From Collinsella aerofaciens (GTDB lineage: Bacteria > Actinomycetota > Coriobacteriia > Coriobacteriales > Coriobacteriaceae), in assembly GCF_005844325.1 (NCBI RefSeq), contig NZ_SPFY01000010.1, forward strand, positions 1-64,000: a stretch of DNA of 64,000 nucleotides, given 5' to 3'. Below are positions 1 to 64,000 of the stretch, piece after piece (position 1 is the stretch's first letter; each line of letters begins with the position of its first letter). A program made the position numbers and the translations under genes. The notes under the pieces were generated by a model. It worked only from the letters and a program-made list of their open reading frames with translations. It was not told the DNA's origin and searched no databases.

Positions 1-51
1 GGCGGAATCGGCTAAAGTGCGATGGCGAAATTGGTTGTTTTTACAGTAGCG

Positions 52-291
52 CTAACACCTGGTGAGGCCCGCCCCGTAGGACGACGTCCCCTCCATCGCG
101 ATGCAGGCCGGCTCCCCGGCCGCCGCGATCGCCCCGGCGAGCGCCGCGTAGCCCGCCGCGTCGGCGGGGAACTGGCGGGACAGGACCTTGCGGCCCCTCC
201 AGTCCAGGACGTACAGCCAGTGCGAGTCGGCGTGGGTGTCGACCCCGCAGAAGACCGGCCCGCGGGCGTCGGGTGTCGATTCGTTTTGCAT
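52..291 (-). pseudogene. IS110-family transposase, N-terminal fragment
   Basis: The 79 readable residues match the start of an IS110/IS1111-type DEDD recombinase. The first catalytic Asp lies in a GVDTH motif, followed by a WRGRK strand and an AMEGTSSYG segment that carries the second acidic residue. Full-length relatives are roughly 330-400 residues. Here the frame stops after the first quarter and the DNA changes character at about position 58, so the element is truncated or interrupted, and the remaining acidic residues and the C-terminal serine domain are absent. The ATG at 291 follows a GGAG-type ribosome site. Such enzymes work with a structured guide RNA from the element's non-coding end; the fragment itself cannot be active. 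Confidence 0.8.
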
Positions 292-783
292 GTCTCGCTC
301 CGTTCTTTCCGTGCTCGCCTGGACCGGGCAGACGGCACACTGACGGGGCGCGATAGAATGCGGCTGTTCGGGTCCGCGGTATCGCTCCATGCTCCTATTA
401 GGTCATGCGGCGGTCTCGGCTCGCCGCGGCCCGCGCGGGACATGTCAGGAAACGAGGGCAGCCCCATGGGCGCCAGCGGAATGTGGGGTCACCGCGCGGT
501 CCGCATCTGATGGTGTCGACGTCAATGGTATACGGGTGCATCATCGACGTCTTCAATACAGAAGATATCAGTGCGGAAATGTTCCGGAGAGAAGCCCCGT
601 CACGCCCCCGGATTCCCTGCGTTTACGGCCTTGAGGTCGGCGGGCGGAGAAGGACGTGGTTGATAGGGATACGTGTCCCCTTCGCTGTTTCGCGCTTTGC
701 GCGAAAGGCGCGCTACTTTGGAATGGGTGGGGAACGTGGTTGTTGCGGCAACTGGTCCCAGCCATAAATTACCTTTGGCATAC
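292..783. other. Gene-free region: IS110 end and spacer
   Basis: No convincing gene is present. The part next to the transposase fragment (about 292-560) is GC-rich and would correspond to the non-coding left end of the IS110 element, where relatives encode their guide (bridge) RNA. I cannot fold it reliably by eye or find the element boundary. The rest (560-783) shows only a short palindrome around 690-710 (CGCGCTTTGCGCGAAAGGCGCG) and leads into the promoter of the FMN riboswitch. Confidence 0.4.
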
Positions 784-811
784 TTGCGCGAAAGCCTGCT
801 GGTGCTACACT
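784..811 (+). promoter_or_regulatory. Candidate promoter of the riboflavin operon
   Basis: A TTGCGC element (784-789) and a TACACT element (806-811) are separated by 16 nt and lie about 10 nt before the start of the FMN aptamer. The spacing fits a housekeeping sigma factor. The match is moderate and the assignment rests mainly on position. Confidence 0.4.
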
Positions 812-821
812 TGCAATTGCT

Positions 822-1000
822 GTTTCAGGGCGGGGTGAAATTCCCCACTGGCGGTAAATCGGGCGGTGTCAAAGGGACGCCGTGGCGCGGGCGAGATATC
901 TGCGTCCGAGCTGATGAGTCCGCGACCCGTGTGTGCGTTGGTTCGCATGCCGGCTGAACTGGTGAGATCCCAGTACCAACGGTTAGAGTCCGGATGAAAG
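822..1000 (+). ncRNA. FMN riboswitch (RFN element)
   Basis: The conserved RFN blocks appear in order: GGGCGGGGTGAAATTCCCC and ACTGGCGGTAAAT at the 5' side, then the GAGC and GATGAGTCCGCGACCC region near 908-930, then GAACTGGTGAGATCCCAGTACC and ACGGTTAGAGTCCGGATGAAAGA at the 3' side. This is the standard FMN-sensing aptamer. No terminator hairpin lies between the aptamer and the ATG at 1015, and the ribosome site (about 1001-1009) begins where the aptamer ends. Control is therefore probably translational: FMN binding would hide the ribosome site of ribU and shut down flavin uptake. Confidence 0.93.
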
Positions 1001-1014
1001 AGGCAGGTGATCTT

Positions 1015-1605
1015 ATGTCTGAACAGTCGCAGCATATCCATTTTGAGAACACGAATAGGTGGAGCACCAAACAGCTCGTTACCATGGCGCTGATGTGCGC
1101 CTTGGGTGCCCTGTTTATGTACGTGCAGCTGCCCATCCTTCCTTCGGCGCCGTTTTTGACCTACGACCCGTCGCTGGTGCCGGCGATGGTGTGTGGGTTT
1201 GCATATGGCCCCGGTGCCGGTACCGCTGTTGCCGCTATGGCGATCGTTATCCATGCGCTTACCACGGGCGACTGGGTCGGCGCGCTTATGAACTTGGTTG
1301 CCACGATGGGCTATATTCTGCCCGCGGCTATCGTCTACCAGAAGATGCATACCTATAAGGGTGCCATGATTGGCCTGGTGCTCGGCGTCTTTGCCGCCAC
1401 GGTGCTGTCTATGGTCGCAAACCTTACTATTGGCGTATGGTTCTGGTATGGCTCGGTCGATGTGATCGCCCCGCTCATGATTCCCGCCGTGCTGCCGTTC
1501 AACCTTATCAAGACCGTGCTTAACTCGGTATTGACGCTTGCGGTGTATAAGGCGGTCTCCAACCTCATCACGCCTAAAAAGGACCAGGTCAAAGGCCGCG
1601 CATGA
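1015..1605 (+). CDS. ribU: Riboflavin ECF transporter S component RibU
   Basis: This 196-residue membrane protein has about five to six hydrophobic helices and the ECF S-component pattern, including an N-terminal MALMCALGALFMYV helix and a PAMVCGFAYGPGAG segment. With the EcfAA'T module it would import riboflavin. The substrate is inferred from the FMN riboswitch directly upstream and from family resemblance to RibU. An ATG at 994 is in frame but lies inside the conserved 3' end of the aptamer, so the ATG at 1015 with an AGGCAGGTG ribosome site is preferred. The stop overlaps the next start as ATGA, implying tight coupling. Confidence 0.9.
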   Translation: MSEQSQHIHFENTNRWSTKQLVTMALMCALGALFMYVQLPILPSAPFLTYDPSLVPAMVCGFAYGPGAGTAVAAMAIVIHALTTGDWVGALMNLVATMGYILPAAIVYQKMHTYKGAMIGLVLGVFAATVLSMVANLTIGVWFWYGSVDVIAPLMIPAVLPFNLIKTVLNSVLTLAVYKAVSNLITPKKDQVKGRA

Positions 1606-3506
1606 TTGAGTGTCGGGGCGTTTCCTTTTGCTATGACGGTGCTGCACTGGCGCTCGATGGCATCGATCTGAACATCGAGGAGGGGGAGTTTTTCTGCATC
1701 CTCGGCGGCAACGGGTCGGGCAAGTCGACGTTTGCCAAGCATTTGAACGCGCTGCTGCAGCCCGATGCGGGAACGGTGTGCGTCAACGGCTTGGACGCGT
1801 CCGATCCCGAGCTGGTCTACGACATTCGTTCGACCGCGGGCATGGTATTCCAGAATCCCGACGACCAGCTTGTGGCGACGCTTGTCGAAGATGACGTTGC
1901 GTTTGGTCCCGAAAACTTAGGGGTCGAATCGCCCCTGATCGCGCAGCGCGTGCGCGAGGCGCTGAAGGCCGTGGGCCTGGCGGGCTTTGAGCGCCACGAG
2001 ACCCACGCGCTCTCGGGTGGACAAAAGCAGCGCGTGGCGCTTGCCGGCGTGCTCGCTATGGAGCCGCGCGTGCTCATTTTGGACGAGGCGTCCTCGATGC
2101 TCGATCCGCGCGGGCGCAAGGGCCTTATGAAGGCCTGTCACGCGCTGCACGAACGCGGCATGACCATCGTGATGATTACGCACTTTATGGAAGAGGCCGC
2201 TGAGGCCGATCGCGTTGCTGTCTTCCAAGCGGGCCGCGTTGCCATGCTCGGTACTCCCGATGAAATCTTGACGCAGGCGGACGAACTTGCACAGCTCAAC
2301 TTGGATATGCCGGAGTCGTGCCGTTTGGGCATGGCACTTCGTGAGAAGGGTATGCCCATTTGCGCGAAGGTGCGCGAGGCGGATATGGTCGCCGATATAG
2401 CGCAGGCTTATGCCGAGCGGAGTAGGACAGGCATCGCCGGGCGGCCTTTCGCATCCGATCCTCGTATTCCCGACAACGTCTCCTCTGCAATCGATGGCGC
2501 AGACGCGCTGGAGCCCGTCATCGAGGTTTCGCACCTTTCGTATAGCTACTCGCTGAGCGCCCGCGAGCGTCGCCGTTGGCACAAGCGCTCAGCCGTCGAG
2601 GGCGCATCGAACAAACAGGCTCTCTGGGGCAACGACCCCAGCAGTCCGTGGGCACTGCGTGATGTATCGCTGACGGTGCGTCGTGGCGAGTTCCTGGGCC
2701 TTGCGGGCCATACCGGTTCGGGTAAGTCGACGCTGGTTCAGCATCTCAACGGTCTGATTCGTCCCCAGGAGGGTTCCGTTTACGCGTTGGGGCTCGACCT
2801 GGTAAATAAGAAAGATGCCGCCGCGGTTAAGGCAAAGGTCGGCGTGGTGTTTCAGTATCCAGAGCGTCAGCTGTTTGCCGAGACCGTGGCACAGGACGTG
2901 GCGTTTGGTCCGCATAACCTTGGCTTGTCGCAGGCCGAGGTTGCCCGCCGCGTTGAGTCGTCGCTCGCGCGCGTGGGCCTCGATCTGGCCACGGTGGGCG
3001 ACAAGAGCCCCTTTGAGCTTTCGGGCGGGCAGCAGCGGCGCGTGGCGTTTGCCGGCGTGCTCGCCATGGAGCCCGAGGTCCTGGTGCTCGATGAGCCCAT
3101 GGCGGGGCTCGATCCGGCGGCGCGCAGTGATTTCCTGGAGCTCATCGATCGACTTCACCATGGGGGCCTGACCGTCGTCATGGTCTCGCACAGTATGGAT
3201 GACCTTGCCAATTGCTGCGACCGTATTGTCGTGATGAACGAGGGCACGGTGTTTGCCGAGGGTACGCCCGCTCAGGTTTTTGCGCATGCGGATGAGCTCA
3301 AGTCGATTGGCTTGGGTGTTCCCGCTGCCCAGCGCATGGCGCTGGCGCTTGCGAAGGCAGACGTGCCGCTGCGCTTTGACGGCCTCTATACGGTTGAGTC
3401 GCTGGCAGACGAGTTGGTGGACCTGCTTATCGGTCGCTCGGACGGTTCTTCTGACGTCTCGGACAAAGCCAAATCCGAAACGGTCGCGCGAGAGGAGGGC
3501 TGCTAA
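1602..3506 (+). CDS. ecfA: ECF transporter fused double ATPase (EcfA-EcfA')
   Basis: The 634-residue protein contains two complete ABC ATPases in one chain. Domain 1 (about residues 1-230) has Walker A GGNGSGKST, signature LSGGQKQR and Walker B VLILDEASS. Domain 2 (about 305-560) has Walker A GHTGSGKST, signature LSGGQQRR and Walker B VLVLDEP. A linker of about 70 residues joins them. ECF transporters normally use two separate ATPase subunits of about 280 residues; here they are fused. Together they power substrate release through EcfT. The gene overlaps ribU by 4 nt and ecfT by 1 nt, so the module is translated as one unit under the FMN riboswitch. Confidence 0.93.
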   Translation: MIECRGVSFCYDGAALALDGIDLNIEEGEFFCILGGNGSGKSTFAKHLNALLQPDAGTVCVNGLDASDPELVYDIRSTAGMVFQNPDDQLVATLVEDDVAFGPENLGVESPLIAQRVREALKAVGLAGFERHETHALSGGQKQRVALAGVLAMEPRVLILDEASSMLDPRGRKGLMKACHALHERGMTIVMITHFMEEAAEADRVAVFQAGRVAMLGTPDEILTQADELAQLNLDMPESCRLGMALREKGMPICAKVREADMVADIAQAYAERSRTGIAGRPFASDPRIPDNVSSAIDGADALEPVIEVSHLSYSYSLSARERRRWHKRSAVEGASNKQALWGNDPSSPWALRDVSLTVRRGEFLGLAGHTGSGKSTLVQHLNGLIRPQEGSVYALGLDLVNKKDAAAVKAKVGVVFQYPERQLFAETVAQDVAFGPHNLGLSQAEVARRVESSLARVGLDLATVGDKSPFELSGGQQRRVAFAGVLAMEPEVLVLDEPMAGLDPAARSDFLELIDRLHHGGLTVVMVSHSMDDLANCCDRIVVMNEGTVFAEGTPAQVFAHADELKSIGLGVPAAQRMALALAKADVPLRFDGLYTVESLADELVDLLIGRSDGSSDVSDKAKSETVAREEGC

Positions 3507-4306
3507 TGGAGGCGTTTTCGTTTGGCAGCTACTATCCCGGCGATAGTGCAATCCACCGCCTGGACCCGCGAACCAAGTTGCTCTTGGGCTTTGTGTTTCT
3601 GATCACGACGCTCACGGTCAGCAGCTTCCGCGGACTGGTCCCGGTCGCAATCTTCGTTGTCCTGATCTATACCGTGTCCCGGGTGCCGGCTCGTCTCGTC
3701 CTGTCATCGATGGCGCCGCTGCTGGCGATTGTCGCGGTGGTCGCGGTGCTCAACCTGTTTTCCGACCAGAGCGGGCGCATTCTGTGGCAGCTCGGCTTTT
3801 TGCAGATAAGCGAGGGCTCGCTGCATTCCGCCGCCTTTATGGCGTGCCGCCTGACCTTGATGATGGCCGGTATGAGCGCTATCACGCTCACCACACCGAC
3901 GCTCGACCTCACCGCGGGCTTTGAGCGCCTGCTCGCGCCGTTTGCGCGTGTGGGACTTCCTGCGCACGAGCTCGGCATGATCATGGGTATCGCGCTGCGC
4001 TTTATGCCGCAGTTTGCCACCGAGATGAAGCAGACGGCCGATGCGCAGGCGAGCCGCGGTGCGCGCGTGACGGGAGGCCCGCTCGGCGGCGTGCGTATGC
4101 TCGGCAGTGTGGCGATTCCGCTGTTCACGGGCGTGTTCCGTCATGCCGAAACGCTGTCTGCCGCCATGGATGCCCGTTGCTATCATGGCGAGCAGGGCCG
4201 CACACGTCTGCATGCGCTTGCATTTGGCCGCGGCGACGCGTTGGCGGCGGTGGTGACGGCGTTGCTGCTCATCTGCGTCATTGTCATCAATCTTCAACTT
4301 GTTTAG
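3506..4306 (+). CDS. ecfT: ECF transporter transmembrane component EcfT
   Basis: This 266-residue protein has the EcfT layout: an N-terminal IHRLDPRTKLLLGF motif, several hydrophobic helices, and coupling-helix motifs with Ala-Arg-Gly signatures (QASRGARVTGG near residue 180 and AMDARCYHG near 220). These motifs contact the ATPase grooves and transmit hydrolysis to the S component. The ATG overlaps the preceding stop by one base and has a GAGGAGG ribosome site. The operon therefore supplies every part of one ECF transporter. Because EcfT and EcfA can serve several S components in some organisms, this module could also drive S proteins encoded elsewhere. Confidence 0.93.
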   Translation: MEAFSFGSYYPGDSAIHRLDPRTKLLLGFVFLITTLTVSSFRGLVPVAIFVVLIYTVSRVPARLVLSSMAPLLAIVAVVAVLNLFSDQSGRILWQLGFLQISEGSLHSAAFMACRLTLMMAGMSAITLTTPTLDLTAGFERLLAPFARVGLPAHELGMIMGIALRFMPQFATEMKQTADAQASRGARVTGGPLGGVRMLGSVAIPLFTGVFRHAETLSAAMDARCYHGEQGRTRLHALAFGRGDALAAVVTALLLICVIVINLQLV

Positions 4307-4336
4307 GCGCGATTCGAGCGCAGGAAAGGGGTCCCT

Positions 4337-4783
4337 ATGACCGACAACGATCGCACGGCGCAGCTCGAGCGCGCCTGTTCGTATCTTAGGCGTATTCCGG
4401 CGTGGTATCTCGCCACGATCGACGTGACGGACGGACATCAGCCGCGCGTGAGGCCGTTCTCGTTTGCCATGGTCGATGATGGCAAGCTGTGGTTTTGCAC
4501 CTCGCGCGATAAGGACGTGTGGGCCGAGCTCAGCGCGAACCCCAAGTTTGAGGTTTCGGGTTGGAAACCGGGGGAGTGTTGGATTGTGCTGACCGGCGAG
4601 GCCGCGCTCGAGGACGACGCGGTCGTGAGCGACCGGGTGCGCCAAGCCGGCTTTAAGCACATGGTGGGCATCGGCGAGAATCACGAGAGCGCCAACGACG
4701 GCCGCCTTGCGTTTTTCTCGGTGCGCAATATCGCCGTCCGCTTCTGTGATATCGACGGCAGCGAGGAGCGTCTGGAGCTCTAA
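4337..4783 (+). CDS. Pyridoxamine 5'-phosphate oxidase-like FMN-binding protein
   Basis: A 148-residue split-barrel protein of the PNPOx-like family. The N-terminal RIPAWYLATID strand, the QPRVRPFSF substrate-side strand, and KLWFCTSRDKDVWAEL are typical of small flavin- or F420-binding members of this fold. It starts 30 nt after ecfT and probably belongs to the same transcript, which puts an FMN-using protein next to riboflavin import. The exact reaction (flavin reductase, quinone or nitro-compound reduction, or FMN storage) cannot be read from sequence. It is a close paralogue of the next gene. Confidence 0.8.
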   Translation: MTDNDRTAQLERACSYLRRIPAWYLATIDVTDGHQPRVRPFSFAMVDDGKLWFCTSRDKDVWAELSANPKFEVSGWKPGECWIVLTGEAALEDDAVVSDRVRQAGFKHMVGIGENHESANDGRLAFFSVRNIAVRFCDIDGSEERLEL

Positions 4784-4837
4784 TTTCCCAAATTGACTTC
4801 CCATTCCAAAAAGACTGGTCAGGTGACAGGAGGAAAC

Positions 4838-5248
4838 GTGGACGGATTGAATACGGTTTTGGAGTATCTGACGTCGGTGCCGGCGTGGTATTTGGCGACG
4901 AGCGTTGACGGACAGCCGCATGTGCGTCCGTTTTCGTTTGCGCAGATCCAGGACGGCAAGCTGTGGTTTGTAACGGCGCGCACCAAAGACGTGTGGCAAG
5001 AGTTGCTGCAAAATCAACGCTTTGAGGCCACGAGTTGGTGGCCGGGCCATGGCTGGCTCATCTTGCGCGGGCGTGCGGGTCTTGATGACCAGGCCGCTCC
5101 CGATATGCGCGAGGCAGGCTGGAAGCACCTGGAGCGCCTAGGCGAGCACTACGAGGGCGCAGGCGATCCCACGCTCGTCTTCTTTAGCGTGGAGGAACCC
5201 GAGGCCTTTATCTGCAACCATGACGAATGGGTGCCGGTCGAGCTCTAA
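4838..5248 (+). CDS. Pyridoxamine 5'-phosphate oxidase-like protein, second copy
   Basis: This 136-residue protein resembles its neighbour: SVPAWYLATSV, QPHVRPFSFAQI and KLWFVTARTKDVWQEL align strand by strand, so the pair arose by tandem duplication. A TTG at 4793 would extend the N-terminus with residues unlike the paralogue. The GTG at 4838, preceded by AGGAGG at 4829-4834, gives the conserved length and is preferred. As for the first copy, FMN binding is a family inference and the substrate is unknown. Confidence 0.78.
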   Translation: MDGLNTVLEYLTSVPAWYLATSVDGQPHVRPFSFAQIQDGKLWFVTARTKDVWQELLQNQRFEATSWWPGHGWLILRGRAGLDDQAAPDMREAGWKHLERLGEHYEGAGDPTLVFFSVEEPEAFICNHDEWVPVEL

Positions 5249-5294
5249 ACGAGTCTCTCAGCAAGCTTCGACAATTCAAATTCTCGCATGTAGC

Positions 5295-5345
5295 GGGCCC
5301 CACATTGCAACGTCACCGTAAGGTGCGCTGAGCAATATGGGGCCC
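5295..5345 (+). terminator. Hairpin ending the riboflavin operon (terminator-like)
   Basis: Two 14-nt arms (5295-5308 and 5332-5345, GGGCCCCACATTGC and GCAATATGGGGCCC) pair with one mismatch around a 23-nt loop. No clear U-run follows, so this may terminate weakly, act in both directions, or be a structural repeat. Confidence 0.45.
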
Positions 5346-5393
5346 GTATTCATTTGTCAATTCCTTCGAGTGAATGTGTCGGGACTGTTTCAA

Positions 5394-5407
5394 TGCATGA
5401 ATATGTA
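5394..5407. promoter_or_regulatory. Candidate ARG box 1
   Basis: TGCATGAATATGTA resembles the ArgR/AhrC half-site pattern (TGCATGAATA and similar). It lies 109 nt before the argC start and 7 nt before a second such site. Paired ARG boxes are the usual architecture for ArgR hexamers. No argR gene is in the window. Confidence 0.5.
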
Positions 5408-5414
5408 AAAGATT

Positions 5415-5428
5415 TGCGTATATATGCA
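5415..5428. promoter_or_regulatory. Candidate ARG box 2
   Basis: TGCGTATATATGCA is a near-perfect palindrome close to the B. subtilis-type ARG-box consensus. It is centred 21 nt from box 1, two helical turns, as expected for cooperative ArgR binding. It predicts arginine repression of argCJBD. Confidence 0.55.
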
Positions 5429-5515
5429 TCTTTTGGTGATAAAGTTTCAACCCACTTCATAACGACGGCTGCGAGATACGTATTGGTGCATAACTGTGCG
5501 GGCAAGGAGTCTGAT

Positions 5516-6586
5516 ATGTCTTTAAAGGTTGGAATCGTCGGTGCGGCTGGATATGCCGGCGCCGAGCTCATTCGCCTCGTGCTCGGTCATCCCGAGTTTG
5601 AACTTGTTGCCATTACGTCCAACGCCGATGTCGGCCGGCCGCTGTCTTCGGTCTATCCGAGCTTTGCCGGCGTGAGCGATCTGGTTTTTACCACGCACGA
5701 CGCCCCCGAGCTCAAGAGCTGCGATGCGGTTTTTCTTGCCGTGCCGCACACGGCTGCCATGGCACAGGTGCCCGCGCTCCTTGCCGCAGGCGTTTCCTGC
5801 TTCGATTTGTCTGCCGACTACCGTCTGAGCGATCCGGCCGTGTTCGAGGCGTGGTATGCCGCCGCGCATACGAGCCCCGAGCTGCTCAAGACGCGTGCTT
5901 TCGGCCTCCCCGAGCTGTTCTGCCAGGACTTAGAGACCGCTGCTTCCAGCCATGCCGCTGGCAAGTCCGTGCTGGTCGCCTGCGCCGGTTGCTATCCCAC
6001 CGCAACGAGCCTTGCCGCCGCGCCCGCCGTGCGCGCTGGCTGGGTTGCCCAGAGCGGCCCCGTGATCGTTGATGCCATCAGCGGTGTGACGGGTGCCGGC
6101 AAGTCCTGCAACGCTCGCACGCATTTTTGCAGCGCCGACGAGAACTTGGAGGCCTACGGCGTGGGCAAGCATCGCCACACGCCCGAGATTGAGCAAATCC
6201 TTGGCCTGACCGATCGCGTCGTCTTCACCCCGCATCTGGCACCGCTCAAGCGCGGCCTGCTCTCCACGGTGACGCTGCCGCTCACGCCGCAGGCCATCGA
6301 CTCCCTGGCTCTTGAGGATGTCGTCGACTATTACAAGCAGTTCTACGCTGGACGCACCTTTGTGCGCGTGCTCGACGCCGGCCAGCAGCCCAAGACGGCT
6401 TCGGTCGTCGGAACCAACGCCGCCCAGATTGGCCTCGCGCTCAACAAGCGCGCGGGCGTTCTGGTGGCGACGGGCGCCATCGACAATCTGTGCAAGGGTG
6501 CAGCAGGCCAGGCGGTCCAGTGCGCCAACATCGTCTTTGGTTTTGACGAGCGACGAGGCTTGCCCACAGTGGCGTGCCCGGTGTAG
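5516..6586 (+). CDS. argC: N-acetyl-gamma-glutamyl-phosphate reductase
   Basis: ArgC reduces N-acetylglutamyl-phosphate to the semialdehyde with NADPH, the third step of ornithine synthesis in the cytoplasm. The 356-residue protein starts with the Rossmann motif GIVGAAGYAGAEL. The catalytic Cys is in ACAGCYPTAT near residue 160, and a substrate-binding GVTGAGKS loop follows. The reading frame is open upstream to 5354, but that stretch covers the ARG boxes; the ATG at 5516 with AAGGAG at 5504-5509 is the natural start. It leads the argCJBD cluster, with genes separated by about 70-135 nt rather than overlapping. Confidence 0.96.
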   Translation: MSLKVGIVGAAGYAGAELIRLVLGHPEFELVAITSNADVGRPLSSVYPSFAGVSDLVFTTHDAPELKSCDAVFLAVPHTAAMAQVPALLAAGVSCFDLSADYRLSDPAVFEAWYAAAHTSPELLKTRAFGLPELFCQDLETAASSHAAGKSVLVACAGCYPTATSLAAAPAVRAGWVAQSGPVIVDAISGVTGAGKSCNARTHFCSADENLEAYGVGKHRHTPEIEQILGLTDRVVFTPHLAPLKRGLLSTVTLPLTPQAIDSLALEDVVDYYKQFYAGRTFVRVLDAGQQPKTASVVGTNAAQIGLALNKRAGVLVATGAIDNLCKGAAGQAVQCANIVFGFDERRGLPTVACPV

Positions 6587-6720
6587 CACATTCGATTGTT
6601 AACGATTTGGTAGTCGGGCATCGAGTGGGGCGCCACTCTTAAGCTGGTCTCATGATCACGACTGGCATGGCGCACCAACCGATGTCCGTTTTTTGTTTGA
6701 CATAAGGAGTCATAAAGACG

Positions 6721-7986
6721 ATGAATACCGAGCTGTTTGATATCAAGATTCGCGCCGTCGAGGGTGGCGTTACGGCAGCGGCCGGCTTTAAGGCCGCAGG
6801 CATCCATGCGGGATTCCGGAAGAATCCCGAGCGCTTGGACTATGCGCTCGTCGTGCCCGATAAACCCTGTCCCGGTGCCGGCGTGTTTACCACCAATCGC
6901 TTTTGCGCGGCGCCCGTGCAGGTGAGCCGTGCCAACCTGGGTGGTGCCGACAAGGGCTACGGAATCATCGCCGGCGTTTCGGTCAACTCTGGCAATGCCA
7001 ACGCCGCCACGGGTGAGACCGGCCTTGCATGCGCGCGCGAGACGTGCAGCATCGCATCGCAGGTCATCGGCTGCGAGCCCCAGCAGATTCTGGTTGCCTC
7101 CACGGGTGTGATTGGCCAGATTCTGCCGATCGACACGTTTGAGACTGCCATTCCTGCTGCCTACGAGGCGCTCTCTGCCCACGGTGGCGCCGATGCCGCT
7201 CGCGCCATCATGACAACCGACACGCACTCCAAGGAGTATGCTGTGTGTTACCGCAGCGAGGCCGCGGGGCACGCAGGTAATGCCTATACGGTGGGCGGTA
7301 TGTGCAAGGGCTCGGGCATGATCATGCCCAACATGGCCACCATGATCGCAGTCATCACTACCGATGCCCCCGTCGAGCCGGCGGCGCTTCACGCCCTGTT
7401 ACTCTCCACCGTCAAGCAGACCTTCAACAAGGTAACGGTCGACTCCGACACCTCGACCAACGACACCTGCATCATGCTTGCTTCCGGCGCTGCCGCAGAT
7501 GCCGAGCCTATTGTCGAGGGCTCTGACGCCTTCGACGAGCTGGCCTTTGCCGTGCATGAAGTGTGCGAGAGCCTGGCGCGCAACATCGCCGCAGATGGCG
7601 AGGGCGCATCCAAGCTCGTGACGGTTAACGTAACCGGCGCCGTAAACGACGAGGAGGCCGATATCGCCGCCCGTGCTGTCGCCAACTCGCCGCTCGTCAA
7701 GACCTGCATCGCCGGCCACGACTGCAACTGGGGCCGCGTTGCCATGGCGCTCGGCAAGTGCGGCGTGCAGTTTAACCAAGAAGATGTGTCCATCGACATG
7801 ATGGGTATGCCCGTCTGTCGCGATGGCCTGACGGTCCCCTTCGATGAGGACGAAGCCCTGCGACGTTTTGAGGCGCCCGAGATTGTGATCTCGGCAGACC
7901 TGGGCGCCGGGGACGCGGCGACCACCGTGTGGACTTGCGACCTCACGCACGAGTACATCTCCATTAACGGCGACTACCGTTCCTAG
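6721..7986 (+). CDS. argJ: Bifunctional glutamate N-acetyltransferase / ornithine acetyltransferase
   Basis: ArgJ transfers the acetyl group from acetylornithine to glutamate, recycling it and releasing ornithine; bifunctional forms also use acetyl-CoA. The 421 residues show the self-cleavage site MCKGSGMIMPNMATM, where the Thr becomes the new N-terminus of the beta chain, plus the conserved SGNANAATG segment near residue 90. No argA or argE is visible, in agreement with an acetyl-recycling pathway. The 134-nt gap after argC contains no clear terminator. The start has an AAGGAG site at 6704-6709, so the spacing is slightly long. Confidence 0.95.
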   Translation: MNTELFDIKIRAVEGGVTAAAGFKAAGIHAGFRKNPERLDYALVVPDKPCPGAGVFTTNRFCAAPVQVSRANLGGADKGYGIIAGVSVNSGNANAATGETGLACARETCSIASQVIGCEPQQILVASTGVIGQILPIDTFETAIPAAYEALSAHGGADAARAIMTTDTHSKEYAVCYRSEAAGHAGNAYTVGGMCKGSGMIMPNMATMIAVITTDAPVEPAALHALLLSTVKQTFNKVTVDSDTSTNDTCIMLASGAAADAEPIVEGSDAFDELAFAVHEVCESLARNIAADGEGASKLVTVNVTGAVNDEEADIAARAVANSPLVKTCIAGHDCNWGRVAMALGKCGVQFNQEDVSIDMMGMPVCRDGLTVPFDEDEALRRFEAPEIVISADLGAGDAATTVWTCDLTHEYISINGDYRS

Positions 7987-8067
7987 ACTCCCGATGTGCC
8001 GCGCGCCCCGCTGCAATAGCGGGCAACGAGGTACGGCGCGATAGCTACACGAAAGACGAGGCAGACT

Positions 8068-9048
8068 ATGAAGTTCGCACGCGATTGTCGCTCGAGCGAA
8101 TCCAACGAAGTTACCGCGCAGTTGCTGTTCGAGGCGCTGCCGTGGATTAAGAACCTGACCGGTAAGACGGTCGTTATCAAGTACGGCGGTGCCGCCATGG
8201 TCGACGAGCAACTGCGTCGTGACGTGATGAGCGACATCGTCCTGCTCAAGATTATTGGCATGCGCCCTGTTATCGTGCACGGTGGCGGCAAGGCCATCAA
8301 CGAGGCTCTCAGCCACTACGACATCCCCGTCGAGTTTAAGAACGGCCAGCGCGTGACTACGCCTGCCACCATGGATATCGTGCGCGAGGTGCTGGGCGGC
8401 AAAGTCAACCAGGAGCTGGTCGCGGCGCTCAACCACCACGGCAACCTGGCCGTGGGCGTGTCCGGCAGCGACGCCGGTACCCTTATCGCCGAGCCACTCG
8501 ATCCAGAGCTCGGACGCGTAGGCAAGGTCACGCACGTCAACACCGACTATATCGAGCGTTTGCTCGACAGTGAGTACATTCCCGTTATCGCCACGGTCGC
8601 GGCGGGGGAGGACGGTGGCTTCTTCAACATCAACGCCGATACCGCCGCCGGTGCCGTTGCGGCGGCGCTTCATGCGCATAAGGCGATTTTTTTGACCGAT
8701 GTCGACGGTCTGTACAAGGACTTTAGCGACAAGGATTCGCTTATCTCCAACCTGACGCTCGACGAGGTCAATGAGATGCTCTACGGCGGCGAGGTCGACA
8801 AGGGCATGATCCCCAAGCTGCGCGCCGCCGTCGATGCGCTTACCGCCGGTGTGTTCCGCGCACACATCATCAACGGCACCACGCCGCATTCGCTGCTCTT
8901 GGAGCTGCTGACCGATGCCGGCGTCGGTACTGTGATCCACTCCACCGAGACGGCCTACGAGTTCGATACGCATCCGCACCCGCTTTCGACGTTTGCGGCG
9001 CGCCTGACCGAGAACCTCGACGAGGTCGAGAAGCTCCAGACGGTCTAG
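8068..9048 (+). CDS. argB: Acetylglutamate kinase
   Basis: ArgB phosphorylates N-acetylglutamate with ATP, normally the feedback-controlled step. The 326-residue amino-acid-kinase-fold protein has the phosphate-binding VIKYGGAAM and IVHGGGKAIN loops, and the ATP-site segment AIFLTDVDGLY. An N-terminal extension of about 30 residues before the first strand is compatible with the arginine-sensitive, hexamer-forming type, but that is inference. It lies 81 nt after argJ and 69 nt before argD. Confidence 0.95.
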   Translation: MKFARDCRSSESNEVTAQLLFEALPWIKNLTGKTVVIKYGGAAMVDEQLRRDVMSDIVLLKIIGMRPVIVHGGGKAINEALSHYDIPVEFKNGQRVTTPATMDIVREVLGGKVNQELVAALNHHGNLAVGVSGSDAGTLIAEPLDPELGRVGKVTHVNTDYIERLLDSEYIPVIATVAAGEDGGFFNINADTAAGAVAAALHAHKAIFLTDVDGLYKDFSDKDSLISNLTLDEVNEMLYGGEVDKGMIPKLRAAVDALTAGVFRAHIINGTTPHSLLLELLTDAGVGTVIHSTETAYEFDTHPHPLSTFAARLTENLDEVEKLQTV

Positions 9049-9117
9049 CTGACCCGCGGTCGTCGCGTCCCTGCACCCATAGCCCTGCGCCGTACGGCGC
9101 CCAACGAAAGGCATCCC

Positions 9118-10401
9118 ATGTCACTTGCAACTCAACAATCGCTCGAATCCCATTACGTTATGCATACTTTTGGTCGTTCTCCGGTAGAGTTTGTCGAAGG
9201 CCACGGCATGAAGCTCATCGGTGACGATGGTCGTGAGTATCTCGACTTTCTCGCTGGTATTGGCGTGTGTAGCCTAGGCCACGGTAATCCTGCAGTGCTT
9301 TCGGCGCTCGAGGCTCAGACCAAAAAGCTTCTGCACGTGTCTAACTACTTCTACATCGAGCAGCGTGGACAGGTCGCGGCGCTGCTGTCCAAGCTTGCCA
9401 ACGACGACGTAGATGGTGCGTGCGTTCTGGCCGATGCCATTGCCGCCGGCGATGAGACCACGGCCGCTGCGCTCGGTGCCCCGGCTGCGGACGAGCAGGT
9501 GTGGGAGACGTTCTTTGCCAACTCCGGCGCCGAAGCCAACGAGGGCTCGATGAAGCTCGCGCGCCTGTACGCCAAGCGTGCCGGTAACGGCGGCAACACC
9601 ATCGTATGCATGCGCGGCGGCTTCCACGGTCGTACGCTCGAGACCATTGCCGCCACCATGCAGGATTGGCTACAGGACAGCTTCCGTCCGCTGCCGGGTG
9701 GCTTTGTGGCCTGCACGCCCAACGATGTCGACGAACTGCGCTCGATCTTTAAGCAGCTGGGAAGCGAGGTCTGCGCCGTCATGCTCGAGCCGATTCAGGG
9801 CGAGAGCGGTGTGCACCCCATGACTGAGGAGTTTATGGCGGCGGCGCGCGACTTGGCGCACGAGGTGGGCGCCGTTCTTATCGCCGACGAGGTCCAGTGT
9901 GGCATCTTCCGCTCCGGCAAGCCGTTTGCATTCCAGACCTATGGCGTGGAGCCCGACATTATGAGCCTTGCCAAGGGGATTGCCGATGGCGTGCCCATGG
10001 GTGCCGTGGTGGCAAAGAAGGAGATCGCCGATGTGTTTAAGCCGGGCGACCACGGCTCGACCTTTGGCGGTAGCTGCTTGGCCGTCGCGGCGTGCGCCGC
10101 GACGCTCTCCGCGCTTGTGCGCGGCGATTACGCTGAGCATGCCGCCAAGGTGGGTGCTTATATGGAGCAGGCGCTGGCCAAGCTTCCGCACGTGGTTGAG
10201 GTACGCGGTCGCGGCTTAATGCTCGGCTGCGATTTGGATGACGCTGCGGGCGATGCACATGATATTGTTGCCCGCGCGCTGGCCGCTGGCGCCGTGATTA
10301 ACGCGACCGGAGCTCATACGCTGCGTTTCCTGCCGCCGCTTATCTGCGAGGAAGCCGACGTGGACAGCCTGATCGAGATTTTGTCGGACGTTTTGGCCTA
10401 A
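9118..10401 (+). CDS. argD: Acetylornithine aminotransferase
   Basis: A class III PLP-dependent aminotransferase that converts N-acetylglutamate semialdehyde to N-acetylornithine. The 427 residues include the PLP-anchoring Asp in ADEVQCGIFRSG and the Schiff-base Lys in SLAKGIADGVP near residue 285, followed by HGSTFGGS. It is slightly longer than usual because of an insertion around residues 95-120 (NDDVDGACVLADAIAAGDETT). It closes the argCJBD cluster; argF, argG and argH are not present, so the cluster by itself makes ornithine. Confidence 0.95.
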   Translation: MSLATQQSLESHYVMHTFGRSPVEFVEGHGMKLIGDDGREYLDFLAGIGVCSLGHGNPAVLSALEAQTKKLLHVSNYFYIEQRGQVAALLSKLANDDVDGACVLADAIAAGDETTAAALGAPAADEQVWETFFANSGAEANEGSMKLARLYAKRAGNGGNTIVCMRGGFHGRTLETIAATMQDWLQDSFRPLPGGFVACTPNDVDELRSIFKQLGSEVCAVMLEPIQGESGVHPMTEEFMAAARDLAHEVGAVLIADEVQCGIFRSGKPFAFQTYGVEPDIMSLAKGIADGVPMGAVVAKKEIADVFKPGDHGSTFGGSCLAVAACAATLSALVRGDYAEHAAKVGAYMEQALAKLPHVVEVRGRGLMLGCDLDDAAGDAHDIVARALAAGAVINATGAHTLRFLPPLICEEADVDSLIEILSDVLA

Positions 10402-10460
10402 CACAGCGCGCTTCGCTCCTCGCGTGCTGCGCTGGAAAACGCTTACGCGTTTCCTCAGCT
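10401..10460. repeat. Small hairpin cluster after argD
   Basis: Immediately after the argD stop two hairpins follow: CAGCGC with GCGCTG (about 10404-10433) and GGAAAACGC with GCGTTTCC (10434-10455). No U-run is seen. The style (GCTTCGCTCC, GCGTGC) recalls the larger cruciform repeats after lysS and cysS. It may end the arg transcript. Confidence 0.4.
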
Positions 10461-10502
10461 CCGCACCCTTGCGGGTTCGAATCCCATGAAATGGGCCCAA
10501 AC

Positions 10503-10530
10503 AAAAACGGTCCTCTTTCGAGGACCGTTT
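10503..10530 (-). terminator. Terminator of tRNA-Val
   Basis: A perfect 10-bp stem (AAACGGTCCT with AGGACCGTTT) with a 6-nt loop. Read on the minus strand it is followed by TTTTTG, a classic intrinsic terminator 10 nt beyond the tRNA 3' end. The symmetric stem may also stop argD readthrough. Confidence 0.8.
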
Positions 10531-10539
10531 CCAATTCAG

Positions 10540-10615
10540 TGGTGGGCGATGAGGGATTCGAACCCCCAGCCTTGTGCGTGTAAAGCACCTGCGCTAACCG
10601 TTGCGCCAATCGCCC
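10540..10615 (-). tRNA. tRNA-Val (anticodon TAC)
   Basis: The minus strand folds as a complete 76-nt tRNA: acceptor GGGCGAT pairs with ATCGCCC, the D-arm is GCGC/GCGC, the anticodon loop TTTACAC reads TAC, the T-loop is TTCGAAT, and CCA is encoded. It decodes GUA and, by wobble, other Val codons. Confidence 0.96.
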
Positions 10616-10672
10616 GCAGGGATTGAGTATAGCGGAAACCCCGTGCTGTTCACCGCTAATTCATAACGAAAC

Positions 10673-12550
10673 TTACGCGGCGACTTCGGCGACTTCGGCG
10701 CCCTTGTCCTCGTCGATAAAGAAGCGCTTGTACCAGATGAGGAACGTCAGCGCGGTATAGATCTTGCGCTGGTTGAGCGCGCGGCCCTCAAAGTGATCGT
10801 CAAGCAGTTTCATGAGCGCATCGGTGTCAAAGAAATCAGCAGCCCACGGTGCGGTGAAGTATTCCTTTACGTAGTCGTAGTACTTTTGCTCGCGCAGCCA
10901 GAACTTGACCGGTACGGGGAAGCCCACCTTCTTGCGCGTTGCCCACTCGTCGGGCAGCGTGCGGTTGGCAGCGTGACGCAGAACGAGCTTGCAGCCTTCT
11001 TCGTTAACACGGTAGTTGGCAGGAATGTGCTCGGCAAACTCCATGACCTTCTTGTCCAGGAACGGGACGCGAAGCTCCAGAGAATGCGCCATGCACATCT
11101 TGTCTGCCTTGAGCAGGATATCGCCCGGTAGCCACATGTTCATATCCAGATACTGTTTCTTGGAAAGCTCGCAGCAGTTGGGAACCTGCTTGTAGTACTC
11201 GGCGCACATCTCGGCGGCGTTCTTGCCGGTGTCATAAGCGGGCTTGAGCACCTCGTCGACCTCGGAGGGATCGAACACCTTTGCCTGACCCACATACCAG
11301 CGCTCGGGAACCTCGGCGCATTTCGTCAGGAAGTTGTGGCCCTTAAAGTAGGGGAGATGCTGAACGAGCGAGCCCAGGGCGCGACGTACGCCGAGCGGCA
11401 CGCGCTTCTTAAAGGAGCGCATCTCGGGGGTGTCCTCGTACCACTCGTAGCCGGCAAACAGCTCGTCGGCGCCCTCGCCCGAAAGGACGACGGTGACCTC
11501 CTCGGAAGCCATCTGCGCCAGATAGTACAGCGGCACGCTGGACAGGTTCGATTGCGGCTCGTCCATGTGATACTGGATATCGGGCAGTGCATCGAAGAAC
11601 TCGTCGGCGGTAATCATCTTGCGCACGTTCTTGATGCCCAGCTTGTCGGAAAGCTCAGCAGCGTAGTTGGTCTCGTTGAAGTTCTTGTAATCAAAGCCGA
11701 CAGAATACGTGGTGTCGGGCATAAGACAGGCGGCAATGTAGCTGGAGTCCACGCCGCCAGAAAGAAACGAGCCCACCTTAACATCGGCAATTCGGTGTGC
11801 AGCGACGCTTTCGTGCACGACCTTGTCGCACTCGTCCACGTACTCCTCGAAGGTCTTGGAGTTGTCGTCGGTGAAGTCACAGCTCCAGTAACGCTTGATG
11901 TCCATGGTGTTGGTCGTCAGGTCATACGTAAAGCAATGCGCCGGAGCAAGCTTGAACACGCCCTTAAAGAAGGTCTCCTCCGTGGCGGGGAATTGCAGCG
12001 TCAGGTAGGGGCGCAGCGCGTCGTGGTTGACGGCCTTCTCAAACTTGGGATGGTCCAGGAAGCTCTTGATCTCGGAGCCAAACAGCAGCGAGCCATCGGA
12101 TGCCTGGTAGTAATAGAACGGCTTGATACCAAAGATGTCACGAGCGCCAAAGAGTTTGTTCTTGTTCTGGTCGTGAATCACGAACGCGTACATGCCGCGC
12201 AGGCGGTTGACCAGGTCCTCGCCCCACTCCTCGTAACCGTGTACCAGGACCTCGGTATCAGCGTTGCAGTGGAAGGCGTAGCCGGCTGCCTCCAGCTCGG
12301 CGCGAAGCTCCTGGAAATTGTAGATCTCTCCGTTGAAGACAATCGTGACCTTGCCGTCGTCGCTCGACATGGGCTGAGCTCCAGCTTCGGAAAGATCAAG
12401 AATCGAAAGACGACGGAAGCCAAGGGCAACGTTGTTGACGATATGCTGGCCGCCCATATCGGGACCACGGTGGATGATGCGATTCATCATAGCCGTGAGA
12501 ACCAGCTCACTCTGTTCATCTGTACCGGTAAAACCGACAAAACCGCACAT
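10673..12550 (-). CDS. asnB: Asparagine synthase, glutamine-hydrolysing
   Basis: AsnB makes asparagine from aspartate, glutamine and ATP. The mature 625-residue enzyme begins MCGFVGFTG, with Cys2 as the glutaminase nucleophile after Met removal, so the start at 12550 is fixed by chemistry although the frame is open 45 codons further. The N-terminal amidotransferase has the RRLSILD and NGEIYNF motifs; the synthetase domain carries the PP-loop SFLSGGVDSSY near residue 265. A GAAAGGA ribosome site precedes the ATG. It lies downstream of the amino-acid transporter on the same strand, but a strong terminator at 12675-12719 separates them. Confidence 0.96.
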   Translation of the reverse strand: MCGFVGFTGTDEQSELVLTAMMNRIIHRGPDMGGQHIVNNVALGFRRLSILDLSEAGAQPMSSDDGKVTIVFNGEIYNFQELRAELEAAGYAFHCNADTEVLVHGYEEWGEDLVNRLRGMYAFVIHDQNKNKLFGARDIFGIKPFYYYQASDGSLLFGSEIKSFLDHPKFEKAVNHDALRPYLTLQFPATEETFFKGVFKLAPAHCFTYDLTTNTMDIKRYWSCDFTDDNSKTFEEYVDECDKVVHESVAAHRIADVKVGSFLSGGVDSSYIAACLMPDTTYSVGFDYKNFNETNYAAELSDKLGIKNVRKMITADEFFDALPDIQYHMDEPQSNLSSVPLYYLAQMASEEVTVVLSGEGADELFAGYEWYEDTPEMRSFKKRVPLGVRRALGSLVQHLPYFKGHNFLTKCAEVPERWYVGQAKVFDPSEVDEVLKPAYDTGKNAAEMCAEYYKQVPNCCELSKKQYLDMNMWLPGDILLKADKMCMAHSLELRVPFLDKKVMEFAEHIPANYRVNEEGCKLVLRHAANRTLPDEWATRKKVGFPVPVKFWLREQKYYDYVKEYFTAPWAADFFDTDALMKLLDDHFEGRALNQRKIYTALTFLIWYKRFFIDEDKGAEVAEVAA

Positions 12551-12674
12551 GCAAGATCCTTTCTGCTGACGGCTCAGGTGTACTGCCGCAAGGATTGTGG
12601 CAGCTGATGTCAAATAATCTTTACTATCATGCCAATCTTTTGTTTCGTGATAGGGCATAAGCGCCGAGCGAACC

Positions 12675-12719
12675 GAAAAAACCACGCCCGATCTTCAGAC
12701 GAAGCGTCGGGCCGTGGTT
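12675..12719 (-). terminator. Terminator of the amino-acid transporter gene
   Basis: Read on the minus strand, AACCACGGCCCGA pairs with TCGGGCGTGGTT with one bulge around a 15-nt loop, then TTTTTTCGG follows. It sits about 20 nt after the stop of the transporter gene. Confidence 0.85.
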
Positions 12720-12740
12720 GCGAATGCTATGTATGAGCGG

Positions 12741-14789
12741 TTAACGCTTGCTGCGCTCGGCGAGACGGTGCTCCACCTTGGTGACGATGTGGATGAGCGG
12801 AATCGTCACGACCAGATAGTAAAGTGCGGCGCAAATGTAGGGCGTAATGTTGCCCGTGGTGGCCGTGAGGTTTTTGGAGAACAGCATGAGCTCCATGACG
12901 CCAACGCTCGAAAGCAGTGACGTGTCCTTGTACAGCATAACGAACTCGCTGGTCATAGTCGGTATAACGTAACGTACGGCTTGCGGGATCACGATGCGCG
13001 ACATAACTTGGGACCAAGTCATGCCAAGCGAGTAGGCAGCTTCCGCTTGACCATGCGGTACGCTCTCGATGCCGGCGCGGAAAATCTCGGCAAGATAGGC
13101 CGAGCAGTTGATGGCTAGGACGCCAACGCCGAGCGGCAGATTGGGCACGTTGAGACCGATCATAGGGAACCCAAAGAACGCAATGCAGATCTGCAGGAAG
13201 AGCGGGGTTCCGCGCAGGACGTTGATGTATGTTACGGCGATGCCGCGCAGCATACGACTATGACTGATTTTCATAAAGGCAAACAGCAAGCCGATGGGGA
13301 TGGCGAGCGGAAAACCGATAGCGGTCACGGCAAGTGCTATGCCCCAGCCCTTAAAGAGCGAGACGATTGAGGTGACGATAATCTGCGGCTTGCAGAACAT
13401 GCCCAAAAACGGGTTGGAGTTCCACGCGGCAACCCAAGGCTGGGCATCGAGCCAGGCGACGATTTCTTGCACCATGGTGCTCTCCGAGACGCTGATGGTG
13501 GGGCTCTCGGGAAGATCTCGCTTGTCGCCGACGGCGACATAGCTGCCGGTGACGGCATAGGCACCCGCGTTGCTCGGGAATACGACGTCGGGGACGACAA
13601 CGCGAATCTGTGAGCCGGCGGCGACGGGATCGGCGAACTTAATGACGAGCTTTGAGCCGTCCAGCGAGCACGATGCCTTGACACCCGTCTGGTTCAGCCC
13701 GTCGAGCAGCGTGACCTTAACATCGGTGCTTTCAAATGACCCGCCCTCGGGCAACTCAAGCTCAATTTGCGAAACGTCGCCCTCGTCGCTACCCGTTGTC
13801 GCTTCCCAGGTCAGGCGGGTTGCGATGCCGCCGAGCACGCCGTTGCCGCCGTCTTCGTTTGACTTGGCGGTCGCCGAGGTGACGGCGAGTGAAGTGCCCG
13901 TCGCGTCGTCTGAGCTCGAGGCATCCTCGTTATCGGACCCGCTCGTGGGTGCCATGCCAAACCACTTCTCGTACAGTTTGTCATAGGCGCCGGAGCTCTT
14001 GATCTTGGCGAGGGCATCGTTGATGGCCTGTGTCAGCTCGGGGTTGTCTTTAGAGACGGCAATGCCAAACTGCTCGCCCGTCGGAACCTCTTTGATGATC
14101 TCCATACCGGTAAAGGAGTTCGAAACCATCCACTGCTCAACGGGCAGATCGCATACGACCGCCTGGCACTGACCACTCATGACGGCGGTGAAGGCTGCCG
14201 TCCAGTCGTCAAAGTTGACGGTGGTTGCCTGCGGCAGGTTTTCGATTGCCCACTCCTCGGACGTGGTACCCGACTGCACGGCAATTTTGACGCCCGGTGC
14301 GTTGAGGCTATCGACCGTGTCGTATCCAGTGTTCTTTGCAACTGCGACGCCCTGGTTGGAGTCGATATAGGGATCGGTGAAGTCGACCTCTTCCTTGCGC
14401 TCGTCGGTAATCGTGATGTTACATGCGCCGACATCGGTCTTTACACCCTGCTTGACCATGGGGATAATGCCGTCGAACTTTTGCGCCGGCAAGTAGTTGA
14501 GCTCCAGACCGAGTTCGTCTGCGATCATGCCCATGAGTTCATAGGTAAAGCCCTGGTCTTCGCCGGAATCGTTGACGTATTCAAACGGGGGCGTGGCCAA
14601 GTCACTTGCGACGGTGAGCTTGCCATTCTCGACGAGTGTGTAGGTGCTCGAGGCGTTCTGGGAGGACGAACAGCCGCTCGCGCCGATGATGGTGGCAAGG
14701 GCCACAATGACCGTCGCGAAGGCGCAGACGATGTGCCGGGTCAACTGGACACGTGTCGAGTGGTGGCGACGTTCGAAGTGTCGTTTCAT
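12741..14789 (-). CDS. Amino-acid ABC transporter, substrate-binding protein fused to permease
   Basis: The 682-residue chain combines two normally separate subunits. Residues 1-35 are a lipoprotein-like signal with GASGC; residues about 40-270 form a polar-amino-acid binding domain (LTVASDLATPPFEYVND, GFTYELMGMIADELGLEL). A region of about 160 residues follows (about 295-460), predicted mostly beta and of unknown role. Residues about 465-680 form a HisM-type permease with IQICIAFFGFP-like helices and an EAAYSLGMTWSQVM coupling loop. The Met at 14789 is chosen because it starts the charged n-region. No ATPase gene is adjacent, so the energising subunit must be encoded elsewhere. Substrate is unknown; linkage to asnB hints at a polar amino acid such as Gln, Glu, Asp or Asn. 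Confidence 0.88.
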   Translation of the reverse strand: MKRHFERRHHSTRVQLTRHIVCAFATVIVALATIIGASGCSSSQNASSTYTLVENGKLTVASDLATPPFEYVNDSGEDQGFTYELMGMIADELGLELNYLPAQKFDGIIPMVKQGVKTDVGACNITITDERKEEVDFTDPYIDSNQGVAVAKNTGYDTVDSLNAPGVKIAVQSGTTSEEWAIENLPQATTVNFDDWTAAFTAVMSGQCQAVVCDLPVEQWMVSNSFTGMEIIKEVPTGEQFGIAVSKDNPELTQAINDALAKIKSSGAYDKLYEKWFGMAPTSGSDNEDASSSDDATGTSLAVTSATAKSNEDGGNGVLGGIATRLTWEATTGSDEGDVSQIELELPEGGSFESTDVKVTLLDGLNQTGVKASCSLDGSKLVIKFADPVAAGSQIRVVVPDVVFPSNAGAYAVTGSYVAVGDKRDLPESPTISVSESTMVQEIVAWLDAQPWVAAWNSNPFLGMFCKPQIIVTSIVSLFKGWGIALAVTAIGFPLAIPIGLLFAFMKISHSRMLRGIAVTYINVLRGTPLFLQICIAFFGFPMIGLNVPNLPLGVGVLAINCSAYLAEIFRAGIESVPHGQAEAAYSLGMTWSQVMSRIVIPQAVRYVIPTMTSEFVMLYKDTSLLSSVGVMELMLFSKNLTATTGNITPYICAALYYLVVTIPLIHIVTKVEHRLAERSKR

Positions 14790-15073
14790 CTGGAATCCTT
14801 TGCTTTGGCATGATGGGTCGGCATTGCGGGTCAATGAGGCACATCAAGACATTTGGATAAAGAATAGCACCCAGATTTCCTTGTTTTTACGCGGGGCGAA
14901 CACTGTTGTCATTTATTAATCCACGGCACAGTCCATGCAATTTTTTAGAAGGCTGCAGTGCGCGCAAGGTCAGGTGGCATATTAGGATGGTTGATAATAC
15001 AGAATGTTTCATCGTTTCTGCCGCGGGACGTCTTTTGCCCTTTAAGGCTGAATTTAGCGAGAGAGGTCTTTGT
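14790..15073. promoter_or_regulatory. Divergent promoter region, transporter and murE
   Basis: This 284-nt AT-richer gap separates divergent genes and must hold both promoters. A frame is open upstream of murE from 14906 but has no credible ribosome site. I see no clear riboswitch, operator palindrome or terminator. Confidence 0.4.
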
Positions 15074-16591
15074 ATGTCGAGTCCGACACAAGAGAAGCTA
15101 ACTCTGATGCGCTATATAGAGTTGCTCGAGGAAGATGACCTTGTTGTTTCCAGACCGAGCGCTTCGTGCGACCAGCGCATTGAGTTTGCGACTGATGACT
15201 CGCGCCAGGTGCGTCCGGGCACGTTGTTCGTCTGCAAGGGCCGTGCGTTTAAGCGCGAGTACCTGCTTTCGGCAATCGCCGATGGCGCCGTGGCCTACGT
15301 TTCCGAGGTCGATTACGATGTTGATCTTCCCGCGGTGATTGTGAGTGATATTCGTCGCACGCTCGCCGTGGTGGCAGATGCCTTTTATGGGCACCCGTCG
15401 GGTAAGGTGAAGGTCTGCGCCTTTACAGGCACCAAGGGCAAGTCGACCTGCAGCTTTTATCTGCGCGGCATTCTCGCCAACGAGGCCAAGCTTACGGGCT
15501 GTCATCGGCCCGCTCTTAATACGGGCATTGAGTTCGACGACGGCATCGAGGCAGGCCCTTCCAAACTGACAACCCCCGAATCCTTCCTGCTGCAGTCTCG
15601 CATTGCGCATGCTGCGGAGGCGGGTGCCCCGTGGCTGGTTATGGAGGCATCGAGCCAGGGCCTCAAATACGAGCGCACGGGCAAGATCGCCTTTGAAGTC
15701 GGCGCCTTTACCAATATCGGCGAGGATCACATCTCGCCGATTGAGCATCCGACGCTCGAGGATTACTTTGCCAGCAAGCTCAAAATCTTCTCGCAGAGCC
15801 GTTTTGCCGTGGTCAATCTCGATATGGATAAGGTCGATCGTGTGCTCGAGGCGGCATCTCGTTGCGAACGTGCGGTGACGTTCTCCCTGACCGACGAGCG
15901 TGCCGACGTGCTTGCGCTGGCGATTCGTAATGACGACTGCGGCGTGGTGGCAACGGTGCGCACGCCCCGCTTTACGCGCGACATTGTGATTCCCACGCCG
16001 GTTAAGTTCAATGTCTCCAATGCGCTTGCCGCTATTGCCTGCGCCGAGGCCCTGGGCATTTCCGAAGAGGGTATCGTCTACGGCTTTGAGGGCGTCTTCG
16101 TTCCCGGCCGCATGGAGCTCTATCCGTCCGTATCGGGCAAAATCCTGGGAATCGTCGATTTTGCACATAACGGCATGAGCCTCGAGACGCTCCTGCGTGA
16201 CTTGCGCGAGAACTATCCCGAGCGTGAGCTGGCGGTTGTATTTGGCGCTACGGGCGGTAAGGGTGTCGATCGGCGCACCACAATGGGTATCGCCGCTGGC
16301 AAGTATGCCGACCGAATCGTGATTACCGAGGATGACCCCGGCCCCGAGGATGTCGAGGATATTTGCGCTGAGATCGCGCGCAACGTTCAAGCGCAGGGAA
16401 ATGATAACTGGCAAATCGTGACTGATCGCGTTGCCGCTATCGAGACTGCCGTGCGCGAAACCGTCCGTCCTGCCGTGGTCATCGTGACCGGTAAGGGCGA
16501 GGAAGAGCGTATGCTGTGCAAGAACGGACCCGAGCCTTGTGAGCGCGACGGTTCGATTCTCAAGCGCACCCTTGCGGCGTACGACGCCTAA
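15074..16591 (+). CDS. murE: Mur ligase family protein, MurE-type (UDP-MurNAc-tripeptide synthase)
   Basis: MurE adds the third amino acid to UDP-MurNAc-Ala-D-Glu. The 505 residues have the Mur domain order: N-terminal UDP-binding domain, ATP loop TGTKGKST near residue 120 (the family usually has TGTNGKT), central EASSQGL and DHIS motifs, and a C-terminal domain with GATGGKGVDRR. The specificity loop reads ITEDDPGPED and not the DNPR motif of diaminopimelate-adding enzymes, so a different diamino acid such as Lys or Orn is likely (inference). The ATG at 15074 follows GAGAGAGG; upstream in-frame starts lack such a site. murI lies two genes downstream. Confidence 0.85.
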   Translation: MSSPTQEKLTLMRYIELLEEDDLVVSRPSASCDQRIEFATDDSRQVRPGTLFVCKGRAFKREYLLSAIADGAVAYVSEVDYDVDLPAVIVSDIRRTLAVVADAFYGHPSGKVKVCAFTGTKGKSTCSFYLRGILANEAKLTGCHRPALNTGIEFDDGIEAGPSKLTTPESFLLQSRIAHAAEAGAPWLVMEASSQGLKYERTGKIAFEVGAFTNIGEDHISPIEHPTLEDYFASKLKIFSQSRFAVVNLDMDKVDRVLEAASRCERAVTFSLTDERADVLALAIRNDDCGVVATVRTPRFTRDIVIPTPVKFNVSNALAAIACAEALGISEEGIVYGFEGVFVPGRMELYPSVSGKILGIVDFAHNGMSLETLLRDLRENYPERELAVVFGATGGKGVDRRTTMGIAAGKYADRIVITEDDPGPEDVEDICAEIARNVQAQGNDNWQIVTDRVAAIETAVRETVRPAVVIVTGKGEEERMLCKNGPEPCERDGSILKRTLAAYDA

Positions 16592-16624
16592 GACCAGAAG
16601 CCCCTTCTACGTAATGGAGTGACC

Positions 16625-17536
16625 ATGTCCCACAATACCCTGCCGACCGTCGCTGAGCTTTCGGGCGAGATGCGCGAGCGTCTTGCCAAGGTTAAGTACG
16701 TCTTTACCGACCTGGACGCCACGATGCTCGCACCCGGCTCGTGCGTGCTGCGCGACAACGACGGCAACCCCTCGACCAAGCTCGTCGAGGCTGTCGTGGC
16801 ACTTGCCCGCGCCGGCATCCAGGTGGTTCCCACCTCGGGCCGCAACCGTACCATGATCCACGAGGATGCGCGCGTGCTCGGCCTCAACTCCTACATCGGC
16901 GAGATGGGTGGTCTGGTCATGTACGACCTCAAGGCCAACGATTGGGAGTACCTGACCGGCGATATGCCCTACGACCCCGCCTGCGGCCTCACGCCGCATC
17001 AGGTGATCGAGCAAACCGGCGTGTGCGAGAAGATTCTCGCCCGCTGGCCGCATAAGATCGAGTACCACAACGACATGTCGACTGGCTACAAGTACCGCGA
17101 GGTCACCGTCGGCATGCGCGGTGATGTGCCCGACGACGAGGTCCAGGCCATTCTTGACGAGGCCGGCTGCGGCCTGGTCTGGGCCTGCAACGGTCACCTG
17201 ACCCATCTGTCCAAACCGACGACGCTCGAGCTCGAACGCGTCGAGGATGGCCGCGCGTTTAACATCAATCCCGCCGGTCTCAACAAGGGCGTCGCTATCG
17301 CACGTTTCTGCGAGCACCTTGGTATCGAGCGCGAGGAGACGCTGGCGCTCGGCGATTCCGAGTCCGACTTCTACATGGCTGACCACGTGGGCACGTTCTG
17401 TCTGGTCGAGAACGGTTTGACCAGCGCCGGCGCGCCCGAGTTCCTGGATGCTTGCGATAACGCCTACGTCACGCGCGGCAAGATTGTCGACGGCTGGGCG
17501 GCAACGGCAGAGCTGCTCGTCGCGGCTCGTTCGTAG
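16625..17536 (+). CDS. HAD-superfamily hydrolase (Cof-type phosphatase)
   Basis: A 303-residue phosphatase with all HAD motifs: nucleophile FTDLDATML near residue 28, motif II PTSGRNR, Lys in NPAGLNKGVAI, and motif IV GDSESDFYMAD. The large cap domain between motifs II and III marks the Cof/sugar-phosphatase branch. The substrate is unknown. It lies between murE and murI and likely shares their transcript. GTG at 16619 is in frame, but GGAG at 16615-16618 gives better spacing to the ATG at 16625. Confidence 0.82.
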   Translation: MSHNTLPTVAELSGEMRERLAKVKYVFTDLDATMLAPGSCVLRDNDGNPSTKLVEAVVALARAGIQVVPTSGRNRTMIHEDARVLGLNSYIGEMGGLVMYDLKANDWEYLTGDMPYDPACGLTPHQVIEQTGVCEKILARWPHKIEYHNDMSTGYKYREVTVGMRGDVPDDEVQAILDEAGCGLVWACNGHLTHLSKPTTLELERVEDGRAFNINPAGLNKGVAIARFCEHLGIEREETLALGDSESDFYMADHVGTFCLVENGLTSAGAPEFLDACDNAYVTRGKIVDGWAATAELLVAARS

Positions 17537-17589
17537 TGCGGTCCTATCGCGCTGAGCCATATCTTTTCGAGAGAGAATCTGGTGAGGTC

Positions 17590-18474
17590 ATGTCCGATAT
17601 TGAGAATCTGGCTGGCGACACACGCCCCATTGGCGTATTCGACTCGGGTCTAGGCGGTCTGACGGTTGCGCGCGCGATTGCGACGGCGTTGCCGCACGAG
17701 TCCGTCTACTACTTCGGCGACACCAAGCGCTGCCCCTACGGCACCCGCACCGAGGACGAGGTGCGCTCGTTTGCGCTGCAGGCGGGCCGTTGGCTGTCGA
17801 AGCACGACGTCAAGATCATGGTCATCGCCTGCAATACGGCGACCGCTGCGGCCTTGCGTTTGGCCCAGCAGGTGCTCGACGTCCCCGTCATCGGTGTGAT
17901 TGCACCGGGCGCACGCGCGGCAATCAACAGCACCCGCACGCGCCGGGTGGGCGTGCTCGCCACCAACCTCACCATTCGCTCAGGCGCTTACACGCGTGCC
18001 ATTCAGGACCTGGATGCCGGCGTCGACGTATACGGCTGCCCTGCCTCGAGCTTTGTCGAGGTCGTTGAGCACGAGCTCGCCTCGGGCGCACATCTGCAAG
18101 AGCAGTGGCTCGAGAACGAGGACATCTTTGATACGCCTGCCGTACGCGCGCTGGTCGGTGCCACGGTTGAACCGCTGCGCGACCACGGCATCGATACCGT
18201 GGTGCTCGGCTGCACGCATTTTCCGCTGCTCGTGGGGCCTATTCGCCATGCGCTGGGTCCCGGAGTGCGCGTGGTGAGCTCCGCCGAGGAGACCACGCGT
18301 GAGTTGACCGATATTCTCACGCGCCGCGAGCAGCTGGCGGGCGACGCAGCCGAGCCGCAGCATCGTTTTGCAACGACGGCCGATAACATTGCCGAGTTTG
18401 CGGTGGCGGGCAGTTTTATCTTTGGCCAGCCGCTCAAGAGCATTGAGCATATCGATATCGACGAACTGAAATAG
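17590..18474 (+). CDS. murI: Glutamate racemase
   Basis: MurI interconverts L- and D-glutamate, supplying D-Glu for peptidoglycan. The 294 residues include the N-terminal GVFDSGLGGLTV motif and both catalytic cysteines, in IACNTATAA near residue 85 and LGCTHFPLL near residue 200. The frame extends up to a GTG at 17536 overlapping the previous stop, but the ATG at 17590 with GGTGAGG fits the usual N-terminal length better. With murE close by, this makes a small cell-wall cluster. Confidence 0.95.
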   Translation: MSDIENLAGDTRPIGVFDSGLGGLTVARAIATALPHESVYYFGDTKRCPYGTRTEDEVRSFALQAGRWLSKHDVKIMVIACNTATAAALRLAQQVLDVPVIGVIAPGARAAINSTRTRRVGVLATNLTIRSGAYTRAIQDLDAGVDVYGCPASSFVEVVEHELASGAHLQEQWLENEDIFDTPAVRALVGATVEPLRDHGIDTVVLGCTHFPLLVGPIRHALGPGVRVVSSAEETTRELTDILTRREQLAGDAAEPQHRFATTADNIAEFAVAGSFIFGQPLKSIEHIDIDELK

Positions 18475-18529
18475 ATAAAAGGTCACCGACCAAAGGCTCA
18501 CTTTCACCTTTTGCCGAAAGGATTTTTCT

Positions 18530-19255
18530 ATGGAGTATATGCAGGTCAATCGCGCCAACGGCCGCGCCGCCGATGAGCTGCGCCCCATCAAGCTTACTCG
18601 CGGTGTCATGAAGCACGCCCACGGTTCGTGCCTGGCCGAGTTTGGCGATACGCGCGTGCTGTGCGCTGCCACCATCGAGGAGGGCGTGCCGGGCTGGCGC
18701 AAGGGCGCCAAGGCCGGTTGGGTAACGGCGGAGTACGCCATGCTGCCGGCATCGACCGGCAAGCGCTGCAAGCGCGAGCACGCCAACCGCAAGGGTCGCT
18801 CCATGGAGATTGAGCGCCTCATCGGCCGTAGCCTGCGCACCGTCGTCAACATGAAGGCGCTTGGAGAGTACACCGTCACCGTCGACTGTGACGTGATTCA
18901 GGCAGACGGCGGCACGCGTACGGCGAGCATTACCGGCGCCTGGGTGGCGCTGCACGATGCCCTTGCCATGTGGGTCGAGGCGGGTAAGCTCGAGCGCATT
19001 CCGCTCACGGGCCAGGTCGCCGCGATTTCCATGGGCGTTGTCGACGGCAACACCCTGCTCGACCTGGATTATTCCGAGGACAGTCACGCCGAGGTCGACA
19101 TGAACCTTGTCGCCACCGATACCGGTGAGATGATCGAGCTTCAGGGCACTGGCGAGCAGGCGCCCTTCGACCGCAAGCGCCTCAATTCCCTGCTCGATTT
19201 GGGCGACAAGGGCATTGCCGAGCTCATCGAGCTCCAGCGCCAAGCTCTCGCCTAG
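18530..19255 (+). CDS. rph: Ribonuclease PH
   Basis: RNase PH is a phosphate-dependent 3' exonuclease that trims tRNA precursors up to the CCA end. The 241 residues match the family length and show the conserved PIKLTRGVMKHAHGSCLAEFGDTRVLC start, the active-site Arg-rich RSMEIERLIGRSLR segment, and TVDCDVIQADGGTRTASITGA. A GAAAGGA ribosome site precedes the ATG at 18530. rph-rdgB adjacency is common in Gram-positive bacteria. A hairpin repeat starts immediately after the stop codon. Confidence 0.96.
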   Translation: MEYMQVNRANGRAADELRPIKLTRGVMKHAHGSCLAEFGDTRVLCAATIEEGVPGWRKGAKAGWVTAEYAMLPASTGKRCKREHANRKGRSMEIERLIGRSLRTVVNMKALGEYTVTVDCDVIQADGGTRTASITGAWVALHDALAMWVEAGKLERIPLTGQVAAISMGVVDGNTLLDLDYSEDSHAEVDMNLVATDTGEMIELQGTGEQAPFDRKRLNSLLDLGDKGIAELIELQRQALA

Positions 19256-19298
19256 CCTGCCAAAAAGGGACAGGTTTATTTTGGCAGGTTTTATCTGC
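19256..19298 (+). repeat. GGGACAGG-type hairpin element 1 (after rph)
   Basis: The element begins on the base after the rph stop. TGCCAAAA and TTTTGGCA flank the core AGGGACAGGTTTA. A 43-nt copy with only two differences lies on the minus strand at 58809-58851. Followed by a T-rich stretch, it could end the rph transcript. Confidence 0.8.
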
Positions 19299-19398
19299 GG
19301 AAACGCCGAAGTATAAGACTGCCGCTGATTAAGAGGAGGAGAGGCCGAGACCTCGTCGTCCTCAACACGGCATTGCTATACGGACAAGGAGACCACTC

Positions 19399-20040
19399 AT
19401 GGCACTTGAGAAGATCGACATCGACACCCTCGACCCGGCGGCGACCATCGTCGTGGCAACGGGCAACGCCCATAAGCTCACCGAGATCGAGGCCATTTTG
19501 GGCAAGGTTATGCCCGAGGTTCGCTTTGTGGCGCTCGGCCAGCTGGGCGATTTTGAGGACCCCGAGGAAAACGGCACGACGTTTTTGGAGAACGCCATCA
19601 TCAAGGCCCAGGCTGCGGTGGAGGAGACGGGCCTTATGGCCATTGCCGACGATTCGGGCCTGGTCGTCGACGCGCTGGACGGTGAGCCCGGTGTGTATAG
19701 CGCGCGCTACGCGGGCGTTCACGGCGACGATGCCGCCAACAATGCCAAACTGCTCGTGAATCTGGAGGGCGTGGCCGACGAGGACCGCACCGCGCGCTTT
19801 ATGAGCGTCGTCGCGTTCATCGACACGGACGGTTTGGTCACCTATGGTGAGGGCACCTGCGAGGGCGTTATCGCACACGAGGGCCGCGGCGATCACGGCT
19901 TTGGCTACGACCCGCTGTTCCTGCCGGTCGACACGCCGGGCAAGACCATGGCCGAGCTGACGGCGGACGAGAAGAACGCCATCAGCCATCGATTCCATGC
20001 GCTCGAGCACCTATCCGCCAAACTGACGGGCGAGGAGTAG
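19399..20040 (+). CDS. rdgB: Non-canonical purine NTP pyrophosphatase (RdgB/HAM1)
   Basis: The enzyme hydrolyses ITP, dITP and XTP to monophosphates and keeps damaged purines out of nucleic acids. The 213 residues have TGNAHKLTEIEAIL near the N-terminus, the DDSGLVVDALDGEPGVYSAR active-site strand, GEGTCEGVI and FGYDPLFLP, and the C-terminal SHRFHAL motif. An additional 12 residues precede the usual start. The start has an AAGGAG site. It is followed after 3 nt by dtd, suggesting one transcript. Confidence 0.95.
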   Translation: MALEKIDIDTLDPAATIVVATGNAHKLTEIEAILGKVMPEVRFVALGQLGDFEDPEENGTTFLENAIIKAQAAVEETGLMAIADDSGLVVDALDGEPGVYSARYAGVHGDDAANNAKLLVNLEGVADEDRTARFMSVVAFIDTDGLVTYGEGTCEGVIAHEGRGDHGFGYDPLFLPVDTPGKTMAELTADEKNAISHRFHALEHLSAKLTGEE

Positions 20041-20043
20041 GCC

Positions 20044-20490
20044 GTGCGTGCGGTGGTGCAGCGCGTGCTCAACGCCGGCGTGACGGTAGACGGCGAGTGC
20101 GTGGGCAAAATTGGGCGCGGCTATCTGGTGCTACTGGGCGTGGGCCACGGCGACACGCGCGCCGAGGCCGATAAGCTGTGGGGCAAGCTCCGGGGCTTGC
20201 GCATTAACGAGGACGAGAACGGCAAGACCAACCTGGCACTTGCCGATGTCGACGGCGAGGTTCTCGTGGTGTCGCAGTTCACGCTGTTTGCCGATTGCCG
20301 TCACGGCCGCCGCCCATCGTTTACGGATGCCGGCGCCCCCGATGTCGCCAACGAGCTCTACGAGTACTTCCTGACGCTTGTGCGCGAGGACGTCGAGCAC
20401 GTAGCGCATGGCATCTTCGGTGCCGACATGAAGGTCGACCTCGTCAACGACGGCCCATTCACCATCGTCTTGGACACCGATAGTCTGTAA
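20044..20490 (+). CDS. dtd: D-aminoacyl-tRNA deacylase
   Basis: Dtd hydrolyses D-aminoacyl-tRNAs and also glycine mischarged on tRNA-Ala. The 148 residues are full length and show [17 protein letters not shown] (Ser-Gln-Phe-Thr active site) and the C-terminal NDGPFTI motif, the cross-subunit Gly-Pro that excludes L-amino acids. GTG is the only sensible start, 3 nt after the rdgB stop, so translation is probably coupled. Confidence 0.95.
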
Positions 20491-20523
20491 GTAGTCAATT
20501 TGGGACCGGGCTTTTTTAGCTAC

Positions 20524-20553
20524 TTGCGTATGGCCACAACAGAGTGCTATAGT
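20524..20553 (+). promoter_or_regulatory. Candidate promoter of veg
   Basis: TTGCGT (20524-20529) and TATAGT (20548-20553) are 18 nt apart, ahead of an AT-rich leader that precedes the veg ribosome site. The upstream GTAG...CTAC inverted repeat (20491-20524) after dtd, with an internal T-run, may be the dtd terminator. Confidence 0.5.
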
Positions 20554-20620
20554 ATTAGAGTTTTGTCTATCTTAGGGGTATTATCCCCTTTTTGAATTGC
20601 ACCTTCTGGAGGCCCTGTTC

Positions 20621-20917
20621 ATGGAAGAGATGGAAGTCAATCACGTCGACGACATCCACGAGAAGCTGACCGATATGGTGGGCGATCGCGTTAAGGTGAA
20701 GGCCAACATGGGCCGCACCCGCGTCGTCGAGCGCATGGGCACCATCAAGAGCGTCCATCCGGCAGTCTTTATCGTCGAGGTCGACGAGCGCCGTGGCCGC
20801 AAGTCGCGTCAGTCCTACCAGTATATCGATGTCCTCACCGGTCAGGTCGAGCTGTTCGACCCCGAGAGCGGCGAGCACATCTTTACCCCGCTCGGCAATC
20901 AGCTCGAGGAGCATTAA
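20621..20917 (+). CDS. veg: Veg family protein
   Basis: A 98-residue protein of the Veg (DUF1021) family, known in B. subtilis from its strong vegetative promoter and a role in stimulating biofilm formation; the molecular function is unclear. Recognisable parts are the IHEKLTDMVGDRVKVKANMGR stretch and the DERRGRKSRQSYQYIDVLTGQVEL beta-barrel strand pair. A TTG further upstream is open, but GGAGG at 20608-20612 selects the ATG at 20621. The next gene, ispE, starts 2 nt after the stop, the same pair order as in Firmicutes. Confidence 0.88.
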   Translation: MEEMEVNHVDDIHEKLTDMVGDRVKVKANMGRTRVVERMGTIKSVHPAVFIVEVDERRGRKSRQSYQYIDVLTGQVELFDPESGEHIFTPLGNQLEEH

Positions 20918-20919
20918 CG

Positions 20920-21816
20920 GTGACCGATCGGTCCCTGACTCTTTCCGCGCCGGCAAAGATTAACCTCTACCTGGGGGTTCATACCGAGCGCGATGACCGC
21001 GGCTACCACAGGGTCGATTCCCTGATGGCAGCCGTCGGTCTTTCCGATACCGTGACGGTCACGCCGGCGCAGGCGCTGACCGTCCAGACGGTTCCAGCAT
21101 CAGATTTTCCCATGCAAAAGAATACGGCGTATCGGGCTGCGGTTGCTATGGCCGAGCATTATGGTCGCGAGGCAAACATCTGCGTGACGATTGAGAAGCG
21201 CATTCCATTGTGCGCCGGCTTGGGCGGCCCCTCGACGGATGCGGCCGCGGTCATTGTCGCCTTGGCGGAGCTCTGGGGCATTGATCGCACCGACCCAGCG
21301 CTCGACGATATTGCGCGAGGCATTGGTGCCGACGTCCCGTTCTTTTTGCACGTGAGCCCTGCGTTCTACGTAGGTGGGGGAGACGTGCTGGCAACTGAGT
21401 ACCCCGCGCTGCCCGCGACGCCCGTCGTGCTGGTCAAGCCGCGCGAGGCAAGTGTTTCGACAATTGAAGCCTATCGACGTTTTGACGAGGCCCCGGTGCC
21501 TGCGGACAAGCTCGGCGCGATAGCTTCTGCCTTGCGTGCTGGTGATGCCGAGACGGCATATGCGCTCATCCATAACAACCTGGGTATCATTTCCGCACAG
21601 ATGGAGCCGCAGATTCAAACGGTTCTCGATTGGCTGCGTAAACAGGACGGCACCGTTGCTGTAGATGTGTGCGGATCGGGTGCCTGCTCGTTTGCCATTT
21701 GCGACACCGCCGCCACGGCCGAAAGGCTTGCCGACGCTGTCCAGCAAAATGGCTGGTGGGCCTGCGCGACTGAGCTCATTCCCAACACGGTTCAAATCGA
21801 CGCGCCAAAGAAATAA
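20920..21816 (+). CDS. ispE: 4-diphosphocytidyl-2-C-methyl-D-erythritol kinase
   Basis: IspE is the GHMP kinase of the MEP isoprenoid pathway and phosphorylates CDP-methylerythritol. The 298 residues show the substrate motif PAKINLYLGV, the ATP loop PLCAGLGGPSTDAAAVI (the family usually has GLGGGSSDA; here Pro and Thr replace Gly and Ser), and a C-terminal GSGACSFAI glycine loop. GTG at 20920 is the start. With ispD and ispF at 41600-42812, three successive MEP enzymes are encoded in the window. Confidence 0.94.
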   Translation: MTDRSLTLSAPAKINLYLGVHTERDDRGYHRVDSLMAAVGLSDTVTVTPAQALTVQTVPASDFPMQKNTAYRAAVAMAEHYGREANICVTIEKRIPLCAGLGGPSTDAAAVIVALAELWGIDRTDPALDDIARGIGADVPFFLHVSPAFYVGGGDVLATEYPALPATPVVLVKPREASVSTIEAYRRFDEAPVPADKLGAIASALRAGDAETAYALIHNNLGIISAQMEPQIQTVLDWLRKQDGTVAVDVCGSGACSFAICDTAATAERLADAVQQNGWWACATELIPNTVQIDAPKK

Positions 21817-21865
21817 AAATTTCTCTAGCACGCGGCGAAAATCTTTGTTACTATAGTCGAGCTAA

Positions 21866-21942
21866 CGGGTTGTGGCTCAGTTTGGTAGAGCACTGCGTTC
21901 GGGACGCAGGGGTCGCTGGTTCAAATCCAGTCAACCCGACCA
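21866..21942 (+). tRNA. tRNA-Pro (anticodon CGG)
   Basis: A complete 77-nt cloverleaf: CGGGTTG pairs with CAACCCG, the anticodon stem CTGCG/CGCAG encloses TTCGGGA with anticodon CGG, the T-loop is TTCAAAT and CCA is encoded. A TATAGT -10-like box lies just upstream at 21852-21857. Confidence 0.96.
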
Positions 21943-21953
21943 GAGCATGAGGA

Positions 21954-21981
21954 GGGACCGCTTCTTGCGGTCCCTTTTTTT
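21954..21981 (+). terminator. Terminator of tRNA-Pro
   Basis: GGGACCGC and GCGGTCCC form an 8-bp stem around a short loop, followed by seven T. It directly follows the tRNA and separates it from tatA. Confidence 0.92.
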
Positions 21982-22054
21982 AGCTAGTGTTGTGATACCG
22001 CGATACCCGCGGTATACTCATTCGAGCTTGTCTCGCTGTATTGTGGAGGTCTAC

Positions 22055-22330
22055 ATGTTTGGACTGAGGGCTCCTGAGCTCATCATTATTCTCGTCGTTG
22101 TCCTGATTATCTTCGGGCCCAAGAACCTGCCGAAGCTCGGCAAGTCCCTCGGCTCTACCGTCAAGAATATCCGCGAGGGTATGGAGGGCGACGATAAGGC
22201 CGAGACCAAGCAGGCCGAGGAGGTCGTGGTCGAGCAGTCCGAGGAGGACAAGGAGATCGCTGAGCTCGAGGCCAAGCTCGCTGCTGCCAAGAAGAAGCAG
22301 GCAGAGGACAGCGACGCGGACGCAGAGTAG
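22055..22330 (+). CDS. tatA: Sec-independent translocase protein TatA
   Basis: A 91-residue TatA-type subunit: one N-terminal membrane helix (ELIIILVVVLIIFG), the invariant FGPKNLPKLGKSLG hinge, then an amphipathic helix and a highly charged coiled-coil-like Glu/Lys/Ala tail. TatA oligomers form the pore that exports folded proteins with twin-arginine signals. No tatC is in the window. The ATG at 22055 follows GGAGG at 22045-22049; the open frame further upstream runs through the tRNA and is not coding. Confidence 0.92.
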   Translation: MFGLRAPELIIILVVVLIIFGPKNLPKLGKSLGSTVKNIREGMEGDDKAETKQAEEVVVEQSEEDKEIAELEAKLAAAKKKQAEDSDADAE

Positions 22331-22355
22331 TCCCATCCCTTTGGGGTGAGCACCT

Positions 22356-22387
22356 GACCGGCTTGCCCGCAGGCTAGCCGGTCTTTT
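22356..22387 (+). terminator. Terminator after tatA
   Basis: GACCGGC and GCCGGTC form the stem, with an inner GCTTGC/GCAGGC-like extension, followed by TTTTTCG. It isolates tatA from greA. Confidence 0.85.
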
Positions 22388-22436
22388 TCGTTTTGTTGAC
22401 AGTTGATTGTTTGATCAGAGTTGGGGAGATATCCGT

Positions 22437-22907
22437 ATGGACGCAAGCCAGATCGTACTGACCGCTGAGGGCCGCCAGAAGCTCGTCGAGGAGCTCGCTT
22501 GGCGTGAGGGCGATTACGCCAAGGAGATCGTCGAGGACATCAAGGAAGCCCGCGCGTTCGGCGACCTTTCGGAGAACTCCGAGTACGACGCCGCTAAGGA
22601 CAAGCAGGCCCAGAACGCCGCTCGTATTGCCGAGATCCAGGCCATCCTCGCCAACGCTCAGGTTGCTGCCACCACGGGCGACCTGACCGTCTCCATCGGT
22701 TCCACCGTTTCGCTGATTGATCCCAACGGCGAGGTCATGGAAGTCACGCTCGTCGGTACCACCGAGACCAACTCGCTCGAGCACAAGATTTCCAACGAGT
22801 CTCCGGTCGGTCACGCCATCATTGGTCACGGCGAGGGCGACTCCGTCGAGGTCGTTACGCCTTCCGGCAAGACTCGCGTCTACACCATCGCCAAGATCGC
22901 ACGCTAG
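22437..22907 (+). CDS. greA: Transcription elongation factor GreA
   Basis: GreA rescues backtracked RNA polymerase by stimulating cleavage of the transcript. The 156 residues show the N-terminal coiled coil with the acidic tip region in the conserved FGDLSENSEYDAAKDKQ motif, and the C-terminal FKBP-like domain with GHAIIGHGEGDSVEV. The ATG at 22437 follows a GGGGAG site; an upstream start at 22407 lacks one. The gene has its own terminators on both sides. Confidence 0.96.
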   Translation: MDASQIVLTAEGRQKLVEELAWREGDYAKEIVEDIKEARAFGDLSENSEYDAAKDKQAQNAARIAEIQAILANAQVAATTGDLTVSIGSTVSLIDPNGEVMEVTLVGTTETNSLEHKISNESPVGHAIIGHGEGDSVEVVTPSGKTRVYTIAKIAR

Positions 22908-22935
22908 ACCACGGTCCCGCGTAAAGGTATGTTTT

Positions 22936-22964
22936 CGCTCCCTGGGACCGAATCCTAGGGAGCG
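22936..22964 (+). terminator. Hairpin between greA and lysS
   Basis: CGCTCCCTGGGA pairs with TCCTAGGGAGCG with one mismatch and a 5-nt loop. Only a weak T-rich tail follows (ATTTAGTTT), so partial readthrough into lysS, 23 nt away, is possible. Confidence 0.6.
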
Positions 22965-22986
22965 ATTTAGTTTGAGGAGCTAACTT

Positions 22987-24951
22987 ATGGCAGAGAACCA
23001 GAACGCCGCCGATCAGGCATCGACGCTCAACGACGAGCGCGCCACCCGTCTGGCCAAGCGCGCCGCCCTGTTCGAGGCGGGCCAGAACCCCTATCCTGAG
23101 CACTCTGAGCTTGAGGACTACGTCGCCGATATCGAGGCTAAGTACGCCGAGCTTGCCGATGGCGAGGACACCGAGGACGTCGTGAAGATCGCTGGCCGTG
23201 TGGTCGCCAAGCGCGGTCAGGGCAAGATCATGTTCATCGTCGTGCGCGATGCGACTGCCGAGATTCAGCTGTTCTGCCGCATCAACGACATGGACGAGGC
23301 TGCCTGGAGTACGCTCAAGGCCCTCGACCTGGGCGACATCCTGGGCGTGACCGGCGTGGTCGTGCGCACCCAGCGTGGCCAGCTTTCCGTTGCCCCTAAG
23401 AGCGCGACCCTGCTTGCCAAGGCCGTTCGTCCGCTGCCCGAGAAGTTCCACGGTCTTTCCGATAAGGAGACCCGCTATCGCCAGCGCTATGTCGACCTGA
23501 TCGCCAACGACGACGTTCGCGAGACCTTCCGTAAGCGTTCGCAGATTCTCTCCACCTTCCGTCGCTTTATGGAGTCCGACGGCTACATGGAGGTCGAGAC
23601 CCCCATCCTGCAGACCATCCAGGGCGGCGCTACTGCCAAGCCGTTCATCACTCACTTCAACGCGCTCGATCAGGAGTGCTACCTGCGTATTGCCACCGAG
23701 CTGCACCTCAAGCGCTGCATCGTCGGTGGTTTTGAGCGCGTGTTCGAGATCGGCCGCATCTTCCGTAACGAGGGCATGGACCTTACCCACAACCCCGAGT
23801 TCACCACGATGGAGGCCTACCGTGCCTTCTCCGACCTCGAGGGCATGAAGGCGCTCGCCCAGGGTGTCATTAAGGCAGCTAACAAGGCCATCGGCAACCC
23901 CGAGGTCATCGAGTATCAGGGCCAGACCATCGACCTTTCTGGTGAGTGGGCCAGCCGTCCCATGACCGACATCGTCTCCGACGTGCTCGGCAAGCAGGTC
24001 ACCATCGACACGCCGGTTGAGGAGCTTGCTGCCGCCGCACGCGAGAAGGGCCTGGAGATCAAGCCCGAGTGGACCGCCGGCAAGATCATCGCCGAGATCT
24101 ATGACGAGCTGGGCGAGGACACCATCGTCAACCCCACCTTCGTGTGCGATTACCCCATCGAGGTTAGCCCGCTTGCCAAGCGCTTTGAGGATGACCCGCG
24201 CCTGACCCACCGTTTTGAGCTGGTTATTGCCGGCCACGAGTACGCCAACGCATTTTCCGAGCTCAACGACCCGGTCGACCAGGCCGAGCGCTTTGCCGCC
24301 CAGATGGCCGAGAAGGCCGGCGGTGACGACGAGGCCATGGAGTACGACGAGGACTACGTGCGCGCCCTCGAGTACGGTATGCCTCCCGCGGGCGGCATCG
24401 GCATCGGTATCGACCGCGTGGTCATGCTGCTCACCAACCAGGCTTCTATCCGCGACGTGCTGCTGTTCCCGCACATGAAGCCCGAGAAGGGTTTCCAGTC
24501 CGGTGCCGCTGCCGCCAAGGCTGCCGAGGCCGGCAACGCCGCGAGCCCGTTCGTTAAGTCGCTTAAGCCCACGCTCGATTACTCCAAGATCGCCGTTGAG
24601 CCGCTGTTTGAGGAGTTCGTCGACTTTGATACCTTCTCCAAGAGCGACTTCCGCGCTGTGAAGGTCAAGGCATGCGAGGCCGTCAAGAAGTCCAAGAAGC
24701 TGCTGAACTTTACGCTCGACGACGGCACCGACACCGACCGCACCATCCTCTCCGGTATTCACGCTTATTACGAGCCCGAGGACCTGGTTGGCAAGACCTT
24801 GCTCGCCATCACCAACCTGCCTCCGCGCAAGATGATGGGTATTCCCAGCTGCGGCATGCTGATCAGCGCTGTCCACGAGGAGGAGGGCGAGGAGCGCCTC
24901 AACCTGATCCAGCTCGACGCCTCCATTCCCGCCGGCGCAAAGATGTACTAA
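22987..24951 (+). CDS. lysS: Lysyl-tRNA synthetase with C-terminal tRNA-binding domain
   Basis: A class II lysyl-tRNA synthetase of 654 residues, about 150 longer than usual. The anticodon-binding OB fold is at about 60-160; motif 1 includes FMESDGYMEVETPILQ, motif 2 FRNEGMDLTHNPEFT, and motif 3 GIGIGIDRVVMLL. After a short Ala-rich linker, residues about 546-654 form a second OB fold of the Trbp111/EMAPII type (VKACEAVKKSKKLLNFTL, NLPPRKMMGIPSCGMLISA), normally found at the C-terminus of MetRS. This add-on should raise tRNA affinity. GAGGAG precedes the ATG. Confidence 0.95.
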   Translation: MAENQNAADQASTLNDERATRLAKRAALFEAGQNPYPEHSELEDYVADIEAKYAELADGEDTEDVVKIAGRVVAKRGQGKIMFIVVRDATAEIQLFCRINDMDEAAWSTLKALDLGDILGVTGVVVRTQRGQLSVAPKSATLLAKAVRPLPEKFHGLSDKETRYRQRYVDLIANDDVRETFRKRSQILSTFRRFMESDGYMEVETPILQTIQGGATAKPFITHFNALDQECYLRIATELHLKRCIVGGFERVFEIGRIFRNEGMDLTHNPEFTTMEAYRAFSDLEGMKALAQGVIKAANKAIGNPEVIEYQGQTIDLSGEWASRPMTDIVSDVLGKQVTIDTPVEELAAAAREKGLEIKPEWTAGKIIAEIYDELGEDTIVNPTFVCDYPIEVSPLAKRFEDDPRLTHRFELVIAGHEYANAFSELNDPVDQAERFAAQMAEKAGGDDEAMEYDEDYVRALEYGMPPAGGIGIGIDRVVMLLTNQASIRDVLLFPHMKPEKGFQSGAAAAKAAEAGNAASPFVKSLKPTLDYSKIAVEPLFEEFVDFDTFSKSDFRAVKVKACEAVKKSKKLLNFTLDDGTDTDRTILSGIHAYYEPEDLVGKTLLAITNLPPRKMMGIPSCGMLISAVHEEEGEERLNLIQLDASIPAGAKMY

Positions 24952-24955
24952 TTGG

Positions 24956-24983
24956 TTCCGCCGTTCTACCGAACGGCGGACCA
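24956..24983. repeat. Hairpin just after lysS
   Basis: GGTTCCGCCGTTC and GAACGGCGGACC enclose a TACC loop 4 nt after the lysS stop. It has no T-run and abuts the larger nested palindrome that follows. Confidence 0.6.
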
Positions 24984-24986
24984 GCC

Positions 24987-25102
24987 GACGCTGCGCGACG
25001 CCCAGGGCGACAATTTGTCATTCAAAAGGCAAGGCATGACCAGAAGGTCTATGCCTTGCCTTTTTCATGCCAACTTGTTCGCCCTGGACGTCGCTCGCTG
25101 TC
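24987..25102. repeat. 116-nt nested palindrome centred on the lysS terminator
   Basis: The outer arms (24987-25015 and about 25071-25102) pair imperfectly, with the shared block CCAGGGCGA on one side matching TCGCCCTGG on the other. The inner part is the strong terminator at 25026-25065. The whole locus is one long inverted repeat, much larger than termination needs. Confidence 0.65.
25026..25065 (+). terminator. lysS terminator
   Basis: AAGGCAAGGCAT pairs perfectly with ATGCCTTGCCTT, with a further ACC/GGT pair inside, and is followed by TTTTT. It is the strongest intrinsic terminator in this part of the window. Confidence 0.9.
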
Positions 25103-25285
25103 CGTCCTCTATCTGCGGCGTTGACTTGGTTGACACTTAGAACATCGATGTAGTCATTGGGGGCGTTCTCAAACGACTACCCAACGGCTATTGCGCACAT
25201 GGCTCGCATGACAGCCGTCCTTTTATGTTTCCTTTAGCCGTTGCTGCCTAGGATGGGGGTTAGTCGGTAGGAAGGGAGCGTCTAT
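25103..25285. other. Gene-free spacer before the exporter gene
   Basis: No gene is seen. It must hold the promoter of the downstream exporter. A loose inverted repeat (GTAGTCATTGGGGGCG with CGACTACCCAACGGC) occupies about 25150-25190. Confidence 0.35.
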
Positions 25286-26854
25286 ATGGACGACGCGAGC
25301 GAGCGTTCAATCGAAGAGGACATGCTCGATCAGTTCAATTACTTTGATGATGAGGACGAGGAGCTGATCGACCGTCGCGAGCCAGCGCCGCTTGATTCCT
25401 TTGATCTGGTCGATGAAGAGCCCGACGAGGACGAGGGCGAATTAACGGAGCCCCCACAGCCTTCGCGCCTTGACTCGCTGCTTTCGAGAGCCCCCATGCA
25501 TCACGGCGTTCGTGCCGGCGCGCTCCATATGAAAACTGACTGGCACCAGATCGTGACGGCAGGCGATGAACTTGCCGTCGATGCGCCGCTCACCGATAAA
25601 TCATCCATCATCTGCCGCACCGGCATGCTTATGCTGGCAAGCGGAACGGGTGCCTGGCGCGTGCGCGATACCATGAATCGTGTTGCTGCCGTACTGGGCG
25701 TCACGATTCACGTCGACCTGAGTCTTCTGTCGTTTGAGTGCACCTGCATCGAAGATGGCCACTGCTTTAACGAGGTTGTCAGCCTGCCCACAACGGGAGT
25801 CAATACCCATCGCATTTGGATGATGGAGAGTTTCCTCAAGGAAATCGAGACCTATGGTCGTCGCTTCACGGTACACGAGTATCACGAGATGCTCAGGACC
25901 GTTGAGAGCTCAAAGCCCGATTACTCTCCCTGGCAACAGGGCCTTGCGGCAGCCTGTGCTTGCGGCGCCTTCGTCTTTTTGCTCGGCGGCGGCCCTATCG
26001 AGATGGCCTGTGCATTCGTAGGCGCTGGTGTCGGTAACTTTGCTCGCTCCCATATTCTCAAGCAAGGCCTTGGTCAGTTCAGCGCGCTGACGACCGGTGT
26101 TGCGCTCGCTTGCGTTTCGTATCTGCTGGCATTGCTCGGCCTTGGCCAGGTCATACCGGGGGCAATGTCGCACCAAGAAGGCTATATCGGCGCCATGCTC
26201 TTTGTGATTCCCGGCTTTCCGCTCATTACGGCAGGCCTCGACATCGCTAAGCTCGACATGCGAAGCGGTATCGAGCGCCTTTCATATGCCGTATCGATTA
26301 TTGTGATGGCGACCCTCGTAGGTTGGATGGTTGCCGAGTGTGTTGGCCTGGCGCCGGACGACTTTGCCCCACTGGGCCTTTCGCCGCTTGCCCTTACGCT
26401 CCTGCGCGTGGTGATGAGCTTCGTTGGCGTATTCGGCTTCTCGGTGATGTTCAACAGCCCGGTAAAGATGGCCGCGGCAGCTGGGTTGATCGGCGCCGTT
26501 TCCAATACCCTGCGCCTTACGCTCGTCGATGCGCCGACGATGATTCCCTTCCTGGGCCTCAGCACGGGAATGCCTCCCGAGGCAGCAGCGTTTATCGGCG
26601 CGCTGGTATCGGGTCTGCTGGCAAGCTTGGCCGAAGTCAAGCTCACCTACCCGCGTATCGCTCTCACGGTGCCTTCGATTGTCATTATGGTGCCGGGTTT
26701 GTATCTGTATCGCTCGATGTATTACATGTGCACCTTCGACACAGTCAATATGCTCGGTTGGTTTGTGCGTGCAGTGCTCATCGTGGCGTTTTTGCCCGTT
26801 GGTCTGGGTGTGGCACGTACACTCACCGACCCTCGCTGGCGCCACACCAGCTAA
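25286..26854 (+). CDS. Threonine/serine exporter family protein (ThrE-like, fused two-domain)
   Basis: The 522-residue protein begins with an acidic cytoplasmic tail (residues 1-60, many Asp/Glu). Residues about 90-220 form the soluble DUF1212 domain (LMLASGTGAWRVRDTMNRVAAVLG), which in ThrE homologues carries hydrolase-like motifs. About ten hydrophobic helices follow, the last five forming the DUF3815-type half (VFGFSVMFNSPVKMAAAAGLIGAVSN). Both halves lie in one chain, as in Corynebacterium ThrE; many bacteria split them. The likely role is proton-driven export of threonine, serine or related small molecules. GAAGGGAG precedes the ATG. A hairpin repeat follows the stop by 2 nt. Confidence 0.85.
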   Translation: MDDASERSIEEDMLDQFNYFDDEDEELIDRREPAPLDSFDLVDEEPDEDEGELTEPPQPSRLDSLLSRAPMHHGVRAGALHMKTDWHQIVTAGDELAVDAPLTDKSSIICRTGMLMLASGTGAWRVRDTMNRVAAVLGVTIHVDLSLLSFECTCIEDGHCFNEVVSLPTTGVNTHRIWMMESFLKEIETYGRRFTVHEYHEMLRTVESSKPDYSPWQQGLAAACACGAFVFLLGGGPIEMACAFVGAGVGNFARSHILKQGLGQFSALTTGVALACVSYLLALLGLGQVIPGAMSHQEGYIGAMLFVIPGFPLITAGLDIAKLDMRSGIERLSYAVSIIVMATLVGWMVAECVGLAPDDFAPLGLSPLALTLLRVVMSFVGVFGFSVMFNSPVKMAAAAGLIGAVSNTLRLTLVDAPTMIPFLGLSTGMPPEAAAFIGALVSGLLASLAEVKLTYPRIALTVPSIVIMVPGLYLYRSMYYMCTFDTVNMLGWFVRAVLIVAFLPVGLGVARTLTDPRWRHTS

Positions 26855-26856
26855 TT

Positions 26857-26885
26857 GGTGCAAAGGGGACAGGTTACTTTGCACC
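26857..26885 (+). repeat. GGGACAGG-type hairpin element 2 (after ThrE-like gene)
   Basis: A perfect 9-bp stem (GGTGCAAAG/CTTTGCACC) displays the 11-nt loop GGGACAGGTTA, 2 nt after the stop codon. It shares the AAAGGGGACAGG core and orientation with the other elements. Confidence 0.85.
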
Positions 26886-26890
26886 CCCAA

Positions 26891-26961
26891 TGAGTTGCGG
26901 TGAAATAGGGACTGAATTGCTGCTTAAAGGGTCAAAACAGTCCGTATTCCACCGCAACTTA
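26891..26961. repeat. Second inverted repeat in tandem with element 2
   Basis: The arms at 26891-26914 and 26938-26961 (24 nt each, few mismatches, containing TAGGGACTG and CAGTCCGTA) enclose a 23-nt loop. Together with element 2 it forms a two-hairpin cluster reminiscent of paired REP sequences. Confidence 0.7.
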
Positions 26962-26968
26962 TGGGGTC

Positions 26969-26978
26969 GGGGGGGGGG
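26969..26978. repeat. Ten-G homopolymer
   Basis: A run of ten G lies in the spacer between the hairpin pair and the DUF2798 leader. Such tracts slip readily. It is outside any gene, so any effect would be on transcription. Confidence 0.85.
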
Positions 26979-27080
26979 ATTATTGGTGTCCTGCATCTCC
27001 ATAAACTCAACGCTTACGAAGCGCGCGCCGTTCGTGTTAGGGTAGTTCCACCACATAAGTAGTCGCAGACGCACGTACCA

Positions 27081-27130
27081 CGGGCGGGCGAGATGAAGTC
27101 CCAACAGCTCCATCTTGCCCGCCCGTTTTT
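27081..27130 (+). terminator. Terminator in the leader of the DUF2798 gene (possible attenuator)
   Basis: CGGGCGGGCGAGATG pairs with CATCTTGCCCGCCCG with one or two mismatches and is followed by TTTTT. It ends 45 nt before the start codon and about 230 nt after the previous gene. It may therefore interrupt the leader of the downstream gene rather than end the upstream one. Confidence 0.75.
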
Positions 27131-27174
27131 GTTGCGTGGTGCCGCGGCGTAACACAGAAAGGACAATGCCCTTT

Positions 27175-27723
27175 ATGCCTATCAACAAACGAGAGAGCCT
27201 GCTGTTCACCTTTATCATGTGCTTTTGCATGGTGCTCTGGATGAGCATCTACAACGTTGCCCTGCAGCATGGGGCCATCAACGGCGAGGTTGTTGCCGCC
27301 GCGTGGCTCGGCTTCCCCGTTGCCTACATTTTTGCCATGTGCTGCGACTGGTTTGTTGCCAGCCCCCTTGCCAAGGGTTTCGCCTTTAAATTCCTGGTCA
27401 CGCCGGGCAAGAGTTCGCCGCTTGCCATGACGCTTGCCGTCAGCTCCTGCATGGTCGTTCCCATGGTCATCATCATGTCGCTGTACGGTGCCTGTGAGGG
27501 TCTGACGCACATGCCCGGCGGCATCCTTGCGAACCTGTATTCCGTGCCCGCGATCTGGATGATCAACATCCCGCATAATTTTGTGATGGCGCTGCCGTGG
27601 AACCTTTTGGTAGCCGGTCCGATTTCCCGCTTCGTCTTCCGTCGCGCCTTCCCTGTGGGGACGGTTTTCGAGGAGGAGCATGCCGAGCTCTTGGAGCAGG
27701 CTATGGCTCCTGAGTGCGAGTAG
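27175..27723 (+). CDS. DUF2798 family membrane protein
   Basis: A 182-residue integral membrane protein with about four hydrophobic helices arranged as two similar halves (TFIMCFCMVLWMSIYNVAL and MTLAVSSCMVVPMVIIMSLY), each followed by a WLGFPVAY or PWNLLVAGPISRFVF segment. This internal repeat is typical of DUF2798 proteins, whose function is unknown. The ATG at 27175 has AAAGGA at a workable distance; the in-frame ATG at 27166 is too close to it. The gene stands alone with a possible attenuator ahead of it. Confidence 0.75.
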   Translation: MPINKRESLLFTFIMCFCMVLWMSIYNVALQHGAINGEVVAAAWLGFPVAYIFAMCCDWFVASPLAKGFAFKFLVTPGKSSPLAMTLAVSSCMVVPMVIIMSLYGACEGLTHMPGGILANLYSVPAIWMINIPHNFVMALPWNLLVAGPISRFVFRRAFPVGTVFEEEHAELLEQAMAPECE

Positions 27724-27889
27724 CTCGCTTAGGGATCTGCTGAGCGCGGGCGACTTGCTTGGTTGGAGCCCAAAGCGTGGATAGCTCTCTCGGCGACATC
27801 GCGGGCGTGAGCGGTGCGCATGACCGGAGGGCCCGTGCTGCTCCGTTGCCCGACGTGCTAGCGCGCAGAACAATCTGTTGGTGCATTCG

Positions 27890-27922
27890 GCGGCTGCTGA
27901 AGCGTTTCGGCAGCCGCTTTTT
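27890..27922 (+). terminator. Terminator upstream of the activase operon
   Basis: GCGGCTGC and GCAGCCGC form a stem around a 12-nt loop, followed by TTTTT. The preceding 27724-27889 holds no gene; a partial copy of the operator core (ACAATCTGTTGG) lies at about 27870-27881. Confidence 0.85.
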
Positions 27923-27934
27923 ATACGGAGTTTA

Positions 27935-27955
27935 AATACAACAGTCTGTTGTATT
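27935..27955. promoter_or_regulatory. Perfect 21-bp palindrome, putative TetR operator
   Basis: AATACAACAG and CTGTTGTATT flank a central T as a perfect palindrome, 50 nt before the giant activase gene. The size and symmetry suit a TetR dimer. The TetR gene is the second gene of the same operon, so autoregulation is likely. Confidence 0.8.
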
Positions 27956-28004
27956 ACGTAGAGTGGTATATCTCTAGCGGGAAAAATGCGAGAGACGGAG
28001 CATT

Positions 28005-31000
28005 ATGGCGTTGCTAGTAGGACTGGACGTAGGGTCGACGACGACCAAAGTTTACGCGATGCACGAGGATATGACCGAGGCGTGGTGGGGATATCGCCGC
28101 CACGGGGCGTGTCAGACAGCGAGCGTGCGCGCCATGCTCGGCGAGCTCGCCGAGCGCTTTCCCCATGAGTCACTGCGCGTTGCGGTGACCGGCTCGGGTG
28201 CGCGCGATATCGCGACCGCGCTGGGCGCCTCGTACGTTCAGGAGGTGGTCGCCAACGCGCTCGCGATCAGCAGGTTCTATCCGCAGACGCGCTGCGCCAT
28301 CGAGCTGGGCGGCCAAGACGCCAAGATGATCTTCTTCCGCACCAACGATAAGGGAGACATCGAGGTTGCCGACATGCGCATGAACGGCTCGTGCGCAGGC
28401 GGTACCGGTGCATTTATCGACGAGATGGCAAAGCTCATGGGGGTCGGCACCGAATCGGGCGAGTTCGAGCAGCTCGCAAGCCGGGGGACGACCGTCCACG
28501 AGGTCTCGGGCCGCTGCGGCGTGTACGCAAAGACCGATATCCAGCCGCTGCTCAACGAGGGCATTCCTACCACCGACCTGGCGCTTTCGGCGCTTCACGC
28601 GGTCGCCCGCCAAACGATCGGCGGTCTGGCCCAGGGTATCGACATCGAGCCGCCGGTAATCTTCGAGGGCGGTACGCTCGCCTACAACCCCACACTGGTC
28701 CGCGTGTTCCGGGAGCAACTGAATCTATCGGACGATCAGGTTATCGTCCCGCGCGATCCGCAGATCATGGTCGCGCGCGGTGCCGCCCTGTCGCTGACCG
28801 ACATGTTCGCATCGTCCCAACCGATCGACCTTCCCGACGCTTTTGTCCGGCTGGATAAGCTCGAGACGGTCGCGCCCGCAAGCGGGGAGGGACGTCTTGC
28901 CCAGCCCTTTTTTGCCACACCTGCCGAGCAGGCGGATTTTACGGCACGCCATGGCAAAGAGACGCCGGCAAAGGGTCCGGATGCGTATGCGCCCGGAGAG
29001 ACGGTGCGTGTGGCGCTCGGTATCGATTCGGGGAGCACGACGACCAAGTTCGCCCTGGTCGATGAGGCGGGTGAGCTTGTCGATTCGTTCTACGCGTCTA
29101 ATAACGGCAGACCGCTCGACGTCGCCCAACAGGGTCTTGTCAGCTTGAAGAACCGCTGGGAGACAGCGGGAGTCACGCTTGCGATCGATGCCGTGGGCAC
29201 CACGGGATACGGCGAGGAGCTTTTCGCGCGCGCGTTCCACGCCGACTACCATACGGTCGAGACGGTCGCGCACGCCCGCGCCGCGTGCGCATGCGTTCCC
29301 GATGCGACCTTCGTGCTCGACATCGGCGGACAGGATATGAAGGCCATCTGGCTCAACCACGGCGTGCTGACCGATATCGTCGTCAACGAGGCGTGCTCTG
29401 CGGGCTGCGGCTCGTTCCTCGAGGGTTTTGCCAAAAACCTCGGAATAGCCGTTGAGGATATCGCGACCGAGGCATTTTCGTCCAAAGCCCCCGCCGTTCT
29501 CGGCAGCCGCTGCACGGTGTTCATGAACAGCAGCGTCGTTTCCGAGCAGCGGCGCGGTAAGGGTCCGGGCGACATCATGGCCGGTCTCTGCCGTTCGATT
29601 ATCGAGAACGTGTTCACCAAGGTCATTCGCGTTTCAAATCTCAACCGTCTGGGCGACAAAGTCGTCGTCCAGGGCGGCACGTTCCGAAACGACGCGGTGC
29701 TGCGCGCATTCGAGCAGTATCTGGGCAAACCCGTCACGCGTGCGCCCCACCCGGGGCTGATGGGCGCTATCGGTATCGCCCTGCTCGCGCGCGAGGAATG
29801 CCGCAAGGGCGACGCCGGCACGTCGTTTATCGGGCTCGATGCCGTGGAGCGCTTCGAGCATCGCGAGTTCGGCGGCGTTACCTGCCGTCGGTGCAACAAC
29901 CGCTGCCAGCGCGCGGTCGTGGCATTTGGCGACGGCTCGCTTTACGTCACGGGCAATCGCTGCCCGCGCGGCGGCGCCATCTCATGGGATGAGCTCGTGC
30001 GCGAGGTTCCCGCGGCGGAGGAGCTGCGTCCGCAGGGTGCTTGCGAGGCACAGGCACCCGGCACGGGGCGCGACCGGACCGCGGCTGCCCCCAATCTCTT
30101 TGTCGACCGCGAGAAGCTGCTGTTCGAGTCGTACCCCACGGTTTCCGTCAGCGGGGGGCGCGATGTCACGATCGGCATTCCCCGTGTGCTCGAGTTCTGG
30201 GACACCATGCCGTTCTGGTCGACGTTCTTCAGCACGCTCGGCTTTAAGGTGCGCGTCTCGGGACGCAGCACCAAGGCGATGTACGAGCGCGGTCTGGCGC
30301 ACGTCACATCCGACACCGTGTGCTTCCCGGCCAAGCTCGTCCACGGGCACATCCGCAATCTCGTCGACGCCGGCGTCGACCGCATCTTCATGCCCGTCAT
30401 CACGACGGTGCCCACCGAAAACACCGCCTCTACCAGCGAGTGGATGTGCGCCGTCGTAAAGGGATACCCCTACGTGATGCGCAATTCCGATAACCCGGAG
30501 GAGCGTTTCGGCGTTCCGTTCGATACGCCGCTGTTCCACTGGTACGACGAGGGCGACCGAAACCGCCAGCTCAAGGCGTGGTGCAAGGAGACCTTCGATA
30601 TCGATGCCGACCTGGTTGCCAAGGCGACCGAGCAGGCGGACCGCGCGCAGGAGACGTTTGAGAACCAGCTGCAGCTGCGCGGCAGGCAGGTGCTCGAGAA
30701 CGTGCACGAGGACGGCGGCTACGCGGTGGTGATCGCTTCGCGCCCGTACCACAACGACCCGCTGGTCAACCACGGGCTGCCCAAGCTCTTCTCTGAGCGC
30801 GGCATCCCCGTGCTGACGCCCGATGCGGTGCCGGGGGTCTGCAACGTCGATCTTTCCAACAGCCGCATCGACATCGTGAACAACTACCATGCGCGCATGC
30901 TGTCGTGCGCGGTCATCGTCGCATCGACGCCCGAGCTCGAGCTCGTGCAGATGGGCAGCTTCGGCTGCGGCCACGATGCGTATCTCACCGACGAGATCGC

Positions 31001-32444
31001 GCGCATGATGGGCGAGATGGGCTCCAAGGTTCCGATGATGATCAAGCTCGATGAGAGCGACGTCGCCGGTCCCATGGGCATTCGCGTGCGTTCGTTTATC
31101 GAGTCGGTCAACCGTCGTCGCGCGGAGGAGCGTGCCGAGGGCGCCCGGGTGCACGCGGTCCATCCGCTCGACGACCCGTATAAGGTCAAGTACACCAAGC
31201 GCGACCGGCACGACAAGATCGCGCTGGTCCCCAACACCTCCCATGCGTTCTGCAGGCTCATGACCGCGGCGATGCGCAATCAGGGCGTGCGCGCCGAGGC
31301 CCTTGATATCGGGCGCGAGGATGCCATCCGCCTGGGCAAACGCTATGTGCACAACGACATCTGCTTCCCCGCGCAAATCGTGATCGGCGAGGCGCTCGCG
31401 GCACTCGAGAGCGGTAAGTACGACCCGCACGACGTCGCCGTGGTGACTGGCAAGTATATCGGCGACTGCCGCCTGACGCACTACATGCCCCTGCTGCGCC
31501 GCGCGCTCGACGACGCGGGATACGACTATGTCCCGGTGCTCACCAACGACGACGTCGATGCCCACAATGCGCATCCGGGCTTCAAGCTCGGCCTTGGCCC
31601 GAGCATCCAGATCGCCTACGGTCTTCCCATGATCGATGCCCTCGAGGCCATGCTTAGGCGCATCCGTCCCTACGAGCTCGAGAAGGGCGCGGCGGACGCT
31701 GCGTTCGACCGCGCGCTCGATGAGGTTATCGAGGGCATGGAGCGCTCCGGGCTGAGAGGCCAGGCGACGGGCTTCAAACGCGCGCTTGCGATCATGGACG
31801 CCGTTCCGTACGACCGCTCGAACCCGCATCCGACCGTTCTCATCGTGGGCGAGTACCTGCTCAATTTCCATCTCGGCGCCAACCACGAGATCGAGCGCTA
31901 CCTCGAGGACAACGGGCTCGAGGTCATCGAGGCGCGCATGACCGACGTGATCCGCAAGACCTATTTCTACAAGCATGCGCAGTCGCGCGAGTTCCACGTC
32001 GACCTGTCGCTGCCCGAAAAGGCCTGGTACGCCACGGCGGACAACCTGTTCGAGCTCGCGCACGACCGTTGCGACCGCCTGGGCGCGGCGAGCCCGCTCT
32101 ACGAGCCGCCGACGCGCATGCCCGAGCTCGTGCGCGCGAGCGATAAGATCCTGCACCATACGTTCGATGCGGGCGAGGGCGTGCTGATTCCGGCGGAGAT
32201 TCTCGAGCACGCCAAGCGCGGCTGCCGCAACTTCGTGATCCTGCAGCCGTTCGGGTGTCTGCCCAACCATGTCGTGGGGCGCGGGCTCATCCATGCGCTC
32301 AAGGAGCAGTATCCCACGGCGCAGTTCCTGCCGCTCGACTACGATCCCGACGTGAGCTTCGCCAACGTGGAGAACCGTCTTCAGATGCTCATCATGAACG
32401 CCAAGGCGCAGGGGTGCGGTGAGGCGCATGGCGAGACCGCGTAA
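28005..32444 (+). CDS. Giant 2-hydroxyacyl-CoA dehydratase activase-related protein (double activase plus dehydratase-like)
   Basis: A 1479-residue fusion. Residues about 1-275 and 335-600 are two BadF/HgdC-type ASKHA ATPases, each with a GxDxGSTTTK phosphate loop (GLDVGSTTTK, GIDSGSTTTK), an LGGQD or IGGQD motif, and two Cys for a bridging [4Fe-4S] cluster (NGSCAGGTGAF and GRCGVYAK; EACSAGCGSF and GSRCTVF). A Cys-rich knuckle (CRRCNNRC, then NRCPRG) follows near residue 626. Residues about 720-1450 match the DUF2229/HgdB-like regions with conserved Cys in SDTVCFPAKL, DICFPAQI, IGDCRL and FGCLP. Relatives drive ATP-dependent low-potential reductions; the substrate here is unknown. GGAG precedes the ATG. 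The 3' end overlaps the TetR gene by 17 nt. Confidence 0.88.
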   Translation: MALLVGLDVGSTTTKVYAMHEDMTEAWWGYRRHGACQTASVRAMLGELAERFPHESLRVAVTGSGARDIATALGASYVQEVVANALAISRFYPQTRCAIELGGQDAKMIFFRTNDKGDIEVADMRMNGSCAGGTGAFIDEMAKLMGVGTESGEFEQLASRGTTVHEVSGRCGVYAKTDIQPLLNEGIPTTDLALSALHAVARQTIGGLAQGIDIEPPVIFEGGTLAYNPTLVRVFREQLNLSDDQVIVPRDPQIMVARGAALSLTDMFASSQPIDLPDAFVRLDKLETVAPASGEGRLAQPFFATPAEQADFTARHGKETPAKGPDAYAPGETVRVALGIDSGSTTTKFALVDEAGELVDSFYASNNGRPLDVAQQGLVSLKNRWETAGVTLAIDAVGTTGYGEELFARAFHADYHTVETVAHARAACACVPDATFVLDIGGQDMKAIWLNHGVLTDIVVNEACSAGCGSFLEGFAKNLGIAVEDIATEAFSSKAPAVLGSRCTVFMNSSVVSEQRRGKGPGDIMAGLCRSIIENVFTKVIRVSNLNRLGDKVVVQGGTFRNDAVLRAFEQYLGKPVTRAPHPGLMGAIGIALLAREECRKGDAGTSFIGLDAVERFEHREFGGVTCRRCNNRCQRAVVAFGDGSLYVTGNRCPRGGAISWDELVREVPAAEELRPQGACEAQAPGTGRDRTAAAPNLFVDREKLLFESYPTVSVSGGRDVTIGIPRVLEFWDTMPFWSTFFSTLGFKVRVSGRSTKAMYERGLAHVTSDTVCFPAKLVHGHIRNLVDAGVDRIFMPVITTVPTENTASTSEWMCAVVKGYPYVMRNSDNPEERFGVPFDTPLFHWYDEGDRNRQLKAWCKETFDIDADLVAKATEQADRAQETFENQLQLRGRQVLENVHEDGGYAVVIASRPYHNDPLVNHGLPKLFSERGIPVLTPDAVPGVCNVDLSNSRIDIVNNYHARMLSCAVIVASTPELELVQMGSFGCGHDAYLTDEIARMMGEMGSKVPMMIKLDESDVAGPMGIRVRSFIESVNRRRAEERAEGARVHAVHPLDDPYKVKYTKRDRHDKIALVPNTSHAFCRLMTAAMRNQGVRAEALDIGREDAIRLGKRYVHNDICFPAQIVIGEALAALESGKYDPHDVAVVTGKYIGDCRLTHYMPLLRRALDDAGYDYVPVLTNDDVDAHNAHPGFKLGLGPSIQIAYGLPMIDALEAMLRRIRPYELEKGAADAAFDRALDEVIEGMERSGLRGQATGFKRALAIMDAVPYDRSNPHPTVLIVGEYLLNFHLGANHEIERYLEDNGLEVIEARMTDVIRKTYFYKHAQSREFHVDLSLPEKAWYATADNLFELAHDRCDRLGAASPLYEPPTRMPELVRASDKILHHTFDAGEGVLIPAEILEHAKRGCRNFVILQPFGCLPNHVVGRGLIHALKEQYPTAQFLPLDYDPDVSFANVENRLQMLIMNAKAQGCGEAHGETA

Positions 32445-33117
32445 GGACGCCGATGCGCCCGATGCACGCACCCGTATCATCGAGGCGTTTTGGGAGCTCA
32501 TCGAGAACAACAGCATCTTCGAGCTGTCGGTTGGCGAGGTGACCCGCGCCGCCCAGTGCAATCGCGGAACGTTTTACTACTATTTTCACGATTTCGATGA
32601 ACTCGTCGCCATCGCCATAGCCCAGCTGCTGCAGGATAACGAGCTCATCACCGATGCCCTCTGGCATTTTTCGAGCGAGGGCGACCTTTCGGCGTTCGAC
32701 CGGCGCGACGTCCGCTGCCTGCTGCGGCGCATCGTCATCACCATGAGGGCGGGTGCCGCCGAGCAGGTCGTGCAGGGCATCCATACGATCATCATCGACC
32801 GCGTGAGAGAGATCGTCCACCCCGACGGAGAAGAGCTCAAGGCAGATTCGAGCTTTGCGGTGGGCTTTCTGGTCTCGGGCATCATGGGCTTTGTGATGGC
32901 GGTCGGCTTTGCCCGGGAGGGCGGCGAGGAGATAGACCTCGAGCAGCCGGGGGACAGCGCGTGCGCGTACCTGAGGGCGGTCGCCATGCAGACGGTGGAA
33001 ACGGTCGCGCAAGTCGAGGGCGTCGATACATCCGAGCTGCTCGAACGCGTCTCCAAGGAGGTCGATGCCTATCGCGCATCGCGTGCGACGAGTCCCGACG
33101 TGGTGAAAGACGCCTAG
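32428..33117 (+). CDS. TetR/AcrR family transcriptional regulator
   Basis: A 229-residue regulator. The N-terminal helix-turn-helix is recognisable: ARTRIIEAFWELIE, then FELSVGEVTRAAQCNRGTFYYYFHDFDELVA, the TetR recognition helix with the YYYF signature. The C-terminal ligand domain is mostly helical with no recognisable effector. The ATG at 32428 lies inside the end of the activase gene, with GGTGAGG as ribosome site; a GTG at 32419 is a weaker option. It probably represses its own operon through the palindrome at 27935-27955. Confidence 0.92.
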   Translation: MARPRKDADAPDARTRIIEAFWELIENNSIFELSVGEVTRAAQCNRGTFYYYFHDFDELVAIAIAQLLQDNELITDALWHFSSEGDLSAFDRRDVRCLLRRIVITMRAGAAEQVVQGIHTIIIDRVREIVHPDGEELKADSSFAVGFLVSGIMGFVMAVGFAREGGEEIDLEQPGDSACAYLRAVAMQTVETVAQVEGVDTSELLERVSKEVDAYRASRATSPDVVKDA

Positions 33118-33250
33118 GGTTTCTCTTGCGGGGCGCCTGTCGCGCATCGCGCGGTGAGTCCCGCGATGCGGTCATAACCTGCATTCATGTGAGCCGGGTT
33201 TATAGATATTCCTCCAGCTGTTAACATAGACAACCTGTGGGTAAAGAGAC

Positions 33251-33278
33251 AAAAGCGCCGCCGACGGGCGGGCGTTTT
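33251..33278 (+). terminator. Imperfect hairpin before clpC
   Basis: AAAAGCGCCGCC and GGGCGGGCGTTTT can pair with small offsets, followed by a T-rich tail, 32 nt before clpC. It may terminate the TetR transcript or attenuate clpC. The rest of the 33118-33309 gap shows no gene and no clear CtsR-type operator. Confidence 0.45.
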
Positions 33279-33309
33279 GATTTCGATGAACTCATGTAAG
33301 GAAACGAGC

Positions 33310-35952
33310 ATGTTAGATAGATTTACCGATCGAGCGCGCAAGGTCATGTCGATGGCCAAACAGGAGGCGCTCGATCTGCACTCAAATAAGGTGGGCACCG
33401 AGCACCTGCTGCTCGCACTCGCCAAGGAGGACGAGGGCATCGCTGCCGAGGCGCTGCGCTCGCTTGATATCTCCTACGACGACATCATGGACACCCTCAA
33501 GGAGGTCCAGACCACGGTTCCCGAGCCCAGCGAGGAGACCGAGGCTGCCAAGCTTGCCTTTACGCCGCTCGTCATTAGCGTGATGGAGCGCTCCTTCCGC
33601 GTGGCACGTGAGAACAACCAGACCTACGTGTCGACCGAGCACTTGCTGATTGGCATCGTCGAAGAGGGTAACGGCATGGCCATGGACATCCTCATGCGCC
33701 TGGGTGTGTCGTCCGCCTCCATCAAAAAGGCTATCGAGAAACTTACCGCCAAGGACCAGGACAAGAAGCGTCCGCTCGCCGGTGCCGGTGCCGGGCGTCC
33801 CGGTGCGGGCCTGCCGTTCTTTAGCGGCTCGGACGCGTCGCAGCAAAAGGGGAGCGGCACCGATACGCTTAAGCAGTTCGCCACCAACCTTACGCAGAAG
33901 GCGCGCGACGGCGAGCTCGACCCTGTAATTGGTCGCGAAAAGGAAGTCCAGCGTATGATGGAGATCCTTTCGCGTCGCACCAAGAACAATCCGCTTATCT
34001 TGGGCGACCCCGGCGTGGGCAAGACGGCCATCGTCGAGGGTCTGGCTCAGCAGATTGCAGCTGGCAACGTGCCCGAGAACCTTATGAACCAGAACATCTG
34101 GACGCTCGACCTGCCGGGCCTCGTTGCGGGCGCCAAGTATCGCGGTGAGTTTGAGGAGCGCCTCAAGAACGTGATCCAGGAGGCCACCGAAGCTGACGAC
34201 GTCATCCTGTTTATTGACGAGATGCACACCATCATCGGTGCCGGCTCTGCCGAGGGCTCCATCGACGCGAGCTCCATGCTCAAGCCCGTGCTCGCGCGCG
34301 GTGCCTTCCAGATTATCGGCGCCACCACGGCCGAGGAATTCCGCAAGTACCTCACCAAGGACCCGGCCTTCGAGCGTCGCTTCCAGACCATCGATGTCGA
34401 GGAGCCGAGCGTCGAGGACACGGTCAAGATCCTGACCGCGCTCAAGCCGCGCTACGAGGAGCACCACCATGTGCGCTATACGCAGGGTGCTATCGAGGCC
34501 GCCGCGAACCTTTCCAACCGCTACATCCAGGATCGCTTCCTGCCCGATAAGGCCATCGACCTCATCGACGAGGCTGGCGCCCGCGCTCGCATCGCCGCGA
34601 ATCGCGCGCCCGAGCCGGTGCGTGAGGCCGAGCATCGCGTGGAGGAGCTTAAGGCCGCCGCGCAGGAGGCCACCGAGAGCGACGACATGAACAAGGCCGC
34701 CGAGATCACCGAGCAGCAGAAGGCCGCCGAGATTGAGCTCGCCGAGGCCAAGGCCGCCTGGACCGCCGAGCTCGACGCCAGCCCGCTCACCATCGATGTC
34801 TCCCAGATCGCCGACATCGTGTCCGTGACTTCGGGCGTGCCGGTGTCTTCGCTTACCGAGAGCGAGAGCCGTCGCCTGCTGCAGGCCGAAAGCGTGCTCA
34901 AGACGCGCATCATCGGTCAGGATGAGGCCGTCGAGGCCGTTGCCAAGGCCGTGCGCCGCAGCCGCTCGCCGCTCAAGGACCCGCGTCGCCCCGGCGGCAG
35001 CTTTATCTTCCTGGGCCCCACCGGCACGGGCAAAACCGAGCTCGCCAAGACGCTCGCCGAGTATCTCTTTGGCAGCAAGGACGCGCTCATCAGCTTCGAT
35101 ATGTCGGAGTTTGGCAGTGAGTTCGAGGTCTCCAAGCTCATCGGTAGCCCCCCGGGCTATGTGGGCCACGACGAGGGCGGCCAGCTCACCAAGGCTGTTC
35201 GCCGTCACCCGTACTCGGTCGTGCTGTTCGACGAGATCGAAAAGGCGCACCCCGACATCTTCAATATCCTGCTGCAGGTGTTGGAGGAGGGCCGTCTGAC
35301 CGATAGCCAGGGCAAGACGGTCGACTTCCGCAATACGGTGATCATCATGACGTCAAACGTGGGCGCCCGCGAGATCGCGCAGGATGCGAGCGTTGGCTTT
35401 GGCACCACCGGCGAGCAGGGCCTCACGTCGAGTGAGATCCGCGGCCGCGCGATGGGCGAGCTCAAGCGCCTGTTCCGCCCCGAGTTGCTCAACCGTATCG
35501 ACGACATTGTGGTGTTCCAGAAGCTCTCGGGCGAGAATCTTACCAAGATCGCGCACCTGCTGGTGGACGACCTGCGTCAGCGTTTGATTGCCAACGGCAT
35601 GAACATCAAGCTCACCGATGCGGCCTATGACAAGATCGTGGCCGAGGGCACCGACCTCACCAACGGTGCGCGTCCGCTGCGCCGTGCCATCCAAAAGCTC
35701 ATCGAGGACCCGCTGTCCGAGGAGCTGCTGGCCGGCGAGTGGGGCGAGGGCGATACCGTCCTGTGCGACGTGGCCGACGGCAAGTTCGTCTTTAGCCATG
35801 GCACAGGCGAGATTCCAGCGCCGCGTCCGGCAGGTGCGCTCGGGGGCGATACCGCTCCGGCAGCGCCGCACACCGGAAACGCCGCGCCTGTGAGCAGTGG
35901 CGTGAGCTCGGGCCCCGGCGGCATGATGCAAGCCGGTTCCGGCGCGCTGTAG
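33310..35952 (+). CDS. clpC: ATP-dependent Clp protease ATP-binding subunit ClpC
   Basis: An 880-residue HSP100 unfoldase that feeds substrates to ClpP. The order is: duplicated Clp N-domain (1-145), Gly/Pro/Ala-rich linker, AAA+ module 1 with Walker A GDPGVGKT near residue 233, an M-domain of moderate length (about 420-490, ClpC-like rather than the long ClpB arm), and AAA+ module 2 with GPTGTGKTE near residue 570. A ClpP-docking loop of the LGF/VGF type is seen as [11 protein letters not shown]. The last 50 residues are Pro/Gly/Ala-rich and unusual. The ATG at 33310 follows AAGGAAA; earlier in-frame starts lack a ribosome site. No mcsAB or ctsR is adjacent. Confidence 0.95.
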
Positions 35953-35977
35953 GGCGTGGCGACAATTTGATCTGTGC

Positions 35978-36009
35978 AATCGAGGCGTTCCGGCAAGGGC
36001 GCCTCGATT
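35978..36009 (+). terminator. clpC terminator
   Basis: AATCGAGGCG pairs with CGCCTCGATT around a 12-nt loop. The T-tail is short (TTTG). Confidence 0.65.
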
Positions 36010-36166
36010 TGTAGAGCTGCGGTAACTGTGACCGTTACGCTATGCGGTCCACCGTTAGCCGATGATGCGAGAGCGCTCGGCGTTTTCGACTGGTTTATGC
36101 AAACGAAGTCTGGGAATATACAAGGCGCATGTCTTACTGTCTAACCAGTTGCGCCAAGGAGGCACC

Positions 36167-37624
36167 ATGGACTACAAGATTACCGGCTACGAGCCCGCCC
36201 AGCTGTTCCATTTCTTTGAGGAGGTCAGCGCGATCCCCCGTGGGTCTGGCAACGAGAAGGGCATCAGCGATTTCCTGGTTGCGTTTGCCAAGGAGCGCGG
36301 TCTCGATGTGTATCAGGACGAGGTCTACAACGTCATCATTCGCAAGCCCGCATCTGCCGGCGCCGAGAATGCCCCGACCGTGATGCTGCAGGGCCACATC
36401 GACATGGTGTGCGACAAGCTGGGCTCCGTTGAGCACGACTTTACGACTGATGGTATCGACCTGGTCGTCAAGGACGGCGTCCTCACCGCTAACGGCACCA
36501 CTCTGGGCGCCGACAACGGTATTGCCGTCGCTCTGATGCTCACTGTGCTCAACGACGATTCGATTGCTCATCCGGCCCTCGAGTGCGTGTTCACCACCGA
36601 CGAGGAGACTGGCCTGGTTGGCGCCGAGACGCTCGACAAGTCCCAGATTAGCGCCCGCACCATGATTAACCTTGACTCCGAGGAAGAGGGCGTTGCCACC
36701 GTCAGCTGCGCCGGCGGCGTCGTCGTTACCTACACCTGCCCGATCGCGCGCGAGCACAAGACCGGTAGCACCCTCACGCTCGACATCTCCGGCCTGCTGG
36801 GCGGCCACTCCGGCAGCGATATCCACCTGGAGCGCGGCAACGGCAACCTCATCATGGCCCGCATCATCGACCGCCTGATGGTCGCCGGCGAGCCCGCCAT
36901 CGTTAGCTTTAACGGCGGCACCAAGGACAACGCCATCAACCGTGAGTGCAAAGCTGTTCTGGTCTACGCCGACCACGCCGCCGCCGAGGCCGCGGCCCAG
37001 ATCGCAAAGGGCATCATCGCCGACGTTACTGCCGAGCTCGAGGTCTTTGACCCCGGCTTTACCTGCACCGTCGAGATTGCCGACGACGCCGAGGTCGAGG
37101 CCATGGACGAGAAGTCCGCGCTTGCCCTCATCCGTGCCCTGCGTCTTGCCCCTAACGGCGTGATTCGCCGCAACGTCGCCACCGACGGCTCCGTCGAGGT
37201 TTCCTCCAACATCGGTGTGGTTGCCACCTCTGACGACCAGGTCAAGATCATGCTGTCCCCGCGCTCCTCGATCACCTCGCTGCAGAACGAGTTCAAGGAC
37301 CGCCTGCAGACGCTTGCCGATGTCCTGGGCTTCGACGCCAAGTTTGAGTTCGAGTATCCCGGCTGGAGCTATGCCGAGCATTCGCCGGTCCGCGACATCT
37401 TTGTCGAGAGCTATCGCGAGCTCTTTGGCTCCGAGCTGCGCATCGAGTCCATTCACGCCGGCCTTGAGTGCGGCTTGTTTGCCGAGGCCCTGCACGGCCT
37501 GGACGCCATCGCCGTGGGTCCGACGCTCTCCGATGTCCACACCCCGGACGAGAGCATGGAGCTCGCTTCTGCCGAGCGCTTCTACGAGCTGCTCATCGAC
37601 GTGCTCAAGCGCCTCGCTGCGTAA
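36167..37624 (+). CDS. pepD: Aminoacyl-histidine dipeptidase (PepD-type, M20 family)
   Basis: A 485-residue zinc dipeptidase of the M20C type that cleaves Xaa-His and other dipeptides. Metal and catalytic motifs are visible: QGHIDMVCDK near residue 80, TLGADNG near 117, TTDEETGLVGAE near 148 (general-base Glu), and a C-terminal IHAGLECGLF metal site. The lid domain lies between about 215 and 390. AAGGAGG at 36156-36162 selects the ATG at 36167; the open frame above it lacks a ribosome site. It likely serves peptide catabolism in the cytoplasm. Confidence 0.93.
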   Translation: MDYKITGYEPAQLFHFFEEVSAIPRGSGNEKGISDFLVAFAKERGLDVYQDEVYNVIIRKPASAGAENAPTVMLQGHIDMVCDKLGSVEHDFTTDGIDLVVKDGVLTANGTTLGADNGIAVALMLTVLNDDSIAHPALECVFTTDEETGLVGAETLDKSQISARTMINLDSEEEGVATVSCAGGVVVTYTCPIAREHKTGSTLTLDISGLLGGHSGSDIHLERGNGNLIMARIIDRLMVAGEPAIVSFNGGTKDNAINRECKAVLVYADHAAAEAAAQIAKGIIADVTAELEVFDPGFTCTVEIADDAEVEAMDEKSALALIRALRLAPNGVIRRNVATDGSVEVSSNIGVVATSDDQVKIMLSPRSSITSLQNEFKDRLQTLADVLGFDAKFEFEYPGWSYAEHSPVRDIFVESYRELFGSELRIESIHAGLECGLFAEALHGLDAIAVGPTLSDVHTPDESMELASAERFYELLIDVLKRLAA

Positions 37625-37680
37625 AGGTTGCGCTAGCAGCAGTCCGAGCCACGTGCTAGCGGATTGCAAATGACATTACG

Positions 37681-37725
37681 AGAGGGGGCATTCGAGCGTT
37701 TGCGACGGGTGCCCCCCTCTTTTGT
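37681..37725 (+). terminator. pepD terminator
   Basis: AGAGGGGGCA and TGCCCCCCTCT form a GC-rich stem around a 19-nt loop, followed by TTTTGTTTG. It lies between the convergent pepD and hipA genes and may serve both. Confidence 0.85.
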
Positions 37726-37750
37726 TTGATAATTGCGAAATTACGGTCAC

Positions 37751-39055
37751 CTAGTCCATTTCTGCCCTGATGAGGTCGAGGGTGCGCTGGCAGTTTTCGC
37801 GGACGGGGCCGAGCATATGCTCGCGCAGGTCCGCCATGCCGGGCAGGTCGGCGTATTCGTCCATGACCTCTTCCATGCAAATGGGTACCTCGTAGGCGAG
37901 GTCCATCATGGTCGCAAAGCAAAACTTCTCGGATAGCCCGGCATCGGTAAGCGCCGCCTCCAGCGCGGGATCGCCCATACCGTGGTATCGGCGGATAGCG
38001 CCTGGACCGATTCGCCCCACACGATTTTCGCCGCCAACGCTCATGGCGAGGCGCGCTTTTCGCCGCATACGTTCGTATGCTAAGCCCGATGCGACATCGT
38101 ACATGGGTGCGAGCGCCGCGTTTGTGCCTTTGCCTAGGATGAGCGAGTAGTTTTTAGCGTGTGCGTCAGGCGCTCCGATAATGGCGTTATAGAACAACAT
38201 ATAGGTAAAAAGCACAAGATTCATGTGGTGGGGGACTGTGTTAATCAGTCGTTCTTGGATGTCTCGTGTAGTTGGTCCTCCGTCGGCGGTGTATTTCTGG
38301 GTTGGCAATACACCGAGTGCCTGGCAAAAGTCCTCCTGATGCAGCCTTTCGATATTTCCGCTGCTATTGACCATTCTGTCGTACCGTTCAACGACGAGCG
38401 CAGCTTCGTCTTCAAATGTGCAATAGGAGACGTTGGCAGTTGGAATGCCAACACGCCGAGCTGTTTTCATGCAGACGAATTCGTTTAAGGCCTGATGTTT
38501 GAACCCAACGACACCATTTTTGAAGATATGGGTAGTGGGGGATGACCCTAGACATTCGCACCATTGTCCATCATGCCAAGCTAGTGCAAATTTGCCTTGG
38601 TTGCCGCCCAGGGACCAGCTTTCGTTGGAGCCCATCCATGTCTCTCTTTCGTCATCGCGAATTGCTTTGAGCTTGTGAGCGATTTGAGAATTGGTAAGCG
38701 GGCGGTATGCTGAGACCCTGCCGTGGGCGGCATCTAATTGATCGGCTCGACAAAACTGAACGGCCCCCGCGCAGTCTAGACCGATATGGCACAAGAGGGC
38801 GACGGGGTTGTTGGATGCAACGTCATGCTCGGCGGCAATAGCGCGACGCTGCTCTTGGCTGTCGGGCAAAAGGCCAAATAGGAACGGACGGACGATGTTA
38901 TGGCCATATGTGCGATTGGAAAGCGGCATTGTTAACGATAGCGGTGCTCCGCGATAGGTTGGGGCGTATACAAAGCTGCAGAGTCCATGCTCGTCTTGCC
39001 GGAGAGTGCCGGCGATTTCGCCACAAATGAAGGTCGCAAGCTCCATTTCTGCCAT
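37751..39055 (-). CDS. hipA: HipA-family serine/threonine kinase toxin
   Basis: A 434-residue HipA-like kinase. HipA of E. coli phosphorylates glutamyl-tRNA synthetase and triggers persistence; the target here is unknown. Visible features are an N-terminal HipA_N-like subdomain (RGAPLSLTMPLSNRTY, FLFGLLPDS), the phosphate-binding loop SLGGNQGKFAL near residue 150, the ATP-site Lys in THIFK, the catalytic loop GAPDAHAKN near residue 300 and the metal-binding MYDVAS. All key residues seem present, so it should be active. The ATG follows the hipB stop with no gap, the usual coupling of a toxin to its antitoxin. Confidence 0.9.
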   Translation of the reverse strand: MAEMELATFICGEIAGTLRQDEHGLCSFVYAPTYRGAPLSLTMPLSNRTYGHNIVRPFLFGLLPDSQEQRRAIAAEHDVASNNPVALLCHIGLDCAGAVQFCRADQLDAAHGRVSAYRPLTNSQIAHKLKAIRDDERETWMGSNESWSLGGNQGKFALAWHDGQWCECLGSSPTTHIFKNGVVGFKHQALNEFVCMKTARRVGIPTANVSYCTFEDEAALVVERYDRMVNSSGNIERLHQEDFCQALGVLPTQKYTADGGPTTRDIQERLINTVPHHMNLVLFTYMLFYNAIIGAPDAHAKNYSLILGKGTNAALAPMYDVASGLAYERMRRKARLAMSVGGENRVGRIGPGAIRRYHGMGDPALEAALTDAGLSEKFCFATMMDLAYEVPICMEEVMDEYADLPGMADLREHMLGPVRENCQRTLDLIRAEMD

Positions 39056-39487
39056 TTATTTCACAACCTTACAGCCAAAGGAGAGGTCTGAAGTGCCGGA
39101 AAGGCCTTGCTCGGCTGCGATTTGGGCCAGCAAGGCACCATAGAAAGCTGGCGTTCCTTGTCGAGCGGGTCGTCTGCCTACGCTTGGCTTTGGCAGGGCA
39201 TTCGAGTTCGCGATAGGGAGGTCCGCTATCGTCATCGGATGTTCGGAGGGTGATGCGATGGAGTCGTTATCGCTTTGCGCAAAGAGACCTATGCCGAGTG
39301 CGTTAAAGACGGTCAACAGCTTGTCGAGCCGAATGCCCGTGGCATCTCCCAGCTCGAGCGATGCGAGCAGGCGCTCCGAAACACCGGCCTTATTAGCGAG
39401 GGCGGCACGGGTGAGACCCTGAGCCTCGCGTGCCTGGCGCACGTAGATGCCAGCTTGGCGCGGTGTGGTGATGGGAAGGGTATCCAC
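39056..39487 (-). CDS. hipB: HipB-like XRE-family antitoxin
   Basis: A 143-residue protein with an N-terminal XRE helix-turn-helix (GIYVRQAREAQGLTRAALANKAGVSERLLASLELG) and a C-terminal tail of about 60 residues. It should bind HipA and the palindromic operator just upstream. The start is GTG at 39487 with TAGGAG at 39494-39499. It is longer than E. coli HipB (88 residues); the Pro/Ala-rich tail ending in GCKVVK could reach the kinase. Confidence 0.85.
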   Translation of the reverse strand: MDTLPITTPRQAGIYVRQAREAQGLTRAALANKAGVSERLLASLELGDATGIRLDKLLTVFNALGIGLFAQSDNDSIASPSEHPMTIADLPIANSNALPKPSVGRRPARQGTPAFYGALLAQIAAEQGLSGTSDLSFGCKVVK

Positions 39488-39502
39488 GGCGATCTCCTAA
39501 CG

Positions 39503-39543
39503 TGCAGACTTTTGCATCATAGCATGACATGCAAAAGTCTGCA
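39503..39543. promoter_or_regulatory. hipBA operator, inverted repeat with 15-nt arms
   Basis: TGCAGACTTTTGCAT (39503-39517) and ATGCAAAAGTCTGCA (39529-39543) form a perfect inverted repeat with an 11-nt spacer, beginning 16 nt before the hipB start. HipB-type proteins bind such palindromes, giving autorepression. Confidence 0.8.
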
Positions 39544-39544
39544 T

Positions 39545-39578
39545 GAAAAGGCCTCATGCAAAACTCTGCATGAGGCCT
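39545..39578 (-). terminator. mntP terminator
   Basis: AGGCCTCATGCA pairs perfectly with TGCATGAGGCCT around a 6-nt loop. On the minus strand TTTTC follows. It shares the TGCAT motif with the adjacent hip operator, so it may also be an extra HipB half-site. Confidence 0.8.
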
Positions 39579-39607
39579 CATCCGGACGTTTAGTTTTGAA
39601 GGGTGTT

Positions 39608-40186
39608 TTACAGCGCCAAAATCCCCAGATGCTCCAGCAAAATCTTGAGGCCGATGAGGACGAGCACGACGCCACCCACGATGGTGGCGGGCTTTTCGTA
39701 GCGCGCGCCAAAGGTGTGGCCGATCGCTACGCCGGCAACGGAGAAGACAAAGGTCGTGATGCCAATGAGCGACACGGCGGGAACGATATCGACCGAGAGC
39801 GCGGCAAACGAGATGCCCACGGCAAGCGCGTCAATCGAGGTGGCGATGGCAAGGATTAGATATTCGCCCAGGTCGATCTTTTCGGCATCCTTGCCGTCGC
39901 CTTCGTTCTCGTCCTCAGTAAAGGCTTCCCACAGCATCTTGCCGCCGATAAAGGCGAGCAGGATAAAGGCGATCCAGTGGTCGATGGGGCTGATGATGCC
40001 CATGAACTGGCTACCAAGGGCCCACCCAATTACGGGCATGCCGGCCTGGAAACCGCCAAAGAACAGGCCGAGTATCACGGCGACCTTAAGGTTGATCCTT
40101 TTCATGCCAAGGCCCTTGCAGATGGATACGGCAAAAGCGTCCATAGAAAGGCCGATAGCGAGCAACACAAGCTCTGCGAGTCCCAT
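39608..40186 (-). CDS. mntP: Manganese efflux pump MntP
   Basis: A 192-residue membrane protein with six helices in two repeated halves. Each half carries a membrane-embedded acidic motif, GLSMDAFAVSICKGLG at the N-terminus and ATSIDALAVGISFA in the second half, the signature of MntP. It exports Mn(II) and guards against overload. The ATG at 40186 follows GAGGGAG; the open frame further upstream runs through the riboswitch and is not coding. Its leader contains a manganese aptamer plus terminator. Confidence 0.95.
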   Translation of the reverse strand: MGLAELVLLAIGLSMDAFAVSICKGLGMKRINLKVAVILGLFFGGFQAGMPVIGWALGSQFMGIISPIDHWIAFILLAFIGGKMLWEAFTEDENEGDGKDAEKIDLGEYLILAIATSIDALAVGISFAALSVDIVPAVSLIGITTFVFSVAGVAIGHTFGARYEKPATIVGGVVLVLIGLKILLEHLGILAL

Positions 40187-40239
40187 AGTCTGGCTCCCTC
40201 TCTGCGGGCGGGCCCGCGTGTACCTCTTGGGGGAGTAAC

Positions 40240-40374
40240 AAAAAAGACCCGTGGCGTACGCGTTGCGCGCACAGCCACGAGTCTCGTTCATTAAGGCAAG
40301 CCAGGCCGCATCGGCCAGTGTGTTGACTTGCCGCGCCACCGGAGGCGAACCCGATCACGCGACTACTCCCTCAT
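40240..40374 (-). ncRNA. Manganese riboswitch (yybP-ykoY type) with terminator platform
   Basis: Read on the minus strand, the leader shows GAGGGAGTAG (40372-40363), GTCAACACACTGGCCGATG, and TTAATGAACGAGAC (about 40291-40278), the conserved blocks of the yybP-ykoY aptamer. An intrinsic terminator overlaps its 3' end: GACTCGTGGC (40283-40274) pairs with GCCACGGGTC (40255-40246), then TTTTTT (40245-40240). Because the terminator uses the aptamer's 3' GAGAC, Mn(II) binding should prevent termination and switch on mntP. Confidence 0.9.
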
Positions 40375-40532
40375 TTATGCGAATCCCGATGCTACCACAT
40401 GAACAGCTGATTTGGGTTGGGCTCTCAGCTGTGTTCGCTCATTCTGTAAGCATCGGATTTCGCAAGCGCCGCAGGGACAAACCGTGAGAAACTATTTAGC
40501 GTTTATGGAGCGTATACGATGGGAGCGATGCC

Positions 40533-41600
40533 TTGGATAAGAACGAGCTGCAAAAGCGTATGGAACAGGCCATCCGCCTGACGGCACCTGGTCAGCCGAT
40601 CCGCACCGCCCTCGACATGATCATCGCCGGTCACCTGGGCGCCCTTATCTGCGTCGGCGACACCGAAAACGTGCTCGCTGCCGGTAACGACGGCTTCCCG
40701 CTCAACATTTCGTTTACCTCGAACCGCCTGTTCGAGCTTTCCAAGATGGACGGCGCCATCGTTATCGATGGCGACCTCACCCAGATCCTGCGCGCCAACT
40801 TCCACCTCAATCCCGATCCCTCGCTCGCCACGAGTGAGACGGGCATGCGTCACCGTACTGCCGCTCGCATGTCGGTGCTCACCGATGCCATCGTGATCTC
40901 GGTTTCGGCTCGTCGCGCCGTCGTCAACGTGTACGTCCACGGCAAGAGCTACGAGATCCAGCCCGTCACCACCATCATGAGCTCGGTCAACCAGCTCGTC
41001 GCCACGCTCCAGACTACCCGTCAGTCGCTCGATCGCTCCCTGCTGCGCCTGACGGCCCTCGAGCTCGACGACTACGTCACGCTCGCCGACATCACCGGCA
41101 TTTTCTCGAGTTTCGAGATCATGCAACAGGCAAAGACCGAGCTTAAGGATTGCATCGTCAAGCTGGGTAACCAGGGCAAGCTCGTGCAGATGCAGCTTGA
41201 GCAGCTCGCGGGCTCCAGCATGGATACCGAATACGACTTGATGATCCGCGACTACGCAAGCGATTCCTCTGAGGCCAACGCCGAGAAGATTCGCGCCGAG
41301 CTGAGTCGCATGACGCCTAAGGACCTGTCTGACCCGCAGCACGTGGCGGCAGTTCTGGGCTATGACGACCTGGACGAGGACTCCGTCATGACGCCGCTGG
41401 GCCTGCGCACGCTTTCGCGCGTGTCCGTCGTGCGCGACGGCGTGGCCGAGAAGATCGTCGACGAGTATGGCTCGCTGCAGGAGCTCATGGACGACATCAG
41501 CGAGGATCCGGAGCGCTTGGGCGACTTTGGCGTCAACAACCCTGCCATTCTTGCGGACTCGCTGTACCGCATGAAGGGCACCAAACAGGGGAACGCATAA
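40533..41600 (+). CDS. disA: Diadenylate cyclase DisA (DNA integrity scanning protein)
   Basis: DisA makes the second messenger c-di-AMP from two ATP and couples it to branched DNA structures. The 355 residues contain the DAC domain with KMDGAIVID (DGA motif) and GMRHRTAARM (RHR motif) at about 70-110, a helical linker, and a C-terminal helix-hairpin-helix region. The start is TTG at 40533 with GGGAG at 40521-40525; the first in-frame ATG would remove nine residues. It overlaps ispD by one base and opens a cluster with the same gene order as in Bacillus. Confidence 0.94.
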   Translation: MDKNELQKRMEQAIRLTAPGQPIRTALDMIIAGHLGALICVGDTENVLAAGNDGFPLNISFTSNRLFELSKMDGAIVIDGDLTQILRANFHLNPDPSLATSETGMRHRTAARMSVLTDAIVISVSARRAVVNVYVHGKSYEIQPVTTIMSSVNQLVATLQTTRQSLDRSLLRLTALELDDYVTLADITGIFSSFEIMQQAKTELKDCIVKLGNQGKLVQMQLEQLAGSSMDTEYDLMIRDYASDSSEANAEKIRAELSRMTPKDLSDPQHVAAVLGYDDLDEDSVMTPLGLRTLSRVSVVRDGVAEKIVDEYGSLQELMDDISEDPERLGDFGVNNPAILADSLYRMKGTKQGNA

Positions 41601-42328
41601 TGGCGCCCGTATGCGCTGTGGTCGTTGCCGGCGGCAGCGGCCAGCGCTTTGGAAATCCCGGCGGCAAGCAGCTCGTTAACGTGGCGGGCCGTCCGCTCAT
41701 GAGCTGGTCCATCCGCGCGTTCGATCGTAGCGACAAGGTCGGCCACATCGTGGTGGTGTGTCCTGCCGAGCGCCGTGCCGAGATGCGCCGCCTGGCCATC
41801 GACCCGTTTGACTATGACACGCCCATCAGCTTTGCCGATGCCGGCGATACCCGTCAGGATTCCACTCGTGCCGGCGTGCATGCGGTTCCGGCGGGTTTCG
41901 AATATGTCGCCATCCACGATGGCGCTCGTCCGCTCATTACGACCGAGGCCATCGACCACGCTATCGACGTGCTCATGGGTGACCGCTCGCTCGACGGTGT
42001 CGTGTGCGGTCAGCCCGCGATCGACACGCTCAAGATCGTCGACGGCGATAATATCGTCGAGACGCCGCCGCGTGAGCTCTATTGGGCCGCGCAGACGCCG
42101 CAGATCTTTAGCGTCGATGCTATGAAGCGCGCCCACGCTGCAGCCATTGCCGAGGGCTTTATCGGCACCGATGATTCGTCGCTGGTCGAGCGCATGGGTG
42201 GGCGCGTCCGCTGCGTCCAGAGCCCGCGCGATAACCTTAAGGTGACGGTGCCCGAGGACTTGCGTCCCGTAACCGCGATTCTGCTTGGCCGCATGGCCGA
42301 GGGAGAGGACCTTCCCCATGTTCAGTAA
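41600..42328 (+). CDS. ispD: 2-C-methyl-D-erythritol 4-phosphate cytidylyltransferase
   Basis: IspD couples CTP to methylerythritol phosphate. The 242 residues show the nucleotide-binding AVVVAGGSGQRFGNPGGKQ loop, with a one-residue variation in the usual G-x-G-x-R spacing, HDGARPLITTEAI and the C-terminal SPRDNLKVTVPEDL motif. It starts within the disA stop (TAATG) and overlaps ispF by 11 nt, so the three are probably co-translated. Confidence 0.95.
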   Translation: MAPVCAVVVAGGSGQRFGNPGGKQLVNVAGRPLMSWSIRAFDRSDKVGHIVVVCPAERRAEMRRLAIDPFDYDTPISFADAGDTRQDSTRAGVHAVPAGFEYVAIHDGARPLITTEAIDHAIDVLMGDRSLDGVVCGQPAIDTLKIVDGDNIVETPPRELYWAAQTPQIFSVDAMKRAHAAAIAEGFIGTDDSSLVERMGGRVRCVQSPRDNLKVTVPEDLRPVTAILLGRMAEGEDLPHVQ

Positions 42329-42812
42329 CCTGCGCATTGGCCATGGCTACGACGTCCACCGTCTGGTGGAGGGGCGTCGATGTATCATCGGCGGTGTCGA
42401 CATTCCCTACGAGCGCGGCCTGCTGGGCCACTCGGATGCCGATGTGCTCGCGCACGCCTTGGCCGACGCCATTCTGGGCGCCTGCCGCGGGGGAGACATC
42501 GGCAAGCTATTCCCCGACACCGATCCCGCCTACGAGGGTGCCGATTCGATGGTGCTGCTTGCCCGCGTGATGGACTATGCGCGCGAGCTGGGCTTTGAGT
42601 TTGTCGATGCCGATTGCACCATTGCCTGTCAGCAACCCAAGATCACCCCGCACCGCGATGCCATGCGCGCCAACCTCGCCCATGCCCTGGGCGTCGATGT
42701 CGAAAACGTGGGCGTCGCCGCCACTACGACCGAAAGGCTCGGTTGGGAAGGCCAGGGCGAGGGAATCGGCGCCTGGGCCGTCTGCCTGCTACAGAAAACC
42801 GTTAAGGAGTAA
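42318..42812 (+). CDS. ispF: 2-C-methyl-D-erythritol 2,4-cyclodiphosphate synthase
   Basis: IspF cyclises the CDP-ME phosphate made by IspE. The 164 residues show the zinc ligands in GHGYDVHRL and LLGHSDADVLAHALADAILGA, the GDIGKLFPDTDP loop, and the C-terminal ATTTERLGWEGQGEGI motif. The ATG at 42318 gives the standard N-terminus; a start further upstream would add 11 residues not seen in the family. The overlap with ispD fits the common ispD-ispF pairing. Confidence 0.95.
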   Translation: MFSNLRIGHGYDVHRLVEGRRCIIGGVDIPYERGLLGHSDADVLAHALADAILGACRGGDIGKLFPDTDPAYEGADSMVLLARVMDYARELGFEFVDADCTIACQQPKITPHRDAMRANLAHALGVDVENVGVAATTTERLGWEGQGEGIGAWAVCLLQKTVKE

Positions 42813-42815
42813 CGA

Positions 42816-44282
42816 ATGCGTATCTACAACAGCGCTACCCATAAAAAGGAAGAGCTCCAGCCCATCGAGTCCGGCAAGGTCCGCATGTACGTGTGCGGCC
42901 CCACGGTCTATGACAACATTCACATCGGCAATGCCCGCACGTTCATCAGCTTTGACGTGATTCGTCGCTGGCTCATCGCGAGCGGCTACGAGGTCACGTT
43001 TGCCCAGAACCTCACCGATGTCGATGACAAGATCATCAAGCGCGCCAACGAGCAGGGCCGCACTGCCGCCGAGGTCGCGACAGAGTTCTCCGACAAGTTC
43101 ATCGGCGTCATGCGCGCCGCCAACGTGCTCGATCCGGATGTGCGTCCTCGTGCCACCAAAGAGATCGGCCCCATGATCGCCATGATCAAGACGCTTATCG
43201 AGCAGGGCCACGCTTACGCCGCCGATAACGGCGATGTGTACTTTGCCGTGCGCAGCGATCCCAACTATGGTCAGGTCTCGGGCCGCAACATCGACGACCT
43301 TATGGTTGGCGCGCGCATCGAGGAGAACGAGGACAAGAACGATCCGCTCGACTTTGCCCTGTGGAAGGCCGCCAAGCCCGGCGAGCCCAGCTGGCCGAGT
43401 CCCTGGGGCGAGGGCCGTCCCGGTTGGCACACCGAGTGCGCCGCCATGGTGCACCGCTACCTGGGTACCCCGATCGACATCCACGGCGGTGGCTCCGACC
43501 TTGCCTTCCCGCATCACGAGAACGAGTGCGCCCAGGCCACCTGCGCCTGGCACCAGGGTTTCTCCAACACCTGGATGCACACGGGCATGCTGCTGGTCGA
43601 CGGCGAGAAGATGTCCAAGTCGCTCGGTAACTTCTTTACGCTGGCCGAGGTGCTCGAGCAGCACTCCGCTGCTGCCCTGCGCCTGCTGATGCTGCAGACG
43701 AGCTATCGCTCGCCGCTCGACTTTTCTTGGGAGCGCCTGGAGGGTGCCGAGAACTCGCTCACGCGTATCGCCGGTACGGTCGAGAACCTGCGCTGGGCCG
43801 CGAACCATGCGACGGCCGATGCCGATGCGGCTGCCGCCGAGGCGTTTGCCGCCAAGGCCGCTGAGACTCGTGCCGCCTTTAAGGAGTGCATGGACGACGA
43901 CTTTAACACCGCTGGTGCCATGGGTGTCGTCTTTGGCTTTGTGACCGAGTGCAACCAGTACCTGGAGCAGGCGGGCGACGCTGCCGACAAGGCCGCCGCG
44001 CTTGCCGCCGCCGACACGCTGGCCGAGCTGCTCGATACGCTTGGCGTTGAGCTCCCCGAGCCCAAGGTCGAGCTGCCGCTGGGTCTGCTAGGCGTTGCCG
44101 CCGGCCTGGTCGCCTACACGGGCGACGACGTGGACGAGGCCGCTGCCAAGATTCTCGAGGCCCGCGCCGAGGCCCGCGCCGCCAAGAACTGGGATCTGGC
44201 CGACGCCATCCGTGATCAGCTCAAGGACCTGGGCCTGACGATTGAAGATACCGCCGCCGGCACTCGTATCAAATCTCTCTAA
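42816..44282 (+). CDS. cysS: Cysteinyl-tRNA synthetase
   Basis: A class I synthetase of 488 residues. Zinc and signature motifs are visible: YVCGPTVYDNIHIGNARTF (HIGH variant with a zinc Cys), GWHTECAAM and HHENECAQ (zinc ligands), and EKMSKSLGN near residue 265. The C-terminal DALR-type helical domain is rich in Ala/Asp. It follows ispF by 3 nt. In Bacillus the same neighbourhood also holds cysE and a mini-RNase III gene, absent here. Confidence 0.96.
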   Translation: MRIYNSATHKKEELQPIESGKVRMYVCGPTVYDNIHIGNARTFISFDVIRRWLIASGYEVTFAQNLTDVDDKIIKRANEQGRTAAEVATEFSDKFIGVMRAANVLDPDVRPRATKEIGPMIAMIKTLIEQGHAYAADNGDVYFAVRSDPNYGQVSGRNIDDLMVGARIEENEDKNDPLDFALWKAAKPGEPSWPSPWGEGRPGWHTECAAMVHRYLGTPIDIHGGGSDLAFPHHENECAQATCAWHQGFSNTWMHTGMLLVDGEKMSKSLGNFFTLAEVLEQHSAAALRLLMLQTSYRSPLDFSWERLEGAENSLTRIAGTVENLRWAANHATADADAAAAEAFAAKAAETRAAFKECMDDDFNTAGAMGVVFGFVTECNQYLEQAGDAADKAAALAAADTLAELLDTLGVELPEPKVELPLGLLGVAAGLVAYTGDDVDEAAAKILEARAEARAAKNWDLADAIRDQLKDLGLTIEDTAAGTRIKSL

Positions 44283-44288
44283 TCCCCG

Positions 44289-44390
44289 CGGGTTTCCCAA
44301 GCACCCGACCTTGCCGTTCAAACCGTCGCTCGCGTACTCAAGTACGCGTCGCTCCTCTTTCACGGCAATCTCGGGCACTTGGAAAACCCG
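44289..44390. repeat. 102-nt cruciform-like repeat after cysS
   Basis: Outer arms CGGGTTTCCCAAG (44289-44301) and CTTGGAAAACCCG (44378-44390) pair with one mismatch. Middle arms (ACCCGACCTTGCCGT region and ACGGCAATCTCGGG region) continue the stem. The centre has its own hairpin, CGCGTACTCAAGTACGCG (44331-44348). It starts 6 nt after the cysS stop and is separate from the real terminator that follows. Confidence 0.8.
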
Positions 44391-44393
44391 TAC

Positions 44394-44430
44394 CGACCGC
44401 CCGAATTAATATTCATGGGCGGTCGTTTAT
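44394..44430 (+). terminator. cysS terminator
   Basis: CGACCGCCC pairs perfectly with GGGCGGTCG around a 14-nt AT-rich loop, followed by TTTATTTTG. Confidence 0.85.
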
Positions 44431-44468
44431 TTTGTTTCGTTTGATAGTTGTATTTAGGAGGTCACTTT

Positions 44469-45389
44469 ATGGCCGACAATCGCAAGCGTGCGCCGCGTGG
44501 AGGCAAGCAGGCTGCTTCTGGCTCGCGTCCGATTCGCCGCAACGACCGCGCTGCCGCTCCCAAGGGCCAGCGCGAGCGCTCCCAAGCCCAGGCTGCACGT
44601 CCGCAGCGAGATCGCAACCGCGACAACGTTCAGGCTCCCAAGGGCGAGTTTATCGAAGGTCGCCGTGCTGCCGCCGAGGCGCTACGCACTGGTTTTCCCA
44701 TCAAGTGTGCGCTCATTGCCGAGGGCGGGGAGCGCGATGCCGCCTTGTCGCGCCTGATCGATGACCTCAATGCCGCGGGCGTCCGCATTAAGTATGTGCC
44801 GCGCGCGCAGCTCGATGCGCTGTCGAGCCATGGCGCTCACCAGGGTATTGCGCTCGAGGTTGGCAACTTCCCCTATGCCGACGTCGCCGACATCCTCGGC
44901 CGCGCGGGTGACGGACCGGCGCTCGTCGTCGTGCTCGATCATGTGACCGACGACGGTAACTTTGGTGCCATTGTGCGCTCTGCCGAGGTCGTGGGCGCGG
45001 CGGGCGTCATCATTGCCAACAAGCGCGCCGCCGGCGTGACCGTTGGCAGCTACAAGACTTCTGCCGGTGCTGTCATGCACCTGCCTATCGCACAGGTTCC
45101 CAATATCGCCCGTGCGCTCGATGACCTCAAGGCCGCTGGCTTTTGGGTGGGCGGTGCCTCCGAGCACGCCGAGGGCAGCTGCTGGGATGCTCCCTTCGAG
45201 GGCCGCGTGGCGCTCGTCATGGGCTCCGAGGGCGACGGCATCTCGCGCCTGGTGCTTGAGAAATGCGACTTTTTGACCAAGCTTCCCCAGCGCGGCATGA
45301 CCGAGAGCCTCAATGTTGCCCAGGCGACAACGGCGCTGTGCTTTGAGTGGCTGCGCCGCAATGCCGGCGAGCTCATGGGGGAGGAGTAG
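44469..45389 (+). CDS. rlmB: 23S rRNA (guanosine-2'-O-)-methyltransferase, RlmB/TrmH family
   Basis: A 306-residue SPOUT methyltransferase. The first 60 residues are a basic, Lys/Arg/Gln-rich tail, followed by an L30e-like substrate-binding domain (EGRRAAAEALRTGFPIKCALIAE). The knotted catalytic domain has NFGAIVRSAEVVGAAGVII, VMGSEGDGISRLVLEKCD and SLNVAQATTALCFEWLR. Family members methylate a guanosine of 23S rRNA or tRNA; assignment to rlmB rests on this neighbourhood. AGGAGG at 44456-44461 selects the ATG at 44469. Confidence 0.88.
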   Translation: MADNRKRAPRGGKQAASGSRPIRRNDRAAAPKGQRERSQAQAARPQRDRNRDNVQAPKGEFIEGRRAAAEALRTGFPIKCALIAEGGERDAALSRLIDDLNAAGVRIKYVPRAQLDALSSHGAHQGIALEVGNFPYADVADILGRAGDGPALVVVLDHVTDDGNFGAIVRSAEVVGAAGVIIANKRAAGVTVGSYKTSAGAVMHLPIAQVPNIARALDDLKAAGFWVGGASEHAEGSCWDAPFEGRVALVMGSEGDGISRLVLEKCDFLTKLPQRGMTESLNVAQATTALCFEWLRRNAGELMGEE

Positions 45390-45392
45390 CGC

Positions 45393-46070
45393 ATGTCCAA
45401 GAAGAACCGCGCCAAGTCCAAGGCCAAGCGCTTTGGCGAGGGCTCGGCCAAGCCGATTGTTTCGGCTGCGACCTATGGCGTGGGCGGCAATGCGTTTGCG
45501 CAGGCTATCGCCGACCCAGTCTCGACGGTGCACTCCAACAAGCCCGAGCTGCTGGTGGTCGACGGTTACAACGTGATCCACTGCACGCCGCGCTACGAAA
45601 AGCTCGTGTACGACCATTCCGACGATCCGTATTCCAGCGACGTTCACGATATGGCGCGCACTGCCCTCATCAACGACGTTGCCGCGTTTGCCCAAGGCCG
45701 CTACGAGGCCGTAATCGTGTTTGACGGCGCGGGCAATATCTCCAGCGAGCGCCCCAATCTGCCGGCCCGTGGCGTGCGCATCGAGTTTTCGCCGACGGGC
45801 GTCTCTGCCGATACCGTGGTGCAGAAGCTCTGTATCGAGGCACGCGAGGAAGGCCGCGCGTGCTCCGTGGTATCGAGTGACGGCACGATCCAGGCCGTCG
45901 TCATGGGCAAGGGCGTTACGCGCATCTCGAGCCGTATGCTGGTGGACGAGATCAAACAGATCGATAACGACGTTCACGAGGCAGAGGAAGCTCCGCAGAT
46001 CAAGATGACCCTGGGCAGCCGCCTGAGCCCCGATGCCCTGGCCAAGCTCAAGGCCCTGCGCGGACGGTAG
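45393..46070 (+). CDS. NYN (YacP-like) endoribonuclease
   Basis: A 225-residue PIN/NYN-domain protein like B. subtilis YacP (Rae1), an RNase acting on ribosome-associated mRNA. The acidic active site is visible in LLVVDGYNVIHC near residue 55, VIVFDGAG near 110, SADTVVQKL, and VVSSDGTIQ near 170. An N-terminal Lys-rich tail of about 50 residues precedes the domain. It starts 3 nt after rlmB, the same pairing as rlmB-yacP in Bacillus. Confidence 0.85.
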   Translation: MSKKNRAKSKAKRFGEGSAKPIVSAATYGVGGNAFAQAIADPVSTVHSNKPELLVVDGYNVIHCTPRYEKLVYDHSDDPYSSDVHDMARTALINDVAAFAQGRYEAVIVFDGAGNISSERPNLPARGVRIEFSPTGVSADTVVQKLCIEAREEGRACSVVSSDGTIQAVVMGKGVTRISSRMLVDEIKQIDNDVHEAEEAPQIKMTLGSRLSPDALAKLKALRGR

Positions 46071-46097
46071 GGGAGCTGACGGCGCGACGCTGTCTCG

Positions 46098-47438
46098 CTA
46101 ACTCCATTCAGCGATGTCGATCATTCTACGGAGGCGCCATGTAAGCGCCTCTTTTAGATATGGCAGCCTTGCCGTGAGCGCGTCGTTTCTGGACAGAATC
46201 TCGATTGCCTCGTCAACGAAGCCTTCGAGTTTGTCGCCGTCAAACCAGCCCATGTCCTCGACGAGCAACATTTGTTTGGCGGGGCTTGAATGAAATTGTG
46301 CGCTGGTAAAACTGTGCTCTCCCGCCCTAAGCTCTTCTAGTGATATGTTGCACCAGAGTGATGAGCCCGAATCGAAGATGGGGGCTGGTCTGCAGGCTAG
46401 CGTGTTTACGTTTCGCACAAGGCCAAAGTTACGCCAATGGCGGTCATAGTTGGCGATGATGTCGTCGCACACGATCATGCGGTCAAGGGCGTCTTTTATA
46501 TCTGTCGCTCCAAGCTCTTCGCAGTTTGCTACATACCGTTCGTAATCGGTTAGTCGCTCGTCTGCATTTGCATGCTGGTTTACATAGAACGCAGGGACAT
46601 ACTCTTCTTCATCAGTTAAGAAGACATCGCATGTGCTCAGGGCGGAAGTGCCCGTGCCCTCGAGCGAGTAAGGCACATAATCGCAGGCGTTTAGGATGCG
46701 ACGGTGGAGCGCGGTCGCCACCAGCTCGTTATAAGGTTCCTGGTCCAGGTGCGCTCCTGCCTTATGCAGAATTCGACGTTCGCCCTCGCACGTCCAGTAC
46801 TTTTGAAGATTGCCGTCCGAGGTGTTATCGGGCTTTGCGGCAGCCGCTTTTCCCTCTGGGGCAAAGGGTGCAATGGACAGCGAGACGTCATCAAAGGCGT
46901 TATTGAAGAAGTTGATATCCTCCCAGGTGAGACCGGAACCTTGGGGCCTAATCCAATACTGGTCGGATAAGGAGAGGCCGAGATTTCGCTGGACGAGTTC
47001 ATCGGGAACATCGACTGCGGCTTCTGCAAGCAGGGAGGCTAGCCCAATGCGTGCGAGCGGGATACCGCGGCCGCGCCACCAGATGCGGAAGGAGTCTAGC
47101 GATATGGGGCTATTAGGGCCAAATACTCCAATAGGGGCGTGGGCGTAATCGATGTCGGCACCGATGTGGGTAAAGTCTTTTCGCGATGTACTGTAGACCA
47201 GCTGAGCGACTTCGTGCGTGCGATTCATGAGGGTGAACGCGATCTCGCTCTTACCGTGGCCGCGGCGGGGACGTCCCCCCGTTTTGGTCACGGAGCGGAG
47301 TCGCGTGTCGACGCTGTCTTTGTCGATGAGCCATACACCAGAAGCCTTGCGGGCCTCAAGTGCTCCGTTTTTTATGAGCTCCTGCACCCTGCGCGGAGTG
47401 ATGCCGAGCAGCTCGGCGGCTTCTTTGGTAGTAAGCAT
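46098..47438 (-). CDS. HTH-fused HipA-like kinase
   Basis: The 446-residue protein joins a DNA-binding and a kinase domain. Residues 1-55 form an excisionase/MerR-like helix-turn-helix (MLTTKEAAELLGITPRRVQE, then a VWLIDKDSV wing). Residues about 190-420 resemble the HipA C-terminal kinase: a KYWTCEGERRILHKAG strand with the ATP Lys, the catalytic loop ANYDRHWRNFG near residue 330 and metal-binding FDSGSSLW near 355. No separate antitoxin gene is present. The ATG at 47438 begins the helix-turn-helix; the frame above it runs through the operator. It is unrelated in length to the hipA at 37751 and could be a self-repressed kinase. Confidence 0.82.
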   Translation of the reverse strand: MLTTKEAAELLGITPRRVQELIKNGALEARKASGVWLIDKDSVDTRLRSVTKTGGRPRRGHGKSEIAFTLMNRTHEVAQLVYSTSRKDFTHIGADIDYAHAPIGVFGPNSPISLDSFRIWWRGRGIPLARIGLASLLAEAAVDVPDELVQRNLGLSLSDQYWIRPQGSGLTWEDINFFNNAFDDVSLSIAPFAPEGKAAAAKPDNTSDGNLQKYWTCEGERRILHKAGAHLDQEPYNELVATALHRRILNACDYVPYSLEGTGTSALSTCDVFLTDEEEYVPAFYVNQHANADERLTDYERYVANCEELGATDIKDALDRMIVCDDIIANYDRHWRNFGLVRNVNTLACRPAPIFDSGSSLWCNISLEELRAGEHSFTSAQFHSSPAKQMLLVEDMGWFDGDKLEGFVDEAIEILSRNDALTARLPYLKEALTWRLRRMIDIAEWS

Positions 47439-47448
47439 CGCGAAACCC

Positions 47449-47509
47449 TTCGCCAGAACGAATAGTTTTATATATAGCAATTGTAATTAAAACTATTCGT
47501 TCTGGCGAA
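47449..47509. promoter_or_regulatory. Large operator-like inverted repeat before the HTH-kinase gene
   Basis: Two perfect 22-nt arms (47449-47470 and 47488-47509, containing CGCCAGAACGAATAG and CTATTCGTTCTGGCG) flank a 17-nt AT-rich spacer with TATATA. The near arm ends 10 nt before the start codon, so binding would block transcription. The HTH domain of the same gene is the obvious candidate ligand. Confidence 0.85.
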
Positions 47510-47662
47510 TGGTTTTAAGATTGAGGGCGCACTGACAGAAATGAACGGGCCTGGTACGCGTTGTTGCTGGATTTTGCATATTTGTATAACGCCGTGCGGC
47601 CTGTTGCGCCCCGTCCGCAATTCCTTTATTCTTAACTCGCTTCGCGTGAAAGCGCCAAGTGT

Positions 47663-47737
47663 GCCAGTGTGGCGCAACGGTAGCGCAACTGATTTGTAAT
47701 CAGTGGGTTGCAGGTTCGATTCCTGTCACTGGCTCCA
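47663..47737 (+). tRNA. tRNA-Thr (anticodon TGT)
   Basis: A 75-nt cloverleaf: GCCAGTG pairs with CACTGGC, the anticodon stem ACTGA/TCAGT encloses TTTGTAA with anticodon TGT, the T-loop is TTCGATT and CCA is encoded. Confidence 0.96.
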
Positions 47738-47747
47738 TGAGAGTTTC

Positions 47748-47783
47748 GGGCTCTGTTTCCTTGTGGGACAGGGCCCGTTTCTA
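47748..47783 (+). terminator. Terminator of tRNA-Thr
   Basis: CGGGCTCTGT pairs with ACAGGGCCCG with one mismatch around a 10-nt loop, followed by TTTCTATTT. Confidence 0.75.
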
Positions 47784-47830
47784 TTTATGTCGATAAGTCA
47801 GCGTGTTTGGCGCCAACCAAGCTTCAGGTT

Positions 47831-48050
47831 TGTCTCGATCCGTAACACGAGTGGGCTGAAGACCCTCCTTATAGTTACAGATCGAAACATTGCCAAGGGA
47901 AGGCCGATAACATCTCGATCCGTAACACGAAGAGGCTGAAAACCGTTCTTACTGTTACAGAATGAGACGTAAGCGGGGGTTTCTGCGAAACATCTCGATC
48001 TGTAACAGATAGGGGAGGAATAACCCTCTTACTGTTACAGGTCGAGACAT
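47831..48050. repeat. Array of three 60-bp palindromic units, exact 80-bp period
   Basis: Units start at 47831, 47911 and 47991. Each opens with TCTCGATC(C/T)GTAACA and closes with (A/T)GTTACAG plus a GATCGAGACA-like tail, so each folds into a hairpin. The middle contains a second short stem that changes between units while keeping G-rich and C-rich sides (TGGG/CCC, AGG/CC, AGGGG/CCC). The 20-bp spacers (47891-47910 and 47971-47990) are unrelated. No open frame follows the pattern. Confidence 0.85.
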
Positions 48051-48078
48051 AGGCCGGGGCGAGGTTGGTCATCGTCAT

Positions 48079-48222
48079 CGAGCGTGGATTATCGGACACA
48101 CGAGCGTGGAAAATCTTCCGCCTAGTGAATGAGCGTGGATAATCTGCCACTTTGGATTCGATGGCACGGCAAAGTGGGAGATTATCCACGCTCGATTTCA
48201 AACGGAAGAAAATCCACGCTCG
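48079..48222. repeat. Nested palindrome of five GAGCGTGGATAATC-like motifs
   Basis: Three direct copies (48079-48093, 48101-48120, 48130-48154) and two inverted copies (48170-48194, 48203-48222). The third and fourth pair over 24 nt with one mismatch around a 15-nt loop; the second and fifth pair at 17 of 20 positions outside them. The inverted reading GATTATCCACG is one base away from a DnaA box. Confidence 0.85.
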
Positions 48223-48458
48223 ATTTTGCCTGGGAAGAGCAATCTTCTGTCTGGGCAGCCCCGATCTCGACCTATATATAGGTGCAAATAAGCTGGTATC
48301 GAAGGTCGATGCTGCAGATGTACTCCACCGTGACAAAGTGTTCCCTCGTGAAATGTCACAAGCGTAGCCAAATCCACCGTCCTTCATATCCAAACTCAAC
48401 AAAACCGCAGGTCACAGCTATATAGATACGCCCGGCACCGTGTATCTAGAGGTTTTCG
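48223..48458. other. Gene-free spacer with minor palindromes
   Basis: No gene is supported. Visible are the palindrome CCTATATATAGG (48271-48282), a GTGACA/TGTCAC hairpin at about 48329-48358, and a TAGATAC/GTATCTA hairpin at about 48423-48447 just before the tRNA promoter. Confidence 0.45.
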
Positions 48459-48488
48459 TTGACAGCCCCCAAGGTTGCATCGTATTAT
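48459..48488 (+). promoter_or_regulatory. Promoter of the tRNA-Tyr/Thr/Met-tuf cluster
   Basis: A perfect TTGACA (48459-48464) and TATTAT (48483-48488) with an 18-nt spacer. The preceding GAGGTTTTCG is nearly identical to the sequence before the rpmG promoter at 50281, suggesting a shared strong stable-RNA/ribosomal promoter design. Confidence 0.85.
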
Positions 48489-48550
48489 CTTTTTCGTTCG
48501 CGGGGGCGGCGGTCCAAAAGACCAAAGGACCTGCGGATACTTGAACGATT

Positions 48551-48632
48551 GGGAGTTTGCCCGAGTGGTTAATGGGGACGGGCTGTAAACCCGTTGGCTC
48601 TGCCTACATAGGTTCGAATCCTATAGCTCCCA
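48551..48632 (+). tRNA. tRNA-Tyr (anticodon GTA)
   Basis: An 82-nt tRNA with a long variable arm: GGGAGTT pairs with AGCTCCC with one wobble, the anticodon loop CTGTAAA reads GTA and the T-loop is TTCGAAT. The three following bases are CCC rather than CCA, so the CCA end must be added or repaired enzymatically, unlike its neighbours. Confidence 0.95.
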
Positions 48633-48642
48633 CCCGTCAAGT

Positions 48643-48718
48643 GCCTGTATAGCTCAGTCGGTAGAGCACTTCGTTGGTAACGAAGAGGTCACCAGTTCAA
48701 GTCTGGTTGCAGGCTCCA
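48643..48718 (+). tRNA. tRNA-Thr (anticodon GGT)
   Basis: A 76-nt cloverleaf: GCCTGTA pairs with TGCAGGC, the anticodon stem CTTCG/CGAAG encloses TTGGTAA with anticodon GGT, and CCA is encoded. Confidence 0.96.
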
Positions 48719-48721
48719 TCC

Positions 48722-48798
48722 GGCGGTGTAGCTCAGTTGGTTAGAGCACACGGTTCATACCCGTGGCGTCACTGGTTCGAATCCAGTCACCGCTACCA
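48722..48798 (+). tRNA. tRNA-Met (anticodon CAT)
   Basis: A 77-nt tRNA: GGCGGTG pairs with CACCGCT (first pair a wobble), the anticodon stem CACGG/CCGTG encloses TTCATAC with anticodon CAT, and CCA is encoded. Elongator Met is the likely type; a lysidine-modified Ile tRNA cannot be excluded by eye. Confidence 0.92.
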
Positions 48799-48809
48799 TA
48801 GGTAACACG

Positions 48810-48840
48810 GTGGCTTCTCAATAGTATGTTGAGAGGCCAC
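48810..48840 (+). promoter_or_regulatory. Hairpin in the tuf leader
   Basis: GTGGCTTCTCAA pairs with TTGAGAGGCCAC with one wobble around a 7-nt loop, 12 nt after tRNA-Met and 54 nt before tuf. No T-run follows. It may be a processing site between the tRNAs and tuf mRNA. Confidence 0.5.
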
Positions 48841-48894
48841 TATGGTATAAAGGCAAAGTCCCGTCCGGGGACGACCTGTTTAGAGGAGGGCTTT

Positions 48895-50085
48895 ATGGCC
48901 AAAGAGAAGTTTGAGCGCACTAAGCCGCATGTTAACATCGGCACCATTGGTCACGTCGACCACGGCAAGACCACGCTGACCGCTGCCATCACCAAGGTTC
49001 TCTCCGAGACCGAGGGCTGCAAGGCTGACTTCACTGCGTTCGAGAACATCGACAAGGCTCCCGAGGAGCGCGAGCGCGGCATTACGATCTCCGTCTCCCA
49101 CGTCGAGTACGAGACTGCTGCCCGTCACTACGCTCACGTTGACTGCCCGGGCCACGCTGACTACGTCAAGAACATGATCTCCGGTGCTGCTCAGATGGAC
49201 GGCGCTATCCTGGTCATCGCCGCTACCGACGGCCCCATGGCTCAGACCCGCGAGCACATCCTGCTCGCCCGTCAGGTCGGCGTTCCCTACATCGTCGTCT
49301 TCCTGAACAAGTGCGACATGGTCGACGATGACGAGCTCATCGACCTCGTCGAGATGGAGACCCGTGAGCTCCTCTCCGAGTACGATTTCCCCGGCGACGA
49401 CATTCCCGTCATCCGTGGTTCCGCTCTGGGCGCTCTCGAGGGCGACGCCAAGTGGATGGACGCTATCCGCGAGCTCATGAAGGCCGTCGACGAGTACATC
49501 CCGACGCCTGCTCGTAACAACGACCTCCCCTTCCTGATGGCCGTTGAGGACGTTATGACCATCTCCGGCCGTGGTACCGTTGCTACCGGCCGTGTCGAGC
49601 GCGGTGAGCTCAAGCTCAACGAGCCCGTCGAGATCGTCGGCATCAAGGATACCCAGAACACCGTCGTTACCGGTATCGAGATGTTCCGTAAGTCCATGGA
49701 CTTCTGCGAGGCTGGCGACAACGTCGGTCTGCTGCTCCGCGGCATCAAGCGCGAGGACATCGAGCGCGGCCAGGTTCTCTGCAAGCCCGGTTCGGTTACC
49801 CCGCACACCAAGTTCACCGGTGAGATCTACGTTCTGACCAAGGAGGAGGGCGGCCGTCACACCCCGTTCTTCGATGGTTATCGTCCTCAGTTCTACTTCC
49901 GTACCACCGACGTTACCGGTACGGTCAAGCTCCCCGAGGGCACCGAGATGGCTATGCCTGGTGACCACATCACCATCGAGGGCGACCTCATCCACCCGAT
50001 CGCCATGGAGGAGGGCCTGCGCTTCGCTATCCGCGAGGGTGGCCACACCGTCGGTTCGGGCATCGTCTCCACGATCATTGAGTAA
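48895..50085 (+). CDS. tuf: Elongation factor Tu
   Basis: EF-Tu delivers aminoacyl-tRNA to the ribosome. The 396 residues have all G motifs: [10 protein letters not shown] (P-loop), the switch region [18 protein letters not shown] and NKCDMVDD, then the two beta-barrel domains ending in [21 protein letters not shown] selects the ATG at 48895. The gene follows a Tyr-Thr-Met tRNA block, an arrangement like the tRNA-tufB operon of enterobacteria, here separated from the ribosomal-protein str operon. Confidence 0.98.
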
Positions 50086-50112
50086 ATTAGCTCTTTGATA
50101 TAGCTGACTTAG

Positions 50113-50148
50113 AGAACCCGGCACTTATATGGGTGCCGGGTTCTTTTC
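50113..50148 (+). terminator. tuf terminator
   Basis: AGAACCCGGCAC pairs perfectly with GTGCCGGGTTCT around an 8-nt loop, followed by TTTTC. Confidence 0.92.
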
Positions 50149-50289
50149 TGCAATGGATATTGAGCCGTTGCTGGTGTCGAGAGGATCGACAATGGTCCTG
50201 GATGCACCGTCGATTAGATCTCGATGGCTTCATTGATGTGTTCCAAATATGAATGGATCCACCGAGAACCAATTGACTCGAGGTTTTCA

Positions 50290-50319
50290 TTGACAGCACT
50301 TACGTGGAGCTGATAAAGT
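50290..50319 (+). promoter_or_regulatory. Promoter of rpmG-tRNA-Trp-secE-nusG
   Basis: TTGACA (50290-50295) and TAAAGT (50314-50319), spacer 18 nt, preceded by GAGGTTTTCA as at the tRNA-Tyr cluster promoter. The 50149-50289 stretch before it shows no gene. Confidence 0.75.
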
Positions 50320-50364
50320 AACAACTCGTGCCCGTACGGGGCGGAAATGAAAGGTTCAGGATAC

Positions 50365-50514
50365 ATGCGTACTCTAGTTACTCTTGCGTGCACTGAGTGC
50401 AAGCGCCGCAACTATACGACCACCAAGAACAAGTCGACCATGCCTGATCGTATGGAGATCAAGAAGTATTGCCCCTGGTGCCGTCACCACACGCTGCACA
50501 AAGAGACTCGCTAG
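50365..50514 (+). CDS. rpmG: Large ribosomal subunit protein bL33
   Basis: A 49-residue protein starting [19 protein letters not shown] and ending [14 protein letters not shown]. The CTEC and CPWC pairs form the zinc ribbon of the zinc-binding L33 type. The Lys-rich middle ([18 protein letters not shown]) is diagnostic. A GAAAGG ribosome site precedes the ATG. Its position before tRNA-Trp and secE is conserved in many bacteria. Confidence 0.95.
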
Positions 50515-50527
50515 TCTCTAGTCACAT

Positions 50528-50603
50528 ACGCCAGTAGTTCAATTGGTAGAGCATCGGTCTCCAAAACCGAGTGTTGAGGGTTCGAGTCCTTCCTGGCGTG
50601 CCA
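50528..50603 (+). tRNA. tRNA-Trp (anticodon CCA)
   Basis: A 76-nt cloverleaf: ACGCCAG pairs with CTGGCGT, the anticodon stem TCGGT/ACCGA encloses CTCCAAA with anticodon CCA, the T-loop is TTCGAGT and CCA is encoded. Confidence 0.96.
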
Positions 50604-50612
50604 GTCATTATT

Positions 50613-50645
50613 CCGTAAGCTCCCAATTGGGGGCTTACGGTTTAC
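50613..50645 (+). terminator. Hairpin between tRNA-Trp and secE
   Basis: CCGTAAGCTCCC pairs with GGGGGCTTACGG with one mismatch and a short loop, followed by TTTAC. It is a weak terminator that may let part of the transcription through to secE. Confidence 0.6.
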
Positions 50646-50679
50646 TCATGTATAAGCGCATTGCGCGGAGGTAACCCAA

Positions 50680-51018
50680 ATGGCCAACAAGAAGAACAAG
50701 AAGAAGGCTCAGCAGCAGGCGCCTGCCAACAACGCTGCCGCCAACTCCAAGGTTGAGGCCAAGAAGGCCGTTGCCAAGAAGAACGAGAAGGCTGCGAAGT
50801 CCAAGAAGAACGAGAAGCCTGGTTTCTTCGCCCGCACCAAGAAGTATTTCGCTTCGGTCAAGTCCGAGATGAAGCGTGTCACGTGGCCCGATAAGAAGGA
50901 GCTCGTGAACTACTCGGTCGTCGTTTGCGCTTCTCTGATCGTCGTCGGCGTCGTCATCGCTCTGCTCGATGCTGGCTTTGGCGAGGCTCTTGCTCTGTTC
51001 TCTGGATTGAGGGGCTAA
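50680..51018 (+). CDS. secE: Preprotein translocase subunit SecE
   Basis: A 112-residue SecE. The first 45 residues are an unusually long Lys/Ala/Asn-rich tail. Then come the amphipathic helix FFARTKKYFASVKSEMKRVTWPDKKEL with the conserved TWP motif, and a single membrane helix (VVVCASLIVVGVVIALL). It stabilises SecY. It is followed by nusG after 3 nt, the universal secE-nusG pairing. Confidence 0.95.
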   Translation: MANKKNKKKAQQQAPANNAAANSKVEAKKAVAKKNEKAAKSKKNEKPGFFARTKKYFASVKSEMKRVTWPDKKELVNYSVVVCASLIVVGVVIALLDAGFGEALALFSGLRG

Positions 51019-51021
51019 ACC

Positions 51022-51558
51022 ATGTCTAAGCGTTGGTACGTCGTTCACACTTACTCTGGATACGAGAACCGTGTTAAGTCCGATCTCGAGCATCGAATCG
51101 AGACTATGGGCATGCAGGACCGTATCTTTGATATCGAGATTCCTATGGAGCGTGTCACCGAGATTAAAGAGGGTGGCAAGCGTGAGACCAAGGATTCCAA
51201 GATTTTCCCGGGTTATGTCCTTGTCCGCATGGAGATGGATGATGATGCTTGGACGTGTGTTCGTAACACGCCTGGCGTCACCGGTTTCCTAGGCGGCAAC
51301 GGCAAGCCCGCTCCGCTTTCCCGCGACGAGTACAACAAGATGACTCGTCGTCCCGGTAAGGGCGATTCGCCCAAGCGCACCTCGGTTGATATTGAGGTCG
51401 GTACGTCCGTCCGCGTCACCGATGGCCCGCTTACCGACTTTGATGGCAAGGTCTCCGAGGTTAACACCGAGGCTGGCAAGCTCAAGGTCACGCTGATGAT
51501 CTTTGGCCGCGAGACGCCGGTCGAGCTCGACTTTAACCAGGTCGCTGTCATCGCTTAA
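51022..51558 (+). CDS. nusG: Transcription termination/antitermination protein NusG
   Basis: A 178-residue NusG: N-terminal NGN domain ([24 protein letters not shown], then [30 protein letters not shown]) and a C-terminal KOW domain ([27 protein letters not shown]). It binds RNA polymerase and links transcription to translation or Rho. It lies 120 nt before rplK, with no terminator visible between them. Confidence 0.96.
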
Positions 51559-51678
51559 GTTTTCGTCCGTTCGCGCGAGCGTGCTTCTTCTGTGACTGCT
51601 CATCTCAGGAGTGCTTCTAACACGTGCGTGCTTACGATATAGCAAGTACTTCACACTCGTGATTCGAAAGGAATGACC

Positions 51679-52107
51679 ATGGCTGAGAAGAAGGTTGCCA
51701 ACGTCATTAAGCTCCAGATTCCTGCTGGTGCAGCAAACCCTGCTCCTCCCGTCGGCCCCGCCCTGGGCGCTGCTGGCGTGAACATCATGCAGTTCTGCCA
51801 GGCCTTTAACGCCGAGACGCAGGACAAGAAGGGTGACATCATCCCCGTTGAGATCTCTGTCTACGAGGACAAGTCCTTCTCCTTCATCACCAAGACCCCG
51901 CCGGCGGCTCACCTTATCAAGAAGGAGCTGAACCTCAAGTCTGGTTCCGCTAAGCCCCAGGCTGACAAGGTTGGTCAGCTCTCCCAGGAGCAGCTCACCA
52001 AGATCGCCGAGATCAAGATGCCGGACCTCAATGCCAACGACATTGACGCCGCCAAGAAGATCATCGCCGGTACCGCCCGTTCCATGGGCGTCACCATCGC
52101 TGAGTAG
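51679..52107 (+). CDS. rplK: Large ribosomal subunit protein uL11
   Basis: A 142-residue L11 of standard length, with the Pro-rich N-terminal [26 protein letters not shown] domain and the C-terminal rRNA-binding domain ending ARSMGVTI. L11 organises the GTPase centre and is needed for stringent control. GAAAGGA selects the ATG at 51679 over the ATG at 51673, which lies on top of the ribosome site. Confidence 0.96.
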
Positions 52108-52224
52108 CGATTTCTTATGGTAACGGCGGGTGCTCCGACCGGGGCGCCCGTTAAATGTGTGCAATAGGGCACACGATACGATGTGGGAGGGCTCACGCCC
52201 GTTTAACCACAGGAGGTAATGCAC

Positions 52225-52932
52225 ATGGCTAAGCATGGTAAGAGCTATAACGCCGCTGCCGAGAAGATCGACCGCGCCACGCTCTACACCCCCCTTCAGG
52301 CTGCCAAGCTCATCAAGGAGCTCGACACCGCCAAGTTCGACGAGACCGTCGAGGCTCACTTCCGTCTGGGCATCGATACTCGTAAGGCTGACCAGAACAT
52401 CCGTGGTTCCATCTCCCTGCCCCACGGCACCGGCAAGACCGTTCGTGTTGCCGTCTTCGCCGAGGGCGAGAAGGCCCGTGAGGCTGAGGCTGCCGGCGCC
52501 GACATCATCGGTTCCGACGAGCTCGTCGCCCAGATTCAGAAGGGCGAGATCAACTTCGACGCCGCTATCGCTACGCCGAACATGATGGCCAAGGTTGGCC
52601 GCATCGGTAAGATCCTTGGTCCCCGTGGCCTCATGCCGAACCCCAAGCTCGGCACCGTGACCATGGACGTCGCCAAGATGGTCTCCGAGCTCAAGGCTGG
52701 CCGCGTTGAGTACCGCGCCGACCGCTACGGCATCTGCCACGTGCCCCTGGGCAAGAAGTCCTTCTCTGAGCAGCAGCTCGTCGAGAACTACGCTGCCCTG
52801 TACACCGAGATTCTGCGCGTCAAGCCCTCTTCTGCTAAGGGCAAGTACGTCAAGTCCATCTCCGTGTCTTCCACCATGGGCCCTGGCGTCAAGGTCGATC
52901 CCGCTGTCCAGCGTGACTTCCTGGCTGAGTAA
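52225..52932 (+). CDS. rplA: Large ribosomal subunit protein uL1
   Basis: A 235-residue L1 with [25 protein letters not shown] and the highly conserved [20 protein letters not shown] segment. L1 forms the stalk at the E-site and typically represses its own rplK-rplA mRNA. The 117-nt gap after rplK holds an ACGGCGGGTGC/GGCGCCCGTT hairpin (about 52123-52153) that could be part of such control. AGGAGG at 52211-52216 selects the ATG at 52225. rplJ and rplL do not follow. Confidence 0.96.
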
Positions 52933-52968
52933 CTGCTAGTTACTGCCTGAGTACAGCAAGCATTGCTA

Positions 52969-53010
52969 AAGAAACCCGGTTCTGCCTTGTGCAGGACCGG
53001 GTTTCTTGTT
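52969..53010 (+). terminator. rplK-rplA terminator
   Basis: AAGAAACCCGGTTCTGC pairs with GCAGGACCGGGTTTCTT with one mismatch around a short loop, ending in TTCTTGTT. Confidence 0.85.
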
Positions 53011-53023
53011 ATCGCGTCAAAAG

Positions 53024-53056
53024 CACCATAAAGGGGACAGTGTCCCCTTTATGGTG
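53024..53056. repeat. GGGACAGG-type element 3, perfect 33-bp palindrome
   Basis: CACCATAAAGGGGACA (53024-53039) is mirrored exactly by TGTCCCCTTTATGGTG (53041-53056) around a central G. It ends 1 nt from the stop codon of the minus-strand phosphoesterase gene and follows the rplA terminator. Confidence 0.88.
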
Positions 53057-53057
53057 G

Positions 53058-53768
53058 TTACCAGGGTGTTCTGGCTGTTGAAGACTCGATGGCTTCGTGG
53101 CGTTTGAGCTCGCGGCGCATGGTTTGTGAGTTGAGCCAAGCTGCTTGCCAGCCGCGGATGGGGTAGTGCGTCTGGTCGAGCTCAAACTGCGTATAGCCGC
53201 AAGCGTTGATGATCGTCGTTCCACACACATGCTGACGCTCGCGCTGAAAATCGCAACCGTAGCTTTGGTGCACATGCCCGTGCACCATGTAGTCGGGATT
53301 CCAGGATTCGAGTGCTGTGTTAAAACACTCGAATCCTCGATGCGGCAGATCGTCCAGATCACCCATACCGGCGGCGGGTGCATGGGTAAGCAGAATGTCG
53401 CACCCGCCGACCATCCTAACCTTACGCGACAGCTTACGCATGCGCTTGGACATCTCGCGTTCGGTGTACATGTTGGCGCCGTCGCGATAACGCATGGACC
53501 CGCCAAGGCCCGCAATGCGAATCCCTCGGTACGTGTACACGCTGTCCTCTACGCAGATACATCCACCCGGTGCATGACGTGCGTAGCGGTCATCGTGATT
53601 GCCGCGCACGTAGATGAGCGGTTTGTTGATGACCGTAACCAAAAACTCAAGATAGTCCGGGTCCAGATCGCCGGCGGACAAAATCAGGTCGACTCCCTCA
53701 AAGCGTTCCTTGCGAAAGCACTCCCAAAGGCATCGTTCTTCGGTATCGGCTATGGCAAGGATTTTCAT
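53058..53768 (-). CDS. Calcineurin-like metallophosphoesterase
   Basis: A 236-residue protein with metallophosphoesterase motifs: ILAIADTEE near residue 8, SAGDLDPDYLEF near 32, RGNHDDRY near 55, LLTHAPA near 125 and VHGHVHQ near 160. The first motif reads D-T-E rather than the usual D-x-H, so one metal ligand differs. The GNHD and GHVH motifs are intact. The substrate is unknown. Its ATG overlaps the stop of the ParB/BMP fusion gene by 4 nt (ATGA), so the two form a translationally coupled pair. Confidence 0.85.
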   Translation of the reverse strand: MKILAIADTEERCLWECFRKERFEGVDLILSAGDLDPDYLEFLVTVINKPLIYVRGNHDDRYARHAPGGCICVEDSVYTYRGIRIAGLGGSMRYRDGANMYTEREMSKRMRKLSRKVRMVGGCDILLTHAPAAGMGDLDDLPHRGFECFNTALESWNPDYMVHGHVHQSYGCDFQRERQHVCGTTIINACGYTQFELDQTHYPIRGWQAAWLNSQTMRRELKRHEAIESSTARTPW

Positions 53769-55681
53769 AGGGCAGGGACTTTCGGCTCATCGTCGAGCTG
53801 CGGAATGGTGCCTACCACGTTGTCCGCCAGCCAATTCATCTCGACAATCTGCGTGCTCGGCAGCGGAGGGAAGCCTTCGATCTGTACCACGCCGTTCTGG
53901 CTGTGGAGCTCGCCGCCAAAGGGGTTGATGGATCCCACAACAATGCCGTTGCGGAGCAACTGCACGAGTTTGCGCGTTTGGTAGGGTAGGCCCGGAGCGT
54001 AACGAATGTCGATAACGCCGGAGCTCATGCCATACCAGTAGTTGACAGCGCGCACTTGGTTGTCGTCGCTGGTCTCGTCCCACGTGCCGTGAAGAAGGCT
54101 GCGAACGATGAGCTCGTAGTAACGGCCCCAGTTCCATACGGGCATGGCGATGCCGGTGACTTTGCCGTCGACCAAGCGGTGAAGCCCGTAGGCCGTTGGG
54201 TCTTCGAGCGACTTTGACATGTCAGCGCCGGTCATGACGCTTAAGCCTTCGCGGCACATGGCTTCGGCAAGACCGCCGGCGGGAACATCGCCCCAGGTGA
54301 GGATGACCTGCGCGCGCGGGTCGAGCAGCGAGGCGCCAATCGCAAAGGCGTTGATCTCGCTGAGTGCGCCCGAGGCGAAGACCGACGCGTGGTAACCGAT
54401 GCGGTGGTTGTCCGCCATGCTGGCCGCAAGGGCGCCCAGCAGAAACTTGGCCTCGTACATCTTGCCAAAGTACGAACGGACGCTTTGATGGGGAAGGCCG
54501 ATAGAGCAGTTGAGGAACCGAACCCGGGGATACTCAACGGCAGCCCTGAGCGTGTATTCCATCAGGCGGTGCGAGGTCGAGAAGATGACGTTTGCTCCAT
54601 GTTTGACAGCCGTTTCCACGGCGGCGTAGAACACATCCGGATCGTGACAGTCCTCGAACGCCTCGGTGCGCACGATACCGCCAAAGTGCTCATCGAGATA
54701 CTGACGCCCTTGGTCGTGCAGGCTGTCCCAGCTCGACGTCGCACAGGGGAACTCATGGATAAAGGCGATGCGCAGGGGGTTGGCCGTCGAGTAGACGGTC
54801 TTGCCCATAAAGAAGTTGAGCACGCCAGAGGTGGACTTGGCGGGCGTCTCCTCCTCGTCGACGCTCGGTGCTTCGACAAGATCGACCTTGTCCTCGTCAT
54901 TTTTGCCGGCAATAACCAGCTCGCGCCAGATCTTGCACAGGCGGTTTACGACGATATCCGTCGGCGTATCCAGCAGGCGGTCCTGGTTGTACACATTGAG
55001 GTAGACGAGCATGGCGTCGGCGGGCGTAATGTCCAGGTGGTCGCCGCCTGCGCGAAGGTAGGCGCGCTTAAAGAGCAGGAAGGTGTGGCGCAGGTAGTCG
55101 ACCTTTTTCTGCGGCCATTTTTCGATAAGGTTCTGACCGAGCATCTTGGCGAGCGTCTCGTAGCTTCCCTCACGCGAGAACTCGATCTCGTATAGGGGGC
55201 AGACGCGCCAAAACGCGCAGAACTCGCCGTACAGGCGGCTTTCGACGGAATCCCATGTGCCGGGGTAGAGACGGGTGACCTTGGCCGAAACCGTCGGAGC
55301 GTCCAGGAATTTGAGGACACTGACGCGTTTGTTGCCTTCCTGGACATAGAACCGATGCATGAACTCGGTGACGATGATGGGGTCGCGATAACCCTCGGTT
55401 ACCTGGATGTCGTAGAGGTTGGACCACTTGCGGGCGAACTCGGTGCCAAACGGCAGCAGGGGCATAAAGTTGCATGAAAAGGCGGACTGACGGCCCTTGG
55501 TAACCGTACCGACGACCATTTCGAGCGGAATGTCTCTCAGGCCGACATTCTCTCGCTGGCCTAAGGGGAGCTGGGCAACCAAGCTATCGAGGTCCGTGAG
55601 GTACGGATACTCGCTTTGACTAATGGCGCGTCGACGTCCTTGCTCGCCGCGCTTGCGTGCTTGACGGTAGGCCTCTTCCAT
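53765..55681 (-). CDS. ParB-like domain fused to BMP/PnrA-type binding domain
   Basis: A 638-residue protein without signal peptide. Residues about 50-130 resemble a ParB/sulfiredoxin fold: DPIIVTEFMHRFYVQEGNKR ends in the Glu-Gly-x-x-Arg signature of ParB N-domains, followed by VSVLKFL. A helical middle (about 170-290) follows. Residues about 300-600 match basic-membrane-protein/PnrA nucleoside-binding lipoproteins (IAFIHEFPCATSSWDSLHDQG, then SIGLPHQSVRSYFGKMYEAKFLLGALA, IGYHASVFASGALSEINAFAIGA). Those are usually extracytoplasmic; here the protein should be cytosolic, perhaps an internal ligand sensor. It is coupled to the metallophosphoesterase. Function unknown. Confidence 0.75.
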   Translation of the reverse strand: MEEAYRQARKRGEQGRRRAISQSEYPYLTDLDSLVAQLPLGQRENVGLRDIPLEMVVGTVTKGRQSAFSCNFMPLLPFGTEFARKWSNLYDIQVTEGYRDPIIVTEFMHRFYVQEGNKRVSVLKFLDAPTVSAKVTRLYPGTWDSVESRLYGEFCAFWRVCPLYEIEFSREGSYETLAKMLGQNLIEKWPQKKVDYLRHTFLLFKRAYLRAGGDHLDITPADAMLVYLNVYNQDRLLDTPTDIVVNRLCKIWRELVIAGKNDEDKVDLVEAPSVDEEETPAKSTSGVLNFFMGKTVYSTANPLRIAFIHEFPCATSSWDSLHDQGRQYLDEHFGGIVRTEAFEDCHDPDVFYAAVETAVKHGANVIFSTSHRLMEYTLRAAVEYPRVRFLNCSIGLPHQSVRSYFGKMYEAKFLLGALAASMADNHRIGYHASVFASGALSEINAFAIGASLLDPRAQVILTWGDVPAGGLAEAMCREGLSVMTGADMSKSLEDPTAYGLHRLVDGKVTGIAMPVWNWGRYYELIVRSLLHGTWDETSDDNQVRAVNYWYGMSSGVIDIRYAPGLPYQTRKLVQLLRNGIVVGSINPFGGELHSQNGVVQIEGFPPLPSTQIVEMNWLADNVVGTIPQLDDEPKVPAL

Positions 55682-55737
55682 GATGTTGCTCCCTTAGTCG
55701 TTTAAACAACTATATAAACCATGGTACCACGAATGAA

Positions 55738-55774
55738 AACCACAACAAAGGTGCCTGTCCCCTTTGTGGTGGTT
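55738..55774 (-). repeat. GGGACAGG-type hairpin element 4 (after MscS gene)
   Basis: Arms at 55738-55751 and 55761-55774 pair with one mismatch. On the minus strand it reads AAAGGGGACAGG and begins within the stop codon of the mechanosensitive channel gene. Confidence 0.85.
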
Positions 55775-56541
55775 TAGGCAATGATGGGGGCGATGGCGCG
55801 GATGCAGGCGTCGGCAGCGGTGAAAGTGGTGCTGTCGTCGCTGACGATAAAGATGATCTTGCCCTTGATGCCAAAGTCGCCGATCTCGCTAAAGAGCACA
55901 TACGGCTCCTTGTCAAAGCCCGAGATGGGAAGCACGGCGGCCTTGGTGGCGCTGGTCAGCTCGTCTGCCAGCGCGTCGAGCGAGGCCCACTTGGACGTGT
56001 CCTTTACGGCAACGGGCACAGCCACGCGCCCAAAGGGCATCAAATGCACGAGCGTGTTCTTGGAGATGTTGGAGTTGGGGACGATGATGGTCTGTCCACA
56101 GGCATCCTCAATCGTTGTATGACGCCAAGTGATGTCTTGGACCACGCCGGATACGCCGCCGACCTCGATATTGTCGCCGGGTTTGATGATGCCCATAAAG
56201 GTCACTTGCATGCCGCCGATAAGGTTTGACAGCGTGTCCTGAAAGCCGAGCGAGATGGCGATGCCGCCGACGCCAAGAGCGGCGACGAGCGCGTTTGCGT
56301 TAATGCCAAAGCAGTTGTCGAGGATAAAGCTGCCGCCAATCATCCAGATGACAGCGCGCGCGATGTTGATGAAGATACTTGATGCCGGAAGCGGGTTATC
56401 GTCACGGTTAAGCAGATGGTTCAGGGTCTTGGATACGACCTCGGCGGCGACGGCGGTGCCTATCGCCAAGATGACGGCCCAGATGATGTTGTGGACCCAC
56501 CGTTGCTCAAAGAAATGAAGAATCGGCTCAAACAATTCCAT
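55774..56541 (-). CDS. Small-conductance mechanosensitive channel (MscS family)
   Basis: A 255-residue MscS-type channel. Three hydrophobic helices occupy residues about 15-125; the pore helix has the Gly/Ala-rich ALVAALGVGGIAISLGFQDTLSN pattern, followed by the beta domain (GMQVTFMGIIKPGDNIEVGGVSGVVQDITWRHTTI) and the C-terminal alpha/beta domain. It opens under membrane tension to release solutes at osmotic downshock. The ATG at 56541 has AGGAGG about 10 nt upstream. Confidence 0.92.
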   Translation of the reverse strand: MELFEPILHFFEQRWVHNIIWAVILAIGTAVAAEVVSKTLNHLLNRDDNPLPASSIFINIARAVIWMIGGSFILDNCFGINANALVAALGVGGIAISLGFQDTLSNLIGGMQVTFMGIIKPGDNIEVGGVSGVVQDITWRHTTIEDACGQTIIVPNSNISKNTLVHLMPFGRVAVPVAVKDTSKWASLDALADELTSATKAAVLPISGFDKEPYVLFSEIGDFGIKGKIIFIVSDDSTTFTAADACIRAIAPIIA

Positions 56542-56586
56542 GTAGGGAAAACCTCCTAATGATCGTCCAACCATGATACCCACCAG

Positions 56587-56618
56587 GAAGCCCGTCCGAT
56601 CAAATTCAGACGGGCTTC
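56587..56618. terminator. Hairpin between MscS and nucleotidase genes
   Basis: GAAGCCCGTC pairs perfectly with GACGGGCTTC around a 12-nt loop. There is no long T-run on either strand. It lies downstream of the nucleotidase on the minus strand and probably ends that transcript. Confidence 0.6.
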
Positions 56619-56670
56619 TGTGCTCGATATAAGGTTTACGCGGCGGGGCTGCAAGGCCCGGCGGTGTAGC

Positions 56671-58695
56671 TTAGCGTCGACGCTTCCAGATAATGCCGAG
56701 GATGATGACGATGATGCCGCCGATAAGGCACGCGCCAACTACTGCCAGCGTGCGGTCTCCCGTTGCGGCGAGCTTACCGCTCGTCTTCTTGGTGCTGACC
56801 TTCGTGGTCGTCGTGTCCGTCTTAGGCGAGGGCTTAGGCGTCAGGGCCGGTGTGGGCGTGGGGTCCACGGCTACGGAGCCGAAGCTGATGGTGCCGGCGA
56901 GCCCGGCCATCTTGCTCTCCCAGCCGTTCTGCCCAATCAGCGCCCTCAGCGCCGCCTCGCACGTGCCCCACTCGGTGTACTTGGTGGCGTGTGCAAAGGT
57001 GGGAAAGTCGGTCGTGTTGGTAATGATGTAGTTGTTGGTGGCGACGGTATAGGTCTTGGCGGGGTCGAGCGTGCTGCCGTCTTTGGTGAGTGTGGCACTC
57101 ACAATGCGCTTGCCTTCGGGCTGCGTCCAATCAATCGTCACGTTGATGCCGCCAAAGGGGAGAACGCTGCCAGAGTCATCGCGCCACTTGTACTTGTCTT
57201 GCGCCTCCTGCTCGGTGTGACCGGCCGCCACATAAGCCTGCTGAAGCTCGTAGCTGTCGTTGCAATCGTCGCTGATTTGTAGCGAGTGCTCGAGCGCTGC
57301 GAGGAAGTCCGCGCCGGTCATGGTCCAGGTCTCCACGGTGTTGCCGTAGGGCGAGATGGCGATGACGTTGCCGGCGGTCACGTTGCCCGCCGCGATGCCG
57401 CCGCGGATGCCGCCAGCGTTTTCGATAGCGAGGTCCGCGCCCGTCAGGTCAAGATAGGAGCTGCAAATCACGCGGCCGATGGTCTGGGCCTTGGTGGTGT
57501 CGCCCTCCTTGCTGGGACGGAAATCGGTGGTGCGCACCATTTCCCAACCATGCGTGCCTGCGGCGTCCTCGCCGTAGAAATAGTTGGTGGTGGATGTGCC
57601 GAGCACCTTGTTCGATTCGTTTTCAAAGGCCTCGTCGAGCGGCTTGATCTTGTTGCGGACGGCTTCAAGGCAGCTTTGGTAGTCGGAGCCCTTGTCGGGG
57701 TCTGCCAAAAGGTCGTTGACGTTCTTGGCGGTGTAGAGCTTCTCGTCGCTGCCGTCTGCAGGGACCGTGACCGTGTCATCGTCGGTCGTCTCGGTGCCAT
57801 TGGTGTCGTACTTGTACGGAATGGAAAGCAGCCCCACCTCGGCAAAGGCGCTGCCTGCCTCGACAACGTGGATTGTCTTGCCGTCGGCTCCCGTCACCTT
57901 CTCGTTAAGGTTGATGTGCTCGTGGCCTGCGATAAGGGCATCGATGCCACGGAGCCGTGTGGCAAAGGTCTTGGCGTTGAGCGTATGCGCGATACAGACG
58001 ACAACGTTGCAGCCCGCCTTGCGCAGCTGCTTTGCCTCGGTATTGATGGCGTTCGTGGCACTCGAGAACGACGTGCCCGCGACCAGGTCCGCGCGCAGCG
58101 AGGATCCCAGCGACTCATCCATGGCACCCACGACGCCGACCTTGATTTTGTAGTCGAATGTGGAGTGATCCTCGCTATCCTCCCAGGTGCGATCGAGCGT
58201 CTTCGTGATGCTCGAGCTCCATACGCCGCTCGTAGACTTCGCGTTCGCGCAGAGCATGGCGAAGGGCGTGCCGGTGGTGCTGTAGCCGGTCATGGTGCGG
58301 AGCTTGTCCGCGCCGTAGCTCCAGTCGTGGTTGCCCGGCGTGGTCGCGTCGTAGCCGTCTACATAGAAGGTGTCCATGAGCTCGGCGATGCTCTTGCCCT
58401 CGCTCATGGTGGCGAAGGACTGCCCGTGGAAGGTGTCGCCCGCATCGAGCAAAAGATCGGGGGCGTTGCCCTGGGCGCTATAAAGGACCGCCAGTCCGTC
58501 GAAGCCGACGGTGCCGGTGCCCTTGCTTGCGTTGTAGCTGTACTTGTAGCTGCCGTGGATATCGTTGGTGTGCATGACGGTCACAGAGCCGTCAATAGCG
58601 GCGGGCAGGTTCCCGGCGAAAGCGAGGCTTGGGGTGCCTGCGAGCGCGCCGGCAAACAACGCGGCGGCTAACGCAAGGCGGGGGAGTCTTTTCAT
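56671..58695 (-). CDS. Cell-wall-anchored 5'-nucleotidase / UDP-sugar hydrolase family protein
   Basis: A 674-residue exported protein. Residues 1-27 are a signal peptide ending AFA. The metallophosphoesterase domain (about 37-300) has VMHTNDIHGSY, LDAGDTFHG, TPGNHDWSYG and AGHEHINL. The 5'-nucleotidase C-terminal domain (about 370-590) contains IENAGGIRGGIAAG and SPYGNTVETW. A Pro/Thr/Lys-rich spacer leads to LAATGD, a hydrophobic helix and KRRR, a sortase-type sorting signal of the LAxTG form. It probably strips phosphate from extracellular nucleotides to supply nucleosides. Confidence 0.93.
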   Translation of the reverse strand: MKRLPRLALAAALFAGALAGTPSLAFAGNLPAAIDGSVTVMHTNDIHGSYKYSYNASKGTGTVGFDGLAVLYSAQGNAPDLLLDAGDTFHGQSFATMSEGKSIAELMDTFYVDGYDATTPGNHDWSYGADKLRTMTGYSTTGTPFAMLCANAKSTSGVWSSSITKTLDRTWEDSEDHSTFDYKIKVGVVGAMDESLGSSLRADLVAGTSFSSATNAINTEAKQLRKAGCNVVVCIAHTLNAKTFATRLRGIDALIAGHEHINLNEKVTGADGKTIHVVEAGSAFAEVGLLSIPYKYDTNGTETTDDDTVTVPADGSDEKLYTAKNVNDLLADPDKGSDYQSCLEAVRNKIKPLDEAFENESNKVLGTSTTNYFYGEDAAGTHGWEMVRTTDFRPSKEGDTTKAQTIGRVICSSYLDLTGADLAIENAGGIRGGIAAGNVTAGNVIAISPYGNTVETWTMTGADFLAALEHSLQISDDCNDSYELQQAYVAAGHTEQEAQDKYKWRDDSGSVLPFGGINVTIDWTQPEGKRIVSATLTKDGSTLDPAKTYTVATNNYIITNTTDFPTFAHATKYTEWGTCEAALRALIGQNGWESKMAGLAGTISFGSVAVDPTPTPALTPKPSPKTDTTTTKVSTKKTSGKLAATGDRTLAVVGACLIGGIIVIILGIIWKRRR

Positions 58696-58759
58696 GGCAG
58701 TTTCCTTAGTCCTTAGCCAGAATGTCTGGTTGAATATCGGATTATCGACATAATATGCG

Positions 58760-58799
58760 AAAACCGCCGCAAGGACGTTTGCCCCTTTGCGGCGGTTTT
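58760..58799 (-). terminator. Terminator of the TrpXYZ-type transporter operon
   Basis: AAAACCGCCGCAA pairs perfectly with TTGCGGCGGTTTT around a 14-nt loop. On the minus strand TTTTCGC follows; it lies downstream of the ATPase gene. Confidence 0.85.
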
Positions 58800-58808
58800 G
58801 ACGTTTGT

Positions 58809-58851
58809 GCAGATAAAACCTACCAAAATAAACTTGTCCCTTTTTGGCAGG
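58809..58851 (-). repeat. GGGACAGG-type hairpin element 5 (after ABC ATPase)
   Basis: A 43-nt copy of element 1 with only two differences, located 2 nt after the stop of the minus-strand ATPase gene and oriented with it. CCTGCCAAAA and a TTTTGGTAGG-like arm flank AGGGACAAG. Confidence 0.88.
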
Positions 58852-58853
58852 TT

Positions 58854-59648
58854 TTAGCTCAGCAGCATGCGGTCGTTGGCGAGCTCGCCGCCCGAGACCT
58901 CCTCGAACTTCTGCAGCAGGTCGGCTACGGTGAGCGACTTCTTCTCATCGCCCGCCACGTCGTAGATCACGTGGCCTTCGTGCATCATGATCAGACGGTT
59001 GCCCAGACGGATGGCGTCATTCATGTTATGCGTGACCATGAGCGTGGTCAGGTGGTTCTCGTCGACGATCTCCTCGGTCAGGTTAAGCACCTTAGAGGCC
59101 GTCTTGGGGTCGAGGGCCGCGGTGTGCTCGTCGAGCAGCAGCAGGCGCGGCCTGGTGAGCGTGGCCATCAGCAGGGTGAGTGCCTGGCGCTGGCCACCCG
59201 AGAGCAGGCCGACCTTGGCGTTGAGACGCGTGTCCAGACCAAGGTCCAGGCGCTTGAGCAACTCAACGTACTCATCTTTCTCGGCCTTGGTGACGCCCCA
59301 CGAAAGGCCGCGACGCTGGCCGCGACGCCTGGCGAGGGCCAAGTTCTCGGCAATCTGCATGTCGGCAGCGGTACCGCGCATGGGGTCCTGAAACACGCGG
59401 CCCAGGTACTTGGCGCGCTGCGACTCGCTCAGGCGCGAGATGTCGGTGCCGTCGAGCTCAATAACGCCCGAATCGAGCGGGTACACGCCGGCGATCATGT
59501 TGAGCAGCGTGGACTTGCCGGCGCCGTTGCCGCCGATCACGGTTACAAAGTCGCCGTCATTCAAGGTGAGGTCGACGCCGGTGAGCGCGCGCTTCTCGGT
59601 GACGGTGCCCTTGTTAAAGGTCTTCTTGACATGCGAGAGCTTAAGCAT
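58854..59648 (-). CDS. ABC transporter ATP-binding protein (TrpZ-like)
   Basis: A 264-residue ABC ATPase: Walker A GGNGAGKST, Q-loop in RVFQDPMRGT, signature LLSGGQRQALTLLMA, Walker B LLLLDEHTAALDP (His in place of the usual Pro) and switch His in MVTHNM. It belongs to the branch paired with BPD_transp_2 permeases and COG2984-type binding proteins. The ATG at 59648 overlaps the permease stop by 8 nt, indicating tight coupling. Confidence 0.92.
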   Translation of the reverse strand: MLKLSHVKKTFNKGTVTEKRALTGVDLTLNDGDFVTVIGGNGAGKSTLLNMIAGVYPLDSGVIELDGTDISRLSESQRAKYLGRVFQDPMRGTAADMQIAENLALARRRGQRRGLSWGVTKAEKDEYVELLKRLDLGLDTRLNAKVGLLSGGQRQALTLLMATLTRPRLLLLDEHTAALDPKTASKVLNLTEEIVDENHLTTLMVTHNMNDAIRLGNRLIMMHEGHVIYDVAGDEKKSLTVADLLQKFEEVSGGELANDRMLLS

Positions 59649-60564
59649 CTGCCTCATCTCCCTTCGTGTAGGAGCTGCGGAGCTTATAGCGCTCCCAAAC
59701 CACGGGCACGCACAGGGCCACAGCGACAATCACGGCGGAGAGCAGCTTCATGTCGTTGGCGTCCATGCCCAACTGCAGCACGATGGCGCGGATAAGGAAG
59801 TACACCACGGAGCCAAAGACGGCGGAGGCAAGACGGACGCTAAACTGCGTGAGGCCGCCGGGCAGCAGACGGCCGAGCACCTCGCCGATAACAATGGCGG
59901 CAAGACCGATAACGATGGCACCGGTGCCCATACCAATGTCGGCATACTTTTGGCTCTGGCAGATGAGAGCGCCCGAAAGGCCGATGAGGGCGTTGGAGAG
60001 CACGAGGGCGATCATCTTGGTGGAGTTGGTGTTGACGCCCAGAGCGCGGATCATGTACTCGTTGTTGCCGGTGGCTCGCAGCGCCGAGCCGATCTCGGTG
60101 CCAAAGAACCAATACAGGATGGCAACGATAGCCACGGCGAGCAGGATGCCCAAGATGATGGTAACGGTGGACTGCGGCAGACCGGTCATATTGCTGACGG
60201 CGGAGAACACGGTGCCCTTGGCAAGAATGGGCGTATTGGACTTGCCCATGATGCGCAGGTTGATGGACCACAGGCTGATCTGGGTGAGGATTCCGGCGAG
60301 GATCGCGGGAATCTCAAAGACGGTGGTCAGAATGCCCGTGACGGCGCCCGCGATGGCGCCGGCGCACATACCGGCCAGCACGGCGAACAGCGGGTCGACG
60401 TTGTTATTGACGATGAGCACAGCGCAGACGCAGCCGCCGAGGGCAAAGCTGCCGTCGCAGGTCATATCGGGAATGTCGAGCAGGCGGAACGTGATAAACA
60501 CGCCAAGCACCATAATGCCCCAGAGGACGCCCTGCGAAACGGCGCCCTGCAATGCAATGAGCAT
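59641..60564 (-). CDS. ABC transporter permease (TrpY-like, BPD_transp_2)
   Basis: A 307-residue permease with about eight to nine hydrophobic helices. The FRLLDIPDMTCDGSFALGGCV segment near the N-terminus and the ALRATGNNEYMIRALGVNT coupling region near residue 160 are typical of this family, which transports aromatic amino acids or other small organic ligands. AGGAGG precedes the ATG. It lies between the binding-protein and ATPase genes. Confidence 0.92.
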   Translation of the reverse strand: MLIALQGAVSQGVLWGIMVLGVFITFRLLDIPDMTCDGSFALGGCVCAVLIVNNNVDPLFAVLAGMCAGAIAGAVTGILTTVFEIPAILAGILTQISLWSINLRIMGKSNTPILAKGTVFSAVSNMTGLPQSTVTIILGILLAVAIVAILYWFFGTEIGSALRATGNNEYMIRALGVNTNSTKMIALVLSNALIGLSGALICQSQKYADIGMGTGAIVIGLAAIVIGEVLGRLLPGGLTQFSVRLASAVFGSVVYFLIRAIVLQLGMDANDMKLLSAVIVAVALCVPVVWERYKLRSSYTKGDEADA

Positions 60565-60666
60565 GCTTCATACCTCCTAGGATAGGGTGGACACGTGATT
60601 CACCATAATAGCGGTAACAATGCATAGACGAGTTACGGACAGACGTTTTGTTTTACCTGAAACAAG

Positions 60667-60700
60667 CAGGGCGGACGCCGGTCTACAGCGCCCGCCCCTG
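60667..60700 (-). terminator. Hairpin between binding-protein and permease genes
   Basis: CAGGGCGGACGC pairs with GCGCCCGCCCCTG with small mismatches. In the 203-nt gap after the binding-protein gene it probably stabilises or attenuates the transcript so that more binding protein than permease is made, a common pattern. Confidence 0.55.
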
Positions 60701-60767
60701 TGGCTCAGATATTGAATAACGCGGCTAAAGCGCGAGCACGGGCTCTAGACGCATGCCGCGTATAGCA

Positions 60768-61748
60768 TTACGCGTCCAGAGCGGAAAGGTCGATGCCCAG
60801 GGCCTCGGCCATCTCGTCATTCTTGACGACGACCAGGTCCTTGCTCGAGAGGTGTTTGATCGGCATGTCTTCGGGCTTGGCCTCGCCTTTCAGGATCTTA
60901 ACGGCCATCTCGCCCGCGGCGTAGCCCAGGTCCTCATAGTTGATGGAGAGGGTGAACAGGCCGCCGGCCATGCACATGCCCTCCTCGCCAGTCACGAAGG
61001 GGAGCTTGTTCTCCTTGCAGATCTGGCCCACCTGCGAGGCGCCCGCGGCGATGGTGTTGTCGGTGGGGGAGTACAGCGCGTCGACCTTGCCCACGGCAGA
61101 CTCGACGACGGACTGAATCTCGTTGGAGCTCGAGACGGTGAAGTCAGTGTACTCGAGGCCCAGCTTGTCGAGCTCCTTCTTGGCGGCCTTGATCTGGACG
61201 TCGGAGTTGGACTCGGCGGTGCAGTAGAGCAGGCCGACCTTTTTAACGTCGGGCAGGACCTTCTGCATCATCTCGAGCTGCTCGGCGACCGGGGTGAGGT
61301 CGGAAGCGCCCGTGACGTTGGTGCCGGGCTTGTCGTTGTCCTGGACCAGGCCGGAGGCGGCGTAGTCGGTGATGGCGCAGCCCACGATGGGGATATCGGC
61401 CGTGGCGCCGGCGGCAGCCTGCGCGGCGGGCGTGGCGATGGCATAAATCAGGTTGACGTTGTCGCCCACAAACTTGTCGGCAATGGACTTACACGTGGAC
61501 TGGTCGTTCTGGGCGTTCTTCTGGTCGATCTTGACCTTAAGGCCGCTCTCCTTGATGGCCTTGACAAAGCCGTCGTTGGCGGCATCGAGTGCGGAGTGCT
61601 CGGTGAGCTGCAGAACGCCGATGGTGTAGTCGGAACCGGCGGCAGCAGAGCCGGAGCCAGAGTTGCCGCCGCATCCGGCGAGCGGGGCGAGCGCGAGCAG
61701 GCCGGCGGAGACCAGAAGGCTCCTGCGGCTGATGGTGATGTCCTTCAT
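60768..61748 (-). CDS. ABC transporter substrate-binding lipoprotein (TrpX-like)
   Basis: A 326-residue lipoprotein of the ABC_sub_bind (COG2984) family. A positively charged start with a possible twin-arginine-like SRRSLL motif precedes the lipobox LAPLAGC near residue 25, and a Gly/Ser linker follows. The two-lobed domain includes YTIGVLQLTEHSALDAANDGF, LIYAIATPAAQAA and DALYSPTDNTIAAG. Family members bind tryptophan, tyrosine or other ligands; no T-box leader is visible here, so the ligand stays open. The ATG at 61748 has a GGGGG site. Confidence 0.9.
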   Translation of the reverse strand: MKDITISRRSLLVSAGLLALAPLAGCGGNSGSGSAAAGSDYTIGVLQLTEHSALDAANDGFVKAIKESGLKVKIDQKNAQNDQSTCKSIADKFVGDNVNLIYAIATPAAQAAAGATADIPIVGCAITDYAASGLVQDNDKPGTNVTGASDLTPVAEQLEMMQKVLPDVKKVGLLYCTAESNSDVQIKAAKKELDKLGLEYTDFTVSSSNEIQSVVESAVGKVDALYSPTDNTIAAGASQVGQICKENKLPFVTGEEGMCMAGGLFTLSINYEDLGYAAGEMAVKILKGEAKPEDMPIKHLSSKDLVVVKNDEMAEALGIDLSALDA

Positions 61749-61908
61749 ATCATTACCCCCAGTATAAAAATGGCTGGAAACACTGCACTGGGACAAAGTG
61801 CAAGTGGAACTATAGTAGCGCTGATGTCCATTTTTACAACAGCCTGGCGGGTTTTTTAATACAGAATCGGATGGGCGGTACGGGTAGTCGAATGGGCGGC
61901 GGAGGGTC
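61749..61908 (-). promoter_or_regulatory. Promoter region of the transporter operon
   Basis: On the minus strand TTGTAA followed after 19 nt by TATAGT (about 61817-61812) could form the promoter. A T-run earlier (TTAAAAAACCCGCC) may end the regulator gene. No T-box or riboswitch is seen. Confidence 0.4.
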
Positions 61909-62694
61909 TTATGCGGCGGAGGAGGCGTCGTCCTCGTCTAGGGCGGCGAAGAGCTTCTTGCCGTCGAGGAGACGTGTGGTGACGTTTCTCATTCGGCCAA
62001 TCTCTACGGTACGCAACGTGTCATCGGCGCCTCGGGCGTCGTAGACCGTTCCCAGCAGATACGAGATGCCATCGCGCTGCCTGATGGCAAAGGGACGGAG
62101 TGTCATCCGTGCTGCTTCGGTTTCGCCACGCGTCGTGACGCTCGAAATATCAAAACTCACCGTGGTTCCGTGGTCGATGGCCTGCTCGACGAGCTCGCAC
62201 GTGTCGATGCGCTTGATGGGCGTGCGTGTTGCCTTGGTAGCCTTGCTGCCTGCGCTTGGAGCAGGTTCGGGTGTATCGAGATAGCCGCGAACGTCGGCAC
62301 TCGCCATGGCAACTAAGTGCTGCGCCATGCTCTTGCGGATGGCGATAGGCGTGGAGCGGTTGCGCATGACCATACCGTGGAGCCGGATGATCTCCTCGTC
62401 GGTGAGTGGACGGGTCAAGAGCCGATACCCCACGCCGCGCTTGTATTCAATCTCATATCCGGCATGGCGAAGCGCGGAGATGGCGGTGTAGATGCTGCGC
62501 CGCGCCGCCGAGATGGGCATGCGGGCGGGGTCGTCGGGATGGGCGAGGCGCCGGATCAGCTCATCGGAAAGCATGGCCTTGTCTTCGCCGGTGTTTTCGC
62601 TCAAGAGCTGCAGGATACGAACGGCGCGATAGGCTGCCATCGAGGCGGCGCCCCTCGTCGTGGTGTCGTAGGTTTCAACAGCGGCTTCGGTCAT
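61909..62694 (-). CDS. WYL-domain-like transcriptional regulator
   Basis: A 261-residue protein. Residues about 15-90 form a winged helix-turn-helix of the DeoR/HTH_11 kind (AAYRAVRILQLLSEN, then AARRSIYTAISALRHAGYEIEYKRGVGYRLL). The rest resembles a WYL-type ligand domain (TLRPFAIRQRDGISYLLGTVYDA). Ligand and targets are unknown. The ATG at 62694 is better placed relative to AAAGGA than the GTG at 62703. It could regulate the adjacent transporter, on position only. Confidence 0.7.
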   Translation of the reverse strand: MTEAAVETYDTTTRGAASMAAYRAVRILQLLSENTGEDKAMLSDELIRRLAHPDDPARMPISAARRSIYTAISALRHAGYEIEYKRGVGYRLLTRPLTDEEIIRLHGMVMRNRSTPIAIRKSMAQHLVAMASADVRGYLDTPEPAPSAGSKATKATRTPIKRIDTCELVEQAIDHGTTVSFDISSVTTRGETEAARMTLRPFAIRQRDGISYLLGTVYDARGADDTLRTVEIGRMRNVTTRLLDGKKLFAALDEDDASSAA

Positions 62695-62869
62695 CGTGCC
62701 CACGTCCTTTCCGTTTTGGGTGGCGACGGTATGGAGCCTAGGACGTGGGGCTTTCCCAGGGGCGCAGGGCGCTCTGGGCGGTCGGTAGTCGTCGGCAAAC
62801 GGTGGGTCGAGTTTTCAACAGCCCTGCTCAACTGACCAAAAACTTGCCAAAAGCTTGACGGATGCTGTT

Positions 62870-62907
62870 GAAAAAAAGCGTCTCTCGACCGATGTCGAGA
62901 GACGCTT
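62870..62907 (-). terminator. asnS terminator
   Basis: AAGCGTCTCTCGAC pairs perfectly with GTCGAGAGACGCTT around a 4-nt loop. On the minus strand a run of seven or more T follows. Confidence 0.93.
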
Positions 62908-62953
62908 ATGCGATGAGCGTTGGCGTGTGGCGACGCGAGCTAGCGTCCGACGA

Positions 62954-64000
62954 TTAGAAGTCGGCGTTGCCCACGGTGCGCGGGTGCGGCAGGACGTCGC
63001 GGATGTTGCCCACGCCGGTCAGATACATGACCAAGCGCTCGAAGCCCAGACCGTAGCCGGCGTGCTTGCAGGAACCGTAGCGGCGCAGGTCAAGGTAGTA
63101 CTTGTACTGCTCGGGATTCATGCCCAGGTCCTTGATGCGGGCCTCGAGCAGATCCAGGCGCTCCTCGCGCTGGGAGCCGCCGATAATCTCGCCGATACCG
63201 GGAACCAGGCAGTCGGCGGCGGCGACGGTCTTGCCGTCCTCGTTCATGCGCATGTAGAACGCCTTGATCTCGGCCGGGTAGTCGGTCACGAAGGTCGGGC
63301 GCTTAAAGTGCTCCTCGGTCAGGAAGCGCTCGTGCTCGGTCTGCAAGTCGATGCCCCAGCTGACGGGGTAATCAAACTGGTGGCCAGCAGCGACTGCCTG
63401 CTCCAGGATCTCGACGGCCTCGGTGTAGGTAACGCGGGCAAAGTCGGAGTTGGCGACATGGTCCAGGCGCTCGAGCAGACCCTTGTCCACAAACTTGTTG
63501 AGCATATTGAGCTCGTCGGGGCAGGTTGCCATGACGTCCTTGAGGACATACTTGAGCATGGCCTCGGCGTTATCCATGTAGTCGTTAAGGTCGGCAAAGG
63601 CCATCTCAGGTTCGATCATCCAAAACTCGGCGGCGTGGCGCGTGGTGTTGGAGTTCTCGGCACGGAAAGTGGGGCCAAAGGTGTACACGTCGCCAAAGGC
63701 CATGGCAAAGTTCTCGGCATTGAGCTGGCCGGACACGGTGAGGCTCGCATGCTTGCCAAAGAAGTCCTGGCTCCAGTCGACCTCGCCGGACTCGGTGAGG
63801 GGCGGATTTTTGGGGTCGAGTGTGGTCACGCGGAACATCTCGCCGGCGCCCTCGCAGTCACTCGTGGTGATGATGGGGGTGTTGACGTAGACAAAACCCT
63901 GCTCCTGGAAGAAGCGGTGGATGGCGGCAGCCGCGACAGAGCGGATGCGGAACACGGCGCGGAACAGGTTGGTGCGCGGGCGCAGGTGCTGCTGGGTGCG
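62954..64000 (-). CDS. asnS: Asparaginyl-tRNA synthetase, C-terminal part
   Basis: A class II synthetase; the frame stays open to the window edge, so the N-terminal anticodon-binding part is missing. At least 348 residues are present. Motif 2 is in [21 protein letters not shown] and motif 3 in [27 protein letters not shown]; the C-terminus ends RTVGNADF. The absence of an archaeal-type discriminating motif and the [12 protein letters not shown] form favour AsnRS over AspRS. Its product works with AsnB-made asparagine. Confidence 0.94.

Follow-up and report, generated by a model that had tools for sequence, protein, structure and literature searches.

Regularly spaced dyad arrays confined to the Collinsella aerofaciens lineage as putative clusters of protein-binding sites on duplex DNA

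Background

Binding of gyrase, IHF or DNA polymerase I is one property by which REPs and BIMEs are recognized. The closest described systems to the arrays reported here share several features of layout with them. REPs are 20-40-bp palindromes that are tagged GTAG or CGTC, lie mostly downstream of genes and are often tied to RAYT genes (PMC3733652). In BIMEs, REPs are regularly spaced in alternating orientation and bind gyrase or IHF, and the length of the segment between REPs varies substantially in the BIMEs of Stenotrophomonas (PMC2817692). The Collinsella arrays resemble BIMEs, such as BIME-2 of Escherichia coli, in that they are dispersed extragenic clusters of alternating palindromic units with regular spacing and a variable number of units. 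However, the Collinsella unit is a 55-bp dyad of two inverted 15-bp half-sites, and all arrays keep a constant spacing of 40-41 bp with intervening sequences that are mostly unrelated. The unit also differs from the 20-40-bp REP in length, its logo has no GTAG or CGTC at the ends, and no cognate RAYT flanked by the motif is present at the six Y1_Tnp loci examined. The family is of the interspersed-palindrome kind with a BIME-like layout, and it is not a REP.

Four other systems share parts of this architecture. REPINs and their RAYTs have paired inverted short motifs around a variable spacer in many copies per genome, but none of the RAYT-like genes examined is flanked by the Collinsella motif, the loci are conserved between species, and the arrays reach eight units. 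CRISPR arrays have a regular period and unrelated spacers. In contrast, the Collinsella repeats alternate in orientation, inner and spacer segments both vary, and no Cas genes were found among the neighbors of the array loci examined. Integron attC sites, with the core consensus GTTRRRY / RYYYAAC, are likewise imperfect palindromes with conserved outer boxes and a variable center, but the Collinsella arm GTTACAG does not fit GTTRRRY, cassettes are absent between units, and the spacers are just 24-26 bp. Finally, matS/MatP and parS/ParB use short conserved sites scattered over one part of a chromosome, which recalls the array loci near dnaA in genome G002. The Collinsella motif is unrelated to the matS and parS consensus sequences, and its sites form regular multi-unit arrays. 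A search of the open-access literature found no description of these arrays, which does not prove that they are undescribed.

The array in the window

The window is a 64,000-nucleotide stretch of a C. aerofaciens contig. Its array is flanked by tRNA-Thr and by a tRNA-Tyr/Thr/Met-tuf cluster, and in an annotated C. aerofaciens record these genes likewise adjoin the orthologous array. The parts of the array and its setting are:

47663..47737, plus strand: tRNA-Thr(TGT), left neighbor of the array
47747..47777, plus strand: intrinsic-terminator-like hairpin in the interval between tRNA-Thr and the array, also present at the orthologous locus L077
47833..47887, no strand: unit 1, 55-bp dyad with arms 47833-47847 (+) and 47873-47887 (-) around 25 inner bp; covariance model match of 57.3 bits
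47888..47912, no strand: spacer 1, 25 bp, between units 1 and 2
47913..47967, no strand: unit 2, 55-bp dyad with arms 47913-47927 (+) and 47953-47967 (-); covariance model match of 67.1 bits
47968..47992, no strand: spacer 2, 25 bp, between units 2 and 3
47993..48047, no strand: unit 3, 55-bp dyad with arms 47993-48007 (+) and 48033-48047 (-); covariance model match of 68.7 bits
48459..48488, plus strand: promoter-like site on the 3' side of the array, upstream of the tRNA-Tyr/Thr/Met-tuf cluster

The 15-mer arm TCTCGATCTGTAACA is found with 0-2 mismatches at 47833(+), 47873(-), 47913(+), 47953(-), 47993(+) and 48033(-), a step of exactly 40 bp in alternating orientation. At up to three mismatches the window contains eight matches in 64 kb (0.98 expected; eight reached in 0 of 100 shuffles), six of which are members of the array. 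Paired up, the arms give three 55-bp palindromic units with 25-bp spacers and an 80-bp period, and unit 3 is the nearest of the three to the family consensus. An earlier note on this DNA had recognized three units at an exact 80-bp period with unrelated spacers, and both observations stand. The 60-bp units and 20-bp spacers given there describe the same array, but the conserved core is 55 bp and the spacer 25 bp; the longer unit takes in two to three flanking bases per side. The suggestion that 80 bp approximates whole helical turns is not confirmed. At 10.5 bp per turn this length makes 7.6 turns, and a whole number would call for about 10.0 bp per turn. The array sits between the terminator-like hairpin and the promoter-like site, a position that may leave the stretch untranscribed.

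Distribution across genomes

Copies were counted genome-wide with a covariance model made from 26 units. In the 2.19-Mb source genome the model has 110 matches on both strands, equivalent to 55 units in about 20 arrays. Within a genus set of 45 genomes, arrays occur in 24, a single site in four, and nothing in 17. Each of the 24 array-bearing genomes has at least 54 matches, and their unit numbers run from about 27 to at least 60. Recurrence of the same geometry at about 20 loci in 24 genomes excludes a chance tandem duplication, the outcome that the note had set against its own reading.

An order-wide search (299 genomes, 107 genera) found the family in one genus only and in 0 of the 106 others. 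The search of the phylum (396 genomes) added a single match, in G580, whose weak score (30.6 bits) led us to treat it as chance and not as a true family member. In a pattern scan of named genomes, all of the matches listed are Collinsella, the genus that the note had guessed, and most are C. aerofaciens. No array match was returned by an exact-pattern search of IMG/VR or by a search of phage records. The sole match in the plasmid collection is a 900-kb C. aerofaciens record with chromosomal genes (NZ_OY725717.1, labelled 'plasmid 6'). It carries tuf, cysS, disA and ribosomal protein genes and is therefore probably a chromosomal piece. The family appears to be restricted to C. aerofaciens, a bacterium very common in the human gut, and its close relatives.

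Geometry and sequence conservation

Distinct units are 55 bp long in 394 cases and 56 bp in five. Apparent 49-bp units are an artefact in which the pattern matched a shifted right arm, and most entries of 48-50 bp are of this kind. The period between units is 80 bp (158 cases), 81 bp (95), 79 bp (7) or 75 bp (1). From one half-site start to the next the distance is 40 bp inside the unit and 40 or 41 bp over the spacer, and spacers are 24-26 bp long across the family. The inner segment has a fixed length even though few inner or spacer sequences are related from one unit to another. Alignments of orthologues have 1.1 gaps per 100 substitutions in units and 3.9 in flanks, about 3.5-fold rarer in units; gap counts made under loose penalties were excluded because compensating gaps inflated them. 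One-base length changes are tolerated in the spacers between orthologues.

The symmetrized logo reads TCT-C-R-ATCTGTAACA-NN-TAG-N-SSSS-N-WWW. Divergence between orthologous units is 0.1-5% at T1-T3 and A6-A15, 16% at position 4 and 28% at position 5. Further inward it is 14-18% at positions 16-17, 5% at T18, 6% at position 20, 9-15% at positions 22-26 (12-15% at 25-26), and 3-4% at the A-tract center. Isolated conserved bases stand among variable ones in these alignments, a pattern indicative of sequence recognition. Gene conversion may contribute to the likeness of the arms, but it leaves the conserved inner positions unexplained, and isolated bases of this kind are hard to explain by gene conversion alone. 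The A/T periodicity of the arrays has its maximum at 10.0 with neighboring harmonics nearly equal. A wedge-model estimate gives no excess of intrinsic DNA curvature in the arrays (44.8, compared with 54.3 for shuffled sequences and 49.3 for other intergenic DNA).

Pairing and covariation

The earlier note had also described each unit as a hairpin with conserved outer arms and an inner stem that changes on both sides in a compensating way. The outer part of this description survives in that single units fold better than shuffles (z -2.2 to -7.5), an effect due chiefly to the outer arms. The inner stem fares otherwise: RNAalifold predicts no helix there, and across 72 non-redundant units the inner 11 pairs are standard in 44.7% of cases versus 50.0% in shuffles, a value equaled or exceeded by all 500 of the 500 shuffles made. 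This deficit arises in part from a non-palindromic core, GGCC-AAA-CGG, that emerges when units are oriented by the A-tract. The covariation test that had been proposed as a check yielded no covariation in the inner stem, and the full 26-pair hairpin has no excess of it either.

Covariation is not applicable to the outer stem, which hardly varies apart from pair 5/51. There, the bases are paired at a frequency of 0.546 against 0.498 expected in a larger set, which is not above chance, whereas a smaller set gave a weak excess. No pairing was detected within spacers, where several pairs fall below chance. As far as these alignments indicate, it is the sequence that is conserved and not the pairing. 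The argument for selection on RNA or cruciform structure therefore falls with the lack of covariation inside the unit, and such selection is not supported. Alternatively, a transposase might recognize the conserved arms in the form of a single-stranded hairpin, or the arms might be read as an RNA stem.

Loci and turnover of units

Comparison of flanks assigns 187 arrays from many genomes to 22 orthologous loci, most of which are common to several species. Unit number at one locus ranges from 1 to 8. Whole units are present or absent between close relatives, as at the window locus (three units in the source genome, two in G002), and the junctions of unit gain or loss resemble recombination at the arms. 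Of 139 inner clusters, 10 combine sequences from different loci, as do 2 of 121 spacer clusters. There is one likely inversion of an inner segment (locus group 5, L166 versus L142) and one spacer case in group 4, and the cases in group 2 are possibly errors of locus orientation. Clean empty sites that would reveal an insertion footprint were sought without success, the sole clear candidate being a decayed array unit.

In the two genomes studied in detail, every credible array lies between called genes. One flagged gene overlap (L074:190) has nine mismatches and is not a credible unit. By a simple codon-usage gene caller, the genes at 18 loci are convergent at eight, codirectional at five and divergent at five. 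A terminator between gene and array is not a general feature, since a strict scan finds one in only 17 of 176 cases. The neighbors have no common theme and include genes for a glycosyl hydrolase, ClpB, DXP synthase, an Nramp transporter, RF3, pantothenate kinase and a phosphorylase, among others. In G002, a single contig with a 2.3-Mb chromosome, the distance to dnaA is no more than about 700 kb for 16 of 18 loci; this mild bias might stem from gene density.

Possible functions and origins

Dyad half-sites, fixed spacing, presence in all intergenic orientation classes, conserved loci and the lack of covariation are together best explained by protein sites on duplex DNA. The array may be a cluster of dyad-symmetric duplex-DNA sites for a putative sequence-specific protein of the C. 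aerofaciens lineage, a reading to which we give about an even chance. Of the three possibilities raised in the earlier note, the multivalent protein-binding site fits best. We infer protein binding and the duplex state of the target, and propose a structural role by analogy only, as predicted curvature is not raised. Each 55-bp unit would offer two inverted half-sites (TCTCRATCTGTAACA-NN-TAG) about an A/T-rich center, and half-sites at 40 bp (40 or 41 bp across the spacer) would allow several protein molecules to load as a regular cluster. The role is likely to be structural, such as chromosome folding, insulation or supercoil handling, as has been proposed for BIMEs, and not control of one promoter. 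A more specific version, which we regard as unlikely in its full form, is that the arrays are loading platforms on which a putative chromosome-organizing protein would assemble along a lattice of alternating half-sites with a 40-bp step, in a system limited to the C. aerofaciens lineage, with loci that are kept and units that turn over quickly. The family's pairing of strict geometry, a half-site every 40-41 bp, with fast turnover of units and of the sequences between them at stationary loci is rarely seen.

The conserved half-site is a ready bait for discovery of such a protein. One candidate considered was the protein with HTH_17 and HipA_C-like domains encoded beside the array (46098-47447, minus strand). 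Homologues of this neighboring gene (E < 1e-20) occur in 23 of 24 array-bearing genomes versus 2 of 21 others, but array-bearing G008 lacks the protein, and ancestry is a confounder of the pattern. We therefore keep it only as a lead. The start of this gene has a long inverted repeat, TTCGCCAGAACGAATAGTTTT ... AAAACTATTCGTTCTGGCGAA (47451-47511), that is probably its own operator.

The arrays also offer a clean way to ask whether a chromosomal function keeps BIME-like repeats in place or whether they are the residue of mobile DNA. The mobile origin that the note had entertained as a decayed repeat persists as a rival in the following form. The arrays would be REP/BIME-type non-autonomous mobile repeats, spread by a Y1/HUH RAYT-like tyrosine transposase and now mostly fixed, in which inter-arm recombination alters unit number. 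This origin has a real but smaller chance and we consider it doubtful. Dispersed, extragenic, palindromic units in regular alternation are found in BIMEs (PMC2817692), Y1_Tnp (PF01797) is encoded in all 28 unit-bearing genomes, compared with 11 of the 17 that have no unit, and some inner and spacer sequences recur at different loci. However, a search for the arm (up to three mismatches) in about 1-3 kb around six Y1_Tnp loci (L203-L208) gave no match, contigs C8 and C18 with this genome's two Y1_Tnp copies are devoid of units, and one Y1_Tnp gene adjoins a different 36-bp inverted repeat. REP super-families are defined by a GTAG or CGTC tag at the end (PMC3733652), and no such tag occurs in the conserved parts. 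The loci are largely common to species, the candidate empty site is a decayed array, and no active mobilizer of the arrays was found.

Alternatively, the units could act in RNA as hairpins at transcript 3' ends that stabilize mRNA, end transcription or yield small RNAs on cleavage. We judge this improbable. The folding of every unit and the convergent genes that flank 8 of 18 loci are compatible with it, but the inner stem does not covary, pair 5/51 is not paired above chance in the larger set, and the 5 of 18 loci between divergent genes are unsuited to a 3'-UTR hairpin. Of 1010 unit ends, just 148 have a T-run after them, and the array of the window is preceded by a terminator-like hairpin and followed by a promoter-like site. 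On the array, all Rfam families score below their gathering thresholds, and the weak microRNA matches, which are far below, were set aside.

Conventional operators for a single transcription regulator of adjacent genes are very unlikely: the half-sites are conserved and dyad-symmetric, some arrays lie upstream of genes such as clpB, and two array-less genomes retain a single unit ahead of a clpB-like gene, at what is probably the locus with up to three units elsewhere, but the neighboring genes are functionally unrelated and 8 of 18 loci lie between gene 3' ends.

The note had pointed to the lack of CRISPR genes. The alternating inverted half-sites differ from the direct repeats of CRISPR, and the flanking proteins at the loci examined are unrelated to Cas.

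Other repeats and elements

A dispersed palindrome, CCACCACAAAGG..GGTGCCTGTCCCC..CCTTTGTGGTGG, occurs no more than 150 bp from the arrays in slightly fewer than half of the locus groups (e.g. at L065, L100, L121 and L082). It was rejected as an array partner since it is beside some loci and not others, and no copy of the repeat is beside the Y1_Tnp genes. Where the array is missing at an orthologous locus (L200, about 2540-3089), there is instead a long GC-rich hairpin (GCCCCGGCCACACCTTTCCCTC...GAGGGAAAGGTGTGGCCGGGGC). On contig C8 of genome G000 (L205, 3717-3839), a perfect 36-bp inverted repeat, GGTAGTCAATTTGGGACGGGGCTATTTTAGCTACCC, is near a PF01797 (RAYT-like) gene and is possibly the real partner of that transposase.

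The window itself contains a second repeat cluster right after the array (48077-48226), with three forward and two reverse GAGCGTGGATTATC-type motifs that form a long hairpin. The genome has related copies of this cluster on contigs C13, C39 and C43 as well. An FMN riboswitch is located at positions 817-1009 of the window (94.7 bits).
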